Assembly (NCBI GenBank): GCA_027484055.1
Contig: JAIXQH010000057.1
Coordinates: 1-64,000 of the forward strand
Source: Verrucomicrobiaceae bacterium
GTDB taxonomy: Bacteria; Verrucomicrobiota; Verrucomicrobiia; Verrucomicrobiales; Akkermansiaceae
DNA: 64,000 bases
Direction of reading: 5' to 3'
Shown here: piece after piece, positions 1 to 64,000 of the stretch
How positions within the stretch are numbered: the stretch's first letter is position 1
Layout of the letters: each line of letters opens with the position of its first letter
Position numbers and translations under genes: made by a program
Notes under the pieces: model-generated
What the model was told of the DNA's origin: nothing
The model's input: only the letters and a program-made list of their open reading frames with translations
Databases searched by the model: none

Positions 1-2
1 AT

Positions 3-122
3 TGGGCGGGCGGGGAGACGGGCGGCATGATTGCCGAAGTCCATGTTTCACTATTCGGAAGAATCAAATACAAGAAGGGCATGCGAGTATCCGATTCAAA
101 TATCCATGGCATTGAATACTAA
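3..122 (+). CDS. C-terminal end of a cassette-encoded protein (partial)
   Basis: The frame is open from the left edge and stops at 120-122, ten bases before the first attC site. This is where a cassette gene is expected to end. The visible 39 residues begin WAGGETGG and end NIHGIEY, with a basic stretch in the middle. No family is recognisable from this tail. Another overlapping frame in the same stretch runs through the attC site and looks like a shadow. Function is unknown. Confidence 0.5.
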   Translation, partial: WAGGETGGMIAEVHVSLFGRIKYKKGMRVSDSNIHGIEY

Positions 123-131
123 CATAACCAA

Positions 132-227
132 GACGAACACGCCGTGGGTGGCAACGGCGGATAAGCTCTCCAGTTCGCTTCGCTCTATGTGTCTTGCGCC
201 GCCGTGCCACCACATCTAACGTTCGGC
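132..227 (+). other. attC recombination site 1
   Basis: The 5' core GACGAAC (132-138) and 3' core GTTCGGC (221-227) flank imperfect complementary arms, GTGGGTGGCA against TGCCACCACAT. About 96 bases. The next cassette gene starts five bases after the 3' core. Confidence 0.8.
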
Positions 228-231
228 AGAT

Positions 232-735
232 ATGAAGACGGATCCCTCGCTCGATTCACTCGTAGGTCATACTGTCTCCCATGTATGGTTTGGAGACTAT
301 TCAGCACTCTTCCTTGAGCTTGGCGAGCTGACTCCCAGCAAGCTCATTCGGCGCGACGGTTCTCTCGGGAACCCGCAGGGAGAGTTCACGGTGTATGCTG
401 GATTTGATTGGCGGATCGAACGTCCAAGATCAGTTTATGGCAGCCGAGACTGCACTCGCAGACGTCAGAAATCGATTACCGCTAAACTCCTTGGAACAAT
501 GGTCACCTCCGCAGGCGTTTTTGGTCGGCTCGCAGAGCTCCAGATTGGTTTTTCGTCTGGTATGTGGTTGACTACGTTTGGCTTGGGACGCGGTGATCCA
601 GATTGGAGTGTCAGCTTTCGTCGACCATCAGTTATTCACCTGAGCACAACGCAAGGAAGGTTGTCATTCGATCGTCGCGACTCCAAACCTCCAAAACCGA
701 AAGCCGAACAAGCCGTGCATGGCAACACCCACTAG
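232..735 (+). CDS. Cassette gene: hypothetical protein, 167 aa
   Basis: I do not recognise this protein. The ATG lies five bases after the 3' core of the upstream attC. The stop codon lies inside the downstream attC, so the last residues are encoded by the recombination site, as in many cassettes. There is no signal peptide or membrane segment. The N-terminal part has alternating hydrophobic residues (HVWFGDYSALFLELGEL) suggesting beta strands, and the C-terminus is basic and proline/lysine-rich. Expression probably depends on an upstream cassette or integron promoter, since no room for a promoter is left. Confidence 0.75.
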   Translation: MKTDPSLDSLVGHTVSHVWFGDYSALFLELGELTPSKLIRRDGSLGNPQGEFTVYAGFDWRIERPRSVYGSRDCTRRRQKSITAKLLGTMVTSAGVFGRLAELQIGFSSGMWLTTFGLGRGDPDWSVSFRRPSVIHLSTTQGRLSFDRRDSKPPKPKAEQAVHGNTH

Positions 736-831
736 CTCCTCTGTTTTCGATGTTTTCACCTGATTTCAACCCTAACCCCGCGATCAACGTTGGCTCCCGC
801 TAGTGGGTGCGCCATCACTTTGACGTTCGGC
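703..831 (+). other. attC recombination site 2
   Basis: Cores GCCGAAC (703-709) and GTTCGGC (825-831) are perfectly complementary. The arms ATGGCAACACCCACTAGC and GCTAGTGGGTGCGCCAT pair with one small bulge. This is the strongest stem of the series and at 129 bases the longest site. Confidence 0.85.
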
Positions 832-846
832 AAAAACATAAAGACC

Positions 847-1266
847 ATGGATACCATCGAAGATTCTCCTATCCCACCTTCCCTCGTAGCCATATTGGCT
901 GGTGGCAGCGCCGTGGCGTGGATGCTCTGGTTGCATGGTCTCGGGATGTTCTCGCATTGGTTTTTCTATCCAAGTTTTCTGTTCCTCGGCCTTACCGCTA
1001 TGAGTCTCTTGGTCGGCATTAGATCGAGTTTCAGCCGGATCACTTGGACGTTTTGCATGTGGTGGAGCGGTCTTTGGAGCATCGTGTTCATCCTTGCCAT
1101 TGCAATACCACCTTTTTCAACGTTCATCATAGGCTCGCTGGTTCTACCAATTCTGAAGGTTGGCAGCATTCATCCGTTCCTGGCTGGGTTTCTCCACGTC
1201 TTGATTTGGGCATGTGCCAAGGAGGTCTTGAAGCTTACAACAACTAACACGCCGAACAAGTCGTGA
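847..1266 (+). CDS. Cassette gene: small integral membrane protein, 139 aa
   Basis: The ATG at 847 follows attC 2. An in-frame TTG at 790 inside the attC is a less likely start. The protein has about four hydrophobic segments: around residues 11-35, 38-58, 72-92 and 95-130. It ends KLTTTNTPNKS, encoded by the start of the next attC. Membrane proteins of unknown role are frequent cargo in environmental cassettes. I recognise no family. Confidence 0.7.
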   Translation: MDTIEDSPIPPSLVAILAGGSAVAWMLWLHGLGMFSHWFFYPSFLFLGLTAMSLLVGIRSSFSRITWTFCMWWSGLWSIVFILAIAIPPFSTFIIGSLVLPILKVGSIHPFLAGFLHVLIWACAKEVLKLTTTNTPNKS

Positions 1267-1339
1267 GATGCAACCGGCGAAAACGTCCGTTGTTGAATTC
1301 AGACTCGTAACCGCCGGTGCATCCACTCTAACGTTAGCG
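1251..1339 (+). other. attC recombination site 3
   Basis: The 5' core GCCGAAC (1251-1257) and 3' core GTTAGCG (1333-1339) flank the arms GAGATGCAACCGGCG and CGCCGGTGCATCCACTC, which pair with one bulged base. The stop codon of the upstream gene lies inside the site. Confidence 0.8.
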
Positions 1340-1346
1340 CAAGATA

Positions 1347-1745
1347 ATGAATAAGAGAAACTTTATTGCAGGTCTGGCGTCCGGATTGTTGTTGGCCATA
1401 TTGGCAGCGGTGGTGGCAACCGGAATCTGGATCTGGACGCGCCCTGTAGAGCACTCTGGCGGAGGTAAGCACCTTGATTCACCAAATGCCCGCTACAAGG
1501 CCGAGGCATGGAACATGCTAGAACGGAAGATTTCTGGCGGAGAGCGGAATTTCTATTCCTTCAGAGTGCGCGACAACGGTACCGGGTTCGAGATTTGTCG
1601 CTATGAGATTCCGATGCCCAAAGATCCTGTGTGGTTTCGTGAAGGACCCGGAGGCATCTATTGGGAGGCCGATTCAACGATTGTCCGTTTCGGAACCCAA
1701 AACGAAGCAATCTGGACCTACGTCGTATCTCTTCCAGAGCGCTAA
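1347..1745 (+). CDS. Cassette gene: membrane-anchored hypothetical protein, 132 aa
   Basis: The ATG lies seven bases after the attC 3 core. Residues about 7-31 form one hydrophobic segment (LASGLLLAILAAVVATGIWIW) after a short basic N-terminus, so this is a signal anchor. The rest, from about residue 33, is soluble and should face the periplasm. It contains aromatic, strand-rich sequence (ERNFYSFRVRDNGTGFEICRYEIP). No family recognised. The last codons overlap the 5' core of attC 4. Confidence 0.7.
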   Translation: MNKRNFIAGLASGLLLAILAAVVATGIWIWTRPVEHSGGGKHLDSPNARYKAEAWNMLERKISGGERNFYSFRVRDNGTGFEICRYEIPMPKDPVWFREGPGGIYWEADSTIVRFGTQNEAIWTYVVSLPER

Positions 1746-1835
1746 CAAGTCATGACGCGCCAACCGGCATAAGCTTTTCAAATTCAATTCAAAAACTTTT
1801 CAACCGCGCCGGTGGGCGCACATCAAACGTTAGGC
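1740..1835 (+). other. attC recombination site 4
   Basis: Cores CGCTAAC (1740-1746) and GTTAGGC (1829-1835). The 3' core matches the canonical GTTRRRY exactly. The arms GCGCCAACCGGC and GCCGGTGGGCGC pair with one extra base in the left arm. Confidence 0.85.
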
Positions 1836-1869
1836 AAAGAACAAGAACGCGACAGGACCTCTTCTGAAC

Positions 1870-2568
1870 ATGAAATCAATTCTTCTCGCTGTTTTTTACC
1901 TTGTCGCTGGCACAGCGGATTCGCAGACACAAGAGAAGTGGTCAATCGAACGACAAGACGCGATCTCCGCTCTCGAACCACACATTAAACATCCTAGTGA
2001 TAAGTCCACGACGATTCTCGCGCTTAACATCCTTGGTGCCCTAAAGAGCAAGGACTCCGTCCCCTTGGCGATCCCGCTGCTTAAGCACGCCGATCCGGAC
2101 ATACAGGCAGCCGCTGCGCGCTTTATTGCGATTGCTCCACCGCGAGAGAGTTTGCCAGCGTTGAACGACGCGCTGGATTCTTGCGACATCAAAAATCTTG
2201 GATTGGTAGAGGGGCTTGGACGCGCCTTTATATTCCTCGAAGACCCTGCATCTTTGCCAACCCTACGCCGTGCGATTAAGAAGGGTATCTTTGGCTATGT
2301 TTCCGTAGCACTCGGGCGCGTTGGTGAGCGTGATGATTTCGAATTATTGCTTGAGGCCGCTCTGAACCGCGATTCGATGGATGCACTCGAGGGACTAATG
2401 CCAATGGTCTATCGATCTAATATGCCATTCGAGGGCTGGATGAGCGAAAATAAATGGTCTCCGCAGACAGGACTAGCGCACAAGCAGGACTGGCAGACTT
2501 GGTGGGATAAGAACAAGGGCGATTTTAGAATTGAAAAGACGGCAAGGGAGGCATTCAAACAAAAATAA
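1870..2568 (+). CDS. Cassette gene: secreted HEAT-repeat-like protein, 232 aa
   Basis: The N-terminus MKSILLAVFYLVAGTADSQ looks like a cleavable signal peptide. Residues about 35-160 consist of repeated helix pairs with alanine/leucine spacing (SKDSVPLAIPLLKHADPD, then AARFIAIAPPRESLPALNDAL), as in HEAT/PBS-lyase-like repeats. These usually mediate protein binding, so a periplasmic binding role is plausible but unproven. It is the longest gene of the array. It ends three bases before the core of attC 5. Confidence 0.75.
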   Translation: MKSILLAVFYLVAGTADSQTQEKWSIERQDAISALEPHIKHPSDKSTTILALNILGALKSKDSVPLAIPLLKHADPDIQAAAARFIAIAPPRESLPALNDALDSCDIKNLGLVEGLGRAFIFLEDPASLPTLRRAIKKGIFGYVSVALGRVGERDDFELLLEAALNRDSMDALEGLMPMVYRSNMPFEGWMSENKWSPQTGLAHKQDWQTWWDKNKGDFRIEKTAREAFKQK

Positions 2569-2571
2569 TCC

Positions 2572-2666
2572 GCCTAACAAGCCGCGGCGTACAACGGGCC
2601 ATAAGCACTTCAATTGCATTTCAAAAACACCTCATGCGCGCCCGTGTGCGCGCTCTAACGTTCGGC
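2572..2666 (+). other. attC recombination site 5
   Basis: Cores GCCTAAC (2572-2578) and GTTCGGC (2660-2666). The GC-rich arms GCGGCGTACAACGGGC and GCCCGTGTGCGCGC pair imperfectly. The spacer ATAAGCACTTCAATTGCATT resembles the spacers of sites 4 and 6. Confidence 0.85.
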
Positions 2667-2679
2667 AGAAACAAAAAAT

Positions 2680-2943
2680 ATGAGTCGCAGCTACCATGTA
2701 ACCAACAAAAAGGCCTTCGCGGCTTTTAGCGAAGGTGACGTAGAGCCCTCTTATCAAGCCTCAGAGAAGCTGTGGGTGAAGTTAGAACAGATAAAGGCGA
2801 GAAAGCAGGAGATCGATGTTACAAATCGTTCTATTGTTTCCGCCGAGATAGCGCGAACCAACCGCGTCAAAATCAAGAGAGCAACCCATATCCCCACGGA
2901 TGCAGAGGAAGTCGAACAATTCGTGGATGACAACCCCTCATAA
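2680..2943 (+). CDS. Cassette gene: small basic hypothetical protein, 87 aa
   Basis: The ATG at 2680 lies 13 bases after the attC 5 core. The protein begins MSRSYHVTNKKAFAAF and has a charged helical middle (KLWVKLEQIKARKQEI) and an acidic tail. No signal peptide or membrane segment is seen. The last ten codons are encoded by attC 6. I do not know its function. Its size and charge would fit a small nucleic-acid- or protein-binding factor, but that is only a guess. Confidence 0.7.
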   Translation: MSRSYHVTNKKAFAAFSEGDVEPSYQASEKLWVKLEQIKARKQEIDVTNRSIVSAEIARTNRVKIKRATHIPTDAEEVEQFVDDNPS

Positions 2944-3006
2944 GCTCCTCAATCTCATTTCAAAAGCATCTCCATGGCGGGGTTGTCACCACATTTAACG
3001 TTCGGC
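2911..3006 (+). other. attC recombination site 6 (last recognisable)
   Basis: Cores GTCGAAC (2911-2917) and GTTCGGC (3000-3006). The arms GTGGATGACAACCCC and GGGGTTGTCACCACAT pair with one bulge. No further attC is visible to the right, so this marks the end of the recognisable array. Confidence 0.85.
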
Positions 3007-3049
3007 AGAAACTTCAGAAAATCCACCGATACAAATAAGTCGTCAAATC

Positions 3050-3283
3050 ATGAAAATAAAAATTCTACTATCAATACTTGCTCTCTGTATTTCCATCACG
3101 GGTTGCGGTCCGTCCACTCCAACTATGACTGTTGGGCCATCTGGGAAGCTTGTCGATATTACCGGGCTAGCGCCACGCACCATAATACAAGATCCTAATA
3201 ACGGAAAATGGTTTATGGTGCCAGTTCCTCCAGAACAGAAAGCGCTAGAGAATAGAATACTCCAAAAACCAACCATAGAATAA
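3050..3283 (+). CDS. Small lipoprotein, 77 aa
   Basis: The N-terminus has a lysine-containing start, a hydrophobic stretch and the lipobox SITGC, with Cys19 as the predicted lipidated residue. The mature part is only about 58 residues, proline-rich, and of unknown function. It begins 43 bases after the last attC and may be the first gene of the terminal cassette, together with the next gene 43 bases downstream. Its AT-rich composition resembles the cassettes more than the chromosome to the right. Confidence 0.65.
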   Translation: MKIKILLSILALCISITGCGPSTPTMTVGPSGKLVDITGLAPRTIIQDPNNGKWFMVPVPPEQKALENRILQKPTIE

Positions 3284-3326
3284 TCTACGGAACTGACCCT
3301 TAAGCGGTAATTCAATAATTAGCATT

Positions 3327-3860
3327 ATGAGACATTTACTCCTTTTAATATTAGTCAATCTAACTATATGTCAATTCAACCATGCCGAAACCATTGAAAC
3401 GATTCTAAAAGAGAACGTAAAACAGGACGACGACGCACCTCAATATGCAATATTGCAGGTCGCAACTCTCTGCGATTTTGCCGCAGACTATAATGGCAAG
3501 CTTGTTGTTTCCGGCACATTTGACACGGTCACTGCTACTGCTTTGCCAGCGGTACATGAGAATTGCTCTCTTGCGATGCGTTTTTGTTACACACCGGATA
3601 ATGCAGGTCAGCACAAGCTTTCAATTAACATTATCAATGAAGATGGCAAATCACTCGATCCGGTCAACATGCCGATTGAGGCGAAGTTTGATATCAAAAT
3701 TCAAAAAAACCTACCATTTCTCACCCGCAACATTGTAATGAATTTAAAAGGTTTGAGTTTCCCGAAAGCTGGTATCTATTCCATCGATATTGCTTGCGAT
3801 GGTAAAATTCTCGCACGTCTGCCTTTGAGCGTGGTTTATAACAAGCCAACAAAAAAATAA
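3327..3860 (+). CDS. Secreted beta-rich hypothetical protein, 177 aa
   Basis: Residues 1-20 (MRHLLLLILVNLTICQFNHA) form a signal peptide. The remainder looks like an immunoglobulin-like beta sandwich: alternating strands with KLVVSGTFDTVT near the start and AGIYSIDIACDGKILARLPL at the end. Similar small proteins with a closing GIYSxDIxxDGxxxARxPL strand occur near viral and phage-like genes, but I cannot assign this one. The gene is clearly AT-rich relative to 4144 onward. It forms a likely unit with the lipoprotein upstream. Confidence 0.65.
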   Translation: MRHLLLLILVNLTICQFNHAETIETILKENVKQDDDAPQYAILQVATLCDFAADYNGKLVVSGTFDTVTATALPAVHENCSLAMRFCYTPDNAGQHKLSINIINEDGKSLDPVNMPIEAKFDIKIQKNLPFLTRNIVMNLKGLSFPKAGIYSIDIACDGKILARLPLSVVYNKPTKK

Positions 3861-4143
3861 TATCAAACAGAGCGAACGATAAGTCAGACGTTTGATCAAA
3901 AATCTATTTCCCTGCCGGACTCCGGTGTGGATTCGACAGCCCACCATGAGCATGAACAACCCTAGGCGATGCATGATGCCTTAAAAGGATTAGGCACCCC
4001 AGCAAGACTCACAAGAAAAGACCGACAGCTGGGTGCTGGCATGTAGGTCAGGCGATCACAAGCTTTCTGGAACACTTAAAACGGAAGGGTCGGGAGTAAC
4101 GCGGGGTTGTCAGGTGGGCGTGATGCTTTAGGTTCGTAGGCAT
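3861..4143. other. Intergenic region after the cassette array
   Basis: No gene is supported here. A 7-bp inverted repeat ATCAAAC/GTTTGAT (3862-3896) directly after the last gene could act as a weak terminator, though no T-run follows. A second imperfect hairpin, GCACCCCAGC with GCTGGGTGC, spans about 3993-4037. Composition changes here from AT-rich cassette-like to GC-rich chromosomal sequence. Confidence 0.4.
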
Positions 4144-5538
4144 ATGGAGACGCGGCATTTTGATTTTGTAGTGATCGGCGGAGGGAGTGCTGGCTATGCG
4201 GCGGCGCGGACGGCCCGAGAGTCGTTTGAGAACGTGGCAATCGTCGAGGAGGGTGGGGAGCTTGGCGGACTTTGTATTTTACGTGGGTGCATGCCCTCGA
4301 AGACTTTGATCTACTCAGCGGAGGTGCTGCATCTGGCGAAGGAGGGGAAAAAATTCGGGCTCAATATCCCCGAAGCGGCGGCGGACATGCAGGCCTTGCA
4401 CCAGAGGAAGCTCACGACCATCGAAGGCTTCGCATCCTACAGGCAGGAGCAGTTGGGATCAGATCGCTTCCACTTGATTCGTGACCGGGCGGTGTTTGTG
4501 GATGAGAAAACCGTTTCACTCGCCAGTTCCGGGGAAAAAATCACGGCGGATTTTTTCCTGATCGCCACTGGCTCGGTGGTGAACACGCCTGACATCCCCG
4601 GCCTGCGGGAAACGCCGCACTGGACGAGTGACGATGTGCTGGATTTGGATTTCCTGCCGCAGTCCGTCATCGTGCTGGGTGGGGGGATCGTCGCCTGCGA
4701 GCTGGCGCAGTTTCTCAACCGCGTGGGGACGAAAGTGATCCAGATCCAGCGAAGTAAGCGGATTCTGAAAGAGTGCTCTCCCGAGTCCGCCGAGGTGGTG
4801 ATGCAGGTTTTCCGAAATGAGGGGATCGACCTACACACGGGGACAGATCTGAAATCGGTGGCAAAAGAAGGCGGGGAATACATCGTCCATTTCACGGAAA
4901 ATGACGAAGAGCACAATGTTCGCGCCGCACATCTTTTCAACGCCCTGGGCCGCAAACCGAATACAAAGGGGCTGAGCCTGGAAAATGCGGGGGTTGAAAC
5001 GAAGCTCTCCGGCCAGATATGCGTCGATAAAATGCAGAGGACGGCGAATGCCAGAATCTACGCCGCTGGCGATGTCGCGGGGCCGCATGAGATCGTCCAC
5101 CTCGCCATCCTGCAAGGCGAGGTCGCGGCAAATCATGCAGCGGGGAAAAACCCAGAGCCGGTGAATTACGACATCAAGACCGGCGTCGTCTTCACCGATC
5201 CGCAGGTCGCCGCTGCGGGGCTTTCTCTAGAGGAAGCGAAGGAAAAAGGAGTCGATGTCATCGTTGCCGACTATCCTTTTGACGATCACGGAAAGTCCAT
5301 TCTCATGGAGGCAAAACATGGATACGTGAAGGTCTGGGCGGATCGTGCGACGGGCAAAGTCATCGGCGCGGAATGTGTCGGCAAGGATGGCGGCGAGCTG
5401 ATCCACGCGCTGGCCGTGGCGATCACTCTCGGCGCGACTCCTGCCCAGCTATTGAAGGTCCATTGGTATCACCCGACATTGAGTGAGATCTGGAGCTATC
5501 CCCTAGAGGATTTGGCGGAGAGTTTAAAAAACACCTAA
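4144..5538 (+). CDS. Pyridine nucleotide-disulfide oxidoreductase (dihydrolipoyl dehydrogenase-like)
   Basis: A flavoprotein of the dihydrolipoamide dehydrogenase/mercuric reductase family, 464 residues, the normal length. The N-terminal FAD-binding motif GGGSAG is at about 12-17. The redox-active pair Cys44/Cys49 sits in GGLCILRGCMPSK. The NAD(P)-binding motif VIVLGGGIVACELAQ is near 177. The C-terminal dimerisation domain ends with HPTLSE, giving the catalytic His443 and Glu448. The CxxxxC spacing fits the family, but the residues between the cysteines differ from the usual CVNVGC of dihydrolipoyl dehydrogenases. The true substrate is therefore uncertain. No other subunits of a 2-oxoacid dehydrogenase are nearby, and it appears to be a single-gene unit with its own terminator. 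Confidence 0.85.
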   Translation: METRHFDFVVIGGGSAGYAAARTARESFENVAIVEEGGELGGLCILRGCMPSKTLIYSAEVLHLAKEGKKFGLNIPEAAADMQALHQRKLTTIEGFASYRQEQLGSDRFHLIRDRAVFVDEKTVSLASSGEKITADFFLIATGSVVNTPDIPGLRETPHWTSDDVLDLDFLPQSVIVLGGGIVACELAQFLNRVGTKVIQIQRSKRILKECSPESAEVVMQVFRNEGIDLHTGTDLKSVAKEGGEYIVHFTENDEEHNVRAAHLFNALGRKPNTKGLSLENAGVETKLSGQICVDKMQRTANARIYAAGDVAGPHEIVHLAILQGEVAANHAAGKNPEPVNYDIKTGVVFTDPQVAAAGLSLEEAKEKGVDVIVADYPFDDHGKSILMEAKHGYVKVWADRATGKVIGAECVGKDGGELIHALAVAITLGATPAQLLKVHWYHPTLSEIWSYPLEDLAESLKNT

Positions 5539-5585
5539 CTCAGGCGGAGGAATCTGAAGTCGGTATGCTTTCGGATCGACTAGGG

Positions 5586-5632
5586 CGAGGCCTAAGTGTC
5601 TAGCCGCTAGGGCTACCTCGGTTTTGTTTTTT
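5586..5632 (+). terminator. Rho-independent terminator of the oxidoreductase gene
   Basis: Stem CGAGG...CCTCG with an inner CCTA...TAGG pairing, followed by GTTTTGTTTTTT. It lies about 50 bases after the stop codon at 5538. Confidence 0.65.
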
Positions 5633-5743
5633 AACCGCGAATCGACGCCGATGAACGCGAATGAAGACAAATTTACCTGCCCGATGCAGCGGTATGGAGA
5701 CCATTTGCTCAAACTTTGGTTTTGCCTCAGATCATTCGCGGTT
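5633..5743. repeat. Short inverted-repeat element, AACCGCGAAT ends
   Basis: A perfect 10-bp inverted repeat, AACCGCGAAT (5633-5642) and ATTCGCGGTT (5734-5743), bounds a 111-bp stretch whose left end continues as a GAATCGACGCC-GATGAACGCGAATG-like repeat. Sequences of this AACCGCGAAT...GAACGCGAAT type recur in intergenic regions of several bacterial genomes, so this may be a small non-autonomous repeat. The only open frame through it is not convincing. The rest of 5539-5858 shows nothing else. Confidence 0.35.
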
Positions 5744-5858
5744 GGTGTTTTCAGAATGAGGTGGCACCCTGTTGGAACCCTGAAATCGCATTGCGCTCAT
5801 CTGCGCAGACAGCCCTTATCCAGACGGTAAGTCTCACCACGCTGTACCACATCACCTG

Positions 5859-6791
5859 ATGAACATCCGAACCCTTAACTTCGTTCTATTTCTCCTCGCC
5901 GCCGCCACCTCGCTGCTCTGCGCGGCACCGCTGGTCGTAGCAAAAAGTCAGCCGGACCCCGCCGACAGCGCACCTAGCGGCAAGCTTTACACCTATAAGG
6001 AAAGTGGCGGAAAGCCACGCCAGATGGAAATCTACTTCCCACCGAATCACGACCCGACGAAGGCAAAGGTGCCCGGAATCATCCTATTTCATGGCGGCAG
6101 CTGGACGGGGGGCTCGCTGTCACAATTTCGGGTGGCCTGCGCCTACTTCGCAAGCCGTGGGCTGGTGTGTGCCACCGCCGAGTATCAGATGCTCACCCCC
6201 GCCAATGCGAAAAAGCTGCCCTCGGGTGAATCCCTCAAACGCGTGTGTGTCACGGATGCCAAGAGCGCGATTCGCTGGTTCAAACAACACGCGCCCGAAC
6301 TCGGCATCGACCCAAGCCGCATCATCACCGGCGGAGGCTCGGCAGGAGGCCACATCAGCACCATCGCCACCCTAAATCCCGGCCTCAACGATCCCGCAGA
6401 TCCCAAGGACATCGACACCAGCGTGGTCGCCTATCTTTGGTTCAACCCCGCCTTCGCCCTCGACGACGACAAAGACCCAGAGATTGATGTGCAGCATTTT
6501 ATGAAACCCGGTCTCGCGCCAGCCATCGTTTTCTTTGGCGATCAGGATACGTGGAAAAAGGGCTGGGACATCGCGCAGACCCACTGGAACGCGCTCGGAA
6601 ATGATACCATCCATTTGCAAATCGCCCCCGGCCAGTCGCACAGTTTTTTCAACCATGAGCCATGGCAAAGCCTGACCCTAATCGCCGCAGACCGCTTCCT
6701 CACCAAGCTTGGACTCCTCACGGGCGAACCGACCCAAACGGCACCGGAGAGCGGCAAGCAGCTTGTCCCTTCGGTGGTAAAGAAGCCCTAA
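5859..6791 (+). CDS. Secreted alpha/beta hydrolase, acetyl-esterase/lipase type
   Basis: A 310-residue protein with an N-terminal signal peptide (hydrophobic residues 8-23). The alpha/beta-hydrolase fold is shown by the oxyanion-hole motif HGGSW (78-82) and the nucleophile elbow GGGSAGG with Ser161. A late acid in FFGDQDTW and the catalytic His in GQSHSFF follow. This arrangement matches the hormone-sensitive-lipase/acetylxylan-esterase-like group, so it probably removes acyl groups from sugars or small esters in the periplasm or outside the cell. Substrate is not predictable. The gene is isolated, convergent with the ABC permease. Confidence 0.85.
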   Translation: MNIRTLNFVLFLLAAATSLLCAAPLVVAKSQPDPADSAPSGKLYTYKESGGKPRQMEIYFPPNHDPTKAKVPGIILFHGGSWTGGSLSQFRVACAYFASRGLVCATAEYQMLTPANAKKLPSGESLKRVCVTDAKSAIRWFKQHAPELGIDPSRIITGGGSAGGHISTIATLNPGLNDPADPKDIDTSVVAYLWFNPAFALDDDKDPEIDVQHFMKPGLAPAIVFFGDQDTWKKGWDIAQTHWNALGNDTIHLQIAPGQSHSFFNHEPWQSLTLIAADRFLTKLGLLTGEPTQTAPESGKQLVPSVVKKP

Positions 6792-6881
6792 CATCCCCAA
6801 GCTCATCTAGGCTTCCCTATTTCGTCGTTTTTACCAGCTGGGTCATGGCTGTTGAAAACCACCACCACGGCTTGGCTGGAC

Positions 6882-8039
6882 TCAGCCGCCACGGCGTAGG
6901 GCTTCGGAGATTTTTAGCTGCATCGCTTGGAAGGCGGGGATGGCTCCGGCGACGAGACCTAGACCGAGGGCGAAGAGGCCGCCTTGGACGAGGGTGTGGG
7001 TGGGCAGCATGAACAGGGGCAGGAGATTCGGGACGGGATTACCGGCGGAGATGATCAACCATGCGGCGGCGAGTCCGCCGCCGCCGCCGATGAGGGCGAT
7101 GAAGCAGGACTCGAGGAGGACCAGCCAGAGCACGAGCCGATTGCTAAAGCCCATGGCCTTGAGCACGCCGAGCTCTTCGGTGCGCTCGCGGACGGACTGG
7201 GCCATGGTGTTACCGGCGACGAGCAGGATGGTGAAAAATACGGCAGCGACCACGGCCATGACGATGGCTCCGATGTCGCCGATCTGCTGGGCGAAGCCTG
7301 CGGCGAAGGCTCCTTCTGGCTCGGTCTTGGTTTCGTAAGGAGAGTTGGCGAAGGTCTCGTCGATCTGGGCGGCGATTTCTGCGGCTTGGTCGGGGTTGGC
7401 GATGCGGATGGTGAACCAGCCGACTTGGCCTTTATCCCTTTGCCGGGCTTCTTCGAAGTAATCGTAGCGGAAAAAGAGATTGGAGGTGTCGGTGGCTTTT
7501 TTCGCCCCTTGGTAAATGCCGACGAGCTCGAACTCCCACTGTGCCTCACCTTTTGGCTGGTCCCAGATGGGGGACTTGATGGGGATGCGGTCGCCGACTT
7601 TCCACTTGAAGCGGTCCGCGGTGGCACGGCCGACGATGGCTCCGGTGCGGGTGGCGAGCCAGGCTTGTTTCTCGGTGTCCTTGATGACGAATTCGGGAAA
7701 CATCAGGAGAAAGGACTCCGGTTCGACCGGCATGTTAGGGAAGAAGTTCTTGGGGTCTTGGTAGATGCCGCCGAACCACGTTTGGTGGACGACGTCGGCC
7801 ACGCCGGGGAGGGTCTTGATGCGGTTTTTGTAAGTCTCGGGGAGGGTCTGAATGAGGGATACCTTGTGGCGGGTGATGAGGCGATCCAGCCCGGCCATGG
7901 TGACGCCACTGCGGAAGGCTTCCTGGATGGCACCGAGGAAGGCAAAGAGGGTGAAGGCGATGAAGATGGAGAGGAGGGTGAGGATGGTGCGGAGTTTTTT
8001 CCGCTTTAATCCTGCCCAGACGAGGGGGAGGAATTTCAT
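6882..8039 (-). CDS. ABC transporter permease, MacB/FtsX type
   Basis: A 385-residue permease with one N-terminal transmembrane helix (about 15-40), a large periplasmic domain (about 45-255) and three C-terminal helices (about 265-375). This is the FtsX/MacB/LolE topology. The conserved segment VRERTEELGVLKAMGFSN before the last helices is typical of the family. It is the last gene of the exporter cluster and its ATG overlaps the stop of the ATPase gene by four bases. Such transporters act by mechanotransmission with a membrane-fusion partner, here encoded two genes upstream, to expel lipids, peptides or antibiotics. The cargo is unknown. Confidence 0.9.
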   Translation of the reverse strand: MKFLPLVWAGLKRKKLRTILTLLSIFIAFTLFAFLGAIQEAFRSGVTMAGLDRLITRHKVSLIQTLPETYKNRIKTLPGVADVVHQTWFGGIYQDPKNFFPNMPVEPESFLLMFPEFVIKDTEKQAWLATRTGAIVGRATADRFKWKVGDRIPIKSPIWDQPKGEAQWEFELVGIYQGAKKATDTSNLFFRYDYFEEARQRDKGQVGWFTIRIANPDQAAEIAAQIDETFANSPYETKTEPEGAFAAGFAQQIGDIGAIVMAVVAAVFFTILLVAGNTMAQSVRERTEELGVLKAMGFSNRLVLWLVLLESCFIALIGGGGGLAAAWLIISAGNPVPNLLPLFMLPTHTLVQGGLFALGLGLVAGAIPAFQAMQLKISEALRRGG

Positions 8040-8746
8040 GGGGCGGTGGGGTCAGCCGGGGTGTCGGTGAGTTGGCCCTTGTCGAGGTGGACGGTGCGGC
8101 TGGCGCGGGCGGAGGCGTGGGGATCGTGGGTGACCATGATGATGGTCTTGCCGTGATCTCGGTTGAGGGACTGGAGGAGGGTGAGGATTTCGTCGCCAGA
8201 CTTGCGGTCGAGGTCGCCGGTGGGTTCGTCACAAAGGAGGACGGTGGGGTCGGTGACGATGGCGCGGGCGATGCCGACGCGCTGCTGTTCACCACCGGAA
8301 AGGGTGCGGGGGAAGGCTTTGGCGCGGTGGCTGAGGCCTACGGCAGCGAGGGCGGCGGCGACGTGTTGGCGGCGCTCGGCCTTGTTGAGGGAGGTGAGGA
8401 GGAGAGGTAGCTCGACATTTCGCTCGGCGGTGAGGGCGGGGAGTAGGTTGTAAAATTGGAAAACGAAGCCGATGTGGCGGGCCCGCCAGGCGGCGAGCTG
8501 GCGGTCTGAGAGTTGATCGACGCGGTCCGGGCCGATCTGGACGCTGCCGGTGGTGGGCCGGTCGAGTCCGCCGATGAGGTTCAGCAGAGTGGACTTGCCG
8601 GAGCCAGAAGGGCCCATGAGGGCGAGAAATTCCGCCTCTTTTACATCGAGATGGAGTTGGTCGAGCACGTGGATCTCTTGCGAGCCGCGCTTGAAGGTTT
8701 TGGTGACGGAGTCAACGTGGACGAGGGTAGCGGGAGTGGTGCTCAT
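8036..8746 (-). CDS. ABC transporter ATP-binding protein, LolD/MacB type
   Basis: A 236-residue nucleotide-binding protein. It has Walker A GPSGSGKST (45-53), a Q-loop in FVFQFYNLLP, signature LSGGEQQR (149-156), Walker B VLLCDEPT (169-176) and H-loop THD. The sequence is of the LolD/MacB/FtsE class that pairs with FtsX-like permeases. Both ends overlap their neighbours by four bases, so translation of membrane-fusion protein, ATPase and permease is almost certainly coupled. Confidence 0.93.
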   Translation of the reverse strand: MSTTPATLVHVDSVTKTFKRGSQEIHVLDQLHLDVKEAEFLALMGPSGSGKSTLLNLIGGLDRPTTGSVQIGPDRVDQLSDRQLAAWRARHIGFVFQFYNLLPALTAERNVELPLLLTSLNKAERRQHVAAALAAVGLSHRAKAFPRTLSGGEQQRVGIARAIVTDPTVLLCDEPTGDLDRKSGDEILTLLQSLNRDHGKTIIMVTHDPHASARASRTVHLDKGQLTDTPADPTAP

Positions 8747-9975
8747 CGGGGAGATTTGACGGTGACGGATGCGCCCTCGTGGAGGGTGGCGGGTGGGTTG
8801 AGGATGACCGTCTCACCGGCGGAAAGGCCAGCGGTGAGAGTGACTTGGGAGGCGGAGGAATGGATCAGGGTGATGGCGCGGCGCTCCACGCGGCCGTCCT
8901 TGACGACCCAGGCGATTTCGCGGGTGCCGGATTTCTGGACCGCGGTCTTGGGGATGCTAAGGGAGCGGGTGGGGGTGGGAGATGGGGCGGGTTGGTCACT
9001 GAGGAAGGCGACCTTGACGCCCATCTGAGGAAGGATGCGGGGGTCGAGCTGGTCGAAGGCGACGCGCACTTTCACGGTGGCCTTTTGGCGGTCTGCGGTG
9101 GGGATGATGGTGGTGACTTTGGCGGGGATTTTCCAGTCCGGATAGGCGTCGAGGGTGGCTTCGACGGGTTGCTTGGCTTTGACGCGGTTGATGAAACTTT
9201 CGCCGACATCGACTTCGATTTCCAGCGAGGCCATATCGACAAGGGTGCAGATGCCGGTGCGGGTGAAGCCGCCGGAAGACATGGGCGAGATCATTTCGCC
9301 GGGTTGGGAGTCTTTGGTCGTGACGACGCCGGCGAAGGGTGCGCGGATGAGGGTGTCGTCGAGTTGCTGGGTCCAGTCCTCGACTTGGCGCTGGGCGACG
9401 AGGATGTCGGCTTGTTGGCGGGCAAGTTTGGCGGTTTGCGCGAGGGAGTCGGCCTCGGCCTTTGCGACTTCGCTACGGCTGACGGCGCGGGGCGAGTTGA
9501 TGGCGGAGAGGCGGTCCAGCTCGGCTTGGGTGTAGTTCACCATGGGTTGGGTTTCCGCGAGGTTGAGCTGGGCGGAGGCGAGCTGGGCTTGGGCGAGGCG
9601 GAGGCCAGCGGTGACGTTTGAGTCATCGAGGCGGGCGAGGAGTTGGCCTTTTCCGACGGACATGCCTTCTTCGACAAGGATTTCTGAGACTTTTCCGGTG
9701 ACCTTGGAAGAGACGGTGGCTTCGAGGCGGGTGGTCACGTAGCCGGAAGCGTTGAGAAGTGTGCGGTCAGCAGCGCCGGAAGCGGTGGACTGGAGGGTGA
9801 CTTCTGCGGTCTGGACGATAATGCGCTGAGCGCGAAGGATGAACCAAGCCGCACCTGCGGCGGCTAGCAGAAGTAGCAGGACCCATAGCCACCACGGGCG
9901 TCTGGGGCTGGACTTCGTGTCCAATGGAGCGCGGTGAATGCGGAGAGCGTCGAGACTTGGGGGAGGTGCGTCCAT
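8743..9975 (-). CDS. Periplasmic membrane-fusion protein (HlyD/MacA family)
   Basis: The open frame extends far upstream, but the recognisable protein starts at the ATG at 9975, giving 410 residues. A cytoplasmic arginine-rich start is followed by one transmembrane helix (about 28-47). Then come the first half of a lipoyl-like domain (ATVSSKVTGKVSEILVEEG, near 80-105), a coiled-coil hairpin (about 120-195), the second lipoyl half (IRAPFAGVVTTK) and a beta-barrel domain. It bridges the ABC permease to an outer-membrane channel. No TolC-like gene is in the window. The start lies 38 bases after the stop of the GH1 gene, so it is probably co-transcribed with it. Confidence 0.9.
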   Translation of the reverse strand: MDAPPPSLDALRIHRAPLDTKSSPRRPWWLWVLLLLLAAAGAAWFILRAQRIIVQTAEVTLQSTASGAADRTLLNASGYVTTRLEATVSSKVTGKVSEILVEEGMSVGKGQLLARLDDSNVTAGLRLAQAQLASAQLNLAETQPMVNYTQAELDRLSAINSPRAVSRSEVAKAEADSLAQTAKLARQQADILVAQRQVEDWTQQLDDTLIRAPFAGVVTTKDSQPGEMISPMSSGGFTRTGICTLVDMASLEIEVDVGESFINRVKAKQPVEATLDAYPDWKIPAKVTTIIPTADRQKATVKVRVAFDQLDPRILPQMGVKVAFLSDQPAPSPTPTRSLSIPKTAVQKSGTREIAWVVKDGRVERRAITLIHSSASQVTLTAGLSAGETVILNPPATLHEGASVTVKSPR

Positions 9976-10013
9976 AGTTGGCACGCCTGAAATAGGCGAG
10001 GATGGGTGGATTT

Positions 10014-12134
10014 TCAAGAACTCGCTGCGCGGATGATCTCGCGGTAAGTCTCGACCTCGGCGGTGGGGATGCGCTGGAGGGTGGGGTCTTTGTCCAAATC
10101 GACAAAATAGAGGCCGAAGTCGGTGTTCGGGTCGAAAGGGTGGCCCCACTCGCGGTTGGAGGTGATGGACCAGAAGTTGTAGCCTTTGACGGGGACTCCG
10201 TGGAGGAGGGCGCGCTCGACCTCGGCGATGTGGGAGCGGAGGTAGTCGCTGCGAGAGACTCCATTGGCGTTCGGGACGCTGCCGTTTTCCACGATGAAAA
10301 GCTCTTGCTCCGGGAACCAGCGGTGGAAGCGGCGCAGGGCGTGGTAGAGCCCTTTCGGCCAGACGGGGGCTTTGAGAAATCGCCCGTGTGCGGCGTCTTC
10401 TAGGGAGCGGAAGCGCCCGAGTTTCCAGGTGGGAAGTCCCCAGTAATAGTCGAGACCGACGAAATCTTGTGCGCCGACGGCTTCGGCTGGACAGAGCTCT
10501 TCCGGGAGGCGGCCTGATGTGCCGAGATACCACCAGTTGGCATTGGCAATCAGAGTGGTGGTGCCCCAAAAGCGCCATGCCCAGTTGAGCCAGCCGGAGC
10601 GGGTTTCTAGCACTTTAAGGCGGAAAGTCGGGGCGATCGGGACAATTTCTAGGCAGCTGGCATCGCCGAAAATTTCCTGGGTGATGAGCTGGGCGAGTTC
10701 CATTTCCAGTCCTTGGCAACAGGTGTCCTGTGCCATCCCTGGGGCGTCGGAGCGGATGCCGATGCGGATTTTCCCCCGGCGGCGGATCCGCCGCATGTCG
10801 CGACCTTCGGGCAGGCTGGGGTGGGCTTGGTCGGCACCGGCGAAGACTTCTTGAAGAGAAATCGGGCGCTTGGCCTCCTTGGCAGCTGGACCGGCGGGAG
10901 GGATCTCGGATTGGAAGGCGGCGATGGCGGAATTCACCCGCTCCAGTAACTGCCAATGCCCGTGTGGTGCGACAACGACGTAGGCTTCGTCGCTGAAGCC
11001 GGATGCGAGTAAACGCAGGTCGCTGGCATGGTCGATGCCTTGGGAGATGAGGAAAAGAGCGTCGCCATAGACAGCGTCCACGAGACCATTTCGCAAGGCT
11101 TGGCGGGCGTCGTCGTAGTTGGCGAATAGGGTCTTACGGCAGGATTTGGGCAGGTCGCGGAGCCAGGAGGTCGGCTGATTTCCAATGCCGATGACGCCGA
11201 TGTTTTTCTGCTGAAGTGAGTCCACCCCCTCGCCTTGGAAATCGCGTTTTACGAGAATGGCTTTACTGGTGCGGAGGTATGGATCGCTGATTTCAAAGCG
11301 CGTCTGCTCGTCAGCGGTCACCCCGCCGATGACGAGATCCACGTCGCCTTTTTCAGAAACGAGAGCGCCGCTGGTGGTGAATTTGAACAAGGCTTCTGAA
11401 AGCCCGCGGTGACAGGCGCCGAAGTCCATGATCATTTGCAACCAGGTGGGAAAGCCGGTGACGAGCGGATTTACCCCGACTTTCGCGCCAGAATGATGGC
11501 TCTGGATCGCGACCCGCGCCCGGGCGTGGGCGAGGAAAAGGCTGGGAATGAGCTTGCCCACGGCTTCGGCCTCTGCCTCGACGTCTGAGCCGCGGGGGAG
11601 GCCGGGCGGCATGTAGTAGCGGCTCTGCCACCAGGGCTTAATGAAGCCGAAGGTCAGCTGGCTGGGTTCATTGAAAGTGATCCAGTAGTCCACCACGTCG
11701 CCCATTGCCACGGCCACGCGGTCGGCATACCTAGCGAAAAGGTCGGGAAATTTCTCACCGATCATCCCCCCGCAATCCCGCTCCAGCCAGACTGGCCAGA
11801 CGAAATGGTGCAGTGTGAGCATGACTTTCATGCCGTGGCTGCGGATGCACTCGGCGATTTCCCGGTAGTGGGCGAGGCTTGCGTCATCGAAGTGGCCCTC
11901 CGTGGGCTCGACACGCGCCCAAGCGATCGAGAAGCGAAACAATTGGCAGCCCAGCGCGGCGGCTGCGGAAATGTCCTCCGCGTAGCGATGGGTGAAATCC
12001 GTTGCCTGCCCGCGCGCGGTGAGTCCTTGGCTACGTTCCCATAGATCCCAAACGTCCTCACGGGTCGGATCATGCGCCTCGACCTGATGATCGGCATTCG
12101 CCGTGCCGAATAAAAACCCTTTGGGAAAAGCCAT
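10014..12134 (-). CDS. GH1 beta-glycosidase with inserted, apparently permuted SBP_bac_3 domain
   Basis: The start at ATG 12134 is set by a strong Shine-Dalgarno, AAAGGAGG, six bases upstream; a GTG 18 bases earlier is less likely. The protein has 706 residues. Residues 1-240 are the first part of a family 1 glycoside hydrolase: FPKGFLFGTANADHQVEA, TLHHFVWP, and the acid/base Glu156 in TFNEP. Residues about 515-706 are the second part, with the nucleophile Glu616 in VENG and late motifs GYNFWSI and FGLYFVD. Without the insert the GH1 portion is about 436 residues, the normal size. Residues about 245-512 are a family 3 solute-binding domain with its halves reversed. GDVDLVIGGVTADEQTRF and the rest of the C-terminal part come first (about 262-410). 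A charged linker follows, then the normal N-terminal part GKIRIGIRSDAPGM to FRLKVLE (about 454-510). There is no signal peptide. GH1 activity gated by a small ligand is an inference. Confidence 0.85.
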   Translation of the reverse strand: MAFPKGFLFGTANADHQVEAHDPTREDVWDLWERSQGLTARGQATDFTHRYAEDISAAAALGCQLFRFSIAWARVEPTEGHFDDASLAHYREIAECIRSHGMKVMLTLHHFVWPVWLERDCGGMIGEKFPDLFARYADRVAVAMGDVVDYWITFNEPSQLTFGFIKPWWQSRYYMPPGLPRGSDVEAEAEAVGKLIPSLFLAHARARVAIQSHHSGAKVGVNPLVTGFPTWLQMIMDFGACHRGLSEALFKFTTSGALVSEKGDVDLVIGGVTADEQTRFEISDPYLRTSKAILVKRDFQGEGVDSLQQKNIGVIGIGNQPTSWLRDLPKSCRKTLFANYDDARQALRNGLVDAVYGDALFLISQGIDHASDLRLLASGFSDEAYVVVAPHGHWQLLERVNSAIAAFQSEIPPAGPAAKEAKRPISLQEVFAGADQAHPSLPEGRDMRRIRRRGKIRIGIRSDAPGMAQDTCCQGLEMELAQLITQEIFGDASCLEIVPIAPTFRLKVLETRSGWLNWAWRFWGTTTLIANANWWYLGTSGRLPEELCPAEAVGAQDFVGLDYYWGLPTWKLGRFRSLEDAAHGRFLKAPVWPKGLYHALRRFHRWFPEQELFIVENGSVPNANGVSRSDYLRSHIAEVERALLHGVPVKGYNFWSITSNREWGHPFDPNTDFGLYFVDLDKDPTLQRIPTAEVETYREIIRAASS

Positions 12135-12170
12135 GAACGGCCTCCTTTGCACCTGTTGTTGGCGGTCGGG

Positions 12171-13334
12171 TCAAGGCTCTTTCCTCCGACTGGCTTCATT
12201 CGCAGCTATCAGGGCTTGAAGTGCCTGGACCCAGGCGTCGAGCAGGTCGTGCCTCCCTGCGCCTTCGACTTCGAGGGTGAGATCGGGTAATAAATAGGCA
12301 GTGGCAGTCCGGATTTCCCCAATGGGCTCATGGACATGGATCGATTTCACCCGGTTTCCTCGGCCCACTTGGTGCTGGAGCGTGCCATGCTCTACCATGA
12401 TCACGCTGCACTCATGACGATAGATTTCAGGGAAATCTCTGGCGGAAACGTGTTCGATTTCCCGCAGTGCTAGCAGCCGCTGACGGAACTCCGGCAGCGT
12501 CTCATCCCGCGCATGGTGGATGAGAAGTGGCAAGGAATTCATCGTGAATCCTGCCGTGCCAAGCTGCGGAGCTCCTGCGCGGACTTGCTCGACCAGCACG
12601 GTATCCGCTTCTGACCGTGCCAAGAGCGCTTGGCCCCAAGCCCAGAGCACCTGAGTTGCCACGGTTGTCTCGCCGAGTGAGAGCTGGTGGTGAAAATCAT
12701 TTCCCAAGCACCGCCGCGCCCTCGTTGCACATCGATCCAGCGTGGCCTGCGCGCCATCCACTCGCTCCAGCCCAGCAAACTGCCGGTGAAACAAGGCTTC
12801 GGCCGTTTCACGCTCGTGAACGGACGGGCTCTCCCAGCGTGTCATGCGGAGAGGTGCGGTAGGTTCTCCTGCGAGACGATCCAAAAAACTTTGTAAAATC
12901 CGCACGATCGAGCGCCCATCCAGCAGCGCGTGGTGAAAAGTCCATACCAAGCGCCCATCCCTTGGCCAGTAAACGGCACGCCACGGGACCGTTTGGGGAA
13001 GTAAAAGTGGCTGGGCCCGATCGTGTTCCAGCCACTTGTCCCACTCAGCCGGTGGTGTTTGTCTCACCTGCAAGGGAGGAATCACCGCCGCCCAGTCCCA
13101 TGACTCGCACCCGGGAAAGGTAATCTGTAAGGCTTCTGTCTGCGCCACGGTCTGTGCCCATGCAGCGCTTACCTCTGGGGCAGACACTCGGTCTTTCAAG
13201 ATGAGCTCGACCTGCTCCACATGACAGCCCGCCTTGCCAGTGGCGAGCATTGCCCGCTGTAATGGGGCTAAAATCCTTGTTGAGGTCTGCAAGGCTCGCA
13301 TTTTAGCTTGGAAAAACTCCCTTCCAAGCGTCAT
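12171..13334 (-). CDS. Standalone condensation-domain protein (NRPS-like acyltransferase)
   Basis: The chosen start is the ATG at 13334 (387 residues); the frame extends 17 codons further to a TTG. The motif FHHALLDGRS (His134, His135, Asp139) is the HHxxxDG active site of condensation domains and related acyltransferases. Residues near the start (LAPLQRAML) resemble the opening of such domains. There are no adenylation or carrier domains. A free-standing condensation-type enzyme usually joins an acyl or aminoacyl group to an amine or alcohol, as in PapA-like or tailoring acyltransferases. The GH1 gene starts 36 bases downstream on the same strand. The donor and acceptor are unknown. Confidence 0.75.
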   Translation of the reverse strand: MTLGREFFQAKMRALQTSTRILAPLQRAMLATGKAGCHVEQVELILKDRVSAPEVSAAWAQTVAQTEALQITFPGCESWDWAAVIPPLQVRQTPPAEWDKWLEHDRAQPLLLPQTVPWRAVYWPRDGRLVWTFHHALLDGRSIVRILQSFLDRLAGEPTAPLRMTRWESPSVHERETAEALFHRQFAGLERVDGAQATLDRCATRARRCLGNDFHHQLSLGETTVATQVLWAWGQALLARSEADTVLVEQVRAGAPQLGTAGFTMNSLPLLIHHARDETLPEFRQRLLALREIEHVSARDFPEIYRHECSVIMVEHGTLQHQVGRGNRVKSIHVHEPIGEIRTATAYLLPDLTLEVEGAGRHDLLDAWVQALQALIAANEASRRKEP

Positions 13335-13468
13335 TCTCCCTGCACGCGTAATTTTTGATGTAGCAACGTGGATGAAATCTCCCAATCATTGGACTTGCCC
13401 GCGACTCTGTAGCAGGTTGATAGTCATCTGACGTTCGACAGTTCTACCGTCGTATTTCCCGTTAATCC

Positions 13469-14098
13469 ATGAAATTACTGATCATTGACGATCATGCCGT
13501 AGTGAGGCGAGGAATGCAGTTCTTGCTGCTTTCCCACTTCAAGGGCATTGAAATCGGCGAGGCTGAAGAAGCCAAGTCAGGACTCGCCTCGGTCATGGAG
13601 AACGATTGGGACATCGTCGTACTAGACATCAGTATGCCTGGCAGAAATGGCATGGACTTGATCCAGGAAATTAAAACCGCCAAGCCCGAGTTACCCATCC
13701 TCGTCATCAGCGGGCATTCCGAGAAGGACTACGCGGTGCGCGCCTTGAAGCTAGGAGCTTCCGGTTTCGTTTCAAAACAAAGCGCGGCTGAAGTTCTAGT
13801 CACCGCTATCGAGCGAGTGCTCGCCGGTGGGAAATACATCAGCATGTCACTCGCCGAGCAACTGGCGGGCGCACTCGGTGGAAATTCCCCAGGCACTCCC
13901 CACCAAGCTCTTTCCAATCGGGAACTCCAAGTCCTCAAGCTCATCGCACTCGGCCAGTCGATCAAAGAAATCGGCTCAGAACTCGCCCTGAGTCCCAAGA
14001 CCATCGCCACCTACCGGAGCCGTATCGCGGAAAAAATGGGCCTCGACTCGAATGTCGAGTTGACCCGCTACGCGATGCAAAATCACCTGGTGGATTAG
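13469..14098 (+). CDS. Response regulator, NarL/FixJ (LuxR-type) family
   Basis: A 209-residue two-domain regulator. The receiver domain has the acidic pair Asp7/Asp8, phospho-acceptor Asp53 in VVLDISMPG, a switch residue in VISGHS and Lys in GFVSK. The C-terminal LuxR-type helix-turn-helix covers about 145-205 (LSNRELQVLKLIALG, SPKTIATYRSRI). It should bind DNA when phosphorylated by a histidine kinase, which is not encoded nearby. It is divergent from the condensation/GH1/exporter genes across 134 bases and could control them, but this is only positional evidence. Confidence 0.92.
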   Translation: MKLLIIDDHAVVRRGMQFLLLSHFKGIEIGEAEEAKSGLASVMENDWDIVVLDISMPGRNGMDLIQEIKTAKPELPILVISGHSEKDYAVRALKLGASGFVSKQSAAEVLVTAIERVLAGGKYISMSLAEQLAGALGGNSPGTPHQALSNRELQVLKLIALGQSIKEIGSELALSPKTIATYRSRIAEKMGLDSNVELTRYAMQNHLVD

Positions 14099-14272
14099 TT
14101 TTTGAGCTTTGTAGGTAATTTGCTTACAAGATGCCGAGACTTTTGCCTACGCGGAAATAAGTCATTCTCCTGCTATCGCTCGATCACATAAGGCATTAGC
14201 CTTCAGCAGGTTCGTCGAACTAAAGGTTTGTCCCAGTTACGTGGCTATGGTCACAACAGGACAATAATAATG

Positions 14273-14315
14273 GACGCCGTCTTTCCGGGGGGGAGGGCGG
14301 CGTTCTATTTTTTCA
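14273..14315 (+). terminator. Probable Rho-independent terminator
   Basis: ACGCCGTC pairs with GGGCGGCGT (one G-U) around a G-rich loop, followed by TATTTTTT. It lies 175 bases after the response regulator stop. The stretch 14099-14377 has no supportable gene otherwise. Confidence 0.5.
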
Positions 14316-14377
14316 GGCTTTCGCGCCGAAAAATTCGTAAGAAAGGGAAAGTGGCGCTGTCGCGTATCGAGCAGTGC

Positions 14378-15268
14378 ATGAAGCTCCTCCTTTTCCTATT
14401 TTTCCCTACGATCTTAGCTGCAAAGCCTGCTGCACCCATGGTGATGCAGGAGAAATTTCTCAGCAATGGGCAAATCAAGATCGGGGTGGACCTGAGCTCC
14501 GGCGGCTCTATTTTCTGGTTTTCGGAACTCCCCAGCGATCAGAATTTGCTCAATCATTGCGACCGGGGCCGCTTCATCCAGCAATCCTACTACGGAAAAA
14601 AAGATGGCTCCATGTGGGCCAAAAAACCGTGGCGCTGGAACCCCGTGCAGGGCGGTGACTACAAGGGAAAACCCGCGCAAGTGCTCGAGTCGCGCGTCAA
14701 CTCGGAGCAGGAACTCTACGTCAAAAGCGTGCCGGTCAACTGGGCGGGCGGCGAAGACTTGAAAGAATGCATCATGGAAGAATGGATCACCCTCAAGGGA
14801 GTGACGGCTCAAATCCATTTCCGTTTCACCTATCTGGGTACCGAGACTCATCCCCCAACGCATCAAGAGCTACCAGCGGTTTTCATGGATTATGCGCTGA
14901 CGGACATGGTGTTCTATTCGGGAGATAAGCCGTGGACCGGTGCGCCGATTGCCGAAGAACGCCCCGGTTGGCCGAATGAATCCAGAACCTCCACCGAACA
15001 GTGGGCAGGTTACGTGGGAGCAGACGGACGCGGCCTAGGGGTCTATTTCCCGGGCAATTCCAAGCTGACCAGCTATCGGCACCCCGGGCCGTCTGGCCCA
15101 CTTGGCGGCGGTTGTTCCTATTTCGCGCCCGTGACCACCATGCAGATCAAACCCGGATTTGTGCATGACTACACCATTTCCCTGACCATCGGCACCGCAG
15201 ATGAAATGCGCGCTCGCTTTCACGCACTGCTTCAATCTGCACCCACTTCGAAGCCGGATGAGCGTTGA
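14378..15268 (+). CDS. Secreted hypothetical protein, beta-sandwich-like
   Basis: The frame is open from 14228, but the ATG at 14378 begins a clean signal peptide (MKLLLFLFFPTILAAKPA), so this start is preferred: 296 residues. The mature part has many aromatic and glycine residues with a pattern of strands. SGGSIFWFS, CDRGRFIQQSYYG and WRWNPVQGGDY near residues 35-95 recall carbohydrate-active or sugar-mutarotase-like folds, but I cannot place it in a named family. A periplasmic or secreted role in polysaccharide handling is possible. It stands alone, 66 bases before skp. Confidence 0.65.
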   Translation: MKLLLFLFFPTILAAKPAAPMVMQEKFLSNGQIKIGVDLSSGGSIFWFSELPSDQNLLNHCDRGRFIQQSYYGKKDGSMWAKKPWRWNPVQGGDYKGKPAQVLESRVNSEQELYVKSVPVNWAGGEDLKECIMEEWITLKGVTAQIHFRFTYLGTETHPPTHQELPAVFMDYALTDMVFYSGDKPWTGAPIAEERPGWPNESRTSTEQWAGYVGADGRGLGVYFPGNSKLTSYRHPGPSGPLGGGCSYFAPVTTMQIKPGFVHDYTISLTIGTADEMRARFHALLQSAPTSKPDER

Positions 15269-15334
15269 CGGAGAGAAAAATTCGTTCATCATCCCCACTC
15301 TAGCTCGCATCCAGAACTCCAACTTACCCATCAG

Positions 15335-15994
15335 ATGTCCCTCATTCGTCGTATTCTAGCCGTCGCTCTCGCGGCCTCACTCGCCACCTTTGCCACGGCC
15401 GCAGAGGGCAAGCTCAACATCGCCACCGTCGATATGCAGGAGCTTTTCAAGCAATACTACCGCACCAACGAGGCGCAAAAGCAGATCAACGTCGAGCGCG
15501 CCCGCATCCAGAAGGACAACAACGAGCGCCTCACTCGCATCCGTGAGCTCGAAGACACGCTCGGAAAACTTCGTAAACAGCTCGAAGACCCCGCTCTTAA
15601 CGACTCCAAGAAACAAACCCTCTTCAAAGAGTGGCAAGCCTCACAACAAGAAGGCATCGCCCTCGACCGCGAACGCCGCGAGTTCCTCCAACGCCGTAAC
15701 CAAGCTCTCAACGAGAAAATGGTCCAACGCATGAAGGGCATCCTCGAAGAAATCCGCAAGCTCGTGGAAGAAAAAGCCAAACTTGATAACTATGACTACG
15801 TCTTCGACAAGTCCGGCCTCAGCACCTCACAAGTCCCATTCCTCCTCTACACCAAGGACGCCACCGACATCACCGCAGGCCTGCTCAAGGATCTCAATAA
15901 AGACGCCCCCGCCGAGTCGCTCCCCGTTCCGGGTGAGCCGACACCTGAGATCCCCGCTCCAGCTCCTGCTCCCGCAGCAGAAGGCGGCCAGTAA
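15335..15994 (+). CDS. skp: Periplasmic chaperone Skp/OmpH family
   Basis: A signal peptide (1-22, ending ATAAEG) precedes the OmpH-type opening LNIATVDMQELFKQYY. A long charged helical region follows (about 45-150), forming the coiled-coil tentacles of the trimeric chaperone. The C-terminus is an alanine/proline-rich tail (PAPAPAPAAEGGQ). It carries unfolded outer-membrane proteins across the periplasm to the BAM complex. The following gene is lpxD, the same order as in many Gram-negatives (bamA-skp-lpxD). The tail is longer than in the E. coli protein. Confidence 0.85.
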   Translation: MSLIRRILAVALAASLATFATAAEGKLNIATVDMQELFKQYYRTNEAQKQINVERARIQKDNNERLTRIRELEDTLGKLRKQLEDPALNDSKKQTLFKEWQASQQEGIALDRERREFLQRRNQALNEKMVQRMKGILEEIRKLVEEKAKLDNYDYVFDKSGLSTSQVPFLLYTKDATDITAGLLKDLNKDAPAESLPVPGEPTPEIPAPAPAPAAEGGQ

Positions 15995-16023
15995 GACTTT
16001 TTCCCTTTCTGACCCTTCCTGAG

Positions 16024-17085
16024 TTGGCATTCGCCCTCACGCTTTCCGAACTTGCCCGTTGGGTCGATGGTGACATCGTCCGGGGCGAGTTCGATTTGTC
16101 TCTGACCGGTATGGCCGCGCTCGACGCCGCCGGCCCCCACGACGTCAGCTTTCTCGGAAATGAAAAATACTACGGCCAGTTTCTCCAAACGGCCGCCGCC
16201 GCCGTCATCGTGCCACGCGGGATGACTTCGGGCTCTCCGACCACGGCCTTAATCGCGGTGGATAATCCATCTCTCGCCTTCGCCGTGGTCGTCCGCCATT
16301 TCGCGTCCGCCACCCGCCAGTTCACTCCTGGCATCCATCCCTCCGCTGTGGTGGACCCTGCCGCTCTGCTCGATCCCACCAAGACACGGGTTCAGCCCGG
16401 TGCCGTCATCATGGCCGGTGCGAAAATTGGCGACGGCTCCGACATCGGGCCCAACGTCGTCATCGGCGAAGACGTCACCCTCGGCAAGGATTGCCAAATC
16501 ATGGCCAACGCCTCCATCCGCGAGCGCTGCGTCTTGGGTGACCGGGTCATCCTTCAACCCGGCGCGGTCATCGGCTCGGATGGCTACGGCTACGAGTTTT
16601 CTGGCGGCAGGCACGTGAAAATTGACCAAGTCGGTATCGTAGAAATCGGAGATGACGTGGAGATCGGTGCCAACACCACTATCGACCGTGCCCGCTTTGG
16701 AAAAACCCTCATCGGCGAAGGCACGAAAATCGACAACCTCGTCCAAGTCGGCCACAACGTCATCATGGGCAAGCACTGCCTCATCGTGTCTCAAGTCGGC
16801 ATCTCAGGCAGTTCGCACCTTGGGGACTACGTCACCATCGCCGGACAAGCCGGAGTCGCGGGGCATGTCACCATCGGCTCCAAGGCGATCATCAGCGGTC
16901 GCACCGGTGTCACCAGCTCGCTCGACGGCGACCAAGTCTATGCCGGCAAGCCCGCCCAACCGATGCGTGAGGAAATGAAACAGCAAGCTCATCTGCGTCG
17001 CCTTCCCCGACTCCTCGCCCGAGTGAAAGCACTTGAAGAAGCCCTGCAACCGTCTTTGAAAGACCCGAACAGCTCAGATTCCTGA
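16024..17085 (+). CDS. lpxD: UDP-3-O-acylglucosamine N-acyltransferase LpxD
   Basis: Third enzyme of lipid A synthesis: transfers a 3-hydroxyacyl chain to the 2-amino group of UDP-3-O-acylglucosamine. 353 residues. The N-terminal uridine-binding domain starts LTLSELARWVDGDI. A left-handed beta helix of hexapeptide repeats runs from about 105 to 310 (IHPSAVVDPAALLD onward), with a VGHNVIMGKHCLIVSQVGISGS segment that matches the catalytic region. The start appears to be TTG at 16024: it gives the expected N-terminus and no ATG is suitably placed. It follows skp by 29 bases, so the two are probably co-transcribed. Confidence 0.93.
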   Translation: MAFALTLSELARWVDGDIVRGEFDLSLTGMAALDAAGPHDVSFLGNEKYYGQFLQTAAAAVIVPRGMTSGSPTTALIAVDNPSLAFAVVVRHFASATRQFTPGIHPSAVVDPAALLDPTKTRVQPGAVIMAGAKIGDGSDIGPNVVIGEDVTLGKDCQIMANASIRERCVLGDRVILQPGAVIGSDGYGYEFSGGRHVKIDQVGIVEIGDDVEIGANTTIDRARFGKTLIGEGTKIDNLVQVGHNVIMGKHCLIVSQVGISGSSHLGDYVTIAGQAGVAGHVTIGSKAIISGRTGVTSSLDGDQVYAGKPAQPMREEMKQQAHLRRLPRLLARVKALEEALQPSLKDPNSSDS

Positions 17086-17168
17086 AGAGTCGCACGGCTT
17101 GCGTTTCCGTCTTTAGTGAGCGTTTCCGTCTTGCTTCGTCTTGCGGGATGCCCTTGTCTCCGCGCGCA

Positions 17169-18309
17169 ATGTCTTCACTTCCTACCGCTGACCTCCTGGC
17201 GCTCGATACGGCTGGCTTAAAAAGCCGCTTGTCGAAACTCAGGAGGTATCTTTGACGTCCCGACTCTCGAAAACCAAATCAACACGCTCGAGGAGGCCAT
17301 GGGCGCTCCCGAGTTCTGGAATGACTCGGACAAGGCTAAATCCATCAGCTCCAAGGCCGCTGGGCTGAAGAAAAAACTCGAAAGTTTCCTCAAGCTGGAG
17401 TCCCGCGTCGCCGACATCGACGAAGGTGTCTCGCTGGCCAAGGAATACGACGATGCCGATCTCGCCCGCGAAGCACTCGCCAATGCCAAGGGCCTCGAAG
17501 ACGACATCCGCGCTTACGAGCTACTCACCCTACTGGACCAACCCAGCGACATTTCCCCCTGCTTCCTCGTCATTTCCGCAGGCGCAGGCGGCACCGAAGC
17601 CTGCGACTGGGCGCAAATGCTCCACCGCATGTACACCCGTTGGGCGGAGCGGAAAGGCTACACGGTAGAAACCCTCGATTGGCAGGACGGCGACGAAGCC
17701 GGCCTCCGCACGGCGACTCTGAAAATCACCGGCGACCACGCTTACGGATTCCTCAAAAACGAACGCGGCGTCCATCGCCTCGTCCGCATCTCTCCGTTTG
17801 ACTCGAACGCGAAGCGCCACACGTCCTTCGCTTCCATCGACGCGACCCCGGAAATTTCCAAGGAAATCAAAATCGAGATCAACGAAAAGGACATCGAGAT
17901 CACCACCACCCGCTCCGGCGGCAAGGGCGGACAGAACGTCAACAAAGTGGAAACGGCCGTTATTTTACGCCATTTACCCACCGGCATCCTCATTCGCTCC
18001 ACCGCCGCACGGACCCAGGGGGCGAACCGCGAGCTCGCCTTCGAGATCCTCAAGGCCAAGCTCTACACCATCGAGGAAGACAAACAAAAAGCCGAAGCCG
18101 ACCGTGCGTATGGCGAAAAGGGCGATGTCTCTTGGGGAAATCAAATCCGCTCCTACGTCTTCCAACCTTACCAAAAAGTCCTCGACCTCCGCACCGGCCA
18201 AGAATCCGGCAGCATCCAGGAAGTCATGGACGGCGACCTCGACCCCTTCATCGAAGCCAAACTCCGCGGCAAGGTCCGCGTCAAAGGCGCGAAGGACGAG
18301 GAGGATTGA
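17169..18309 (+). CDS. prfB: Peptide chain release factor 2, with programmed +1 frameshift
   Basis: RF2 recognises UAA and UGA. Translation starts at ATG 17169 ([20 protein letters not shown]) and reaches an in-frame TGA at 17253-17255 after 28 codons. A +1 slip there joins the long frame, which continues GAC GTC from 17254. Total is 379 residues, close to the usual 365. The long frame contains the catalytic GGQ ([18 protein letters not shown]) and [15 protein letters not shown] of the core domain. The stop-codon tripeptide region lies in [18 protein letters not shown]. Calling only the ATG at 17299 would lose the first domain helix. The frameshift makes synthesis depend on RF2 supply. Confidence 0.95.
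17241..17256 (+). promoter_or_regulatory. prfB programmed +1 frameshift signal
   Basis: AGGAGGTATCTTTGAC: an internal Shine-Dalgarno (AGGAGG) three bases before CTT TGA C, the same arrangement as in E. coli prfB (AGGGGGTATCTTTGAC). RF2 shortage lets the ribosome slip from CUU UGA to UUU GAC and make full-length protein. Confidence 0.95.
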
Positions 18310-18322
18310 GGGCTAACCCTTC

Positions 18323-18340
18323 TTGACAGAAATCTGTCAA
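18323..18340. promoter_or_regulatory. Operator palindrome in front of vapBC
   Basis: TTGACAGA-AA-TCTGTCAA is a perfect palindrome with 8-bp arms, 17 bases before the vapB start. It contains the -35-like hexamer TTGACA, and half of the site (TCTGTCA) recurs at 18351-18357 over the start codon. The placement suggests autorepression by the VapB-VapC complex. Confidence 0.6.
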
Positions 18341-18356
18341 AAGCTAGTGATCTGTC

Positions 18357-18623
18357 ATGCAAACGACTTTGCGTATCGATGACACCCTCTATCGTGAGGC
18401 AAAGGCCGAAGCTGCGCGCACAGGAGTCAGCTTGACGCGTTTTCTTGAAGAAGGCCTGCGCCTGCGTCTGGAAAAACAAGCCCCTCCCGCCGCCCACCGC
18501 TTTCGAACCTACGCTCCGGAAAAAGTTGAAACTCGCTTATGGCAAGAGATTTGCAGCATCGCGGATGAAGAGCAGGAAGCCAGCGACCTTGCCAAACTCA
18601 GCCCTCGCCATCCTGAGCCCTGA
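18357..18623 (+). CDS. VapB-type antitoxin, ribbon-helix-helix
   Basis: An 88-residue protein beginning MQTTLRIDDTLYREAKAEAA, with an N-terminal strand and two helices typical of ribbon-helix-helix/AbrB-like antitoxins (about residues 1-45). The acidic C-terminal part is expected to wrap the toxin. The palindrome directly upstream is its probable binding site. The start codon lies so close to the putative promoter that the message may be leaderless. Its stop overlaps the toxin start by one base. Confidence 0.8.
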   Translation: MQTTLRIDDTLYREAKAEAARTGVSLTRFLEEGLRLRLEKQAPPAAHRFRTYAPEKVETRLWQEICSIADEEQEASDLAKLSPRHPEP

Positions 18624-19057
18624 TGGCCCTTTTCCTGCCCGACGCCAACGTGGTGATTCATGCGCTGCGTGAAGCTTCTCCCGAACACGCCGCTTGCCGG
18701 TCGTGGTTAACCCGCGCTGCGGAAGCGGGCGATGAAATCGGTCTCTGCGAACTGGTGGAAGTTGCGCTGCTGAGAATTCCATCACTCCCGAAACTCCAGT
18801 TGGTGCCGATGAACGAAATTCTCGGCTACTGGAAAGAGGATTTGTGGGCTTACTCCAAAACGCGTCGACTCACTGCCGGGAAACGCCACCCCGGCCTGGT
18901 TGCCGATTTCATCACCACCCTCGATCTCTGCGGCAACGATATCAACGATGTTTGGCTCGCCGCCCTCGCCATCGAGCACCGCGCCACCTTGGTCAGCACC
19001 GATCAAGGCTTCGCAAGATTTCCCGGACTCAGTTGGATCAATCCGGCAGCGCTGTGA
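18623..19057 (+). CDS. VapC-type PIN-domain toxin ribonuclease
   Basis: 144 residues. PIN-domain acidic residues are visible: Asp7 in LPDAN, Glu43 or Glu46, Asp106/Asp109 in GNDINDVWLAALA, and Asp127 in STDQGFARF. The closing FPGLSWINP is typical of VapC proteins. It should cleave RNA, usually a tRNA or rRNA, unless bound by the antitoxin. Its start overlaps the antitoxin stop (TGATG), ensuring coupled synthesis. The pair sits between prfB and the defence operon. Confidence 0.88.
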   Translation: MALFLPDANVVIHALREASPEHAACRSWLTRAAEAGDEIGLCELVEVALLRIPSLPKLQLVPMNEILGYWKEDLWAYSKTRRLTAGKRHPGLVADFITTLDLCGNDINDVWLAALAIEHRATLVSTDQGFARFPGLSWINPAAL

Positions 19058-19091
19058 CACGCTTGTTGTTCACCGACCCTTTGATACCCGG

Positions 19092-19514
19092 TCATTCTTT
19101 AGCTTCGGGACGTCCTGGTGGCGTTTCGGCGACCTGCGGCCAGCGATTTTTCCCCATGGGGTAGCGGAGTTCTTCAGCTCTTAGAATTTCGTTCGCACGG
19201 TTAAGGAGTGTGCTGCGACAAAACTCGATAATCCCTTCTGCGTTCACTCTTCGACTCGCACGATCCACTCGCCGGAATTGCTCTTCGGTTTCGAAAAGCA
19301 AGTCCCACTGCAGCGGAGGCTTTGCTTCGGGAGAAAGAAGGGCCAATTCTGCCAGCAGTATATTCTTAGCCTTGTTAAGAAATGGCCGACTCGATTTTGA
19401 GCCGCTGAGGTACTGCTTCACAGAAATCTCTTTATAACCGGTCTGTTCCGCCAGCCATTCACGGGTTCGTTTCGTCTTTTTTAGCAGCTCCCTCAGTTCC
19501 TCAGCAGAATTCAC
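19092..19514 (-). CDS. Helix-turn-helix protein, possible regulator of the defence operon
   Basis: 140 residues. Residues about 5-50 resemble an XRE-like helix-turn-helix (ELRELLKKTKRTREWLAEQTGYKEIS, with the recognition region VKQYLSGS). The C-terminal 85 residues are of unknown fold. The gene is divergent from the helicase and faces vapC. A small DNA-binding protein divergent from a restriction-like operon often acts as its control protein, so I infer such a role. Both 5' ends lie in the AT-rich 149-bp region at 19515-19663. Confidence 0.6.
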   Translation of the reverse strand: MNSAEELRELLKKTKRTREWLAEQTGYKEISVKQYLSGSKSSRPFLNKAKNILLAELALLSPEAKPPLQWDLLFETEEQFRRVDRASRRVNAEGIIEFCRSTLLNRANEILRAEELRYPMGKNRWPQVAETPPGRPEAKE

Positions 19515-19663
19515 ATTCGTCAGACTAAAGCGACTTAGATCTTGAACGATCTGAAAAATTTAGCCTTTATCGAATATTTTAAAGACGAATTTAAGCTTTT
19601 TATGCTCGGTTTTTGGGTTTTTGCAAAAATTTCTTATTCTTTTTTGACTATGAAAAGAATTAG
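19515..19663. promoter_or_regulatory. Divergent AT-rich control region
   Basis: An AT-rich stretch between the HTH gene and the helicase gene, in contrast to the GC-rich genes around it. It holds a short palindrome AGATC-TTGAAC-GATCT (19537-19552), close to the HTH gene start, and a repeated CGAATWTTWAA motif near 19570-19595. These are candidate operator sites. A four-codon ATG frame at 19650 precedes the helicase start. Confidence 0.4.
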
Positions 19664-22600
19664 ATGCGGGATAAGAAAAGCCCGCGAATGCCGATTTGCA
19701 TTAATCAATTAAGCCCCGGGATTTCTTTGGCTGGAATAGAACCTAGCCTCATCGTCCAGATCGTGGCGGCCTTACCCGTTACTGAAAACGTCGTCACGAT
19801 CATCTATCGTCTCCCAGACGGCAACATCCGTGAGCGACTTCTCACCGAAGCGGATTTTCCATCCATCGCGGTAGCAACCATAGAATGTCCGTGGTCTTTC
19901 GATGGCGACGGTGTCGCCTTCAAGCTCGCCGTCGAAGCCAAGCGCATCGACCTCGCCTTCCTCTTCGACCCCATGATGGCGGTCCACACCTCGAATGTGG
20001 ACCCGTTGCCGCATCAGATTGCGGCCGTTTACGAGTCGATGCTTCCCCGCCAGCCACTCCGTTTCGTGCTCGCAGACGACCCCGGCGCGGGAAAAACGAT
20101 CATGGCCGGGCTTTACATTCGCGAGCTGATCATGCGCGCCGATGCCCGCCGCATCCTCATCATTTCTCCCGGCAGTCTGACCGAGCAGTGGCGTGACGAA
20201 CTCTTCGAGAAATTCGGCCTCGAATTTCGAGTTTTCTCCCGCGAGTTGGAGGGCGCAACCGCATCCGGCAATCCTTTCGAGGATCTCGATCAGCTCATCG
20301 TCCGCCTCGACCAGATGGCGCGTAATGAGGACCTTCAGGACAAGCTTTGCGCCGAAAACTGGGACCTCGTCGTCTTCGACGAAGCCCACAAGCTCTCCGC
20401 CCACTTCTTCGGTAACAAGCTGGAGAAAACAGGCCGCTATCGTTTCGCAGAACGCATCGGTGCGCAGACGCGGCATCTGCTGTTGATGACTGCCACGCCG
20501 CACAACGGAAAGGATGAGGACTTCCAACTTTTTCTCGCCCTCCTCGATTCCGACCGCTTCTACGGCAAGTTCCGCGATGGCGTTCACAAGGTTGATACCT
20601 CGGACCTGATGCGCCGCATGGTGAAGGAAGAACTCGTCACCTTCGAAGGCACTCCGCTTTTCCCCGAGCGCAAGGCATACACCGTCAACTACGCGCTCTC
20701 CGATCCCGAGGCCCGGCTCTATCAGGATGTCACCGGCTATGTCAGCACCGAGATGGGTAAGGCCGACCAGCTTGATGGCCAGCGCCGTGGATCTATCGGA
20801 TTCGCGCTCACCTCGTTGCAGCGCCGCCTCGCCTCCAGTCCGGAAGCCATCTATCAATCGCTCCGCCGTCGCCGCGAACGCCTCGATAAAAGGCTTCGCG
20901 AGGAAAAGCTTTCAGCGCGGGCGGGAATGCTGAGTCAGGTGACATACGCACCAGCTCCAGGAAAGGAGGATGACGACGAGGATTTCGATGCGAATGAAAA
21001 CGAAACTCTGGAAGAAACCCTCGTCGATCAAGCGACCGCCTCGCGGACCATCGGCGAACTCGAAATCGAGATTCGCATCCTCGACGGCCTCGTTTCCCAA
21101 GCAGCCGATCTCGTCGCCTCGAAACAGGACCGTAAGTGGGACGAACTCTCCCGCATCCTTCAGGACAATGACCATACCCGCGAAAAGGACGGGCGTTTGC
21201 GCAAGCTCATCGTCTTCACCGAGCACCGGGACACGCTGAATTACCTTCATCGCCAGATCGCCAGTGTCATCGGCAACGATCAGGCCGTCCTCACTATTCA
21301 CGGCGGCACTCATCGCGATGACCGCAAGAAGGCGCAGGAAATGTTCCGCTCCGATCCCGACGTCCGCGTGCTCGTCGCGACCGACGCGGCGGGCGAAGGC
21401 GTGAACCTCCAGAACGCCAATCTCATGGTCAATTACGACCTGCCATGGAACCCTAACCGTCTCGAACAACGCTTCGGCCGCATCCACCGCATCGGCCAGC
21501 GCGAGGTCTGCCATCTCTGGAACCTCGTCGCCAAGGAAACCCGCGAGGGCGATGTCTATCATCGCCTCCTCCGCAAGCTCGAAGTCGAGAGCGATGCGCT
21601 CAAGGGCCGCGTCTTCGACATCCTCGGTGAAGTCTTTGAAAACTCGAAACTCAAGGATCTCCTCGTCGAGGCGATCCGTTATGGCGACCAGCCCGAAATC
21701 CGCGAAAAACTGTGGCGGCAGGTCGATCACGCGCTTGATCACAGCAACCTTCTCCACATCCTGGAAAATCAGTCGCTTGCGCAGGAAACGATGAGTCCGG
21801 CACGGCTCTTCAAGGTGAAGGAGGAAATGGAAAAGGCAGAAGCCCGCCGCCTCCAGCCCTACTTCGTCCGCGCCTTTTTCATGCAGGCATTCGAGACCCT
21901 CGGTGGCTCGATCTATCGGCGCGAATCCGACCGTTGGGAAATCACCCATGTGCCCGCCGTCCTGCGGGATCGCGACCGCCTCATCACCGGTCGCAATCGC
22001 CGCAACCAAGCTCCCGTCCTTCGTCGTTACGAGCGCGTCTGTTTTACCAAGGAAGCCGTCCGTCCGCTCGATCAGCCCGGCGCGCCTGTCGGCGTGATGC
22101 TTCACCCCGGCCACCCGTTGATGCTTGCCGCCAGTGACGTGCTGCTGGAGCAACACGCCAACCTTCTTCGGCAAGGGGCCATTCTCATGGATCCAGCCGA
22201 CGACGGCATCGAGCCATCGCTCCTTTTCCTCCTCACCCATGAGGTGAAATCCGGCGACGGCAGCGTGCTATCGAAGCGCCTCCAGTTCGTCCGTGTCCGG
22301 CCGGATGGCTCGGCGATCTTCGCCGGCTGGGCGCCGCATCTCGATCTCGAACCGCTCGATCCTGCCGACCGTCCCTTGCTCGATGCTCTGTTGAAGGAAA
22401 CGTGGCTTGCCTCCGGACTTGACCAGCGCGCCCTCGAACTCGCCGCCGCCACTCTCGTCCCCGAGCATTTCAAGGAAGTCGCCGAACGCCGCGTCGCCCA
22501 CGTCGAGAAAACCCTCCACGCCGTCCATGAGCGTCTCACCAAGGAAATCGACTTCTGGTCCGACCGTTTCCTCAAACTTCAGGACGATTCAGCGGCGGGC

Positions 22601-23203
22601 AAGGACGTGCGCCTCAATCTCGAAAACGTCCGTCGCACTCTAGGCGATCTCGAACACAGGCTCGAATCCCGAAAAAAGGAACTGCTCGCCATGCGCCACG
22701 TCACATCCGCCACGCCCGTGGTGATGAGCGGGGCACTCGTCGTTCCCGCGGGATTGCTCCTTCAGCAGCGCGGCGAGATCCCGACTAACATGTTCACCGT
22801 CGATGCCGCCGCCCGCGTCCGTATCGAAAAACTCGCGATGGATGCGGTACGCCTAACTGAAGAAGCGAAGGGCCACACCGTCGTCGATGTCTCCGCTCAG
22901 AAATGTGGCTGGGATCTCACCGCCTATCCACCCGCCACCGATGGCAAACTCCCCGTCGCCCGCCACATCGAAGTGAAGGGCAGGGCAAAAGGCGCGACCA
23001 CCGTGACGATCACCCGCAACGAGATCCTCTACGCGCTCAACCAGGCCGACAAATTCGTCCTCGCCATTGTTCTCATCGACGAGAGCGACGCTATAGACGG
23101 CCCCCACTACGTCCGGCGGCCTTTCAATTCAGAGCCGGATGCGGGGCAGGCATCTATCAATTATGAGCTCTCTCACTTCCTCTCCCGCGCCTCGCTCGCC
23201 TGA
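19664..23203 (+). CDS. SNF2-type helicase with C-terminal DUF3883 domain (defence)
   Basis: 1179 residues. Superfamily 2 helicase motifs: Walker [10 protein letters not shown] (about 138-146), DEAH (239-242), motif [18 protein letters not shown], a helicase C-terminal domain (about 500-640, [24 protein letters not shown] and [10 protein letters not shown]). This matches the SNF2/RapA-like helicases of DISARM-type and related systems. The C-terminus has a DUF3883 domain with D1084, E1103 and K1105 in GWDL...HIEVKG, resembling a PD-(D/E)XK nuclease centre. The start at 19664 is uncertain; an ATG at 19688 is also possible. The methylase gene starts five bases after the stop. Confidence 0.88.
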
Positions 23204-23208
23204 TTCTC

Positions 23209-26121
23209 ATGTCCGACTACCCAATCAAATCCCCCCGCAAGCTCATCGAAGTCGCGCTCCCACTCGATGCGATCAATGCAGCTTGTGCTTATGAGAAAAT
23301 GCCCGGCATCGGTGCGCATCCTCGCGGGATTCATCTTTGGTGGGCGAGGCGTCCCTTGGCCGCCGCGCGAGCGGTCGTCTTTGCTCAATTGGTCAATGAT
23401 CCCGGTTACCAGCAGGGATCCGGTTTTAAGTATGGGAGGAACAAGAAAGAAGCCGCTATTGAGAGGAAGCGGCTCTTCAAAATTATTGAAGACCTCGTGC
23501 TGTGGGAGAACACCACCAACGAGGAGGCGCTAGAGTGTGCCCGCGCCGAGATTCGTCGTTCTTGGCGGGAGGTATGCGAACTGAATAAGGATCATCCGCA
23601 GGCCGCCGAACTGTTTAACCCCGACAAACTTCCCGGCCTGCACGATCCCTTCGCAGGTGGAGGCGCGATCCCTCTTGAAGCTCAACGGCTCGGATTGGAG
23701 GCCTTTTCGTCGGATCTCAATCCGGTTGCCGTTCTTATTAACAAGGCGATGATTGAGATTCCGCCTCGCTTTGCGGGCCGTCCGCCCGTCGGACCTGAGG
23801 CCGAGTCGAAGAAGGGCAAGAAGCTCAACTTGCAGACCTCATGGCCCGGTGCCAGCGGTCTGGCGGAGGATATCCGACGCTACGGAGCTTGGATGTGCGC
23901 CGAAGCCGAAAAACGCATCGGTCATCTCTATCCACCTGTAGAAATCACGGCGGAAATGACAAAAGAACGACCCGATATCAAACCGCTCGTCGGCAAAAAG
24001 GTCCCAGTCATCGCGTGGCTTTGGGCGCGGACGGTCAAAAGTCCCAATCCGGCGTTTTCGCATGTGGATGTGCCACTTGTCTCGACTTTTATTCTCTCCA
24101 ACAAGGAAGGGAAGATGTCTTACGTCGAGCCAATCATCGGCGACTGCTGCTACAAGTTTGAGGTTCGCGCTGGCGAGCCAGAAGATCTTAAAGAAGTAAA
24201 GCGAGGTACTTCCGCAAGCAAATGGAATGCATTTCGATGTTTGATGTCGAACACGCCTATCTCCTATGATTATATTCGCTCTGAGGGCATTGCAGGAAGA
24301 ATGGGATGCCGTCTTATGGCAATTGTCGCGGAGGGCACTCGGGGTAGAATTTACGTCTCCCCAACGACTGAAGCGGAGGCCGCAGCTCTCGCGGCAACGC
24401 CATCGTGGAGGCCAGAGCTTAACATTAACCACCATCCGCGTGACATTAAGACACAGATTTATGGACTAACAAAATATGGTGATTTATTTACACCTAGGCA
24501 GCTAGTTGCTTTGACGACGATCAGCGATCTGGTTGTGGAAGCACGGGATCAAGTAAGATCTGACGCCATTAACGCAGGAATGCGAGAAGATCACCAGCTT
24601 GAGAAAGGCGGCGTAGGAGCAATTGCCTACGCTGAGGCCGTCAGTGTATATCTTGCGTTTGTGGCGGACCGCTGTGCTGATTTTTCGAATGCCATGACGC
24701 GGTGGGTGCCTGGCAACCAGAAGGTGATGAACCTATTTGCCAAGCAGGCTATCCCTATGTCTTGGGATTTTCCGGAGGCAGCAATTTTATCTGAAACAGT
24801 TGGCGGTTTGTTGCCTGCGGCAAAATATGTCGCTGACTGTGTCGCAAAACTTTCCCCTTCAGCCATGGGGTACGCCACGCAAAGCGATGCTCAGACACAG
24901 ACGATATCACACCTAAAGTTTATATCAACCGATCCGCCATATTACGACAACATCGGATACGCTGACCTCTCGGATTTCTTTTATCTCTGGCTACGTCGAG
25001 GGCTTCGTTCAGTTTTTCCAGATTTACTTGCCGGAATGGCTGTGCCCAAAGCGGAAGAGCTAGTTGCAACTCCTTATAGGCATGGTGACAAGGACACCGC
25101 TGAAGCATTTTTCCTGAAAGGGATGACTCAGGCTATTTCTAATCTCGCGAGATCGGCTCACCCTGAGGGTCCTGTAACCATCTACTACGCATTTAAGCAA
25201 TCAGAGACAAAAAGCAATTCTCATAAATCCGATACTTCCTCTACTGGTTGGGAAACGTTTTTGACCGCTATCCTTCATGCTGGATTTTCGATTGTTGGCA
25301 CCTGGCCACTGAGAAGTGAGCAGGAGTTCAGGATGAATAGCATGGGAAACAATGCTTTAGCTTCTAGCATCGTCTTGGTTTGTCGCAAACGCGCTACGGA
25401 CGCCCTTAGCATTTCCCGTCGCGAGTTCATCCGCGAATTAAACGCTGTGCTGCCCGAGGCGCTCGACGAGATGACCAAAGGTTCCGGCGACGAACGTTCG
25501 CCCGTGGCGCCAGTGGACCTTTCTCAAGCCATCATCGGGCCGGGCATGGCGGTCTTCTCTAGATACTCCGCCGTGCTGGAGGCCGACGGCTCGGCCATGA
25601 GCGTCCGAACCGCCCTGCAACTCATCAATCGCTTCCTCGCGGAGGACGACTTTGATCCCGATACCCAGTTCTGCCTTCATTGGTTTGAGCATCATGGCTG
25701 GGACGAAGGCCCATTTGGTGATGCCGATACGCTTTCTCGTGCGAAAGCAACCAGTGTCAGCGGTATTTCCGACGCCGGAGTCATCGAAAGCGGTGGTGGC
25801 AAGGTGCGCCTGCTGAAATGGGCCGACTACCCGATTGATTGGGACCCGTCGAAAGACACCCGCAAGCCTGTCTGGGAATCGTTACATCAGCTTATCCGTG
25901 CGTTTCGTCAGGAAGGCGAATCCGGTGCAGGAAAGCTTCTTGCTCATCTCAAGCCGCAGGCCGAGGCCATTCGTCAGCTTTCGTACCGCCTTTACACTCT
26001 CTGCGAACGGCAACGCTGGTCCGACGACGCCCGCTCCTACAACGAACTCATCACCTCGTGGAACTCCATTGAAGAAAGCTCTGCCTCCCATAGTACCCGC
26101 GATCGCGAACTTTTCGACTGA
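23209..26121 (+). CDS. DUF1156 DNA adenine methyltransferase-like protein (defence)
   Basis: 970 residues. It begins with the DUF1156 signature region ([30 protein letters not shown]). The methyl-donor-binding motif [17 protein letters not shown] is at about 146-162. The catalytic motif DPPYYDN is at about 575-581, followed by [18 protein letters not shown] is typical of N6-adenine methyltransferases. The size is far above that of ordinary modification enzymes. In a three-gene operon with a helicase and an ATPase it probably marks host DNA, as in restriction-modification or DISARM-like systems. The target sequence cannot be read from the protein. Confidence 0.9.
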
Positions 26122-26137
26122 ACCATTTCAAACTGCC

Positions 26138-28960
26138 ATGTCCCTCAAACCTTGGAGAGAAATCGCCGTGCCCCATCCCGATGTGTTGGAAGGCACCTTC
26201 TTGCAATCGGAATTCGCTGCCGACATCACCGCCGTGCATTCCGGCAAGGCGACCCGTGAGTATCAGGATGCTGCCGCGTTTTTCGAGCGGACCTTCATCA
26301 CGGAAGGCATGCGCCTGCTGCTCACTTCCGTCGCGAAACGTCTGAACCGCCAAGGCGGCGATCCGGTGATCCAGCTCCAAACCGCCTTCGGGGGTGGTAA
26401 GACCCACACCATGCTGGCGGTCTATCACCTTGCCACCCGCGCGTGCCCTTTGAACGACTTGCCGGGGATTCCGGCTTTGCTTGATCAGGCGGGTTTACTG
26501 GGCGTCCCGCGGGCGAAGATCGCCGTGCTCGACGGCACCGCGCTTTCCCCCGGTCAACCGTGGAAACGGGGCAAGCAAGTGATTCGGACATTATGGGGTG
26601 AACTCGCCTGGCAACTCGGCGGTGAGGAAGGTTTCGCGTTGGTGGCAGAGGCCGATTCCAATGGCACTTCGCCGGGCAAGGAGACGCTGAAACAACTTCT
26701 CGAAAATCATGCTCCGGCAGTGATCCTAATCGATGAATTGGTCGCCTACATCCGGCAGTTTGAAGAAGGGAAATCGCTCAGTGGTGGCACCTACGATAGT
26801 AATTTATCATTCATCCAAGCGCTCACCGAGGCGACAAAACTGGTGCCGGATGCGATGCTGCTCGCTTCGTTGCCTGAGTCCGAGGTGGAAGCCGGCAGCG
26901 GGAAGGGGATTGCCGCGCTCGCGGCAGTGAAGAAGTATTTCGGCAGAGTCCAGGCATTGTGGAAACCGGTCGCAACCGAGGAGGCCTTTGAAATCGTTCG
27001 CCGCCGTTTGTTCGAACCCATCCGCAGTGGAGTTGAGCGCGACCAGGTGTGCCGGGCCTTCGCCTCCGCCTATCAGACGGAAGGCGCCAAGCTTCCCTCG
27101 GAAACGCAGGAAGCGCGTTACTACGACCGCTTGGTTCAGGCCTATCCGATTCACCCCGAAGTATTTGACCGACTCTATGAGGACTGGACCACGCTCGATT
27201 CCTTCCAGCGCACCCGCGGCGTGCTGAAGCTGATGGCTCGCGTGATACATCGTTTATGGAAAGATCAGAACCAGGACCTTCTGATCCTGCCCGCCAGCCT
27301 TCCGCTGTATGACGGTGGCGCACGAAATGAACTGGTAGACTTTCTCCCTCAGGGTTGGGACGCCGTCGTGGAGAAGGACATCGACGGCGAACGCGCCGAA
27401 ACCACCGAACTGGAAGCGAAAGAACCCCGATTCGGAGCCATCCATGCGGCGAAACGGGTGGCACGCACGCTTTTCCTTGGCAGCGCGCCATCATCCGCAT
27501 CCCACAAGCAAGGCAACAAGGGAATCGACCGTGGCAGGATTTTGTTAGGTTGTCTCCAGCCGGGCCAGGCCGCCTCGACCTACGGCGATGCCTTGAACCG
27601 TCTGGCGGATCGCCTGCACTACCTCAACGCCTCAGGCGACAAGAGCGACGATACCACCCGCTTCTGGTTCGACACCCGAGCCAATCTCCGCCGCGAGATG
27701 GAGGACCGGAAAGCCCGCTTCAAGGACGAGACCGACGTGCGCGGAAGAATGGGTGAGGTCGTGAAGAAAATGACGTCCAACATTTCCTGCGTCGATGGCA
27801 CCCACGTCTTCACGCCCCACGCTGATGTCCCCGACGACGGGGCCTTGCGACTGGTAATCCTCGCCCCGGAGAAATTTTACAGCAAACAGGAGGCGAAACT
27901 CGCGTTCGAAGAAGTCGAGACGTTCCTCAAGCAGAACGGCACCAAGCCCCGCTACCGGCAGAACCGCCTCCTCTTTCTGGCTGCCGACCATAGTTCATTA
28001 GGCCGCCTGCGCGATTGCATCCGAGTGGCCCTCGCATGGCGGTCCATCGTGGATGACGTAAAGAACGGCCGCCTCAACATCGACCAGATCCAGATGAAAC
28101 AGGCGGAGAAAGAAGCATCCACCGCCGAAGACGTGCTGCCCCGCGCCGCCCGCGAGTGTTTCAAGTGGCTACTCTGCCCGATGATGCTTTCGGCCACCGA
28201 TACCAAAGCTGAAATCGAGCCGTTCGCGCTCAACACCGCCGGTTTCGCCTGCGGATCAGAGATCGAGCGCGTTTGCCAGGAGAACGAACTTGCCATTGCA
28301 GTGTGGTCCCCCGTTCATCTGCGGGATACCGTGTTGCGGAAACTCTACTGGAAGCCCGACCGAAATGCAGTTCGCGCCCTCGATGTCTGGGAGGACATGC
28401 AGCGTTATCTCTATCTGCCCCGCCTCCGCAGCCGAGCCACCTACGAAAAGACGGTCGCAACAGGTGCCGGTAGTCGGGATTTCTTCGGCACGGCAAACGG
28501 CGAGCATGGCGGAAAGTTCGATGGCTTTCGCTTGGGAGACTCTAACGTCCAATTGGATGATACCCTGCTTTTGATCGAGCCCGCAGCAGCGGCGGCTTAT
28601 GAAGAAGTCCATCGGGCACTGACTCCTGCACCGAAGCCGACGGAACTTTCACCTGAGCCCACGTCATCCCCCAAAGTGGGAGAGCCAACCCCTGCCTATC
28701 CTGCACCACAACCGCAGGCAGCGGTAAAATCCTTCCGGTATTTCTCCGGTACGGCAGAGGTGAACGCCGCCATGGCCAAGATGAAACTCGGTGAACTCGC
28801 CGAGGAAATCATCCGGGTGCTTGCCAACGACCCCACGGCGACCGTGCGTGTTTCCGTTGAAATCGAAGCTGAGTTCCAAGACGGAGCCACCGACTCCACC
28901 CGCCGTGCCGTTTCGGAGAATGCCAAACAGCTTCAGATGAAGCGGGCGGAGTGGTCGTAA
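26138..28960 (+). CDS. DUF499 domain AAA+-like ATPase (defence)
   Basis: The open frame begins earlier, overlapping the methylase, but the natural start is the ATG at 26138, 16 bases after the methylase stop: 940 residues. DUF499 features are clear: the opening [19 protein letters not shown], Walker A in [11 protein letters not shown] (about 81-91), and Walker B VILIDEL (about 195-201). Long helical regions follow, then a C-terminal part (about 870-940) with a small alpha/beta domain after a proline-rich linker. DUF499 proteins occur with DUF1156 methylases and helicases in putative antiviral loci. Its exact role is unknown. Confidence 0.9.
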
Positions 28961-29017
28961 TACGCGCGTAAATCCATCATTGTGGTAACGAAGTCGAGTT
29001 GCTTGCATCGCCTAACC

Positions 29018-30301
29018 ATGCAAGCAGCTCCCCTCCGTAAGCCTTGGTATCGCGTCCTTTACATCCAAGTCCTAGTCGCGGTGGCGCTGGGGATTGTGGT
29101 CGGGGTGCTGTGGCCGGAGTTTGGGAAATCGTTGAAGCCCTTGGGCGATGGGTTTGTGAAGCTGGTGAAAATGATGATCGCGCCGATCATTTTCTGCACG
29201 GTCGTCCATGGCATTGCCTCGATGGGGGATTTGAAAAAACTCGGCCGCGTCGGGGTGAAGACGCTGCTCTACTTTGAGATCGTCTCCACGCTGGCGCTCA
29301 TCATCGGGCTGGTGGTGGTGAATGTGCTGAAGCCAGGCGTGGGCTTCACACCGGTGGGGGAGTCGTTTCACGTGGGCACGAAGGCGCTGGAGCAGAGCCA
29401 AGGATTTGTGGAAAAGGCCCATGCCCTGAGCACGACGGAGTTTTTACTGAAGATCATCCCGGACACATTTCTCGGGGCATTTGTCTCGGGGGATTTATTG
29501 CAAGTGTTGTTCGTCGCTTTGCTCGTCGCCTTCGCGCTGGCTGCCTTGGGCGAGCGGGGAAAGCCGATTCTACATGCGGTCGAGGCGGGGTCACAATTGT
29601 TCTTCGGCGTGATGAATTTACTGGTGAAAGCGGCTCCGCTCGGGGCTTTCGGGGCGATGGCGTTCACGGTTGGCAGTTATGGGTTGGTGACTTTAGAAAA
29701 GTTACTCTGGCTGCTGGCAGGGTTCTATCTGACGGCGGGGCTCTTCGTGGCGGTGGTGCTCGGAGGCATCGCGTGGGCCAGTGGGTTTTCGATTTTCCGC
29801 TTCATCGCCTACTTGAAGGCTGAGCTTCTGCTGGTGCTGGGGACCAGTTCGTCAGAGCCTGCGATGCCGGGATTGATCGAGAAAATGCAGCGTCTCGGCT
29901 GCTCGCGGGCGACGGTGGGCTTGGTGGTGCCGACGGGGTATAGTTTCAATCTCGACGGCACGAATATCTACATGGCCATGGGCGCGGTGTTCCTCGCGCA
30001 GGCCACGAATACGCCGCTGGATCTGACGCACCAACTCAGCTTGCTGCTTGTCGCGATGATCACCTCCAAGGGTGCAAGCGGCGTCACGGGTGCTGGATTT
30101 ATCACCTTGGCGGCGACCCTGCAGGCGGTGCCGGGCATCCCGATCGAGTCGCTGGCGCTGTTGGTCGGGATCGACCGCTTCATGAGTGAGTGCCGGGCGG
30201 TCACCAATTTCATCGGGAATGGCGTGGCCACGGTGGTGATCAGCCGCTTGGAAAATGAGGTCTCGGTGGAGACGCTGCGCGAAAATTTGCGGACTTTGTG
30301 A
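29018..30301 (+). CDS. dctA: C4-dicarboxylate/glutamate:cation symporter, DctA family
   Basis: The ATG at 29018 gives 427 residues, matching DctA (428). About eight hydrophobic segments plus two re-entrant loops are expected. The first loop contains [16 protein letters not shown] (SSSEPA serine-rich motif) and the second [16 protein letters not shown]. The ion-binding [18 protein letters not shown] is also present. It imports succinate, fumarate, malate or aspartate/glutamate with protons or sodium. It is a housekeeping transporter immediately right of the defence operon and probably marks the island's right edge. Confidence 0.9.
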
Positions 30302-30367
30302 GCTTGCGCTGGCCTGCGTGAATGCCTCTGACTAGGACTACAGCCCACCGCAGCGCAGCTATTTCTC

Positions 30368-31147
30368 ATGATTCCAGAACTCACTCTCATCAAGGCCGGC
30401 ACCGGCGTGCTCACGAAATCGGCAGACGGAACGCTCGACAAGGCGGCGCTGGTCCACCTCGTTTCCGCCATCGCCGAGTTAATGAACGCAGGGCATCGCT
30501 GCTTGTTCGTCTCATCCGGTGCGGTGGGGTCTGGAGTGTCGGCACTCGGGCTGACGGAGTATCCCAAGGAGACAGCCACGCGCCAGGCGTGTGCGGCGAT
30601 CGGCCAAGCGAGGTTGATGCAGACGTATAGCAGTTTATTTTCAAATTTCGACATCACCATCGCCCAAGTCCTCCTGACCGCCGCGGATCTCGGCACCCCG
30701 GAGCGGGCGGGATACGTGAGTGATACCTTCCGGCGCTTGTTGATGGAGCCACGGATTTTGCCGATCATTAACGAAAACGACTCGGTCGCGGTGGAGGAGT
30801 TAAAATTCGGGGACAACGACATGCTCTCCGTGCGAGTGGCGAAACTGGCCGGAGCCAAGCGCGTGATTTTACTCACCAGTGTCGATGGCTTGCTTGATCC
30901 AGAAACCCGCCAACTCATCCCCGAGGTGCTGGAAATCGATGACGTTTTCCGCCATGTGCGTGAGGATAGGGGGCGCTTCTCGATGGGCGGCATGGCCTCG
31001 AAGCTCGCTGCGGTGAAGTTCGCCGTGGACGCAGGGATCGAGACCCACATCGCGCACGGTCGTCACCCTGAGCGCTTGGCAGACATTGTCGCCGGAAAGG
31101 GCATTTCTACGAGATTCCACGCCGCGGCGAATCCCAAGGTGGGGTAA
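30368..31147 (+). CDS. proB: Glutamate 5-kinase, short form without PUA domain
   Basis: First step of proline synthesis: phosphorylates the gamma-carboxyl of glutamate. 259 residues of amino-acid-kinase fold: SSGAVGSGVSALGL (about 56-69), NENDSVAVEELKFGDND (about 137-153) and SMGGMASKLAAVKFA (about 205-220). The E. coli enzyme (367 residues) has an additional C-terminal PUA domain that is absent here, as in several other bacteria. proA is not adjacent. Proline feedback may differ from the long form. Confidence 0.9.
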   Translation: MIPELTLIKAGTGVLTKSADGTLDKAALVHLVSAIAELMNAGHRCLFVSSGAVGSGVSALGLTEYPKETATRQACAAIGQARLMQTYSSLFSNFDITIAQVLLTAADLGTPERAGYVSDTFRRLLMEPRILPIINENDSVAVEELKFGDNDMLSVRVAKLAGAKRVILLTSVDGLLDPETRQLIPEVLEIDDVFRHVREDRGRFSMGGMASKLAAVKFAVDAGIETHIAHGRHPERLADIVAGKGISTRFHAAANPKVG

Positions 31148-31206
31148 ACCACCCGGCGGAGTTCTTGTTTCTTGAATCTCTGGTGGACGCTGTTTGACTC
31201 GTCCCT

Positions 31207-31665
31207 GTGAATCACATTTTCCCCTTACTTGGCAGCTTGCTCCTCCTAGGCTGTGCCCAGAAACCTGAAATGCTCGTGGTGAATCCGTTTCAACTCCGGG
31301 ACCAACAGGGCGGTGGGGCGGAAGATCCGATGGTGCTGATGGAAAAGCAGCGGCACTTGTACGGAGCCGTGAGCATGGCAGAGCGGCGGGAGCGACTCGG
31401 CCAGTATTACTCCATCCACTGGAATGATGCGGATGGGGTCGGTCAGGGACCGGTGAAACTCGTCTTCCGCTACCAGCAAGGAGCCACAGCGAGCAAAGTG
31501 AAGGAAAAAGTGCACCACGAACCCGCCAGTGCGACGAGTGGCAGTGTGGAATTTTCCGTCATCGGCGAAGATTATTTTAAAAACGGCAAAGTGCTGGCAT
31601 GGCAGGCGAGCCTTGAGCGCGGCGGCAAGGTGGTCGGCACACGCCAATCTTATCTGTGGCAATGA
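31207..31665 (+). CDS. Lipoprotein, 152 aa, unknown function
   Basis: Starts with GTG (NHIFPLLGSLLLLGC). The lipobox LLLGC places the lipidated Cys at residue 16. The mature protein has a charged helical segment (EKQRHLYGAVSMAERRERLGQYYSIHW) and beta-rich C-terminal half ending TRQSYLWQ. No family recognised. Its spacing from proB (59 bases) allows either shared or separate transcription. Confidence 0.65.
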   Translation: MNHIFPLLGSLLLLGCAQKPEMLVVNPFQLRDQQGGGAEDPMVLMEKQRHLYGAVSMAERRERLGQYYSIHWNDADGVGQGPVKLVFRYQQGATASKVKEKVHHEPASATSGSVEFSVIGEDYFKNGKVLAWQASLERGGKVVGTRQSYLWQ

Positions 31666-31755
31666 AATGGTGAAATTCTAGATGGAAGGTTGACCTACGG
31701 CCCCTCAGAATTTACTATCTGGAACCACCAACCGTAAAACTACGGTTTTTTCTCT

Positions 31756-32304
31756 GTGACTACGGAATGCCCAGTTTTAATAGGAATCTTTGAGGGGTTC
31801 ACATGGATACGCTGTGAAGGCAAAGGATCGTTCCTCAATAGCCCGCTACTCAAGCAGATCGGCGATTCCAGAATCGCAGCAGGCGAGCACTGCCTAGTGG
31901 TGGACTTGGAAGAATGTTCCGGGATGGATTCCACCTTCATGGGCACCCTCGCAGGGATGGCCTCTCGGCTCGGTGCAAATGACGGCGGGATCTTGCAAAT
32001 CGCAGATCCAGGAGCGCGGAACCGCCGCTCACTTGAGGACTTGGGCTTGGACTTCCTTCTTGAGATCGACCCGCCTCAGCCACTCTGGTCCGGGCAGGTT
32101 GCACGCATCCGCTCCAGTCTCAATACCGCCCACGCCCATCTCGCACCGACCCTGCTCCAGCGGGCTGAGCATGTTCTCGAAGCGCACCAGATCCTCGCGC
32201 AGGCCCATGAGAAAAACTCTCAGATCTTCGCCAACGTCATCACCCAGCTCCAAGATGACCTAGAGAAGAAAACGCAGCAAGCTGCGGAACGGAGTCCGAG
32301 CTAG
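31756..32304 (+). CDS. STAS-domain protein (anti-sigma factor antagonist-like)
   Basis: 182 residues from a GTG start. Residues about 5-110 form a STAS-like domain with CLVVDLEECSGMDSTFMGTLAGMASRL. The serine in MDST sits where partner-switching antagonists are phosphorylated. The C-terminal 70 residues are helical and charged and may form a coiled coil. The next gene encodes a SpoIIE-type phosphatase, the usual partner that would remove the phosphate. The matching kinase/anti-sigma is not seen. Confidence 0.75.
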   Translation: MTTECPVLIGIFEGFTWIRCEGKGSFLNSPLLKQIGDSRIAAGEHCLVVDLEECSGMDSTFMGTLAGMASRLGANDGGILQIADPGARNRRSLEDLGLDFLLEIDPPQPLWSGQVARIRSSLNTAHAHLAPTLLQRAEHVLEAHQILAQAHEKNSQIFANVITQLQDDLEKKTQQAAERSPS

Positions 32305-32346
32305 AAACCTTGCTGGGGCGCATCTCACACATTCACTTCCCACCAG

Positions 32347-33789
32347 ATGCACGATGCCACACTCATCCTCCTCGTAGTAAGTGTGTTGGTCATCATCACC
32401 CTCGTCATCGCGCTCCAGAATCAACGGCGCAGACTCCGCCGGACGGGTAAAAAGTTCAGAGAGCTGGAGCAAGAAGAGCAACGCATGTTCACCTTTCTCC
32501 ACGACTTGGGCCTGGCCATCGAGAACGATCCCTCCGCTGCCGTGCTCTCGCGCATCATCGTGGACGGCATCGACAAAGTGGTCACGGCTCGGGGCGGGGC
32601 GATCTATTTTCTAAACGCAGAGCATGATTTCCTCAGCCCATCCTACATCTCCGAGGACTGCCCACCATTGATCGGAATACCCGTGGAAATTCGTAAAAAA
32701 GCGGAACGTGACCCCCGTGCGCTCGAAAGCCACATCCGCCTTTCCCGAGTCACCGCAGATGATGGCATACTCGGCCACTGCCTCAATGTGGGTGAGCCGA
32801 TCAATGTGGAAAATGTGAAAAATCATCCCGTTTTCCGGGACGCCTTCACCAGCTACACCGACGACGTCTCCGCGCTGCTCGCCCCGCTGCGGCATGCGAA
32901 CAAAGACCTAGGGGTGCTCGTCGTGGCACGGCGTCACGAAGATGGCTACTTCACGGCCAACGACTTTGCGGTTTTTCGCTCCGCTGCCGAGCAGTCATCC
33001 TTCGCCATTGGAAATGCCCGGATTCACCGCGAGGCCAACGAAAAGCGGGCCATCGAGCGAGAGTTGAACAACGCCCGTGAGGTTCAGCGCATCCTCCTAC
33101 CCCAGCAAGATCCCGTGGTGAAAGGCTTCCGCATCAGTGGCACGAATCTCCCGGCCCGCATCATCAGTGGGGATTACTACGACTACATCGACCTCGGCGA
33201 GAAGAAATTTGGCATCGCCATTGCCGACGTTTCGGGAAAAGGCGTGCCTGCTGGATTGCTCATGGCCATGTGCCGCAGCTCCCTCCGCTCGGTGGCGCTG
33301 GGAGGGCTCTCTCCTTCTAAAGTCATGGCGGCCGTGAATCGCCAGCTTTTCCCAGACATCCGCGAGGACATGTTCATCAGCATGGCCTACAGCATTCTCG
33401 ACACGGACTCAGGCACCCTCACCCTCTCGCGTGCAGGCCATGATCCAGCGCTGCTCTACCGCCGGGAAACCGGGAAAGTCGAGCTGCTGCGCTCGCCCGG
33501 ACTCGCGCTCGGGATCGACAGCGGGGCCGTCTTCGAGCGCGTCACACGCGACCTTGAAGTGGAGCTGAAATCCGGTGACTGCGTGCTTTTTTACACCGAC
33601 GGAGTGAAAGAAGCGGTGGATGCCGATGAGGAAGAATTCGGCATGGAGCGCATGTCCGAGACCTTCCGCCGCGCCGCGCCACTCGGGGCGGAAGCGATCC
33701 TTAACCGGATGCAGGAGGATCTCAAATCCTTCACCGGCGAGGGGCCGCAAATGGACGACATCACGCTCGTCGCCATTGAAAAGCGCTAA
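32347..33789 (+). CDS. GAF-SpoIIE serine phosphatase (RsbU-like)
   Basis: 480 residues. It has one N-terminal transmembrane helix (about 5-23), a short coiled coil, a GAF domain (about 45-220), a second linker helix (EANEKRAIERELNNAREVQRILLPQ), and a C-terminal PP2C/SpoIIE phosphatase domain (about 245-480). The metal-binding residues are in SGDYYDYI, GIAIADVSGKGVPAGLLMA, and the late MDDITLVAIEKR. It should dephosphorylate an anti-sigma antagonist such as the STAS protein encoded just upstream, in response to a signal sensed by GAF. Confidence 0.88.
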   Translation: MHDATLILLVVSVLVIITLVIALQNQRRRLRRTGKKFRELEQEEQRMFTFLHDLGLAIENDPSAAVLSRIIVDGIDKVVTARGGAIYFLNAEHDFLSPSYISEDCPPLIGIPVEIRKKAERDPRALESHIRLSRVTADDGILGHCLNVGEPINVENVKNHPVFRDAFTSYTDDVSALLAPLRHANKDLGVLVVARRHEDGYFTANDFAVFRSAAEQSSFAIGNARIHREANEKRAIERELNNAREVQRILLPQQDPVVKGFRISGTNLPARIISGDYYDYIDLGEKKFGIAIADVSGKGVPAGLLMAMCRSSLRSVALGGLSPSKVMAAVNRQLFPDIREDMFISMAYSILDTDSGTLTLSRAGHDPALLYRRETGKVELLRSPGLALGIDSGAVFERVTRDLEVELKSGDCVLFYTDGVKEAVDADEEEFGMERMSETFRRAAPLGAEAILNRMQEDLKSFTGEGPQMDDITLVAIEKR

Positions 33790-33808
33790 AGCGTCACTAT
33801 TTCGTATT

Positions 33809-34402
33809 ATGCAAATCAAGTCTGCTATTTTCAAAATGAGCGCGAAAAATCTCGAAGCCGCGCCGGACTGGCAGCGCCCAGAGTTCGCCTTCATCGGCCG
33901 CTCAAATGTCGGGAAGTCCTCGATGATCAACATGCTCTCCAACCGCGCCGGACTGGCGAAGGTCTCCGCCACACCGGGGAAGACGCAATTGCTTAACTTC
34001 TTCATCATGAACGACAACTGGAGCCTCGTCGATCTGCCCGGCTACGGCTTCGCCAAGGTCGCGAAGACTGAAAAAATCAATTTCAACGAATCCGTAGGCG
34101 ACTACCTAGAGCACCGGGAAAATCTCCGGCAAGTCTTCGTGCTGATCGACTCGCGCCTTCCCCCGCAGCGCATCGACTTGGATTTCGTGAACTGGCTCGG
34201 CGACTGTGGCGTGCCCTTTTCCCTCGTGTTCACCAAGGCGGACAAACAGTCCGCAGCCAAGACGGCGGCGACGACGGAAGCCTTTCTCGCCGCAATGCCG
34301 AGCCACCTCTCAGGGATACCCTCAGTGATTCGTAGCTCCTCCAAAACCGGCGGCGGCCGCCTAGAAATCCTCCGGGAAATCGATGCGCGGCTGAAGGACT
34401 AG
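33809..34402 (+). CDS. engB: Ribosome-biogenesis GTPase EngB (YihA/YsxC)
   Basis: The frame extends upstream into the phosphatase gene, but the ATG at 33809 gives the standard N-terminus and 197 residues. G1 GRSNVGKS (30-37), G3 DLPGYG (75-80) and G4 TKAD are intact, and TPGKTQLLNFF follows the G2 position. EngB is an essential GTPase acting in assembly of the large ribosomal subunit. It starts 19 bases after the phosphatase stop. Confidence 0.93.
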   Translation: MQIKSAIFKMSAKNLEAAPDWQRPEFAFIGRSNVGKSSMINMLSNRAGLAKVSATPGKTQLLNFFIMNDNWSLVDLPGYGFAKVAKTEKINFNESVGDYLEHRENLRQVFVLIDSRLPPQRIDLDFVNWLGDCGVPFSLVFTKADKQSAAKTAATTEAFLAAMPSHLSGIPSVIRSSSKTGGGRLEILREIDARLKD

Positions 34403-34443
34403 TTAAGAAATAGGTTCAATCGCAGGCTGGGCGATCGCGCCAG

Positions 34444-34507
34444 CTCAAGCGTGATACTCCCAGATACTTTTTACTGTGAGTTCTTGATACTTCAGAAAGC
34501 GAATGCT
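34444..34507 (-). pseudogene. Remnant A of a carB 3' end
   Basis: Reading the minus strand to the stop at 34447-34445 gives SIRFLKYQELTVKSIWEYHA, matching the carB C-terminus ([19 protein letters not shown]) at most positions. The 16-bp CTCAAGCGTGATACTC at its end (34444-34459) is identical in three places. It is a leftover of recombination at carB, not a gene. Confidence 0.75.
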
Positions 34508-34514
34508 CGAGCCG

Positions 34515-34591
34515 ACGTGCATAGAAAAGCGGCTTTTTCTATGCATGTTGTGGCGACGTGTATGGAAAGCGGGCATTTCCCATACACGTCG
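34515..34591. repeat. Two related hairpins in tandem
   Basis: Hairpin 1 (34515-34548) has a 14-bp stem ACGTGCATAGAAAA with one G-U pair. Hairpin 2 (34554-34591) has the stem CGACGTGTATGG(G)AAA with one bulge. Both begin CGACGTGYATRG and have GCGG loops, so they are copies of one palindromic unit. They could also terminate engB transcription. The rest of 34403-34598 has only the carB remnant A. Confidence 0.6.
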
Positions 34592-34599
34592 AAAACACC

Positions 34600-34707
34600 T
34601 CAAGCGTGATACTCTTGGGTGTATTTTACCGTGAGCTCGTTGTTTTTCAGCGACCGCATCCCCTTCACCGAAGCCTCGGAGGCGGAGAGGTTCGTGGCGT
34701 GGGCCAT
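34600..34707 (-). pseudogene. Remnant B of a carB 3' end
   Basis: The minus strand encodes 35 residues, [20 protein letters not shown] continuing to TQEYHA and a stop, about 75% like the last 35 of carB ([18 protein letters not shown]...IQEYHA). It is preceded in frame by a stop, so it is only a fragment. The gene at 34711 ends three bases before it, marking a recombination junction. Confidence 0.8.
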
Positions 34708-34710
34708 GTT

Positions 34711-35139
34711 TTACGATTTCGCTAGAAACGACGCTTTATCCGCAATTATGGTGGCGACTTCCTTGCGTTTGGATTTTTGAAGTTCGGGGTCTGCGTGCCT
34801 TGGCCATCCTCGGAGGTTGGCGTGACGGGGTGGCCCCTCGTGAGCGAGAGTATCAATACCTGCGGCGCGAACATTCCTGGCTTCGACAATTGCGGCCCCG
34901 TGATGCTTGTGCGGCTGGTTCTCAGGGTCCACAAAATGTTTCTCGGCATGGCTAGAGATTTCAACGGGTGACATTCCAGATACTCGATAGACCGATGTAT
35001 CGTCGTCCGGAGCAGGCAGAAATGCTTGATGCTTGATCCGCCCAGTCGTTTTGGCGACCCAACTGGAAGACGTGCAAAAACGAGCGAGCGATTCTGCATC
35101 GTGGACGCGATCCTCAAGTCCGGATGGCAACGAGCTCAT
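34711..35139 (-). CDS. Island gene 3: hypothetical protein with PPRHANxxGWP motif
   Basis: 142 residues. No signal peptide. The central part has KHQAFLPAPDDDTSVYRVSGMSP and a later EGPPRHANLRGWPRHADPE. A PPRHANIxGWP signature recurs in small proteins encoded beside TIGR04255 genes, as far as I recall. Its start overlaps the stop of the preceding gene by four bases (ATGA), so it is translationally coupled in a three-gene unit. Biochemical function is unknown. Confidence 0.65.
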   Translation of the reverse strand: MSSLPSGLEDRVHDAESLARFCTSSSWVAKTTGRIKHQAFLPAPDDDTSVYRVSGMSPVEISSHAEKHFVDPENQPHKHHGAAIVEARNVRAAGIDTLAHEGPPRHANLRGWPRHADPELQKSKRKEVATIIADKASFLAKS

Positions 35140-35666
35140 GCGATGATTCGTTGGATGCTCTGAATTACAAAATCAGGTGCCTTGGTGCCATCGAAGCCTG
35201 CCACACCATGCCAAGAATCGGTTCCATCAATTCCCGCACAAGCCATCCGAAGAGAAAGGCCGACGCTGACTGAAAAGATCCGCGAGGGTCCTGCATACCA
35301 TTCGAGCGACACCGCCCCGTCATCCGGATCGACAGCAAGTTCGGGATTTGGAATTGAGGAAGGGAGGGACATGATGAGCTCCCGTGCTCGATTCAATGCC
35401 ACCGAAGATACTGGAGGTGCCTCGGCTCCGTCCCAACCACGATAGCTATGTTCACCCTTCAAATCCATCAAGTCGGAAAGAGCCGCACCCCTCGGTCCAA
35501 TCATGGACAAGGATCTGTCATTTTTTTCGACAAGAGTCTTTGCCTCGTGAGTCACGTATTTGGCGTAATCCGATAATCCGCTCCTACGGTTTGAAATGTC
35601 ACGCAGGCCCGCAGCTCCACTCATCCCGACGGCTGTGAAAACTATCAATGAAATAGGCTCAGGCAT
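35136..35666 (-). CDS. Island gene 2: hypothetical protein, 176 aa
   Basis: The first 20 residues (MPEPISLIVFTAVGMSGAAG) are hydrophobic and may be a membrane anchor. The rest is soluble, with an acidic patch (AVDPDDGAVSLEWYAGPSRIFSVSV) resembling strands and ending in a short helix. Its start overlaps the TIGR04255 gene end by 22 bases and its stop overlaps the next gene by four. The tight packing shows that the three proteins are made together. I do not recognise the family. Confidence 0.65.
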   Translation of the reverse strand: MPEPISLIVFTAVGMSGAAGLRDISNRRSGLSDYAKYVTHEAKTLVEKNDRSLSMIGPRGAALSDLMDLKGEHSYRGWDGAEAPPVSSVALNRARELIMSLPSSIPNPELAVDPDDGAVSLEWYAGPSRIFSVSVGLSLRMACAGIDGTDSWHGVAGFDGTKAPDFVIQSIQRIIA

Positions 35667-36412
35667 GTTTCTGTAAAACTGTGTTTGAAGATATGATTCT
35701 TAAGATCCCTCAGAGATTGGATTTGGTCGGACCAATCCGCCAACGGTGCTGGTGGCAGGCGCTCGGGCTTGAATACTTCAATATCCAAGAGCAACGGCAG
35801 GAAGTTACCCTCGTTGGGCTGGCTTGCCAAGATGATGTTTGCCTTGATGCCTGTTGCGGGATCACCCGCCTGATGCTGGTGGAAGAAGCTGCTAAATTGC
35901 AGACCTGCGCCGTCGGGAAGGTTGGGAGTCACCTTTAAATAATCCGCGAGATTGACCGTGCCCCGGTCTAGCGGAACAAGGATCCGATTGATGGAACGAA
36001 GGCCGATCTTACGAATCTGAACTGGAGCTGCCAAGCGACGGAACTCATCCCAGCATAGTGAGATTTCTGGCAGGTAGTCGTCAAACGAGGTGTAGGGAGC
36101 CAGTCGGTTGTAGGAAAAACCTCCCACCCTCATCTGAACGATCTCCTTCTCGTCTGCGGATAGGAACTGAAATGCGGACAGGCCTTGGCTGGCAAAGAAT
36201 TTCGGCTCCGAATCCGGTTCCATTTCCATTCCGGCTTGCTGGACGAACTGCTTTCTCCGGGTCGGGTAGCGGCTTCCATAGGCTTCCATGCCCAGTTTCT
36301 CGACTTCGTCGAAATTCAGCGTCGGCGGCAGGTCGCAATCGATATCCAGCACCGCCTCTACAATCGGAGGATTTGGAAGCTTGAAGGGATCGAGATCGGT
36401 GGTTTCGGACAT
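35645..36412 (-). CDS. Island gene 1: TIGR04255 family protein
   Basis: The frame is open to 36529, but the ATG at 36412 begins the family-like N-terminus (MSETTDLDPFKLPNPPIVEA): 255 residues. The opening NPPIVEAVLDI, the QFLSADEKEIVQMRVGGFSYNRL region (about 95-120) and the WDEFRRLA helix are typical of TIGR04255, described as sporadically distributed, with no known function. Such scatter fits accessory or defence cargo. It is first of three overlapping genes. Confidence 0.75.
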   Translation of the reverse strand: MSETTDLDPFKLPNPPIVEAVLDIDCDLPPTLNFDEVEKLGMEAYGSRYPTRRKQFVQQAGMEMEPDSEPKFFASQGLSAFQFLSADEKEIVQMRVGGFSYNRLAPYTSFDDYLPEISLCWDEFRRLAAPVQIRKIGLRSINRILVPLDRGTVNLADYLKVTPNLPDGAGLQFSSFFHQHQAGDPATGIKANIILASQPNEGNFLPLLLDIEVFKPERLPPAPLADWSDQIQSLRDLKNHIFKHSFTETCLSLFH

Positions 36413-36681
36413 CAGACGGTGCTGTTGGTGACAACTTGCGCCACTTCCGTGGGCAGTTCGAAGGCGTTCTGCAAGTTTTGGATCATTTTGTCCGATGGGT
36501 TTGGGCTTCTGCCAAGGTTCGGTTTGCACCTATCACCTTCGCTTCGATGATACGATGGCTTACATCTCCATAAAGAGTAGATAGGTAGGTCGAGCGAGGC
36601 CCGGGGTTCGGTGAAAACTTTCGGAATATCATTCCCATACCTAGGCCCAAATAGATGAAGCCGTGATCCTGAACGACCCAA
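36412..36681 (-). CDS. Doubtful short ORF before the TIGR04255 gene
   Basis: This 89-residue frame ends in DKMIQNLQNAFELPTEVAQV and a TGA overlapping the TIGR04255 ATG by one base, an arrangement that suggests a real upstream gene. The N-terminal two thirds look random and overlap the hsdR-like remnant in another frame. Only its last 25 residues look like protein. It is probably the frameshifted tail of a dead gene. Confidence 0.3.
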   Translation of the reverse strand: MGRSGSRLHLFGPRYGNDIPKVFTEPRASLDLPIYSLWRCKPSYHRSEGDRCKPNLGRSPNPSDKMIQNLQNAFELPTEVAQVVTNSTV

Positions 36682-36752
36682 CCGGCGGCGGCCAGCTTGG
36701 AGTCGATCTCGACGCGAGCTTCACTTTTTCGGACGTCGGCATGGGCTGAGGG
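36483..36752 (-). pseudogene. Remnant of a type I restriction HsdR N-terminus
   Basis: The frame has no start codon but encodes KSEARVEIDSKLAAAGWVVQ near its beginning. This resembles the SEAxTRxxxIDPxLxxAGW opening of HsdR. Then, after an unrelated stretch, it encodes IIEAKVIGANRTLAEAQTH, resembling the VVEAK...A..Q part of the HsdR nuclease domain. It stops at 36485-36483. It suggests that a type I restriction locus once occupied this site. Confidence 0.5.
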
Positions 36753-36797
36753 TTAGATGTATTTGCAGGCTGCGACAAGCCCGCAGTTTAGAGACGC

Positions 36798-39992
<3,195 letters not shown>

Positions 39993-40165
39993 GGTCGTGG
40001 AAAAAGTTCGGTAATTTTCGCCGGGCGGCTAAATTTCGAGGTGTGTGGCAGGGTTCATCCAGCTTGTAAAGGGCAGGATTTCGCAGCGCATCAGTCGCGC
40101 ACCATGAGGTATTTCCCGCTCGGTCAGGAAGACGTGAGGAAATCTAAGCCCGCGCTTAAAGGAGC

Positions 40166-40696
40166 TTATGGATTGGGCACCGGGGGCGCTAAGGACGGGT
40201 CGATGACGGTCGGAATCGCAGACTCGGGAGGGAGTCCATTCGGATCCACCACTGGAAGCGGTTCGCCGAGACCGGTGACGGGAAGGGGAGGGTAAATTTG
40301 ATACTCGCCGGGAGCTGTGGTCGGGACGACAGGGGCGGCGGTATTCGGGTCCTCGATCATCACGGAGGGGACGAAGCCGATTTCCCCGCTGTCCAGCTCG
40401 ACCTTCACGTAGCTATCGGCGAAGGAGATGACTTTCATGGAAGTATTCTGCGGGAGTAGCTTATCGGCATCAGCGTTGCCGTTTGGGCGGGTTTTGAAAA
40501 AAGCGGTGTTGTCCATGGCGGCTCGGACGAATTGGCCGCCTTTGAACATCGAGTTCGCGCTACTGGCGGCACTCATGGGTGCGCCCGGGGAGGCGAGTGG
40601 GTCATACCCTGAATCCCCGATGGAAGTGCTCGAAGTGGAGCAACTCGCTAAGGCTAAAGCGGCAGCGGCTGAGAAAATGAGGGGGTATTTCGTCAT
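40166..40696 (-). CDS. Lipoprotein with SH3-like domain, unknown function
   Basis: 176 residues with a signal peptide and lipobox ALASC (lipidated Cys19). A likely bacterial SH3-like segment follows (about 65-115): TAFFKTRPNGNADADKLLPQ, then MKVISFADSYVKVELDSGEIGFVP. The C-terminal 60 residues are proline-rich and flexible. SH3b domains in lipoproteins often bind peptidoglycan, so a cell-wall-associated role is plausible. It is a single gene between carB and panD. Confidence 0.7.
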   Translation of the reverse strand: MTKYPLIFSAAAALALASCSTSSTSIGDSGYDPLASPGAPMSAASSANSMFKGGQFVRAAMDNTAFFKTRPNGNADADKLLPQNTSMKVISFADSYVKVELDSGEIGFVPSVMIEDPNTAAPVVPTTAPGEYQIYPPLPVTGLGEPLPVVDPNGLPPESAIPTVIDPSLAPPVPNP

Positions 40697-40748
40697 GTCC
40701 CGAAGTTAGCCGTTCAAAAATGATGGTCAACCCATTTTCGGGTCCGGG

Positions 40749-41096
40749 CTACTGGCTTTGGCGGACGATTTGGTTCGTCTCGTCCAGCAGCAGATTTCTC
40801 GAAGTCACCGGTTTTTCCGATAGGGCAAACGCCATGATGGCCACTCGTTCACCGGCTTTGATTAAATGGGCAGCGCCGCCATTGATGAGGATGTGTCCGG
40901 TGCCGGGAGGTCCAGCGAGCACGTAGGTTTCGAGGCGATTGCCCGTGGTGATGGAGGCGACCAGCACCTTTTCCCCAGCCCATAGGTCAGCAGCGGCCAT
41001 GAGGTCGGTAGGGATTTCGATGCTTCCTTCATAATCCACATCCGAGCCAGTGATCATGGCACGGTGGAGTTTCGACTTCAAGACCTCGCGGAACAT
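40749..41096 (-). CDS. panD: Aspartate 1-decarboxylase proenzyme
   Basis: Makes beta-alanine from aspartate for pantothenate and CoA. 115 residues, near the usual 126. Opening VLKSKLHRAMITGSDVDYEGSIEIPTDL contains the self-cleavage site Gly24-Ser25, where Ser25 becomes the pyruvoyl group. The later ATG-like INGGAAHLIKAGERVAIMAF and the closing strand are also characteristic. It begins 38 bases after the end of a small uncertain gene on the same strand. Confidence 0.92.
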   Translation of the reverse strand: MFREVLKSKLHRAMITGSDVDYEGSIEIPTDLMAAADLWAGEKVLVASITTGNRLETYVLAGPPGTGHILINGGAAHLIKAGERVAIMAFALSEKPVTSRNLLLDETNQIVRQSQ

Positions 41097-41134
41097 GGCG
41101 GAAGGAAATCTCTGGGTAGGCGGCGGTCAAGCAC

Positions 41135-41401
41135 TCAGTCGGCTGAGACGGCAAGCTGCTCGGCGCAATCCTGCCACAGGGATTTTTCGGCTTCGGAGGC
41201 GTCGGGCGTTGAGTCGAGCCAGCGCATGGCCTCGAGGGGATTGCGGTGGGCATGATTTTTTGCTCCCTTCACCGGCTCCTCCCCTGAGTATGAGTCGATG
41301 CCCGGGCACTCGTATTCTTGACTCGCGAGACACAATCGCCATGGTTCTTCTGTGATAGATGCCGCTTCACCTATGAAATCTGCGTTTTTTAAAATCCTCA
41401 T
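41135..41401 (-). CDS. Small hypothetical protein upstream of panD (uncertain)
   Basis: The frame gives 88 residues from the ATG at 41401 (a further ATG at 41452 overlaps the divergent gene). The last 35 residues, NPLEAMRWLDSTPDASEAEKS to LAVSAD, have the look of a real acidic helical protein. The first half is less convincing. It is on the same strand as panD with a 38-base gap, so it may be co-transcribed. No family recognised. Confidence 0.35.
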   Translation of the reverse strand: MRILKNADFIGEAASITEEPWRLCLASQEYECPGIDSYSGEEPVKGAKNHAHRNPLEAMRWLDSTPDASEAEKSLWQDCAEQLAVSAD

Positions 41402-41437
41402 CGCCACTCCAGCGAGTTTCTCGGGAAACATCGAGCC

Positions 41438-41983
41438 ATGAGACGTTTTCATTTCACCCTCTTTCTTGGTCTAGCATTCCTAGCGAGTGCGATCGTCTTC
41501 TTTCCGAAGGAAGCCACCCCTCCGCCACAAATCCAAGCTGCGGTGACCCGACCTCGTCTGGCGCTCAACCCTCGAAAAAAACCGAGACCTCCGCACCTCA
41601 TCCCCGAGGCAGTTGCCGCGAATCTTCCTCCGCTACCAGCTGCCAGCCCTCCACCCCACGCGCCGGAAAGCTTAGAAAAGCAAGAATGGATCACCTCACA
41701 AATCCACGAGCTCAAGCGCCTCGCGGGAAATGCGGATCTCGGCTCTGTCCAAAAAATAGTCGCCGAACTGAGAAGCCCAGTGCCCGAAATCCGTGAGGCC
41801 GCGCTCACGGCGACCATTGATTCTGGCAGCCGGGCAGCCGTTCCCTATCTTCATCAGCTTGCGGCAGAAATGAATGATATCGTCCAGCAGAGGTCGATTC
41901 ATGAAGCCATCCACTTACTAAGTCTGCCCACCATGGTCGAGACGCTAGACTTCGATGCGAAGACTTTCAGCCAGGCACGCTGA
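41438..41983 (+). CDS. Secreted/anchored hypothetical protein with helical repeat
   Basis: 181 residues. Residues 1-23 are a signal peptide or anchor. Residues about 30-80 are a proline-rich linker (PRKKPRPPHLIPEAVAANLPP). Residues about 85-165 are helical with HEAT-like spacing (KIVAELRSPVPEIREAALTATIDSG, then AVPYLHQLAAEMNDIV). It could be a periplasmic scaffold. Convergent with hslR, whose stop lies two bases away. Confidence 0.65.
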   Translation: MRRFHFTLFLGLAFLASAIVFFPKEATPPPQIQAAVTRPRLALNPRKKPRPPHLIPEAVAANLPPLPAASPPPHAPESLEKQEWITSQIHELKRLAGNADLGSVQKIVAELRSPVPEIREAALTATIDSGSRAAVPYLHQLAAEMNDIVQQRSIHEAIHLLSLPTMVETLDFDAKTFSQAR

Positions 41984-41984
41984 C

Positions 41985-42365
41985 TCAGTCTAAGAAGCCG
42001 TGGATTTTATCAATCTCGCGCCGGTCGCGCTTGGTCGGCCTGCCCTTCGCCGCCTCTTGCTTGGCAATTTGCCAGAGCTTGAGTGCCTCGTAAACTTCCG
42101 GAGCCGTGCGGTCCTCATAACACAGCAGGGCTTCTGGAGAACTCACGCGTTTCTGCAGGATCGCTTTCACCAAGACATTTCTCACCCCTGGCCCCTCGAC
42201 GAAGGGGATTTCTAGCACATCTCCCGGCTGGATCGGCGAAGATGGCTTCACGGGGTGACCGTTCCGCGTTAATTTCCCAGTCGCGCACTTATCGGCGGCG
42301 AGGCCCCGGGTTTTAAAAAATCGAGTCGCCCAGAGCCATAAATCGGCACGCATAGAGTCAGCCAT
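41985..42365 (-). CDS. hslR: S4-domain RNA-binding protein, Hsp15 family
   Basis: The ATG at 42365 is preferred over upstream in-frame codons: it yields MADSMRADLWLWATRFFKTR, the classical N-terminus, and 126 residues (E. coli Hsp15 has 133). The S4 RNA-binding fold covers about 5-60 (RNGHPVKPSSPIQPGDVLEI). A basic tail (KGRPTKRDRREIDKIHGFLD) matches the family. It binds free 50S subunits carrying a nascent chain. Confidence 0.85.
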   Translation of the reverse strand: MADSMRADLWLWATRFFKTRGLAADKCATGKLTRNGHPVKPSSPIQPGDVLEIPFVEGPGVRNVLVKAILQKRVSSPEALLCYEDRTAPEVYEALKLWQIAKQEAAKGRPTKRDRREIDKIHGFLD

Positions 42366-42473
42366 GGGACGTAGAATACACGGCCGGCCGCTCATGGGAA
42401 TGGTGGAAATTCGAATCAGCGGGATGCCTGCAAAAGGCTTGCACAAGCGCTGGTGGCACACTAACCCATCCAG

Positions 42474-42911
42474 ATGATTTCAGAAACCACTCTTATCCTT
42501 TTCAAGCCCGACGCGATTCAAAAAAACGTCGTCGGCCAAGTGCTCGCTCGTTTTCAGGATCAAGGATTCATCGTCCGCGGTATCAAAATGATGACACTCA
42601 GCGACGAGATCCTCGCTGAGCACTACTCCCACATCGCCGACAAGCCCTTCTTCCCACAAGTGAGAAGCTTCATGCAAGAGACGCCCGTCATCGCCCTCGC
42701 CCTCGAAGGTGACAGCGTCATCGCCAGCGTCCGCGACTTGCTCGGACCGACGGATTCTCTCCAAGCGGCAGCAGGCACCATCCGTGGCGACTTCGGCTCC
42801 AAGGACGGCGACTCGAAAATGCGGAATATCTGTCATGCGTCCGACTCGGTCGAAGCGGCGGCTGCCGAGCTGAAGCGCTTCTTCGCAGCAGGCGAGGTCT
42901 TCTCCTACTAA
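42474..42911 (+). CDS. ndk: Nucleoside diphosphate kinase
   Basis: Balances NTP pools by transferring phosphate through a histidine. 145 residues, standard length. It opens ETTLILFKPDAIQKNVVGQVL. The catalytic His121 lies in RNICHASDS, a slight variant of the usual RNxVHGSDS in which the glycine is alanine. GPTDSLQAAAGTIRGDFG is also diagnostic. A glyoxalase-like gene begins two bases after its stop, so the two are co-transcribed. Confidence 0.93.
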   Translation: MISETTLILFKPDAIQKNVVGQVLARFQDQGFIVRGIKMMTLSDEILAEHYSHIADKPFFPQVRSFMQETPVIALALEGDSVIASVRDLLGPTDSLQAAAGTIRGDFGSKDGDSKMRNICHASDSVEAAAAELKRFFAAGEVFSY

Positions 42912-42912
42912 G

Positions 42913-43257
42913 ATGCAAGTCGAGCGCGTCAAGTATGTGATCTGGGCCGCCGACTTGGCACGCGCCACTCAGTTTTATCAAACCGTTTTCGGCGCGGAGG
43001 TGACACGCTCCTCCAGCGTCATGACGGAAGTGGAAATCGGCCCAGCCATCCTCGGTATCCACGGGGGAGGCGAGGGCAAACGCACTTGGACCGGCATCAG
43101 CTTCCAAGTGGCAGACGTCGTCACCGGCGCGGCAGAAGTGCTAGCCCACGGCGGCGGCCTCGTCCGCGAGCCTGCCGAAGAAGACGGCGAAGCACCGCAT
43201 CTGGCGATGTGCTACGACACCGACGGCAACGAGTTCATGCTCATCCGCAAGCGCTGA
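42913..43257 (+). CDS. VOC-superfamily (glyoxalase/bleomycin-resistance-like) protein
   Basis: 114 residues, one beta-alpha-beta-beta-beta vicinal-oxygen-chelate module pair: VKYVIWAADLARATQFYQTVFGAEV at the start, and CYDTDGNEFMLIRK at the end. Metal-binding candidates include Glu in DGNEF, but the first histidine typical of glyoxalase I is not evident. It could be a dioxygenase-like, epimerase-like or ligand-binding member. It follows ndk by one base. Confidence 0.75.
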   Translation: MQVERVKYVIWAADLARATQFYQTVFGAEVTRSSSVMTEVEIGPAILGIHGGGEGKRTWTGISFQVADVVTGAAEVLAHGGGLVREPAEEDGEAPHLAMCYDTDGNEFMLIRKR

Positions 43258-43301
43258 GCGTGGATGCTTGTCGCCGGGTGATGCCGCGCTTAAGGTGAGG
43301 C

Positions 43302-44744
43302 ATGCTTTTCCACGACCTCGAGTTTCACACCTGGTGGGGACTTGTCTTGTTTATCATCTTCTACGGGGTCGGCATCTTGCACGTTCTGCATGCATTGATG
43401 CACGTGCGGACCTCGCAGGGGACGATCGCTTGGGTGATTTCCCTGCTCACGGTCCCATTTCTGGCGCTGCCACTCTATTGGCTCCTCGGGCGGACCCGCT
43501 TTACGCGAAATGTGGACGGTCGGCGCGAAAAAGACCAAGGCCTCGCTAAAGTCGCCGCCGCTATGCACCTCCGCCTGCGCCGCTTCACCGTGGACATTCC
43601 GGAGGACGATGCGTTTGAAAAAGCCGCTCAAATGCTCGGCGGGCTTCCTTTTACCCGAGGCAATGAGCTGGAGCTACTCATCGACGGCGAGGTGACCTTC
43701 GACCGGATTTTCCAAACGATTCGCGAGACCCAGCACTACCTCTGTGTGAATTTTTTCATCGTGAAGCATGACCGGCTTGGCCAGCAATTCCAAGAAGCCC
43801 TGATCGAGCGCGCCCGTGCTGGGGTGAAAGTCTATTTCCTGTTCGACGAGATCGGTTCGCACAAGCTGCCGAGACGCTACCTGCGGGCCATGGAAGAGGC
43901 GGGAATCGAGTGCAAGTCATTCGGAATCAATCGGTTTTGGTGGTCCAGATTGCAGATCAATTTTAGAAATCACCGGAAAATCGTCATCAGTGATGGCACG
44001 ACAGCCTACCTCGGCGGGCTCAACGTGGGCGACGAATATCTAGGTCGTGACCAGCGCTTCGGCAAGTGGCGAGACACCCATTTAAAGATCCGCGGCCCCG
44101 CCGTGGAGGCCGTGCAAGCGGTGTTTCTGGAAGATTGGTTCTGGGCGGCCAATGTCGTGCTGGACTTGCCCGGGGAGACCGAAGCGCAGCCAGCAGACCA
44201 GATTGCCGCGATCATCCCGACTGGCCCTGCAGACCCAGCGGATTCTTGGCAACTTGTGGTCGCAGAAGCCGCCAATACCTCAAGGCAGCGACTCTGGATC
44301 GCATCCCCGTATTTCGTTCCTGATGAAGGGGTGCTGACCGCCCTACAAGCCGCAGCCATCCGTGGTGTGGATGTGCGAATCCTCATTCCAGAGCGAGCAG
44401 ACCATCTCTTGGTGTGGCTCTCGGCCTTTTCCTACTACGAGCAGGCCATTCCCTACGGGGTGAAACTCTTTTGCTACAACCGCGGTTTCTTGCACCAGAA
44501 GGTCATGCTCATCGACCAACGGCTCGCCGCCGTGGGGACCGCGAATTTAGACAATCGCTCGTTTCGCCTGAATTTCGAAATCACCGGGTTTTCCACGGAT
44601 CGGAAATTTGTCGCGGAAGTGACGAACATGCTGGAACAGGATTTCTCCCATTCAGTCCAGGCTCAGGTCGAGGACTTCACCGGGAAAAGCTTTCTCTTCC
44701 GCGCCGCTTGTCGGGCCGCTCGGCTATTAGCACCCATTCAGTGA
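43302..44744 (+). CDS. cls: Cardiolipin synthase (phospholipase D family)
   Basis: 480 residues. Two N-terminal transmembrane helices (about 11-33 and 40-62) anchor the enzyme in the inner membrane. Two HKD motifs are intact: HRKIVISDG with His224, Lys226 and Asp231, and HQKVMLIDQ starting at about His398. Together they make the phosphatidyl-transfer site that joins two phosphatidylglycerols into cardiolipin. The length and the layout match ClsA. It is not preceded by any gene closer than 44 bases. Confidence 0.92.
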   Translation: MLFHDLEFHTWWGLVLFIIFYGVGILHVLHALMHVRTSQGTIAWVISLLTVPFLALPLYWLLGRTRFTRNVDGRREKDQGLAKVAAAMHLRLRRFTVDIPEDDAFEKAAQMLGGLPFTRGNELELLIDGEVTFDRIFQTIRETQHYLCVNFFIVKHDRLGQQFQEALIERARAGVKVYFLFDEIGSHKLPRRYLRAMEEAGIECKSFGINRFWWSRLQINFRNHRKIVISDGTTAYLGGLNVGDEYLGRDQRFGKWRDTHLKIRGPAVEAVQAVFLEDWFWAANVVLDLPGETEAQPADQIAAIIPTGPADPADSWQLVVAEAANTSRQRLWIASPYFVPDEGVLTALQAAAIRGVDVRILIPERADHLLVWLSAFSYYEQAIPYGVKLFCYNRGFLHQKVMLIDQRLAAVGTANLDNRSFRLNFEITGFSTDRKFVAEVTNMLEQDFSHSVQAQVEDFTGKSFLFRAACRAARLLAPIQ

Positions 44745-44748
44745 AAAA

Positions 44749-45402
44749 TCAGCGCATGGCGACACTTGAAAGGTCAGGCCGTTGGCGGACGATGTTGGCC
44801 AGCATTTTCCGGCAATGGGTGAAACTGGTGCGCTGGCTGAGTAGCTCCGCACTGCGGGTGAATGAACCCCACTGGACGACGTTGATTTCGACCGTGCGCC
44901 GTCCCCACTGCGCCATGATTTCCTTAGTGGGCTTGTAAATGTCCACCGTGCCAGTGCCAAGCAGCGCCGAGCCGTAGTCATCCACCACGTATAAATAGGG
45001 CAGTCCCTTGATCCGGAACGTGGTGCCCACTGGGTAGAATGACCAGTCCGCCGCCGCACTCCGGACGCGGTTGGTGTAGCGCAGCGTCGTGCCGGTGGCG
45101 TTTTTATCGCCGTAAATCAAGTGGTCACACTCGCTGCAGGTGTAAGCCGTGGTGCGAACCAACCGGTTGCGGTCACTGAACGCATAGACCGGCATTTTAA
45201 ACTTATCCTGCGGCTTGCCGATCGCAGCTGCCACCACTTTGGAGGATGCAGGTGGCAGATCGAAACTCTCGTGTTTGAGGTAAACACCTGAGCCAGAATA
45301 GATTGAAGATTTTGAAAGCAAACGCAGGTCCGAGGAGCCACAGCTACTAAGCAGCACGGCACAAAGTGCCAGCGCGGTGAGGGAAAGGGATCGGTAAATC
45401 AT
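44749..45402 (-). CDS. Lipoprotein with 3D (MltA-like double-psi barrel) domain
   Basis: 217 residues. Signal peptide with lipobox LSSC, lipidated Cys21. The central part (about 105-185) resembles a 3D domain, with TAYTCSECDHLIYGDKNATGTTL near its start and the aspartate pair in LYVVDDYGSALLGTG, as in the double-psi barrel of MltA and Rpf-like lytic enzymes. It may be a peptidoglycan-cleaving or -binding lipoprotein. The C-terminal 30 residues are basic. Confidence 0.75.
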   Translation of the reverse strand: MIYRSLSLTALALCAVLLSSCGSSDLRLLSKSSIYSGSGVYLKHESFDLPPASSKVVAAAIGKPQDKFKMPVYAFSDRNRLVRTTAYTCSECDHLIYGDKNATGTTLRYTNRVRSAAADWSFYPVGTTFRIKGLPYLYVVDDYGSALLGTGTVDIYKPTKEIMAQWGRRTVEINVVQWGSFTRSAELLSQRTSFTHCRKMLANIVRQRPDLSSVAMR

Positions 45403-45570
45403 GCTTGAGGGGTAGGAATTGGATATCGCCTGCGTTCAACAATGTCGCCCGTTCCTAAAGCGCATTACGTGCCGGGGCAAACTGAAAACGCTACAGTTAG
45501 GTGATTTACCATGTATGCATGCTCATAACCAACGACTTAGAGAATTGAAAATGGGGGTATTTACCCATTG

Positions 45571-46572
45571 TCATCGCGTCGTCGCTGGAAGCCAGACCCT
45601 GGCACCGACACTGCGTTCCGCCGCCGCCCGAAAGAATCCTGACAAACCTTTCCGCCCATGGAGGTCAGCCACGGCGTCCACTGCGCGGCCCCAGCGCCAA
45701 CGGAAGCCGGCATCGCGCAGCCGGACCGGATCTGCCCAGCGGCTCTTGGTGACGAGTTCGGTTTCGGTCTGCATCAGGCGTGCCCCAATTTCAAGCATCC
45801 ATCGACTGGCGGGCAGGCCGAGCGGCATGCCCACCGCCTCGCGGAAAGTTCGCATCCACTCGCGGTTCGTCGGAAATTCGGGGGCCGTGACATTGATGGT
45901 GCCATCCAGAAACGGATCCTGAATCGCAAAATCCACTGCTCGTAAAAAATCTTCCATGTGAATCCAGCTGATCCGCTGGTCACCCCGGCCCATGGCCCCG
46001 CCCAAGCCGCAAGCGGTGATTTTTCGCAGCACGTCATAGACCGTCGCCGACTCATTTGCCAAAACCATGCCGATGCGGAGCGCTAGCTTGCGCGTCTCTG
46101 CCGGAACCACCGCATTGAAAAACGCATCCTCCCACGCTTGTGCCACCTCGCAGGAAAATCCCTCGCCGGGCTCACCCAGCCAATCATTCTGCGGCTGGTC
46201 CACGGCGTGCCGATACCACGTCGCCGTGCTCGCATTCAGCCAACTCTTCGGCGGAATCTTACAGCCCGCGATGGCTTGACCAATGGCGCGGGTGCTCTCG
46301 ACCCGTGAATCCATGATCTCGCGCTTATGTTCCGCCGTGTAGCGGCAGTTCACACTGCGGCCAGAGACATTGATGACCGCCTCTGCGCCCTCCAAGGCGA
46401 GCGCCCAGGGGCCCAGCGTTTTCCCGTCCCATTCGAGGAACATCCCATCCCCACTCCAGCCCTCGCGACTCCGCCCGATCGCCACGACCTCCTTGCCATT
46501 GCGCGCGCAGTGACGGGTTAAATAGCGACCGAGAAATCCATTGGCTCCGAAAATGACGATGACGGGATTCAT
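45571..46572 (-). CDS. NAD(P)-binding epimerase, TIGR01777/YfcH family
   Basis: The ATG at 46572 (MNPVIVIFGANGFLGRYLTR) gives 333 residues. Extended SDR fold: nucleotide-binding GANGFLG (9-15), the TIGR01777 region GAEAVINVSGRSVNCRYTAEHK (about 62-83), and IHMEDFLRAVDFAIQ (about 210-225). The C-terminal 60 residues contain a typical domain with LGARL and LRDAGFRW. The family's substrate is unknown. The overlapping regulator upstream may share its promoter. Confidence 0.85.
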   Translation of the reverse strand: MNPVIVIFGANGFLGRYLTRHCARNGKEVVAIGRSREGWSGDGMFLEWDGKTLGPWALALEGAEAVINVSGRSVNCRYTAEHKREIMDSRVESTRAIGQAIAGCKIPPKSWLNASTATWYRHAVDQPQNDWLGEPGEGFSCEVAQAWEDAFFNAVVPAETRKLALRIGMVLANESATVYDVLRKITACGLGGAMGRGDQRISWIHMEDFLRAVDFAIQDPFLDGTINVTAPEFPTNREWMRTFREAVGMPLGLPASRWMLEIGARLMQTETELVTKSRWADPVRLRDAGFRWRWGRAVDAVADLHGRKGLSGFFRAAAERSVGARVWLPATTR

Positions 46573-46639
46573 AAAAGTTATGGTTAATTTTGTTGATTCC
46601 GATGTTTCAGGAAAATCTGAAATAGAGCGGGAAATTTTT

Positions 46640-47161
46640 TTAGCTGAGAAGTTTCGCGGCCAATTGGATGGCGAGTCCATGTTTCATCGAAGAAATCCGG
46701 TCCGACATGCTTGAGGCAAAGCCTACAAATTCTTCGAGAGCCTTCATTTGTTTGTAAAAAGCGACCCCGTTGTCGGTCTTGATGTCGTGGCTTTCTTCAG
46801 CGCACTTTTTCAAAATAGCCAACGCGGGCTCGATCTCACGGCGTTTCCGCTCACGCGCGACGATGGTGAAAATGGACCAAACGTCTTTTTCTGCCTCGAA
46901 GAATTCGCGGCGCTCGCCCTTTTTCACCACCGCACGAATCAGTCCCCAGGCGACGAGTTCCTTTAAATTGGTGTGCGCATTGCCTCGGCTGATTTCTAAT
47001 TCTTCCATCACCTCATCCGTCGTCAAAGCCTGCGGGGCGGTCATCAAAAGAGCATGAATCTGAGCCATCGTGCGGTTGATACCCCATTGAGTACCAAGTG
47101 CTCCCCACTGCGCGACGAACTCATCACGAGCAGTTTTTAGTTTTTCGTCCTCCGCGTTCAC
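46640..47161 (-). CDS. GbsR/MarR-type transcriptional regulator
   Basis: 173 residues from a GTG at 47161; an ATG at 47245 would add 28 residues. WGALGTQWGINRTMAQIHALLMTA and LTTDEVMEELEISRGNAHTNL form the winged helix-turn-helix. VWSIFTIVARERKRREIEPAL matches the dimerisation helices of GbsR-like regulators, which sense choline or osmotic compounds. It is divergent from the large surface protein and followed by the TIGR01777 gene. Start choice is uncertain because no strong ribosome-binding site is seen. Confidence 0.8.
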   Translation of the reverse strand: MNAEDEKLKTARDEFVAQWGALGTQWGINRTMAQIHALLMTAPQALTTDEVMEELEISRGNAHTNLKELVAWGLIRAVVKKGERREFFEAEKDVWSIFTIVARERKRREIEPALAILKKCAEESHDIKTDNGVAFYKQMKALEEFVGFASSMSDRISSMKHGLAIQLAAKLLS

Positions 47162-47257
47162 GCTTTTCAATAAATACTGAAAACTCAGAAATCGCAAGTA
47201 AAATAATTCTGGCTCGCAAAGTGCTAATCGGAATATTTGACGCATGTGACAAACTAG

Positions 47258-47280
47258 ACACGCCGTAACACGTGACACGT
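47258..47280. promoter_or_regulatory. Triple ACACG direct repeat upstream of divergent genes
   Basis: ACACG occurs at 47258, 47268 and 47275, the last two overlapping a CACGTG palindrome. The repeats lie between the regulator and the surface-protein gene and may be binding sites of the MarR-like regulator. No experimental consensus is known to me. Confidence 0.3.
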
Positions 47281-47370
47281 TTCCACGGCATTCCATCTTT
47301 CTGACTACGCCCGCCCAACAATTTCCGCCCCCCCCTCACTCCAACCAATTCCAAACCAGTAAATCCCATT

Positions 47371-50300
47371 ATGAAATATTCCTCTCCTCCTTCAATTCCC
47401 AGCAGGCGCTTTAGTCCCTTTACTGGGTTACACGAACTATTCAACAAGCTTGGCACTCGGCATTTGTTTCTGCCGTCCATGCTGACTGCTCTACTTGCGA
47501 TAGCACCAGTGGCAAACGCACAGATTTCGATTCTTAATACGAGTCCAGTCACGGAGAACTTCACAATCGGCACAACTGCCACGGCGGCCCTTCCCGCCAA
47601 TTGGAAAATGACAGCTCCAGGAACGGCTAGTCCTACTTGGACCGCGGCAGGAAATTTCACAGCAGTTTTGCAACAGGCGAGTACAGGCGGGCCCACCACG
47701 GGTTCACGCTATAACTGGGGAAACGGAACAGATACAACGGATCGGGCCGTCGGATTTATGACTTCGGGTGGGTATGCATCGCCCAATTCTGTGATGGCCT
47801 ATTACCAGAACAACACTGGGTCAACCATCACAAGCCTCGCTATTTCCTTTGATATCGAGCGCTATCGAATTAATAGCGCAGCTGCTGCTGTCACGTTCTT
47901 CACCTCCACCGACGGGAGCACTTGGACTGCACAAGCGGCGGGTGATAGTGGAGCATTTGCCACAGGAACGAGTGCTTTTAATTTCACAACCGGAACCGTA
48001 GTCAGTAAGAGCTTTAGTATCACCGAGCTTTCGATTGCTAGCGGATCACCCATCTACCTAAGATGGAATTTCAATACAACGGGTTCTAACTCGCAGGGAC
48101 TTGGACTAGATAACGTCTCAGTAACTGCACAAACAAGCGGCGCTCCCGATGTAACACCTCCAACTCTTGTCACCTTAAGCCCTGCTGACAATGCTGTTGA
48201 TATCGCAGTGCCTTCAACCCTACAAGCGACTTTCTCCGAGCCGATCGCGGCAGGCACTGGCACGGTGAGTATTTTCAAAGCAAATGGTGATCTAGTCGGT
48301 TCTCCGTTGAGCGTTCCGAGTGCTGCGGTTGTCATTTCAGGTGCCACAGCGACGATTACACCAAGTGTCGCCTTACAAACCGGCACTTCCTACTATGTAT
48401 TGGTTACATCAGGCACCTTCACCGACATCGCCCTGAATGCCTTTACGGGAATTGCGGATGCGACAACATGGAACTTCAGCACCATTCCTCCTGATACAGT
48501 AGCTCCAACGGTAGTATCCTTCACACCTGCGAATGGAGCCACGGGAGTTCAGCCACCTACGAAGTTGGGCATAACTTTCAATGAGCCGATTTCGCAGCCT
48601 GCCGCAGGTGGGACAACTTTTGCCAAGGTCTTCAAATCGGTCGAAGGAGTTCCTACTGAAGTCGCAAGTATCGACACTGCTGGCTTCTCGGGCATAACGG
48701 CCACTGGAACTCTTGCTGAGATCTCTCTCGGTAATACTGTTCTAGAAAATGGAGTTACCTATACGGTCCAAGTTGATGCCGGAGCATTTACCGATGATGC
48801 CGGTAATGGAATGGCTAGCGCTACTTGGACATTTACAACAGTAGCCGTGCCGGATCTCGTTCTGGGGGCACCCTACACCCAGAACTTTTCTACCTACACC
48901 TCAGCCACCACTCTTCCTCAAGGCTGGACTTTTTCGGGTGGTTCAACCTTAGACAGTACCTATCGTGGAGTCTGGGGCACCGTTACGCCGGATCCGACCA
49001 ATACCGCAGCAACGCTTGGTGGATTTCTTGGAGGCGCGAGCGTTTTCGGTTATCACCACACGAGCTTAAGTAACAGCACGACCCCTCCACTGACCCAGAC
49101 GCTGACTCTTAGAAATGCGACTACGGAGCCTATCACTGACCTGACGGTTTCATACAAAGGTCGCTTTAATGTTCCTACCAATACACGAATTCCTGTTTAT
49201 ACGGTTTCCGTTAATGGAGTGACTTCATCAATTCTGGGTTATACAACATCCGATGGCGACAACGCGCAAAGGAATGCCTCCATCAATATCCCTGCTGGAA
49301 TCCCAGCGGGCGCGACATTCCAGATTAGCTGGAGTTCGGGTTATCCTACGGGTTCAGGTTCAGCTCGGCAAATTGGAATTTCGGACGTCGTGGTTGGTAT
49401 CGGCGCTGCGGTTTTCGCGCCCACCGTGGCAAGCATGAGTGTTCCTGTTGCCTCGATCGGCTCACTTTCCGCAAATGTGCAAGCGAACGTGATAGGAGAT
49501 GGAGGTCAAACGGTTTCGGGTCGCGGCTTCGTTTATTCAGTCACTTCTGCGAATGCTGCGCCTCAGATCGGAGGAATTGGCGTTACCACGGTGGCCGACG
49601 GTGCTCCCGCGACTGGTGCCTTTAATGCAAGCCTCAGCGGCTTATCACCTGCCACTACTTACTCGGTCAGCGCTTATGCGACAAATACTACCGGAACAAG
49701 TTATACCCCGGCAGTGACATTTATCACCGTCGGGCAATCGCCAACGTTCGTGAATAGTTACACTCAAGAGTTTAGTGGTATTACCGGAAACACCGGAGGA
49801 ATCACCAACATGCCTGCAGGCTGGACAGCCATATCAGATAACGTGCCGCCACTCCAAACTTATGCGGGTAATTGGGGAACGGGATCCAGCACAGGCGGCT
49901 TCCTCGGAGGTGTGACGGCTACTCCGCCTTCAGTGCCGGGTGTTTTGGGGTATCGCCATACAAGTAATTCCGGCACTCTTACAGTCACTCTCCGCTTAAT
50001 CAACGGAACGGGAGCGACCCTAACGAGTTTAAATGTGTCCTATTTGGGACGAGCATTTGTAAATGCCACCACTGCTGAGGGGCGCTCACCTCGATGGGAA
50101 GTGAAAGTCGCTGGGTCGGCTCCTGTTACGGCACTTGCCTATGATACTTTAGCTGGAAGCGATTCTACTAAAACAACGACTATCACAGGACTGTCAATTG
50201 CTGCTGGTGCGGAATTTGCAATCACTTGGACGTCTGACCGCGATGGGACAAATGGACGGACCGGTGCATCGAAACAAATCGGCCTTGCTCAAGTGTCAAT

Positions 50301-50658
50301 TTCAAATGCCACTCCGCCATCCGGGACGCTTTTCTCATCATGGGCGCTCGACAATACTGGCAGCGCAAGTGCGGATCCTGCCGCTGACCATGACAACGAT
50401 GGTGTCTCGAATGGCCTAGAGTATTTCATGGGTGCTACGGGTTCAACCTTCACGCCGAACCCAGGCATCGTAGGTGGGGAAATCACCTGGCCTCTTAGTT
50501 CTACCTTCCTTGGGACCTACACCGTGCAGACTTCTACCAATCTGTCAGACTGGACGCCGGTATCGTCAACGGTGGTTGGTAATAGTGTGAAATACACTCC
50601 GAGCGGTCCAGGTCCTCTCTTTATTCGTATGGCGGTAACTCCGACAGCGACTCCTTGA
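47371..50658 (+). CDS. Large secreted multidomain protein with bacterial Ig-like domains
   Basis: 1095 residues. An N-terminal signal sequence ends near residue 50 (TALLAIAPVANAQ). Domains in order: a jelly-roll-like adhesin domain (about 55-250), two Ig-like SbsA/Big_5 domains (about 260-370 and 375-490, each with TxxxxSPADNAVDI or FTPANGATGVQ), a second jelly-roll domain (about 500-680), a fibronectin-III-like domain (about 685-790), a third jelly-roll (about 800-985), and a C-terminal tail with DHDNDGVSNGLEYFMG. The tail is typical of verrucomicrobial secreted proteins. Likely a surface or matrix adhesin. The first and third jelly-rolls share QNFS/QEFSGI...PAGWT motifs. Confidence 0.8.
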   Translation: MKYSSPPSIPSRRFSPFTGLHELFNKLGTRHLFLPSMLTALLAIAPVANAQISILNTSPVTENFTIGTTATAALPANWKMTAPGTASPTWTAAGNFTAVLQQASTGGPTTGSRYNWGNGTDTTDRAVGFMTSGGYASPNSVMAYYQNNTGSTITSLAISFDIERYRINSAAAAVTFFTSTDGSTWTAQAAGDSGAFATGTSAFNFTTGTVVSKSFSITELSIASGSPIYLRWNFNTTGSNSQGLGLDNVSVTAQTSGAPDVTPPTLVTLSPADNAVDIAVPSTLQATFSEPIAAGTGTVSIFKANGDLVGSPLSVPSAAVVISGATATITPSVALQTGTSYYVLVTSGTFTDIALNAFTGIADATTWNFSTIPPDTVAPTVVSFTPANGATGVQPPTKLGITFNEPISQPAAGGTTFAKVFKSVEGVPTEVASIDTAGFSGITATGTLAEISLGNTVLENGVTYTVQVDAGAFTDDAGNGMASATWTFTTVAVPDLVLGAPYTQNFSTYTSATTLPQGWTFSGGSTLDSTYRGVWGTVTPDPTNTAATLGGFLGGASVFGYHHTSLSNSTTPPLTQTLTLRNATTEPITDLTVSYKGRFNVPTNTRIPVYTVSVNGVTSSILGYTTSDGDNAQRNASINIPAGIPAGATFQISWSSGYPTGSGSARQIGISDVVVGIGAAVFAPTVASMSVPVASIGSLSANVQANVIGDGGQTVSGRGFVYSVTSANAAPQIGGIGVTTVADGAPATGAFNASLSGLSPATTYSVSAYATNTTGTSYTPAVTFITVGQSPTFVNSYTQEFSGITGNTGGITNMPAGWTAISDNVPPLQTYAGNWGTGSSTGGFLGGVTATPPSVPGVLGYRHTSNSGTLTVTLRLINGTGATLTSLNVSYLGRAFVNATTAEGRSPRWEVKVAGSAPVTALAYDTLAGSDSTKTTTITGLSIAAGAEFAITWTSDRDGTNGRTGASKQIGLAQVSISNATPPSGTLFSSWALDNTGSASADPAADHDNDGVSNGLEYFMGATGSTFTPNPGIVGGEITWPLSSTFLGTYTVQTSTNLSDWTPVSSTVVGNSVKYTPSGPGPLFIRMAVTPTATP

Positions 50659-50678
50659 TTCGTCTGAGTTTCTGCAAG

Positions 50679-50709
50679 CCCTGGTTCTCGTCATGAGGGC
50701 CGGGGTTTT
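50679..50709 (+). terminator. Rho-independent terminator of the surface-protein gene
   Basis: An 11-bp stem CCCTGGTTCTC / GAGGGCCGGGG with several G-U pairs and a GTCAT loop, followed by GTTTT-A. It lies 20 bases after the stop codon. Confidence 0.65.
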
Positions 50710-50773
50710 ATCATTTCAGGATTCAACCCCATCGCGCTGGACTCGGTCGATTTGCTTCGCCTAAATTTCGCCC

Positions 50774-51376
50774 ATGAAACCTCGTTTCTCCCCTCAACAC
50801 GGCATGCAAAACAAGCAGGCCCGTGAAAATCGACATGTGCAAACGGTCGAAATCACCGTCCCCTCGCTCGATGAAGATGACGTCTTGGCCATCGTTGCGC
50901 AGCAAGCAGACCCCTTCGTCCTCATTCTCGACTGCGTGCAAGACCCGCACAATCTAGGAGCCATCCTCCGCACTGCCGATGCGGCGGGGGTGCATGTCGT
51001 CGTCGCGCCGAAGGATAAAGCCGTAGGAATCACAGAAACCGTGCGCCGAGTCTCGGTGGGCGCGGCGGATCACGTCCCATTCGCGCAAGTCACGAATCTT
51101 GCGCGGACCATGGAAAAACTCAAAGCCGCCGGCGTCTGGCTGGTGGGCACTTCCGATCATGCCACCTCTAAGTCGATCTACGCGCAGGACTTAAAGGGGC
51201 CACTTGCGCTTGTGCTCGGTGCAGAGGAAAAAGGCATGCGCCGCTTGACGGAGGAAAACTGTGATTTCCTCGTGTCCATCCCCATGGCCGGAAAAGTCGA
51301 GTGCCTCAATGTATCCGTGGCGACTGGGGTTTGCCTGTTTGAGGCGGTGCGCCAGCGCCGAGTCGCAGATGAATGA
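50774..51376 (+). CDS. rlmB: SpoU/TrmH-family rRNA 2'-O-methyltransferase (RlmB-like)
   Basis: 200 residues. SPOUT trefoil-knot fold is shown by [22 protein letters not shown] (motif 1), [18 protein letters not shown] (motif 2) and [25 protein letters not shown] (motif 3, S-adenosylmethionine binding). This is closest to RlmB, which methylates G2251 of 23S rRNA, although the N-terminal RNA-binding domain is reduced to about 35 residues. RNA target is therefore inferred. The next gene overlaps its stop by eight bases. Confidence 0.85.
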
Positions 51377-52169
51377 GCCAGTGAGGATTCTTTCCGACCT
51401 GCATCTGGGTCATAAGATTTCACGGATCGAAGAGGTCGAGACGCTGCGACCCTTGATCGCAGGAGCGGGCACGGTGATTTTCAATGGCGACACGTGGCAA
51501 GAGCTAGCGCGCCCGTTTTTAGAACGCTCCACGGCGATGTTGGCGAAACTGCAAGCCATCTGCCGTGAGGAAGGCGTAGAGGCGATTTTTCTTTCGGGAA
51601 ATCACGATCCAAGCTGGCCTGGGCCAGGCTGGGTCGAGCTGGCGGGAGGGAGAATTATCGTCACTCATGGCGATGCTCTGCTCTTCGATGGCTCGCCGTG
51701 GAAGCGGGAAATCCTCGTCAATGGTGAACGGGTGATGGAGCTGTGGAACGAGCACCCGAGCGCCCACTCAGATGTAGAAGAGCGGCTCCGAGTCGCCCGG
51801 AAAATCGCTCGCGAACTCTGCACCGTGGAACACGCGACAGGGCGAAGTCTCATCGAACGCGCCTGGGACGCCGCCTTCCCACCACGCCGGGCACTCCGGA
51901 TGCTGGAAGGCTGGTTCACCCAAGGGCAGACCGGAGCGCAGTTCTGTGAGGCCTATTTTCCCAATGCCGAGATCCTCGTGGTGGGGCATTTCCATCGTGA
52001 GGGAACGTGGTCTAGGAATGGGCGCCGCACGATCAATACCGGCTCATTCATGGCACCGGGACGTGCCCACTGGGTCGAGTGGCAGGACGGCTTTCTCAGT
52101 CGGGGCTGGATCGATGAATCCAGCAGCCAGTGTCAAAAAGGAGCCGTCCTAGATGTCTGGCGCTTCTGA
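51369..52169 (+). CDS. Calcineurin-like metallophosphoesterase
   Basis: 266 residues from ATG 51369, overlapping rlmB by eight bases. Metal ligands of the phosphoesterase fold: DLHLGH (about 9-14), GDTW (39-42), GNHD (about 78-81), the single His in [14 protein letters not shown] (about 98-111), and the late GHFHREG (about 211-217). This matches the LpxH/UDP-diacylglucosamine pyrophosphohydrolase-like group, though I cannot confirm that function. In this window two other lipid A genes (lpxD, lpxK) occur, which makes such a role possible. Confidence 0.85.
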
Positions 52170-52185
52170 GAAGGAAACGAAAAAA

Positions 52186-52260
52186 TGGTACACGAGGACG
52201 GGATCGAACCGCCGACCAATCCGGTGTAAGCGGACCGCTCTACCGCTGAGCTACTCGTGC
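52186..52260 (-). tRNA. tRNA-Val (UAC)
   Basis: On the minus strand the acceptor stem GCACGAG pairs with CTCGTGT (one G-U). The D-arm is GCTC...GAGC, the anticodon stem is GTCCG/CGGAT with loop CTTACAC, and the T-arm is GGCGG TTCGATC CCGTC. The anticodon is TAC (valine). The 3' CCA is encoded. It runs 75 nucleotides. Confidence 0.95.
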
Positions 52261-52358
52261 AGGGCGGGCGAAAGTTGCCGGGACTTTTTACGAAGATCAA
52301 GCTCTGAGTGTGGCAAAGCTTGCTGGATGTCCGTGGGGGTGGTTTGTTCCCTGCACGA

Positions 52359-52823
52359 ATGCATCTTCGCCTCTCCGATCAAGAACTCGCCACGTTGGTG
52401 GAAATGGTAAGCCTCGCCGCGAATGTCGCCTCGTGGAACCAAAAGGAGTCAGCGAGTGACCAAGTGACGGCGTTTGAGACGCTGGAGAGTAAAATCCTCG
52501 AAAAAGCAGCCCACTCCGGCCTGAGCGACTGGATCGAGTTCGACGAAGAGCAGCAGCGGTTCCGAGTGAAGGAGGCCATCGAAGAACGCTTGTTCTACCA
52601 CGAGTGCTACGAGGAGTTTCGCAATGAAAGCTTCTGGGACGAGATGGCCGTGCGCCTCGCCGATCGAGACCTAGCCCGCGCCATCGGCTTCAAGGAGTGG
52701 GAAAAACTCAGCGAAGAAGACCGCCGCGCTCGGACTGTCGCCTGGGAAAAGCGCTACTGGGAGGAGTTTTCCAAACGCGGCGTCGAACGAGTCGTGGTGG
52801 TGACGCCACCGGGAGAAGGCTGA
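52359..52823 (+). CDS. Conserved-looking acidic hypothetical protein, 154 aa
   Basis: The ATG at 52359 gives MHLRLSDQELATLVEMVSLAANVASWN. The whole protein is helical and highly charged, with many Glu, Asp, Arg and Trp residues (ESFWDEMAVRLADRDLARAIG, KRYWEEFSKRG). No signal peptide. It starts 98 bases beyond the tRNA gene, in the other direction. I do not recognise it; a cytoplasmic binding or regulatory role is only a guess. Confidence 0.65.
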   Translation: MHLRLSDQELATLVEMVSLAANVASWNQKESASDQVTAFETLESKILEKAAHSGLSDWIEFDEEQQRFRVKEAIEERLFYHECYEEFRNESFWDEMAVRLADRDLARAIGFKEWEKLSEEDRRARTVAWEKRYWEEFSKRGVERVVVVTPPGEG

Positions 52824-52878
52824 GAGGGCGGACTTTTCACTTGGCGAGTCGGTGATCTGAGCCTAGAAAACCTACGTA

Positions 52879-52986
52879 ATGACACGTTCTTCCATCGAAT
52901 TCGCCGCGAAGGTTTATATCGTCGCCCTAATCTTCGTCTTTATCTGGACCGTGATGAAGGTGCTGCAGCAAATCGGCTGGGCCTAA
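52879..52986 (+). CDS. 35-residue single-span membrane protein
   Basis: MTRSSIEFAAKVYIVALIFV then FIWTVMKVLQQIGWA. A single hydrophobic helix (about 12-27) with a short polar head and amphipathic tail is flanked by residues typical of membrane borders (Lys, Trp). It sits alone in an intergenic space. Small one-helix proteins often regulate transporters or kinases. Coding is supported only by the reading frame and the composition. Confidence 0.45.
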   Translation: MTRSSIEFAAKVYIVALIFVFIWTVMKVLQQIGWA

Positions 52987-53065
52987 GTGTTGGGGCGGCC
53001 TCCAAGGCAGGGACGGACCGCAGCGGAAATTAGCCTACCTTTGAAAGACGGCTTCTGTGAGGCGG

Positions 53066-53653
53066 TCACAGCTTCCAATCCACGGCGACTTCGGCAATGC
53101 GACCGCTTTTATCGTCATACTTGATGAAGCCGTGTTCCAATCCGTATTCGTGAACGCATTTGGTGACTTTCACGTCGAAGGCGCAATACTCGGCGATTTT
53201 CTTAAGAGGAGCAAAGTCGCCTGACTTTTTATGGTCCTGCCACCAGCGTAGGGCATCTAGGCCGTCGGCGGTTTTTCCTGTGCCGAGAGAGGCGGAGGCG
53301 ACCGAGTCCAATTTGAGCCGGAAGCCGATGATTTTTTCCAAATCTAGCATCATGTCCAGATTCAGCGTTTGCTCGGTCAATGTGTGGAAAATATAGGGCT
53401 GGAGCACCGCATAGTCGAACTGGATGTGATTCCAGCCGACCACCAAATCCGCGCGCACGAGTTCTTCTCCGAGCTTTTCCATCTCGTTTTCCCCATAGAT
53501 CTCATAGGTTCCGCGGGCGGTGCTGTAGGTGACTCCCACGGAGACCTGCATCTTGTCTTTATGGGAAAAGCCACCCACGTCGCCAAAACTGCGCTGCGTC
53601 TCTAGATCAAAATAAACGATGTTTTTTTCGGCCACACAGCAAGCTAGTCGCAT
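53066..53653 (-). CDS. RNase H-like 3'-5' exonuclease fold protein
   Basis: The ATG at 53653 gives 195 residues (MRLACCVAEKNIVYFDLETQ). DEDD-type residues are seen: Asp16 and Glu18 in YFDLETQ, Asp in NHIQFDYAVLQ (about 95-105), and Asp in AEYCAFDVKVT. This matches the ribonuclease H-like superfamily 3'-5' exonucleases, such as the YprB-like group. Substrate (RNA or DNA) is unknown. The gene ends beyond the 35-residue ORF and is divergent from a Fur-type gene. Confidence 0.75.
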   Translation of the reverse strand: MRLACCVAEKNIVYFDLETQRSFGDVGGFSHKDKMQVSVGVTYSTARGTYEIYGENEMEKLGEELVRADLVVGWNHIQFDYAVLQPYIFHTLTEQTLNLDMMLDLEKIIGFRLKLDSVASASLGTGKTADGLDALRWWQDHKKSGDFAPLKKIAEYCAFDVKVTKCVHEYGLEHGFIKYDDKSGRIAEVAVDWKL

Positions 53654-53830
53654 GGTGGTGGAACGATCAAGCGCGATGCTCGACCAGCGACGGATCGGTC
53701 CCGTGAAGCGCTGACGGATCTGTTTTGTCGTTGGCCGCCAGAGCTGTCTTTGACAGCGCATTTTCTTTTTTTGGGCTTTCTTGGCTTCTTTCGCCTTTCC
53801 GCCTCATGCCGGGGGCGATAGGGTAGCGTC

Positions 53831-54328
53831 GTGGAAAACGGGATCCAAGAACGGCTCGACGCATTTATCCGACGCAAAGGTCTGCGTCGGACGGGTCAGC
53901 GTGACACGATCATTAAAGCCGCCTTCTCCAAGGATGAGCATTTCACGGCGGAAGAATTGTTCGAGCGCGCCCGCAAGCTCGACTCCGAAACCTCGCGGGC
54001 CACCGTTTACCGCACGCTCAGTCTCTTGGTTGAGGCGGAGCTGCTCCGAGAAATCGATCTCGGGGAAAACCACACGACTTACGATCCGAATTTCCTAGAT
54101 CGTCCCTCGCACAACCATCTCGTCTGCATCGACTGCGGACGCGTCGTCGAGTTTGAGGACTCGCACTTGGACCTGCTCAACGACTGCGTCACCCGGCGGC
54201 TCGGCTACAAACCCGTGCGCCAGACGATTAAAATCGAAGCCAACTGCGAGCAACTCCGGCTCAAAGGCCGCTGCCCCAACCTCATCGCCACCCGCCTCAC
54301 CGGAAAGCGACTGCGGAAAAAACGATAG
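53831..54328 (+). CDS. Fur-family metal-dependent transcriptional regulator
   Basis: 165 residues from a GTG start. Winged helix (about 14-85): RRTGQRDTIIKAAFSKDEHFTAEELFERAR and SRATVYRTLSLLVEAELL. The dimerisation domain has HNHLVCIDCGRVVEFED, with the histidine and CxxC pair of the family. The C-terminus normally contributes a second CxxC, but here only KGRCPN is present, with no following Cys. Specificity (iron, zinc, manganese or peroxide) therefore cannot be named. Confidence 0.88.
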   Translation: MENGIQERLDAFIRRKGLRRTGQRDTIIKAAFSKDEHFTAEELFERARKLDSETSRATVYRTLSLLVEAELLREIDLGENHTTYDPNFLDRPSHNHLVCIDCGRVVEFEDSHLDLLNDCVTRRLGYKPVRQTIKIEANCEQLRLKGRCPNLIATRLTGKRLRKKR

Positions 54329-54596
54329 TCATGAATTCCCCATAATAGACTCGTTTCTCATCCTAACCGCCATCCTACTCTTTGGCCTCATCACCGCGTG
54401 AATACTCGTGCGTCTCGCCTTCGACATTTCTGAAAAGGTCATGCGGGTACCGATTTGGATGGGTTCATCTCACGGAGTTATTTGCAGGCTCTGGATGACG
54501 GTTGTGAGTGATGGCTCCCCAAAGTCTGAAGGCGGCAATAGCTATTTTTTGATAGTTTGACTGAGAGTGGTATTTCTGAAAATTTCGAGGGTGCAG

Positions 54597-55982
54597 ATGA
54601 TGCAAAGTTCTAAGTTAGGTTTCTTGATTCGCTGTGGCTTTGCGGCGGCTTTTGGGATGATTTATGCCATGGCCTACCCTCCATTCGGTTGGAGATACTT
54701 CATTTTCCCCGGGCTTGTCGGCTTGCTGCTAGTGCTTCGTGGTCAGAATGGGACGCAGGCTCGGACGCTTGGATTTTTACATGGAATGACGGCCTACGCG
54801 GTGAGTTTATCATGGCTGCTCAACATTTTCGGAAACTTCGCGGTGGTTCTCTGGTGCGTGCTTGCCGTCTTCACCGCTTTGTTCGCAGAAATGCAATGCC
54901 GAGCCAGTCGGAGAGGGGTGGGCGGATGGTGGTTTGTTGCGTTCACAGCGGTGAACTGGAGCGCTTGGGAATTCATCCGTGCGGAATTATTTTCACTTAA
55001 ATTGCCATGGATGACCGCAGGTCTTGCGATCGGGCCTAACGCCTTCTTGCCGTGGATCGGTGTCTACGGTGTGAGTCTGCTCGTCGTCATCGGCGCGGCT
55101 CTCATCAATTCACGGATGTGGAAAAGCGCAGGCCTCGCGATCATGATTCTCGGCACGGCCGTTTTTGTCTATTCAGGTCATCCCACGCCTTCAGCAAACG
55201 ATTCAAGGACCGTGAAGGTCGCTGGGCTTCAATTGGAAGGAGTTTCGTTGAATGAATACCTAGCTGATTCGTATAAGTTGTCCTCAGACATCGATTTCAT
55301 TGTCTGGCCTGAGTATGCTGTCCCCTATGATATTCGTGAAAACAAGCGAGACTGGAGTCTGATCCAAGCACTCTGCAGCGAGCGCGACATCACCCTCACA
55401 TTCGGTACCCAATCCCGCCCGGGAGGCGGTGATGCGTGGAGAAACATTGCTCTAACGGTCGATGGGTCAGGTGCCCTCGGGGAACACACCAAGATGCATG
55501 TGGTGCATTTTTTTGACGATGGGACACCGGGGAAAATGGCCGTGCCCGTGATGACGACTCATGGCAAAGTGGGCACCCCAATTTGTTTTGATTGTGACTA
55601 TGAAGGAGTCGTCAGAAAAATGACTGCCGCTGGCGCGGAATGGTTCGTAGTGCCTACGATGGACGCCGAGTCGTGGAGTGCAAGGCAGCACGACCAACAC
55701 GCCGAGCTAGCGAGAATCCGCGCCTGTGAAAACGGCCGCTGGATGGTTGTCTGTGCCACCTCCGGTGTTTCTCAATTCATCGATCCCCACGGACAGATAC
55801 ATTCGAGACTAGGTGCATTGCAACAGGGCCCGATTCTTGGCACCATCAGACGTGAAAACGCACTCACCATCTACACCCGTTTCGGATGGCTAGTCCCGTG
55901 GTCCGTGTTGGGAATTGCGTCCATGGTTTGGTTCTGCCTCGTGATTCCCAAAAAATGGTTAAGCTCAATCCTCGTGAAATGA
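54597..55982 (+). CDS. lnt: Apolipoprotein N-acyltransferase (Lnt family)
   Basis: 461 residues from ATG 54597, set by a GAGG six bases before it. The N-terminal half has about six transmembrane helices; the C-terminal nitrilase domain carries the triad. Catalytic Glu is in WPEYAVP (about 239), Lys in HTKMHVVHFFDDG (about 300) and Cys in TPICFDCDYEG (about 330). Lnt adds the third acyl chain to lipoproteins at the outer face of the inner membrane, consistent with several lipoproteins nearby. It is shorter than E. coli Lnt (512). Confidence 0.8.
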   Translation: MMQSSKLGFLIRCGFAAAFGMIYAMAYPPFGWRYFIFPGLVGLLLVLRGQNGTQARTLGFLHGMTAYAVSLSWLLNIFGNFAVVLWCVLAVFTALFAEMQCRASRRGVGGWWFVAFTAVNWSAWEFIRAELFSLKLPWMTAGLAIGPNAFLPWIGVYGVSLLVVIGAALINSRMWKSAGLAIMILGTAVFVYSGHPTPSANDSRTVKVAGLQLEGVSLNEYLADSYKLSSDIDFIVWPEYAVPYDIRENKRDWSLIQALCSERDITLTFGTQSRPGGGDAWRNIALTVDGSGALGEHTKMHVVHFFDDGTPGKMAVPVMTTHGKVGTPICFDCDYEGVVRKMTAAGAEWFVVPTMDAESWSARQHDQHAELARIRACENGRWMVVCATSGVSQFIDPHGQIHSRLGALQQGPILGTIRRENALTIYTRFGWLVPWSVLGIASMVWFCLVIPKKWLSSILVK

Positions 55983-56061
55983 TCGCTTCCCACCCGTGCA
56001 AACCGCCCCGCGCCGAAGCAATGATTTACATTCCTGCGAGACCCACTATTAAGCATACATC

Positions 56062-57504
56062 ATGAAATCCATACTCCCTATTTCGATTTACGGCTTGGCC
56101 ACCCTAGCGGTCGTCGCCCAGCCAGCGCTCACCATTTACAATCAAGACTTCGCCACCGTGCGTGAGACGATCCCGCTTGATTTGAAAAAGGGCGTGAACG
56201 AGATCCGTTTCAAAGATGCGACCGCTCAGGTGGAGCCGGACTCGGTGATTCTGAGAGATTCCAAGGGTGGCAAGGTGCTGACTATTTTGGAACAGACTTA
56301 TCGCGCCGATCCCGTGTCCGTCGAGCTGATGCTGTCGCTGAATGAGGGCAAGGAAATCGACTTTTTCGTGAAGGGGCTGGATGGTAAACCAGACCGCACC
56401 GTCAAAGGCCGCGTTGTCCGCAGTGGAGACTCTAGGCTCGACCCGATCATCCAAGTGGATGGCCAATTGCAGTTCTCGCTGCCCGGCGAACCCCGATTTC
56501 CAGCGCTGGCGGATGATACGATCCTCAAGCCCACACTCAGCTGGAAATTATTCTCAGAGCAAGCCACGAACATGGAGGCAGAAATCGCTTACATCACTGG
56601 CGGCATGAGCTGGGAGGCGGCCTACAACATCGTAGCTCCAGAAAATGGGGATCTGCTCGATCTCACAGGCTGGGTGACCATGGGCAACCAAACTGGAAAA
56701 ACCTTCACCGACGCCAAGATCCAACTCGTCGCCGGGGATGTGATGAAAATCGAGCCAAAAGGCTATCTTGTTTCCGGGGATGAGTTCGGATCTACGAAAA
56801 TGTTGCGCCAAGCCGGCGCAGCCCCACAAGTCACTGAAAAGTCCTTTGACGAATACCATCTCTACAGCCTGCCCCTCGTGACCACGCTGCATGATCGTGA
56901 GACGAAGCAGGTCGAATTCATTCGCGCCAGCGGGGTGAAAGCGGAGCGCATTTACGTTTACGACGGACTCAAGTCGGAGCCAAATCGCTGGGGAAATCCA
57001 GCGATGTCGCAAATCCGCGACAACCCAGAATACGGGACCGAGAGCAATTCGAAAGTTTCGGTTATGCGTGAGTTTAAGAATAGCAAGGCTAACAACATCG
57101 GTCTGCCATTGCCGCGTGGCAAGGTCCGCTTCTACCGGCAGGATGACGATGGGCAGGTCCAGTTCATAGGCGAGAATACAATCGACCACACCGCCACGGA
57201 TGAAACGCTACGGATTTTCACCGGAAATTCCTTCGATCTGGTCGGGGAGCGCACGCGTAGTAATTTCAAAAACGATAGCAGCAACAAGTGGTTCGACGAA
57301 ACCTTCGAAATCAAACTACGGAATCGCAAAAAGGAAACCGTCGAGATCCGCGTCGTCGAGCACCTCTATCGTTGGACGAATTGGACCATTCGCGATGAGT
57401 CGAGCACCTTCCTCAAAACGGATGCCCAGACCATCGAGTTCCGAGTCGCGCTCAAGCCAGACGAAGAGCGCGCCGTCCGCTACACGGTCCATTATGTTTG
57501 GTGA
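56062..57504 (+). CDS. Secreted DUF4139-type hypothetical protein
   Basis: 480 residues with a signal peptide (about 1-19, ending VVAQPA). The body is beta-rich, in two parts: residues 20-200, with LTIYNQDFATVRETIPLDL and FKDATAQVEPDSVIL, and residues 210-480, with GGMSWEAAYNIVAPENG, the SLPLVTTLHDRETKQVEFI segment and the final FRVALKPDEERAVRYTVHYVW. These match DUF4139, which occurs in secreted proteins of many bacteria. Biological role is unknown. Confidence 0.75.
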   Translation: MKSILPISIYGLATLAVVAQPALTIYNQDFATVRETIPLDLKKGVNEIRFKDATAQVEPDSVILRDSKGGKVLTILEQTYRADPVSVELMLSLNEGKEIDFFVKGLDGKPDRTVKGRVVRSGDSRLDPIIQVDGQLQFSLPGEPRFPALADDTILKPTLSWKLFSEQATNMEAEIAYITGGMSWEAAYNIVAPENGDLLDLTGWVTMGNQTGKTFTDAKIQLVAGDVMKIEPKGYLVSGDEFGSTKMLRQAGAAPQVTEKSFDEYHLYSLPLVTTLHDRETKQVEFIRASGVKAERIYVYDGLKSEPNRWGNPAMSQIRDNPEYGTESNSKVSVMREFKNSKANNIGLPLPRGKVRFYRQDDDGQVQFIGENTIDHTATDETLRIFTGNSFDLVGERTRSNFKNDSSNKWFDETFEIKLRNRKKETVEIRVVEHLYRWTNWTIRDESSTFLKTDAQTIEFRVALKPDEERAVRYTVHYVW

Positions 57505-57533
57505 GGATGATTTTGCCTCGACCTCGCCGCAGT

Positions 57534-58088
57534 CTAGGATTTGAGCGACCGGAACGATCGCTTTGAGTATTTCAATAATTCAGCCAAGGTGGGAGGCCGC
57601 TCTTCACACTCCAGATCAGGACGAAGATTACGGATCACCGCAAACACCTGAGCGCCTGTATGACCCGGATACTCCTGTAGCAAGGCGATGCCGTCATGGT
57701 GGTAGATTCTAAATAGTTTGGAAGGTGGATCTCTGACGCCAGACTCTTTTTGATATAGGAGCTGCAATTTTGTAATACGATTGAGAGAGATGTTGAAGGA
57801 CTCACCCATCATGGGGTGAGGGCTTTTTGCGGTTATCAACTCATCTGTAATGACGAATTGATAATCTCCTTTGACACTCATGTTTCGAATCCCAACGACC
57901 CCAAAGAAAATCATGCCCACAAGGAAAACACTGTTGATGGTCCAGAATGAGATCGGCTGATGTGCCCTCCATGTATTAATGAACGCTCCTTCCATCACAA
58001 AGAAGAGGAACAAAAATGCGATGACGGCAGAAAGGTTCTGTTTTCCATATTCACGTGCATTGATGGAAAACTCATAATGATGGCTCAT
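57534..58088 (-). CDS. Two-helix membrane protein with PH-like domain
   Basis: 184 residues. Two transmembrane helices near 20-40 (LSAVIAFLFLFFVMEG) and 48-68 (FWTINSVFLVGMIFFGVVGI), then a soluble C-terminal part (about 75-184) starting KGDYQFVITDELITAKSP and resembling PH-like bPH domains of membrane proteins. Unknown role. It is convergent with the DUF4139 gene. Confidence 0.6.
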   Translation of the reverse strand: MSHHYEFSINAREYGKQNLSAVIAFLFLFFVMEGAFINTWRAHQPISFWTINSVFLVGMIFFGVVGIRNMSVKGDYQFVITDELITAKSPHPMMGESFNISLNRITKLQLLYQKESGVRDPPSKLFRIYHHDGIALLQEYPGHTGAQVFAVIRNLRPDLECEERPPTLAELLKYSKRSFRSLKS

Positions 58089-58147
58089 GATTTACACGAA
58101 GTCATAGCTCATCCGGCAGCGGGCTGGAAGCCGAATCCAGCCGATAC

Positions 58148-60148
58148 CTAGCCCTCGATCCCATGCTTAGTCTTGAGCCGTTCGATCTCTTCGGACAGCG
58201 CGCCCCAGCGGGAGTAGCTGACTTCGAGTGACTTCGCGAGTTTCTCGACGGCATTGGTGACTTCGCGGAGTTTGCCGGGGTTGTTGGTCACAGCTTCACT
58301 GGAGAGTTGCCCGGTGAGGGTGGTTTGGGCGGCTTCTAGCTCGGCGATCTTAGTCTCGAGGACTGCGAACTCGGCTTCGAGCGGCTTGAGGACTTTGGAT
58401 TTGATTTCGCGCTGCTCGGCTTCGATGCGGCGCTGCTCCTTGCGATTGACGCCGGGGACGGAAGGGCGGGATGAGCCGCTGGCCGGGGCGCTGCCGAGGG
58501 TGGCAAGGCGTGGGGCGAGGCCTTTTTTCGCGGCTTCATCTTCGGCGGATTTTTCCAAGTAGTAGGTGATGTTTCCGGCGTAGAGGACCGGCTGCTCGCC
58601 GGGGCGGAATTCGAGGGTCTTGGTGACAAGCGCGTCGAGGAAGGTCCGGTTGTGGGAGACGATCATGACGCTGCCGGGGTAGTCGATGAGGGCACGCTGG
58701 AGCACGTCTTGGGACTGCATGTCCAAGTGGTTGGTCGGCTCGTCGAGGATGAGGAAATTCGCCGGGCGCAGCAGCATGCAGACGAGGGCGACGCGAGAGC
58801 GCTCGCCGCCGGAGAGCACGCCGATTTTTTTAAACACGTCGTCACCCCGGAAGAGGAAGCAGCCGAGCAGGTTCCGCGCGTGGGGCATGGACTCGCGTGA
58901 GGCGGCGGCTTCTACGGTTTCGAGGACGGATAAATTAGGGTCCAGCTCGTCGGCGTGGTTTTGTGAGAAAAACGAGGTGGCGACCTTGTGGCCGAAAGTG
59001 TGGGTGCCGGCATCTGGCTCTTCTTGCGCGGTGATCATCCGGCAGAAGGTGGATTTGCCAGCGCCGTTTGGCCCGACGATGGCAAATTTCTCGCCCTTGT
59101 TGATTTCGAAGTCGAATCCGCTGAAAATATTCAGCGCGCCGTAGCTCTTCGAAACGCCTTCGAGCTTCGCCACGGTGTGACCGGAGTTCGGCGGGGGTGG
59201 GAATTTGAAATTCATCACCGCGTCCTCTTGCTCCGGGGCGGGGATGCGCTCGACCTTGGCGAGCAGCTTGATGCGGGACTGCACAAGTGTCGCCTTGTTC
59301 GCCGAGGCGCGGAAACGGTCGATGAAACGCTGGGTCTCGGCGATTTCCCGCTGCTGAGCGGTGTATTGTTTCTGGCGGATTTCTTTGCGGAGCACGGACT
59401 CGCGCTCGAAGTAGGAAAAATTTCCCGCATACTCCTCAGCACGGCCGTGGGAGAAGGCGATGGTGCGAGTGCAGAGCGTGTCGAGCAGGGCACGGTCATG
59501 GGAAATGAGGAGAATCGCGCCGGGGTAGTTGACGAGGTATTGCTCCACCCAGATCTGGGTGCCGATGTCCAAGTGGTTTGTCGGCTCGTCGAGCAGCAGC
59601 ACTTCAGGTTCTTGGAGGAAGAGCTTGGCCATGGCGATCCGCATCTGCCAACCACCTGAGAACTCGGAACAGTCGCGGGTGAAATCCTTCGCCCGGAAGC
59701 CGAGTCCCTTCAGCACCGACTCGATCCGTGGCTTCATGCGAGCGGGGTCGGTGGCGTCGAGTTGGAGTTCCAGCTCGCCGATTTCCTCCAGCAGATCGCC
59801 GTAAGGTGAGGAGCGTGGATCGAGCTTGGTCAGTTCGTTCGACAGGCGGTCGATTTTTTCGCTCAGCGCCATCGTTTCGCCAAAAGCCGACTCCGTTTCC
59901 TGCCACAGGGTGCGGCCCTTGACGTGAATACCCTCCTGCGGCAGGTAGCCGATGCGGGTGCCCTTCGGCGCATGGATCTGGCCGGAGGTGGCGGGGATGA
60001 TGCCCGCCACGCATTTCATGAGGGTCGATTTCCCCGCACCATTGTGTCCGGCGAAGGCGATTCGCTCGCGCGGTTGCACGGAAAATGACAGGTCGTTAAA
60101 AAGGACGCGCGGGCCATATTCTACGCGGAGTGACTGAACGGAAATCAT
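58148..60148 (-). CDS. ABC-F family ATPase (ribosome-associated)
   Basis: The ATG at 60148 (MISVQSLRVEYGPRVLFNDL) gives 666 residues. Two ATP-binding domains in tandem without membrane segments: Walker A GHNGAGKST (about 37-45) and GPNGAGKST (about 360), signatures FSGGWQMR and LSGGERSR, and Walker B VLLLDEPTNHLD and LILDEPTNHLD. A linker of helices with charged residues lies between the domains (about 250-310), and a C-terminal coiled coil (about 590-666) is present. ABC-F proteins act on ribosomes to resolve stalls, or protect against antibiotics. Subtype (EttA, Uup or YheS-like) is not certain. Confidence 0.92.
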   Translation of the reverse strand: MISVQSLRVEYGPRVLFNDLSFSVQPRERIAFAGHNGAGKSTLMKCVAGIIPATSGQIHAPKGTRIGYLPQEGIHVKGRTLWQETESAFGETMALSEKIDRLSNELTKLDPRSSPYGDLLEEIGELELQLDATDPARMKPRIESVLKGLGFRAKDFTRDCSEFSGGWQMRIAMAKLFLQEPEVLLLDEPTNHLDIGTQIWVEQYLVNYPGAILLISHDRALLDTLCTRTIAFSHGRAEEYAGNFSYFERESVLRKEIRQKQYTAQQREIAETQRFIDRFRASANKATLVQSRIKLLAKVERIPAPEQEDAVMNFKFPPPPNSGHTVAKLEGVSKSYGALNIFSGFDFEINKGEKFAIVGPNGAGKSTFCRMITAQEEPDAGTHTFGHKVATSFFSQNHADELDPNLSVLETVEAAASRESMPHARNLLGCFLFRGDDVFKKIGVLSGGERSRVALVCMLLRPANFLILDEPTNHLDMQSQDVLQRALIDYPGSVMIVSHNRTFLDALVTKTLEFRPGEQPVLYAGNITYYLEKSAEDEAAKKGLAPRLATLGSAPASGSSRPSVPGVNRKEQRRIEAEQREIKSKVLKPLEAEFAVLETKIAELEAAQTTLTGQLSSEAVTNNPGKLREVTNAVEKLAKSLEVSYSRWGALSEEIERLKTKHGIEG

Positions 60149-60260
60149 TAGGCGCGGACGATGCACGTCACGGCGCTGGGGTCAAGCCTTGGGGGACGCC
60201 CATTCGCTAGGTTTGGCGCTTGCCCGGTCAGGGCTTGCCGGGACAGGCTGGGCGCAGGCC

Positions 60261-61472
60261 ATGAAGGAACTCATCGAAGAACTCGAACGCTGGGGAGCGG
60301 ATGTGATCTTCGGGCGGGCGAAAGGATTCCGCGCCGCGTTGATGCGCTTTTTCATGCGGGCACTGTCCGGGCTGTTTCGCCTAGTGGTATTCATCCGCCT
60401 TTGGCGCTACCGCAGCGGTTGGCGTGCCCAGCACCATCTCGGCACGCAGGTGGTGGCGATTGGAAATATCACGGTCGGCGGCACGGGAAAAACGCCAGTG
60501 GTCGAGCTTTTGGCGCGCTCTTTACGGGAACGAGGCCGCCAAGTGGCGATTCTGTCCCGGGGTTATAAGAGTAAAAAGCTCGATCGGCCACAGAAATGGC
60601 AGAGCGCGCAGGGCAGGCCATTTCCGGCGGACCAGATGCCCAAATTGGTTTCCACCGGCAAGGCTCTGCTGCTGGACTCGAAATTCGCAGGTGACGAGCC
60701 CTTCATGTTGGCACGGAATCTCGACGGCGTGGCTGTGGTGGTGGATAAGAATCGGGTGAAAAGTGGCCGCTTCGCCGTGGCTGAACTGGGTTGCGACACC
60801 CTCTTGCTCGATGACGGGATGCAGTATCTCGATTTAGCCCACTCCATCGACATCGTGCTGGTGGATGCGGGGGCCCCATTCGGCACCGAGGCCTTGTTGC
60901 CACGGGGGACTTTGCGCGAGCCACCGCGGAATTTGCGGCGGGCGAGCTACATTCTAATCACGAAATGCAGTGGGCTGCAAAATGAGGATCTGATCACCCG
61001 CATCCGGAAATACAACCGCACGGCGGAGATCATCGAGTGCACCCACGGGCCGATTTATTTAGAAGACGTTTTCACCCGCGAGCGGAAGCCGTTGGAGTTT
61101 TTAAAAGGGAAATGGGTCGGCACGATCAGTGCCATCGCCGTGCCAGAAGCCTTCGAGGGCTCATTGGAAAAGCTGGGTGCGCGGGTGGAAATCCGGCGGC
61201 GCTTCTCAGACCACTACCGCTTTTCCCGCCGGGAGGTGGAAAAGTTCATGCAGCGCTGCGTGGAGCGGGACATGGAAATGATCGTAACGACGGAGAAAGA
61301 CGCAGTGAGATTTCCACGCCCGGGGTCGGTGGATGTGCCGGTGTATTTTCTACGAATCGAGGTGGAAATCTTGCGTGGGCAAGAGATTTGGGAGGATCTC
61401 ATCGAGCGGATTTGCCAACCACCGCCGGTTTTCCAGCCAGTATTGCGGAATCGTGACGCGTATCGTCCGTGA
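60261..61472 (+). CDS. lpxK: Tetraacyldisaccharide 4'-kinase LpxK
   Basis: Phosphorylates the lipid A disaccharide at the 4' position. 403 residues (E. coli 328). The ATG at 60261 is chosen over the open frame upstream. Walker [15 protein letters not shown] (about 68-81), the catalytic aspartate in [22 protein letters not shown], and a late [10 protein letters not shown] are typical. One N-terminal membrane helix (about 35-50). It is longer than usual at the C-terminus, which ends with a proline-rich stretch. Divergent from the ABC-F gene. Confidence 0.9.
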
Positions 61473-61562
61473 TCCGACAAAAGAAGATTGTCCTCACCCG
61501 GTATGGCTTCTAGCTTCCTGCCGACGAGCGCTTGACTCGTCACTCAGTCACTTTTCAATTCC

Positions 61563-62399
61563 ATGGGCATTTTCAGCAAACCCCGCCTCCGTAGCCACGA
61601 CCGCCGCGATGATATGCCAGAGGGCCTCTGGATCAAATGCCCAGACTGTGGCGCACTCATCCACATGCTGGAACTCAAGCAGAACCTGCAAGTCTGCCCT
61701 CATTGCACCCACCACTTCCTCATGGATTCGCGTGAGCGCATCGCCCTGCTGGCAGATGAGGATTCCTTCGAGGAGACGGAAATCGGCCTCATTTCCGCCA
61801 ACCCGCTGGCCTTCACTGGCTATGCGGAGAAGACCGCCAGCCTGCGCGAGAAAACTGGCTTAGACGACGCCGCCATCACTGGCCGCCTTAGCATCGATGG
61901 GCAGCGCGCGATGATCGCCGTGATGGATTTCAAATTTTTCGCCGGCTCCATGGGTTCCGTGGTCGGGGAGAAAATCACCCGAGCCATCGAAATGGCCATC
62001 GCGGAAAAGCGTGGAGTCATCATCGTTTCCGCCTCATCTGGCGCGCGGATGCAGGAAGGAATGCTCTCGCTGATGCAAATGGCCAAGACCTGCGGCGCAC
62101 TTGCCCGGCTTTCTGAGGCGCATCTTCCTTACATTTCCCTGCTCACTCATCCGACGACGGGTGGCGTGACAGCCTCGTTCGCCACCATCGGCGACATCAA
62201 TCTGGCCGAGCCGAAGTGCATGATCGGCTTCGCCGGACCACGCGTGGTCAAGGAAACGACCCACCAAAACCTGCCGCCGGGCTTCCAAACGGCGGAGTTC
62301 ATGCTCGAGCATGGCTTGATCGACTCGATTGTGCCGCGCTCACAATTGCGCGCCCGCCTTGGAACGCTGCTGGCATATATGATGCCGGTCGTTCCTTGA
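61563..62399 (+). CDS. accD: Acetyl-CoA carboxylase carboxyltransferase subunit beta
   Basis: 278 residues. N-terminal zinc ribbon with four cysteines (CPDC and CPHC, about 26-48). The carboxyltransferase fold follows, with MDFKFFAGSMGSVVGEKITRA, ASSGARMQEGMLSLMQMAKT and PTTGGVTASFATIGDINLAEP. With AccA it transfers carboxyl from carboxybiotin to acetyl-CoA, giving malonyl-CoA for fatty acids. accA is not adjacent. It lies 90 bases from lpxK. Confidence 0.95.
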   Translation: MGIFSKPRLRSHDRRDDMPEGLWIKCPDCGALIHMLELKQNLQVCPHCTHHFLMDSRERIALLADEDSFEETEIGLISANPLAFTGYAEKTASLREKTGLDDAAITGRLSIDGQRAMIAVMDFKFFAGSMGSVVGEKITRAIEMAIAEKRGVIIVSASSGARMQEGMLSLMQMAKTCGALARLSEAHLPYISLLTHPTTGGVTASFATIGDINLAEPKCMIGFAGPRVVKETTHQNLPPGFQTAEFMLEHGLIDSIVPRSQLRARLGTLLAYMMPVVP

Positions 62400-62401
62400 G
62401 C

Positions 62402-62659
62402 CTAAGCTTGCTCGACGGTGCCGCTTTTCACGATAAAGGCGCGACCTTCCGCTTGGCACCAGAGTTGGTAAATCCGCTCCACGTTTGGGCGCAGACCTGC
62501 GGCGGGGAGCTTGAGAAAACCTTGGCGTTTCGCGGCTTCAAATAAGATCCGCTCTTTTTGGGTGAGTCGGTGTCCGGTGGAGCGGTTTCCGATTTTAGCG
62601 CGTGTCGGCAGTCCTTGGCTGAGGCGCTCGACGTCGTCCTTGTGGATCTTTTTCATCAT
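62402..62659 (-). CDS. Small basic hypothetical protein, 85 aa
   Basis: A basic, helical protein (MMKKIHKDDVERLSQGLPTR, then HRLTQKERILFEAAKRQGFL) with one Trp/Cys pair near the end. No membrane segment. Convergent with accD (two bases between stops). A perfect hairpin separates it from the phoH-type gene upstream. I recognise no family, although the small size and charge would fit a nucleic-acid-associated protein. Confidence 0.6.
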   Translation of the reverse strand: MMKKIHKDDVERLSQGLPTRAKIGNRSTGHRLTQKERILFEAAKRQGFLKLPAAGLRPNVERIYQLWCQAEGRAFIVKSGTVEQA

Positions 62660-62667
62660 TTAAATCA

Positions 62668-62702
62668 AAGAGGGCGGGTGAACTTAGTTCACCCGCCCTC
62701 TT
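62668..62702 (-). terminator. Strong hairpin terminator of the phoH-like gene
   Basis: A 16-bp perfect stem, AAGAGGGCGGGTGAAC with its complement, around a three-base loop. On the minus strand it follows the phoH-like stop (62717) by 14 bases, and TTGATTTAAATG follows it. It may work for both strands. Confidence 0.6.
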
Positions 62703-62716
62703 GACGCAAATTCGCA

Positions 62717-64000
62717 TTACATCAACTGGGCACCCGCTTCCGCAAGTTCTGAGCGTTCGCCCCGGTTGAGGGCGACGTGAGCGACGAAGGGCTGTCCTTT
62801 CAAGCGGTTCCGGGTGTAAACGAGTCCGTTGCTGCGGCTGTCCACGTAGGGATTGTCGATTTGCGCCGGATCACCGACGAGCACGAGTTTGGAGTCGCGG
62901 GACATACGCGTGACGATCGTTTTGGCCTCTTGGGGCGTGAGTTGCTGTGCTTCGTCGAGGATGAAGAAGCGATTTGGAATCGAGCGGCCACGGATGTAGC
63001 AGAGGGCTTCGATTTCCAAGATCCCTTGTTCCATCAGCAGTTCGTAGGGCTTCTTGATCGTCGGCGGCACCCCGGCGGCACCGCTGGGTTTTTGCTGTTT
63101 CCGGCGAGGACCGAGCGGGGTGGAAGGGCGCATCAGCAAGTCCAGCGCATCGTGAATCGGCTGAAGCCAGGGGCGCATCTTTTCATCGAGCGAACCGGGA
63201 AGGAAGCCGAGTTGGTCACCCATGGCGACGACCGGGCGGCTCACGGTGATGCCGTTGTATTTCCGGTTAAACATTTCATGAAGTCCCGCAGCCACGGCTA
63301 CGAGTGTCTTGCCCGTGCCCGCGTGGCCGTAGCAGGTGACGAGAGAAATGTCAGGATTGAGGAGCGCGTCGATGAGGCAGCGCTGCCCCAGATTGAGCGG
63401 CTTGAGGGATTGACCGTCCGGGATTTTCAACACCTCAGGGATGTTCAAGCGGACGAAGCGTCCATCATGAGCGAGGCGCGCCGGGATCGTTTGTTTTTCC
63501 CCGGCCCCGAGCAGCACGTATTCATTGATCGCGATGCCGTGGATGCGATCCTCGGAGACCGGCAGCTCGCCGATGCTGGCGAAGCGGTGCAGCTCGATGG
63601 GGTCCACTTCCACGCGGCGGACCTCGTAGTTTGAGACTTCCCGTGCATCCACCTTGTCATTGAGATAATCTTGGCAATTGATGCCCACCGAGCGGGCTTT
63701 CAGCTGCATGTTGATGTCCTTGGTGACGAGCACGACGGGGGCCGTGTTGTACTGCATGAGCAGTAGGCTGGCGGCTAGGATGCGGTGGTCAACTCGTTCA
63801 CGGTCAGGGAAAACCCGGTGGAAGCGATTGAGTTGTTCCGAGTTATTCGGGCAGCTGGCAGGATCGTAAATCACGAGCCGCACGGTGCCACCGCCTTCGG
63901 TGGTGACGCCTTGGGTGACGGCGTCCGAGTTGGAAAACATCTCGGTGAGGCGGCGGTGGACGCGCCGCGCATTGGCCCCGCGTTCGGTCTGCTCGGACTT
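62717..64000 (-). CDS. PhoH-like protein with N-terminal PIN domain (5' end outside window)
   Basis: The frame is open to the right edge and the visible part has 427 codons. Residues before FSNSDAVTQG continue ARRVHRRLTEM, so the start is further right. The N-terminal part fits a PIN domain, with VRLVIYDPASC, DHRILAASLLLMQ and LVTKDINMQLKARSVGI. The PhoH ATPase domain has GHAGTGKTLVAVAAGL (Walker A), FFILDEAQQLTPQEAKTIVTRM (Walker B) and the closing LVGDPAQIDNPYVDSRSNGL. This PIN-PhoH fusion is the PhoH2/YlaK type, an RNA helicase-ribonuclease. Confidence 0.9.
   Translation of the reverse strand, partial: KSEQTERGANARRVHRRLTEMFSNSDAVTQGVTTEGGGTVRLVIYDPASCPNNSEQLNRFHRVFPDRERVDHRILAASLLLMQYNTAPVVLVTKDINMQLKARSVGINCQDYLNDKVDAREVSNYEVRRVEVDPIELHRFASIGELPVSEDRIHGIAINEYVLLGAGEKQTIPARLAHDGRFVRLNIPEVLKIPDGQSLKPLNLGQRCLIDALLNPDISLVTCYGHAGTGKTLVAVAAGLHEMFNRKYNGITVSRPVVAMGDQLGFLPGSLDEKMRPWLQPIHDALDLLMRPSTPLGPRRKQQKPSGAAGVPPTIKKPYELLMEQGILEIEALCYIRGRSIPNRFFILDEAQQLTPQEAKTIVTRMSRDSKLVLVGDPAQIDNPYVDSRSNGLVYTRNRLKGQPFVAHVALNRGERSELAEAGAQLM

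Follow-up and report, generated by a model that had tools for sequence, protein, structure and literature searches.

A family 1 glycosidase of Akkermansiaceae bearing an inlaid, circularly permuted solute-binding domain

The locus described here raises the question of how one open frame can encode both a glycoside hydrolase and a solute-binding domain, and what the second could do for the first. Within the window (the whole 64,000-nucleotide stretch of DNA analysed, from a 70-contig assembly), the gene occupies 10014..12134 on the minus strand and encodes 706 amino acids, followed by a stop. As an earlier preliminary description held, the frame is continuous: it runs without interruption from an ATG at 12134 to the stop at 10014-10016. 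The list of open reading frames begins the same frame at a GTG at 12152, which gives an ORF of 712 residues. A Shine-Dalgarno-like sequence, AAAGGAGG (12141..12148, minus strand), lies 6 nt before the ATG; a motif of this kind was found in only 11 of 36 family members, by a loose pattern and with the true start unsure in several.

The two ends of the protein belong to a GH1 enzyme. PF00232 matches the window protein in two stretches (E 3.7e-53), and also matches all 27 rows of our alignment A1. The N-terminal half (residues 1-228; 11451..12134, minus strand) contributes barrel strands 1-5 and the acid/base E156 (codon 11667-11669) in the motif 154-FNEP-157. The C-terminal half (residues 512-706; 10017..10601, minus strand) contributes a helix at 515-531, barrel strands 6-8, the nucleophile E616 (codon 10287-10289) in 614-IVENG-618, and EW at 662-663. 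Both catalytic glutamates, already recognised in the preliminary description, are invariant in the 27 A1 rows, and so are the other members of the set of ten GH1 active-site positions checked (Q17, H110, N155, E156, Y563, Y564, E616, W655, E662 and W663; the set draws in part on passages of PMC12369401). At F111 the window protein reads HF where four other GH1 enzymes of the order read HW, and at D562 it reads DYY where these mostly have NYY or NIY (alignment); 4r27 likewise has HF at the F111 position. These differences may reflect an unusual substrate preference. In a tree the host enzymes form a single clade (SH-aLRT 100) on a long branch away from the same four GH1s of the order. Inspection by eye of the translated upstream regions of 36 members showed no conserved leader peptide, so the protein is probably cytosolic, in line with the location first proposed. 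We infer from the sequence that it is a retaining beta-glycosidase of the cytosol.

Between the two halves lie two leading helices (residues 229-257, WLQMIMDFGACHRGLSEALFKF; 11364..11450, minus strand; placed by model and alignment) and a domain that spans residues 258-511 (some 255 in all, of which about 412-446 form a variable linker). In the 712-residue ORF, residues ~260-415 are matched by SBP-type NCBIfam models (PRK11260, E 1.3e-10). The parts of this domain are not in the canonical N-to-C order of SBP_bac_3. The C-terminal part is placed first (residues 258-411; 10902..11363, minus strand), and comprises the lobe 1 strand GDVDLVIGG, lobe 2 (approximately residues 287-384; 10983..11276, minus strand) and the return to lobe 1. 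The linker follows (approximately residues 412-446; 10797..10901, minus strand), joining the original C-terminus to the original N-terminus, with low pLDDT and the highest pN. The N-terminal part comes last (residues 447-511, RRIRRRGKIRIGIRSDAPG to RLKVLE; 10602..10796, minus strand; alignment and profile). The opening of the SBP, and with it the new ends, falls where the second lobe-1 helix (RLKVLE) finishes, just ahead of strand GDVDLV. The domain also departs from the usual state of SBP_bac_3 as a separate, exported protein, being inlaid in GH1 and showing no conserved leader by eye.

The permutation was examined against a profile of six native SBPs (one from the same genome, three from the genus and two from the order). 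As found, the insert matches this profile in two swapped blocks, query 7-155 on template 81-232 (148 columns) and query 208-257 on 24-73, the second being insignificant taken alone. When reordered, it matches in a single collinear block of 202 columns, with a score of 109.7 versus 95.3 as found. Reordering likewise raises the match to PF00497 from 24.0 bits (model 55-117), under the cut-off of 26.4, to 27.4 bits over model positions 1-117 of 132, above it; among whole A1 proteins only 6 of 27 match PF00497 at E 1e-3 or better, and the window protein is not one of these. The reordered insert is collinear with the solved SBP 2v25 (query 3-203 on residues 32-232, E 3.3e-8), and its best E value, 2.7e-14, is to AncQR 4zv1, covering query 71-217 only. 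The preliminary description had proposed SBP_bac_3-like sequence in reversed order between the GH1 glutamates, to be checked by comparison with PF00497 and PF00232. These profile matches and alignments to solved and native SBPs bear out both the kinship and the reversal, and we regard the architecture itself, a GH1 enzyme with an inlaid permuted SBP_bac_3 domain, as very nearly certain.

Alignment with four uninserted GH1s (three of the genus, one of the order) places the insert in the connection between strand 5 and helix 5, which in such barrels is on the active-site face. In the AlphaFold model of the window protein (mean pLDDT 76.8, pTM 0.72), strand 5 ends at 227 and is followed by helices 230-240 and 243-254, the SBP, helix 515-531 and strand 6 at 558-566. 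The whole model is a GH1-type (beta/alpha)8 barrel (best match 1uyq, Z 37.0, rmsd 3.5, 389 residues aligned), and the first and last residues aligned to solved GH1 enzymes are 1 and 706, so that the two halves make up the whole barrel. Of the two folds expected from the preliminary description, the barrel is predicted outright; for the insert, strands and helices follow the order expected of a permuted SBP and the secondary structure of both lobes is present, in parts of the model that are of modest confidence. The best 50 matches listed in each whole-model fold search were GH1-type chains; as this one domain filled them, the lists say nothing about the fold of the insert. The GH1 barrel is also kept in the model of a short form without lobe 2 (best match 1uyq, Z 36.0, rmsd 3.0, 378 aligned; mean pLDDT 69.9). 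Passages on a GH1 enzyme from S. griseus describe a Gln229 that hydrogen-bonds the +1 sugar and an Asn228 that contacts the same sugar via water (PMC12369401). These residues probably correspond to the end of strand 5 in the window protein, and the strand-5/helix-5 connection would accordingly sit on the aglycone (+1) side of the pocket.

The protein recurs in Akkermansiaceae. By profile search, 41 of 260 genomes of this bacterial family, the window's own counted, carry the full or nearly full protein (in G024 it is cut by a contig end and in G133 it has one internal stop), and homologs sharing the insertion, which the preliminary description had left to be sought, are thus at hand. The same search found three genomes in which lobe 2 is missing (G166, G271, G273), plus several fragments. 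A scan of named-species genomes, which used a single protein as query and so reaches only near relatives, gave 34 loci, all Verrucomicrobiota judging by their titles; the carriers include Luteolibacter marinus, Haloferula sp. BvORR071, Haloferula luteola, Roseibacillus persicicus and R. ishigakijimensis. No full-length protein was found outside the bacterial family among 386 genomes of the order (E up to 1e-20) and 387 of the phylum (E up to 1e-40), in samples that overlap with each other and with the family sample, and with at most two candidates scored per genome; the matches beyond the family in the order sample are N-terminal GH1 pieces. Viral contigs gave three pattern matches, none of them a relative. 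A frame or assembly artefact fusing two genes, a danger foreseen at the outset, can be dismissed as extremely improbable, given the identical architecture in 27 full-length aligned rows, in named isolates and in five single-contig genomes among the 41 (G004, G120, G121, G138, G169). The gene encodes a conserved Akkermansiaceae GH1 enzyme that bears a permuted family-3 SBP between barrel strand 5 and helix 5.

Some loci did not enter the alignments. L037 (internal stop) and L050, L059, L061 and L062 (fragments or stops) were dropped from the 30-row alignment, and L045, L047 and L048 additionally from A1; 13 duplicates were also removed. Two of the dropped loci are probably in decay, L037 (3066-5195) with one stop inside the match and L062 (61-1072) with three, and suggest that some copies are decaying. 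An isolated 86-residue remnant near 6425 in L029 is probably a decaying copy as well.

Within the insert the two lobes have had different histories. Lobe 2 is deleted in 3 of the 30 aligned rows (L060, L063, L064), with lobe 1 still present in permuted order; the short insert scores 38.2 against native SBPs when reordered versus 33.6 as found, both weak scores. Parsimony over the 36 rows of the tree requires two changes, and since SBPs have two lobes we read these as at least two losses, the root order within the family being unresolved. As lobe 1 was kept through these losses, it looks structurally required, and lobe 2 optional across the family. Most members seen nevertheless maintain lobe 2. 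Its motif GNQP, which by sequence would line the cleft, has each of G318, N319, Q320 and P321 in 24 of 27 full-length rows; R326 and D327 are found in 25 of 27 and D358 in all 27. GNQP is degenerate in L056 and L065, most of it is missing in L041, and both Roseibacillus rows have lost the GNQP and RD motifs. Lobe-2 deletion in three homologs and GNQP loss in Roseibacillus count against a sensor role common to the whole family.

Among the 25 closest of 209 pairs, dN/dS is 0.03-0.52 in lobe 1, 0-0.48 in lobe 2, 0.06-0.19 in GH1 and up to 1.21 in the linker: both lobes are under purifying selection, and the linker is much less so. The SBP residues change faster than those of GH1: mean pN is 0.254 and 0.281 for the former and 0.156 for the latter. 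For the leading helices (229-257), mean pN is 0.494 between the two Roseibacillus rows and the other full-length rows, and 0.156 over all full-length pairs. At what we take to be the position of the arginine that grips the amino-acid carboxylate in family-3 SBPs, there is no conserved arginine; the nearest, R279, is present in 18 of 27 full-length rows, and the SBP L002 of the same genome reads ATEER there. The amino-acid ligand suggested in the preliminary description is therefore not supported.

Neighbouring genes were also compared: 12 from the window were searched for in a set of 44 loci in which some genomes appear twice. No neighbour cluster was common to more than 6 of 35 loci. The gene immediately upstream, likewise on the minus strand (12171-13385), is acyltransferase-like, stand-alone and condensation/wax-ester-synthase-like; its product matches PF00668 (E 1.9e-5) and PF03007 (E 5e-4), both under cut-off. 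The search of the 44 loci found one relative of it (41%), in L033, and there too it is just upstream. A close match to a response regulator of the window (65%) was likewise confined to L033, with weaker ones (27%) in L040 and L065. Downstream of the gene are a MacB-like permease, an ABC ATPase and a HlyD-type adaptor (6882-9975, minus strand). L042 and L044 encode related ABC ATPases (54-56%) at a distance of 8-9 kb, L044 together with a 25% permease, and there are further matches to an ABC ATPase in L046 and to HlyD (26%) in L051; none of these is adjacent to the gene. L056 has a 29% hydrolase match. Because the neighbours are not conserved across loci, the context yields no ligand or substrate, and we rejected it as a guide to function. 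Elsewhere the window contains a three-gene Hma-type anti-phage defence locus (19664-28960, plus strand), encoding a helicase (HmaA model, 1959.5 bits), an adenine methylase (HmaB, 1656.3) and an ATPase with DUF499 (HmaC, 1421.5).

What, then, might the inlaid domain do? For the main clade (Luteolibacter, Haloferula and relatives), the best single mechanism is ligand gating of a cytosolic glycosidase, which we favour tentatively and at somewhat below an even chance. A small molecule would bring lobes 1 and 2 of the clamp together, and this closure would shift the strand-5/helix-5 connection on the pocket's aglycone (+1) side, making activity or specificity dependent on the ligand. The clamp would probably not bind that ligand in the way it would an ordinary alpha-amino acid. 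In the lineages that lack lobe 2 and in Roseibacillus, control would have been lost or altered, with lobe 1 left as a structural part. We rate gating highest because a two-lobe clamp with a conserved lobe-2 motif has been maintained on the pocket-side connection, and because such domains control enzymes both in nature (MltF) and by design. It is also consistent with the presence of both domains (a GH1 barrel and the secondary-structure order of a permuted SBP are predicted), with the invariance of all ten GH1 positions checked, with the retention of lobe-2 motif positions in 24-27 of 27 full-length rows and with purifying selection on both lobes. The parts of the literature that bear on it supply a natural precedent in MltF (PMC10746161) and engineered insertions under ligand control (PMC4896006, PMC6335823). 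Against gating stand the loss of lobe 2 in 3 of 30 rows and of its motif in two more, with L041 lacking most of GNQP, the faster evolution of the SBP residues and the lack of a conserved operon that points to a ligand. The modest confidence of the insert model, the unconserved carboxylate arginine and the F111 and D562 differences from other GH1s of the order are further counter-points.

Two other accounts are close rivals. In the first, the insert binds nothing and is a structural or oligomerisation scaffold, or an eroding vestige, in an otherwise ordinary GH1 enzyme. This is favoured by the repeated loss of lobe 2 while lobe 1 stays, and the carboxylate arginine and the higher rate of change in the SBP part point the same way. 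An eroding passenger would, however, be expected to drift more freely than a lobe 2 that is under purifying selection in full-length rows and keeps GNQP in 24 of 27 and RD in 25 of 27, and we consider this account doubtful. In the second, the permuted clamp is a lid for substrate recognition, which would bind the aglycone, or else the remainder of the substrate, and present it to the GH1 pocket, with no separate allostery. The position of the insertion after barrel strand 5 would suit such a role, on the aglycone side as judged by an inferred correspondence with the +1 residues described for the related GH1 (in passages of PMC12369401), and the flanking helices (229-257) are strongly clade-divergent, as a specificity element might be. 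Yet half of the cleft, lobe 2, is gone in three homologs that keep all checked GH1 catalytic residues, and SBP_bac_3 domains normally bind small polar molecules; a lid is unlikely, and we place it below the scaffold.

If ligand gating is correct, the family would be a natural counterpart of engineered SBP-enzyme switches, a ligand-gated permuted clamp of periplasmic type in an active-site loop of a cytosolic TIM-barrel glycosidase. We regard this as possible, with less conviction than gating as such. Relatives would then show three states of the switch: an intact presumed pocket motif in most rows of Luteolibacter and Haloferula, a degenerate one in Roseibacillus, and reduction to a single lobe. 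Engineers make allosteric enzymes by circular permutation and domain insertion, often with binding proteins as the sensors, and a natural family of that topology, with one-lobe deletions, would allow the origin, working and decay of such switches to be studied directly. A further implication is that environmental relatives of Akkermansia may use in the cytosol a domain that is ordinarily exported to take up nutrients.

Each part of this protein is already known, as is the use of SBPs as sensors. Searches of open-licence literature yielded no account of a glycoside hydrolase with a circularly permuted solute-binding domain set into it, in agreement with the first impression that no example had been described. 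In the main text of a 2026 domain-insertion survey (PMC13114784), the terms periplasmic, solute-binding and SBP are absent; in the text portions of an Akkermansiaceae glycan-use paper (PMC13174399), the string "GH1" occurs nine times, also catching GH139, GH141 and others, in passages on other families. With GH1 beta-glucosidases (PF00232; 1uyq, 4r27, which is BGL167, and 8kap/9u98, which are S. griseus SGR_2426) the window protein shares the barrel, the NEP and ENG glutamates and the residues of the -1 subsite, but it differs by the inlaid SBP, and its host domain is distant in the tree from four GH1s of the order. With family-3 SBPs (PF00497; 4zv1 AncQR, 5eyf and 2v25, the major cell-binding factor) the insert shares sequence and, after reordering, domain plan; unlike them it is permuted, lies inside an enzyme, shows no leader, does not conserve the carboxylate arginine and can dispense with lobe 2.

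MltF, a lytic transglycosylase, is an envelope enzyme with a catalytic fold unrelated to GH1 and an SBP-like regulatory domain. There, too, such a domain controls a glycan-cleaving enzyme, as is proposed for the window protein, but it is N-terminal and in tandem, neither inlaid nor permuted. Muropeptide binding to this domain turns the enzyme on, according to sections of PMC10746161. Closest in plan are the engineered switches RG13, a permuted beta-lactamase in maltose-binding protein, and XynA-XBP271, a xylanase in xylose-binding protein (as given in parts of PMC6335823 and PMC4896006). In these, as in the window protein, enzyme and binding protein are joined at two points, and by our own comparison RG13 has the same circular connectivity as the window protein when both are read as circles. 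The switches are man-made, with ligand control demonstrated and, in RG13, with the enzyme permuted, whereas the window protein is natural and it is the SBP that is permuted.
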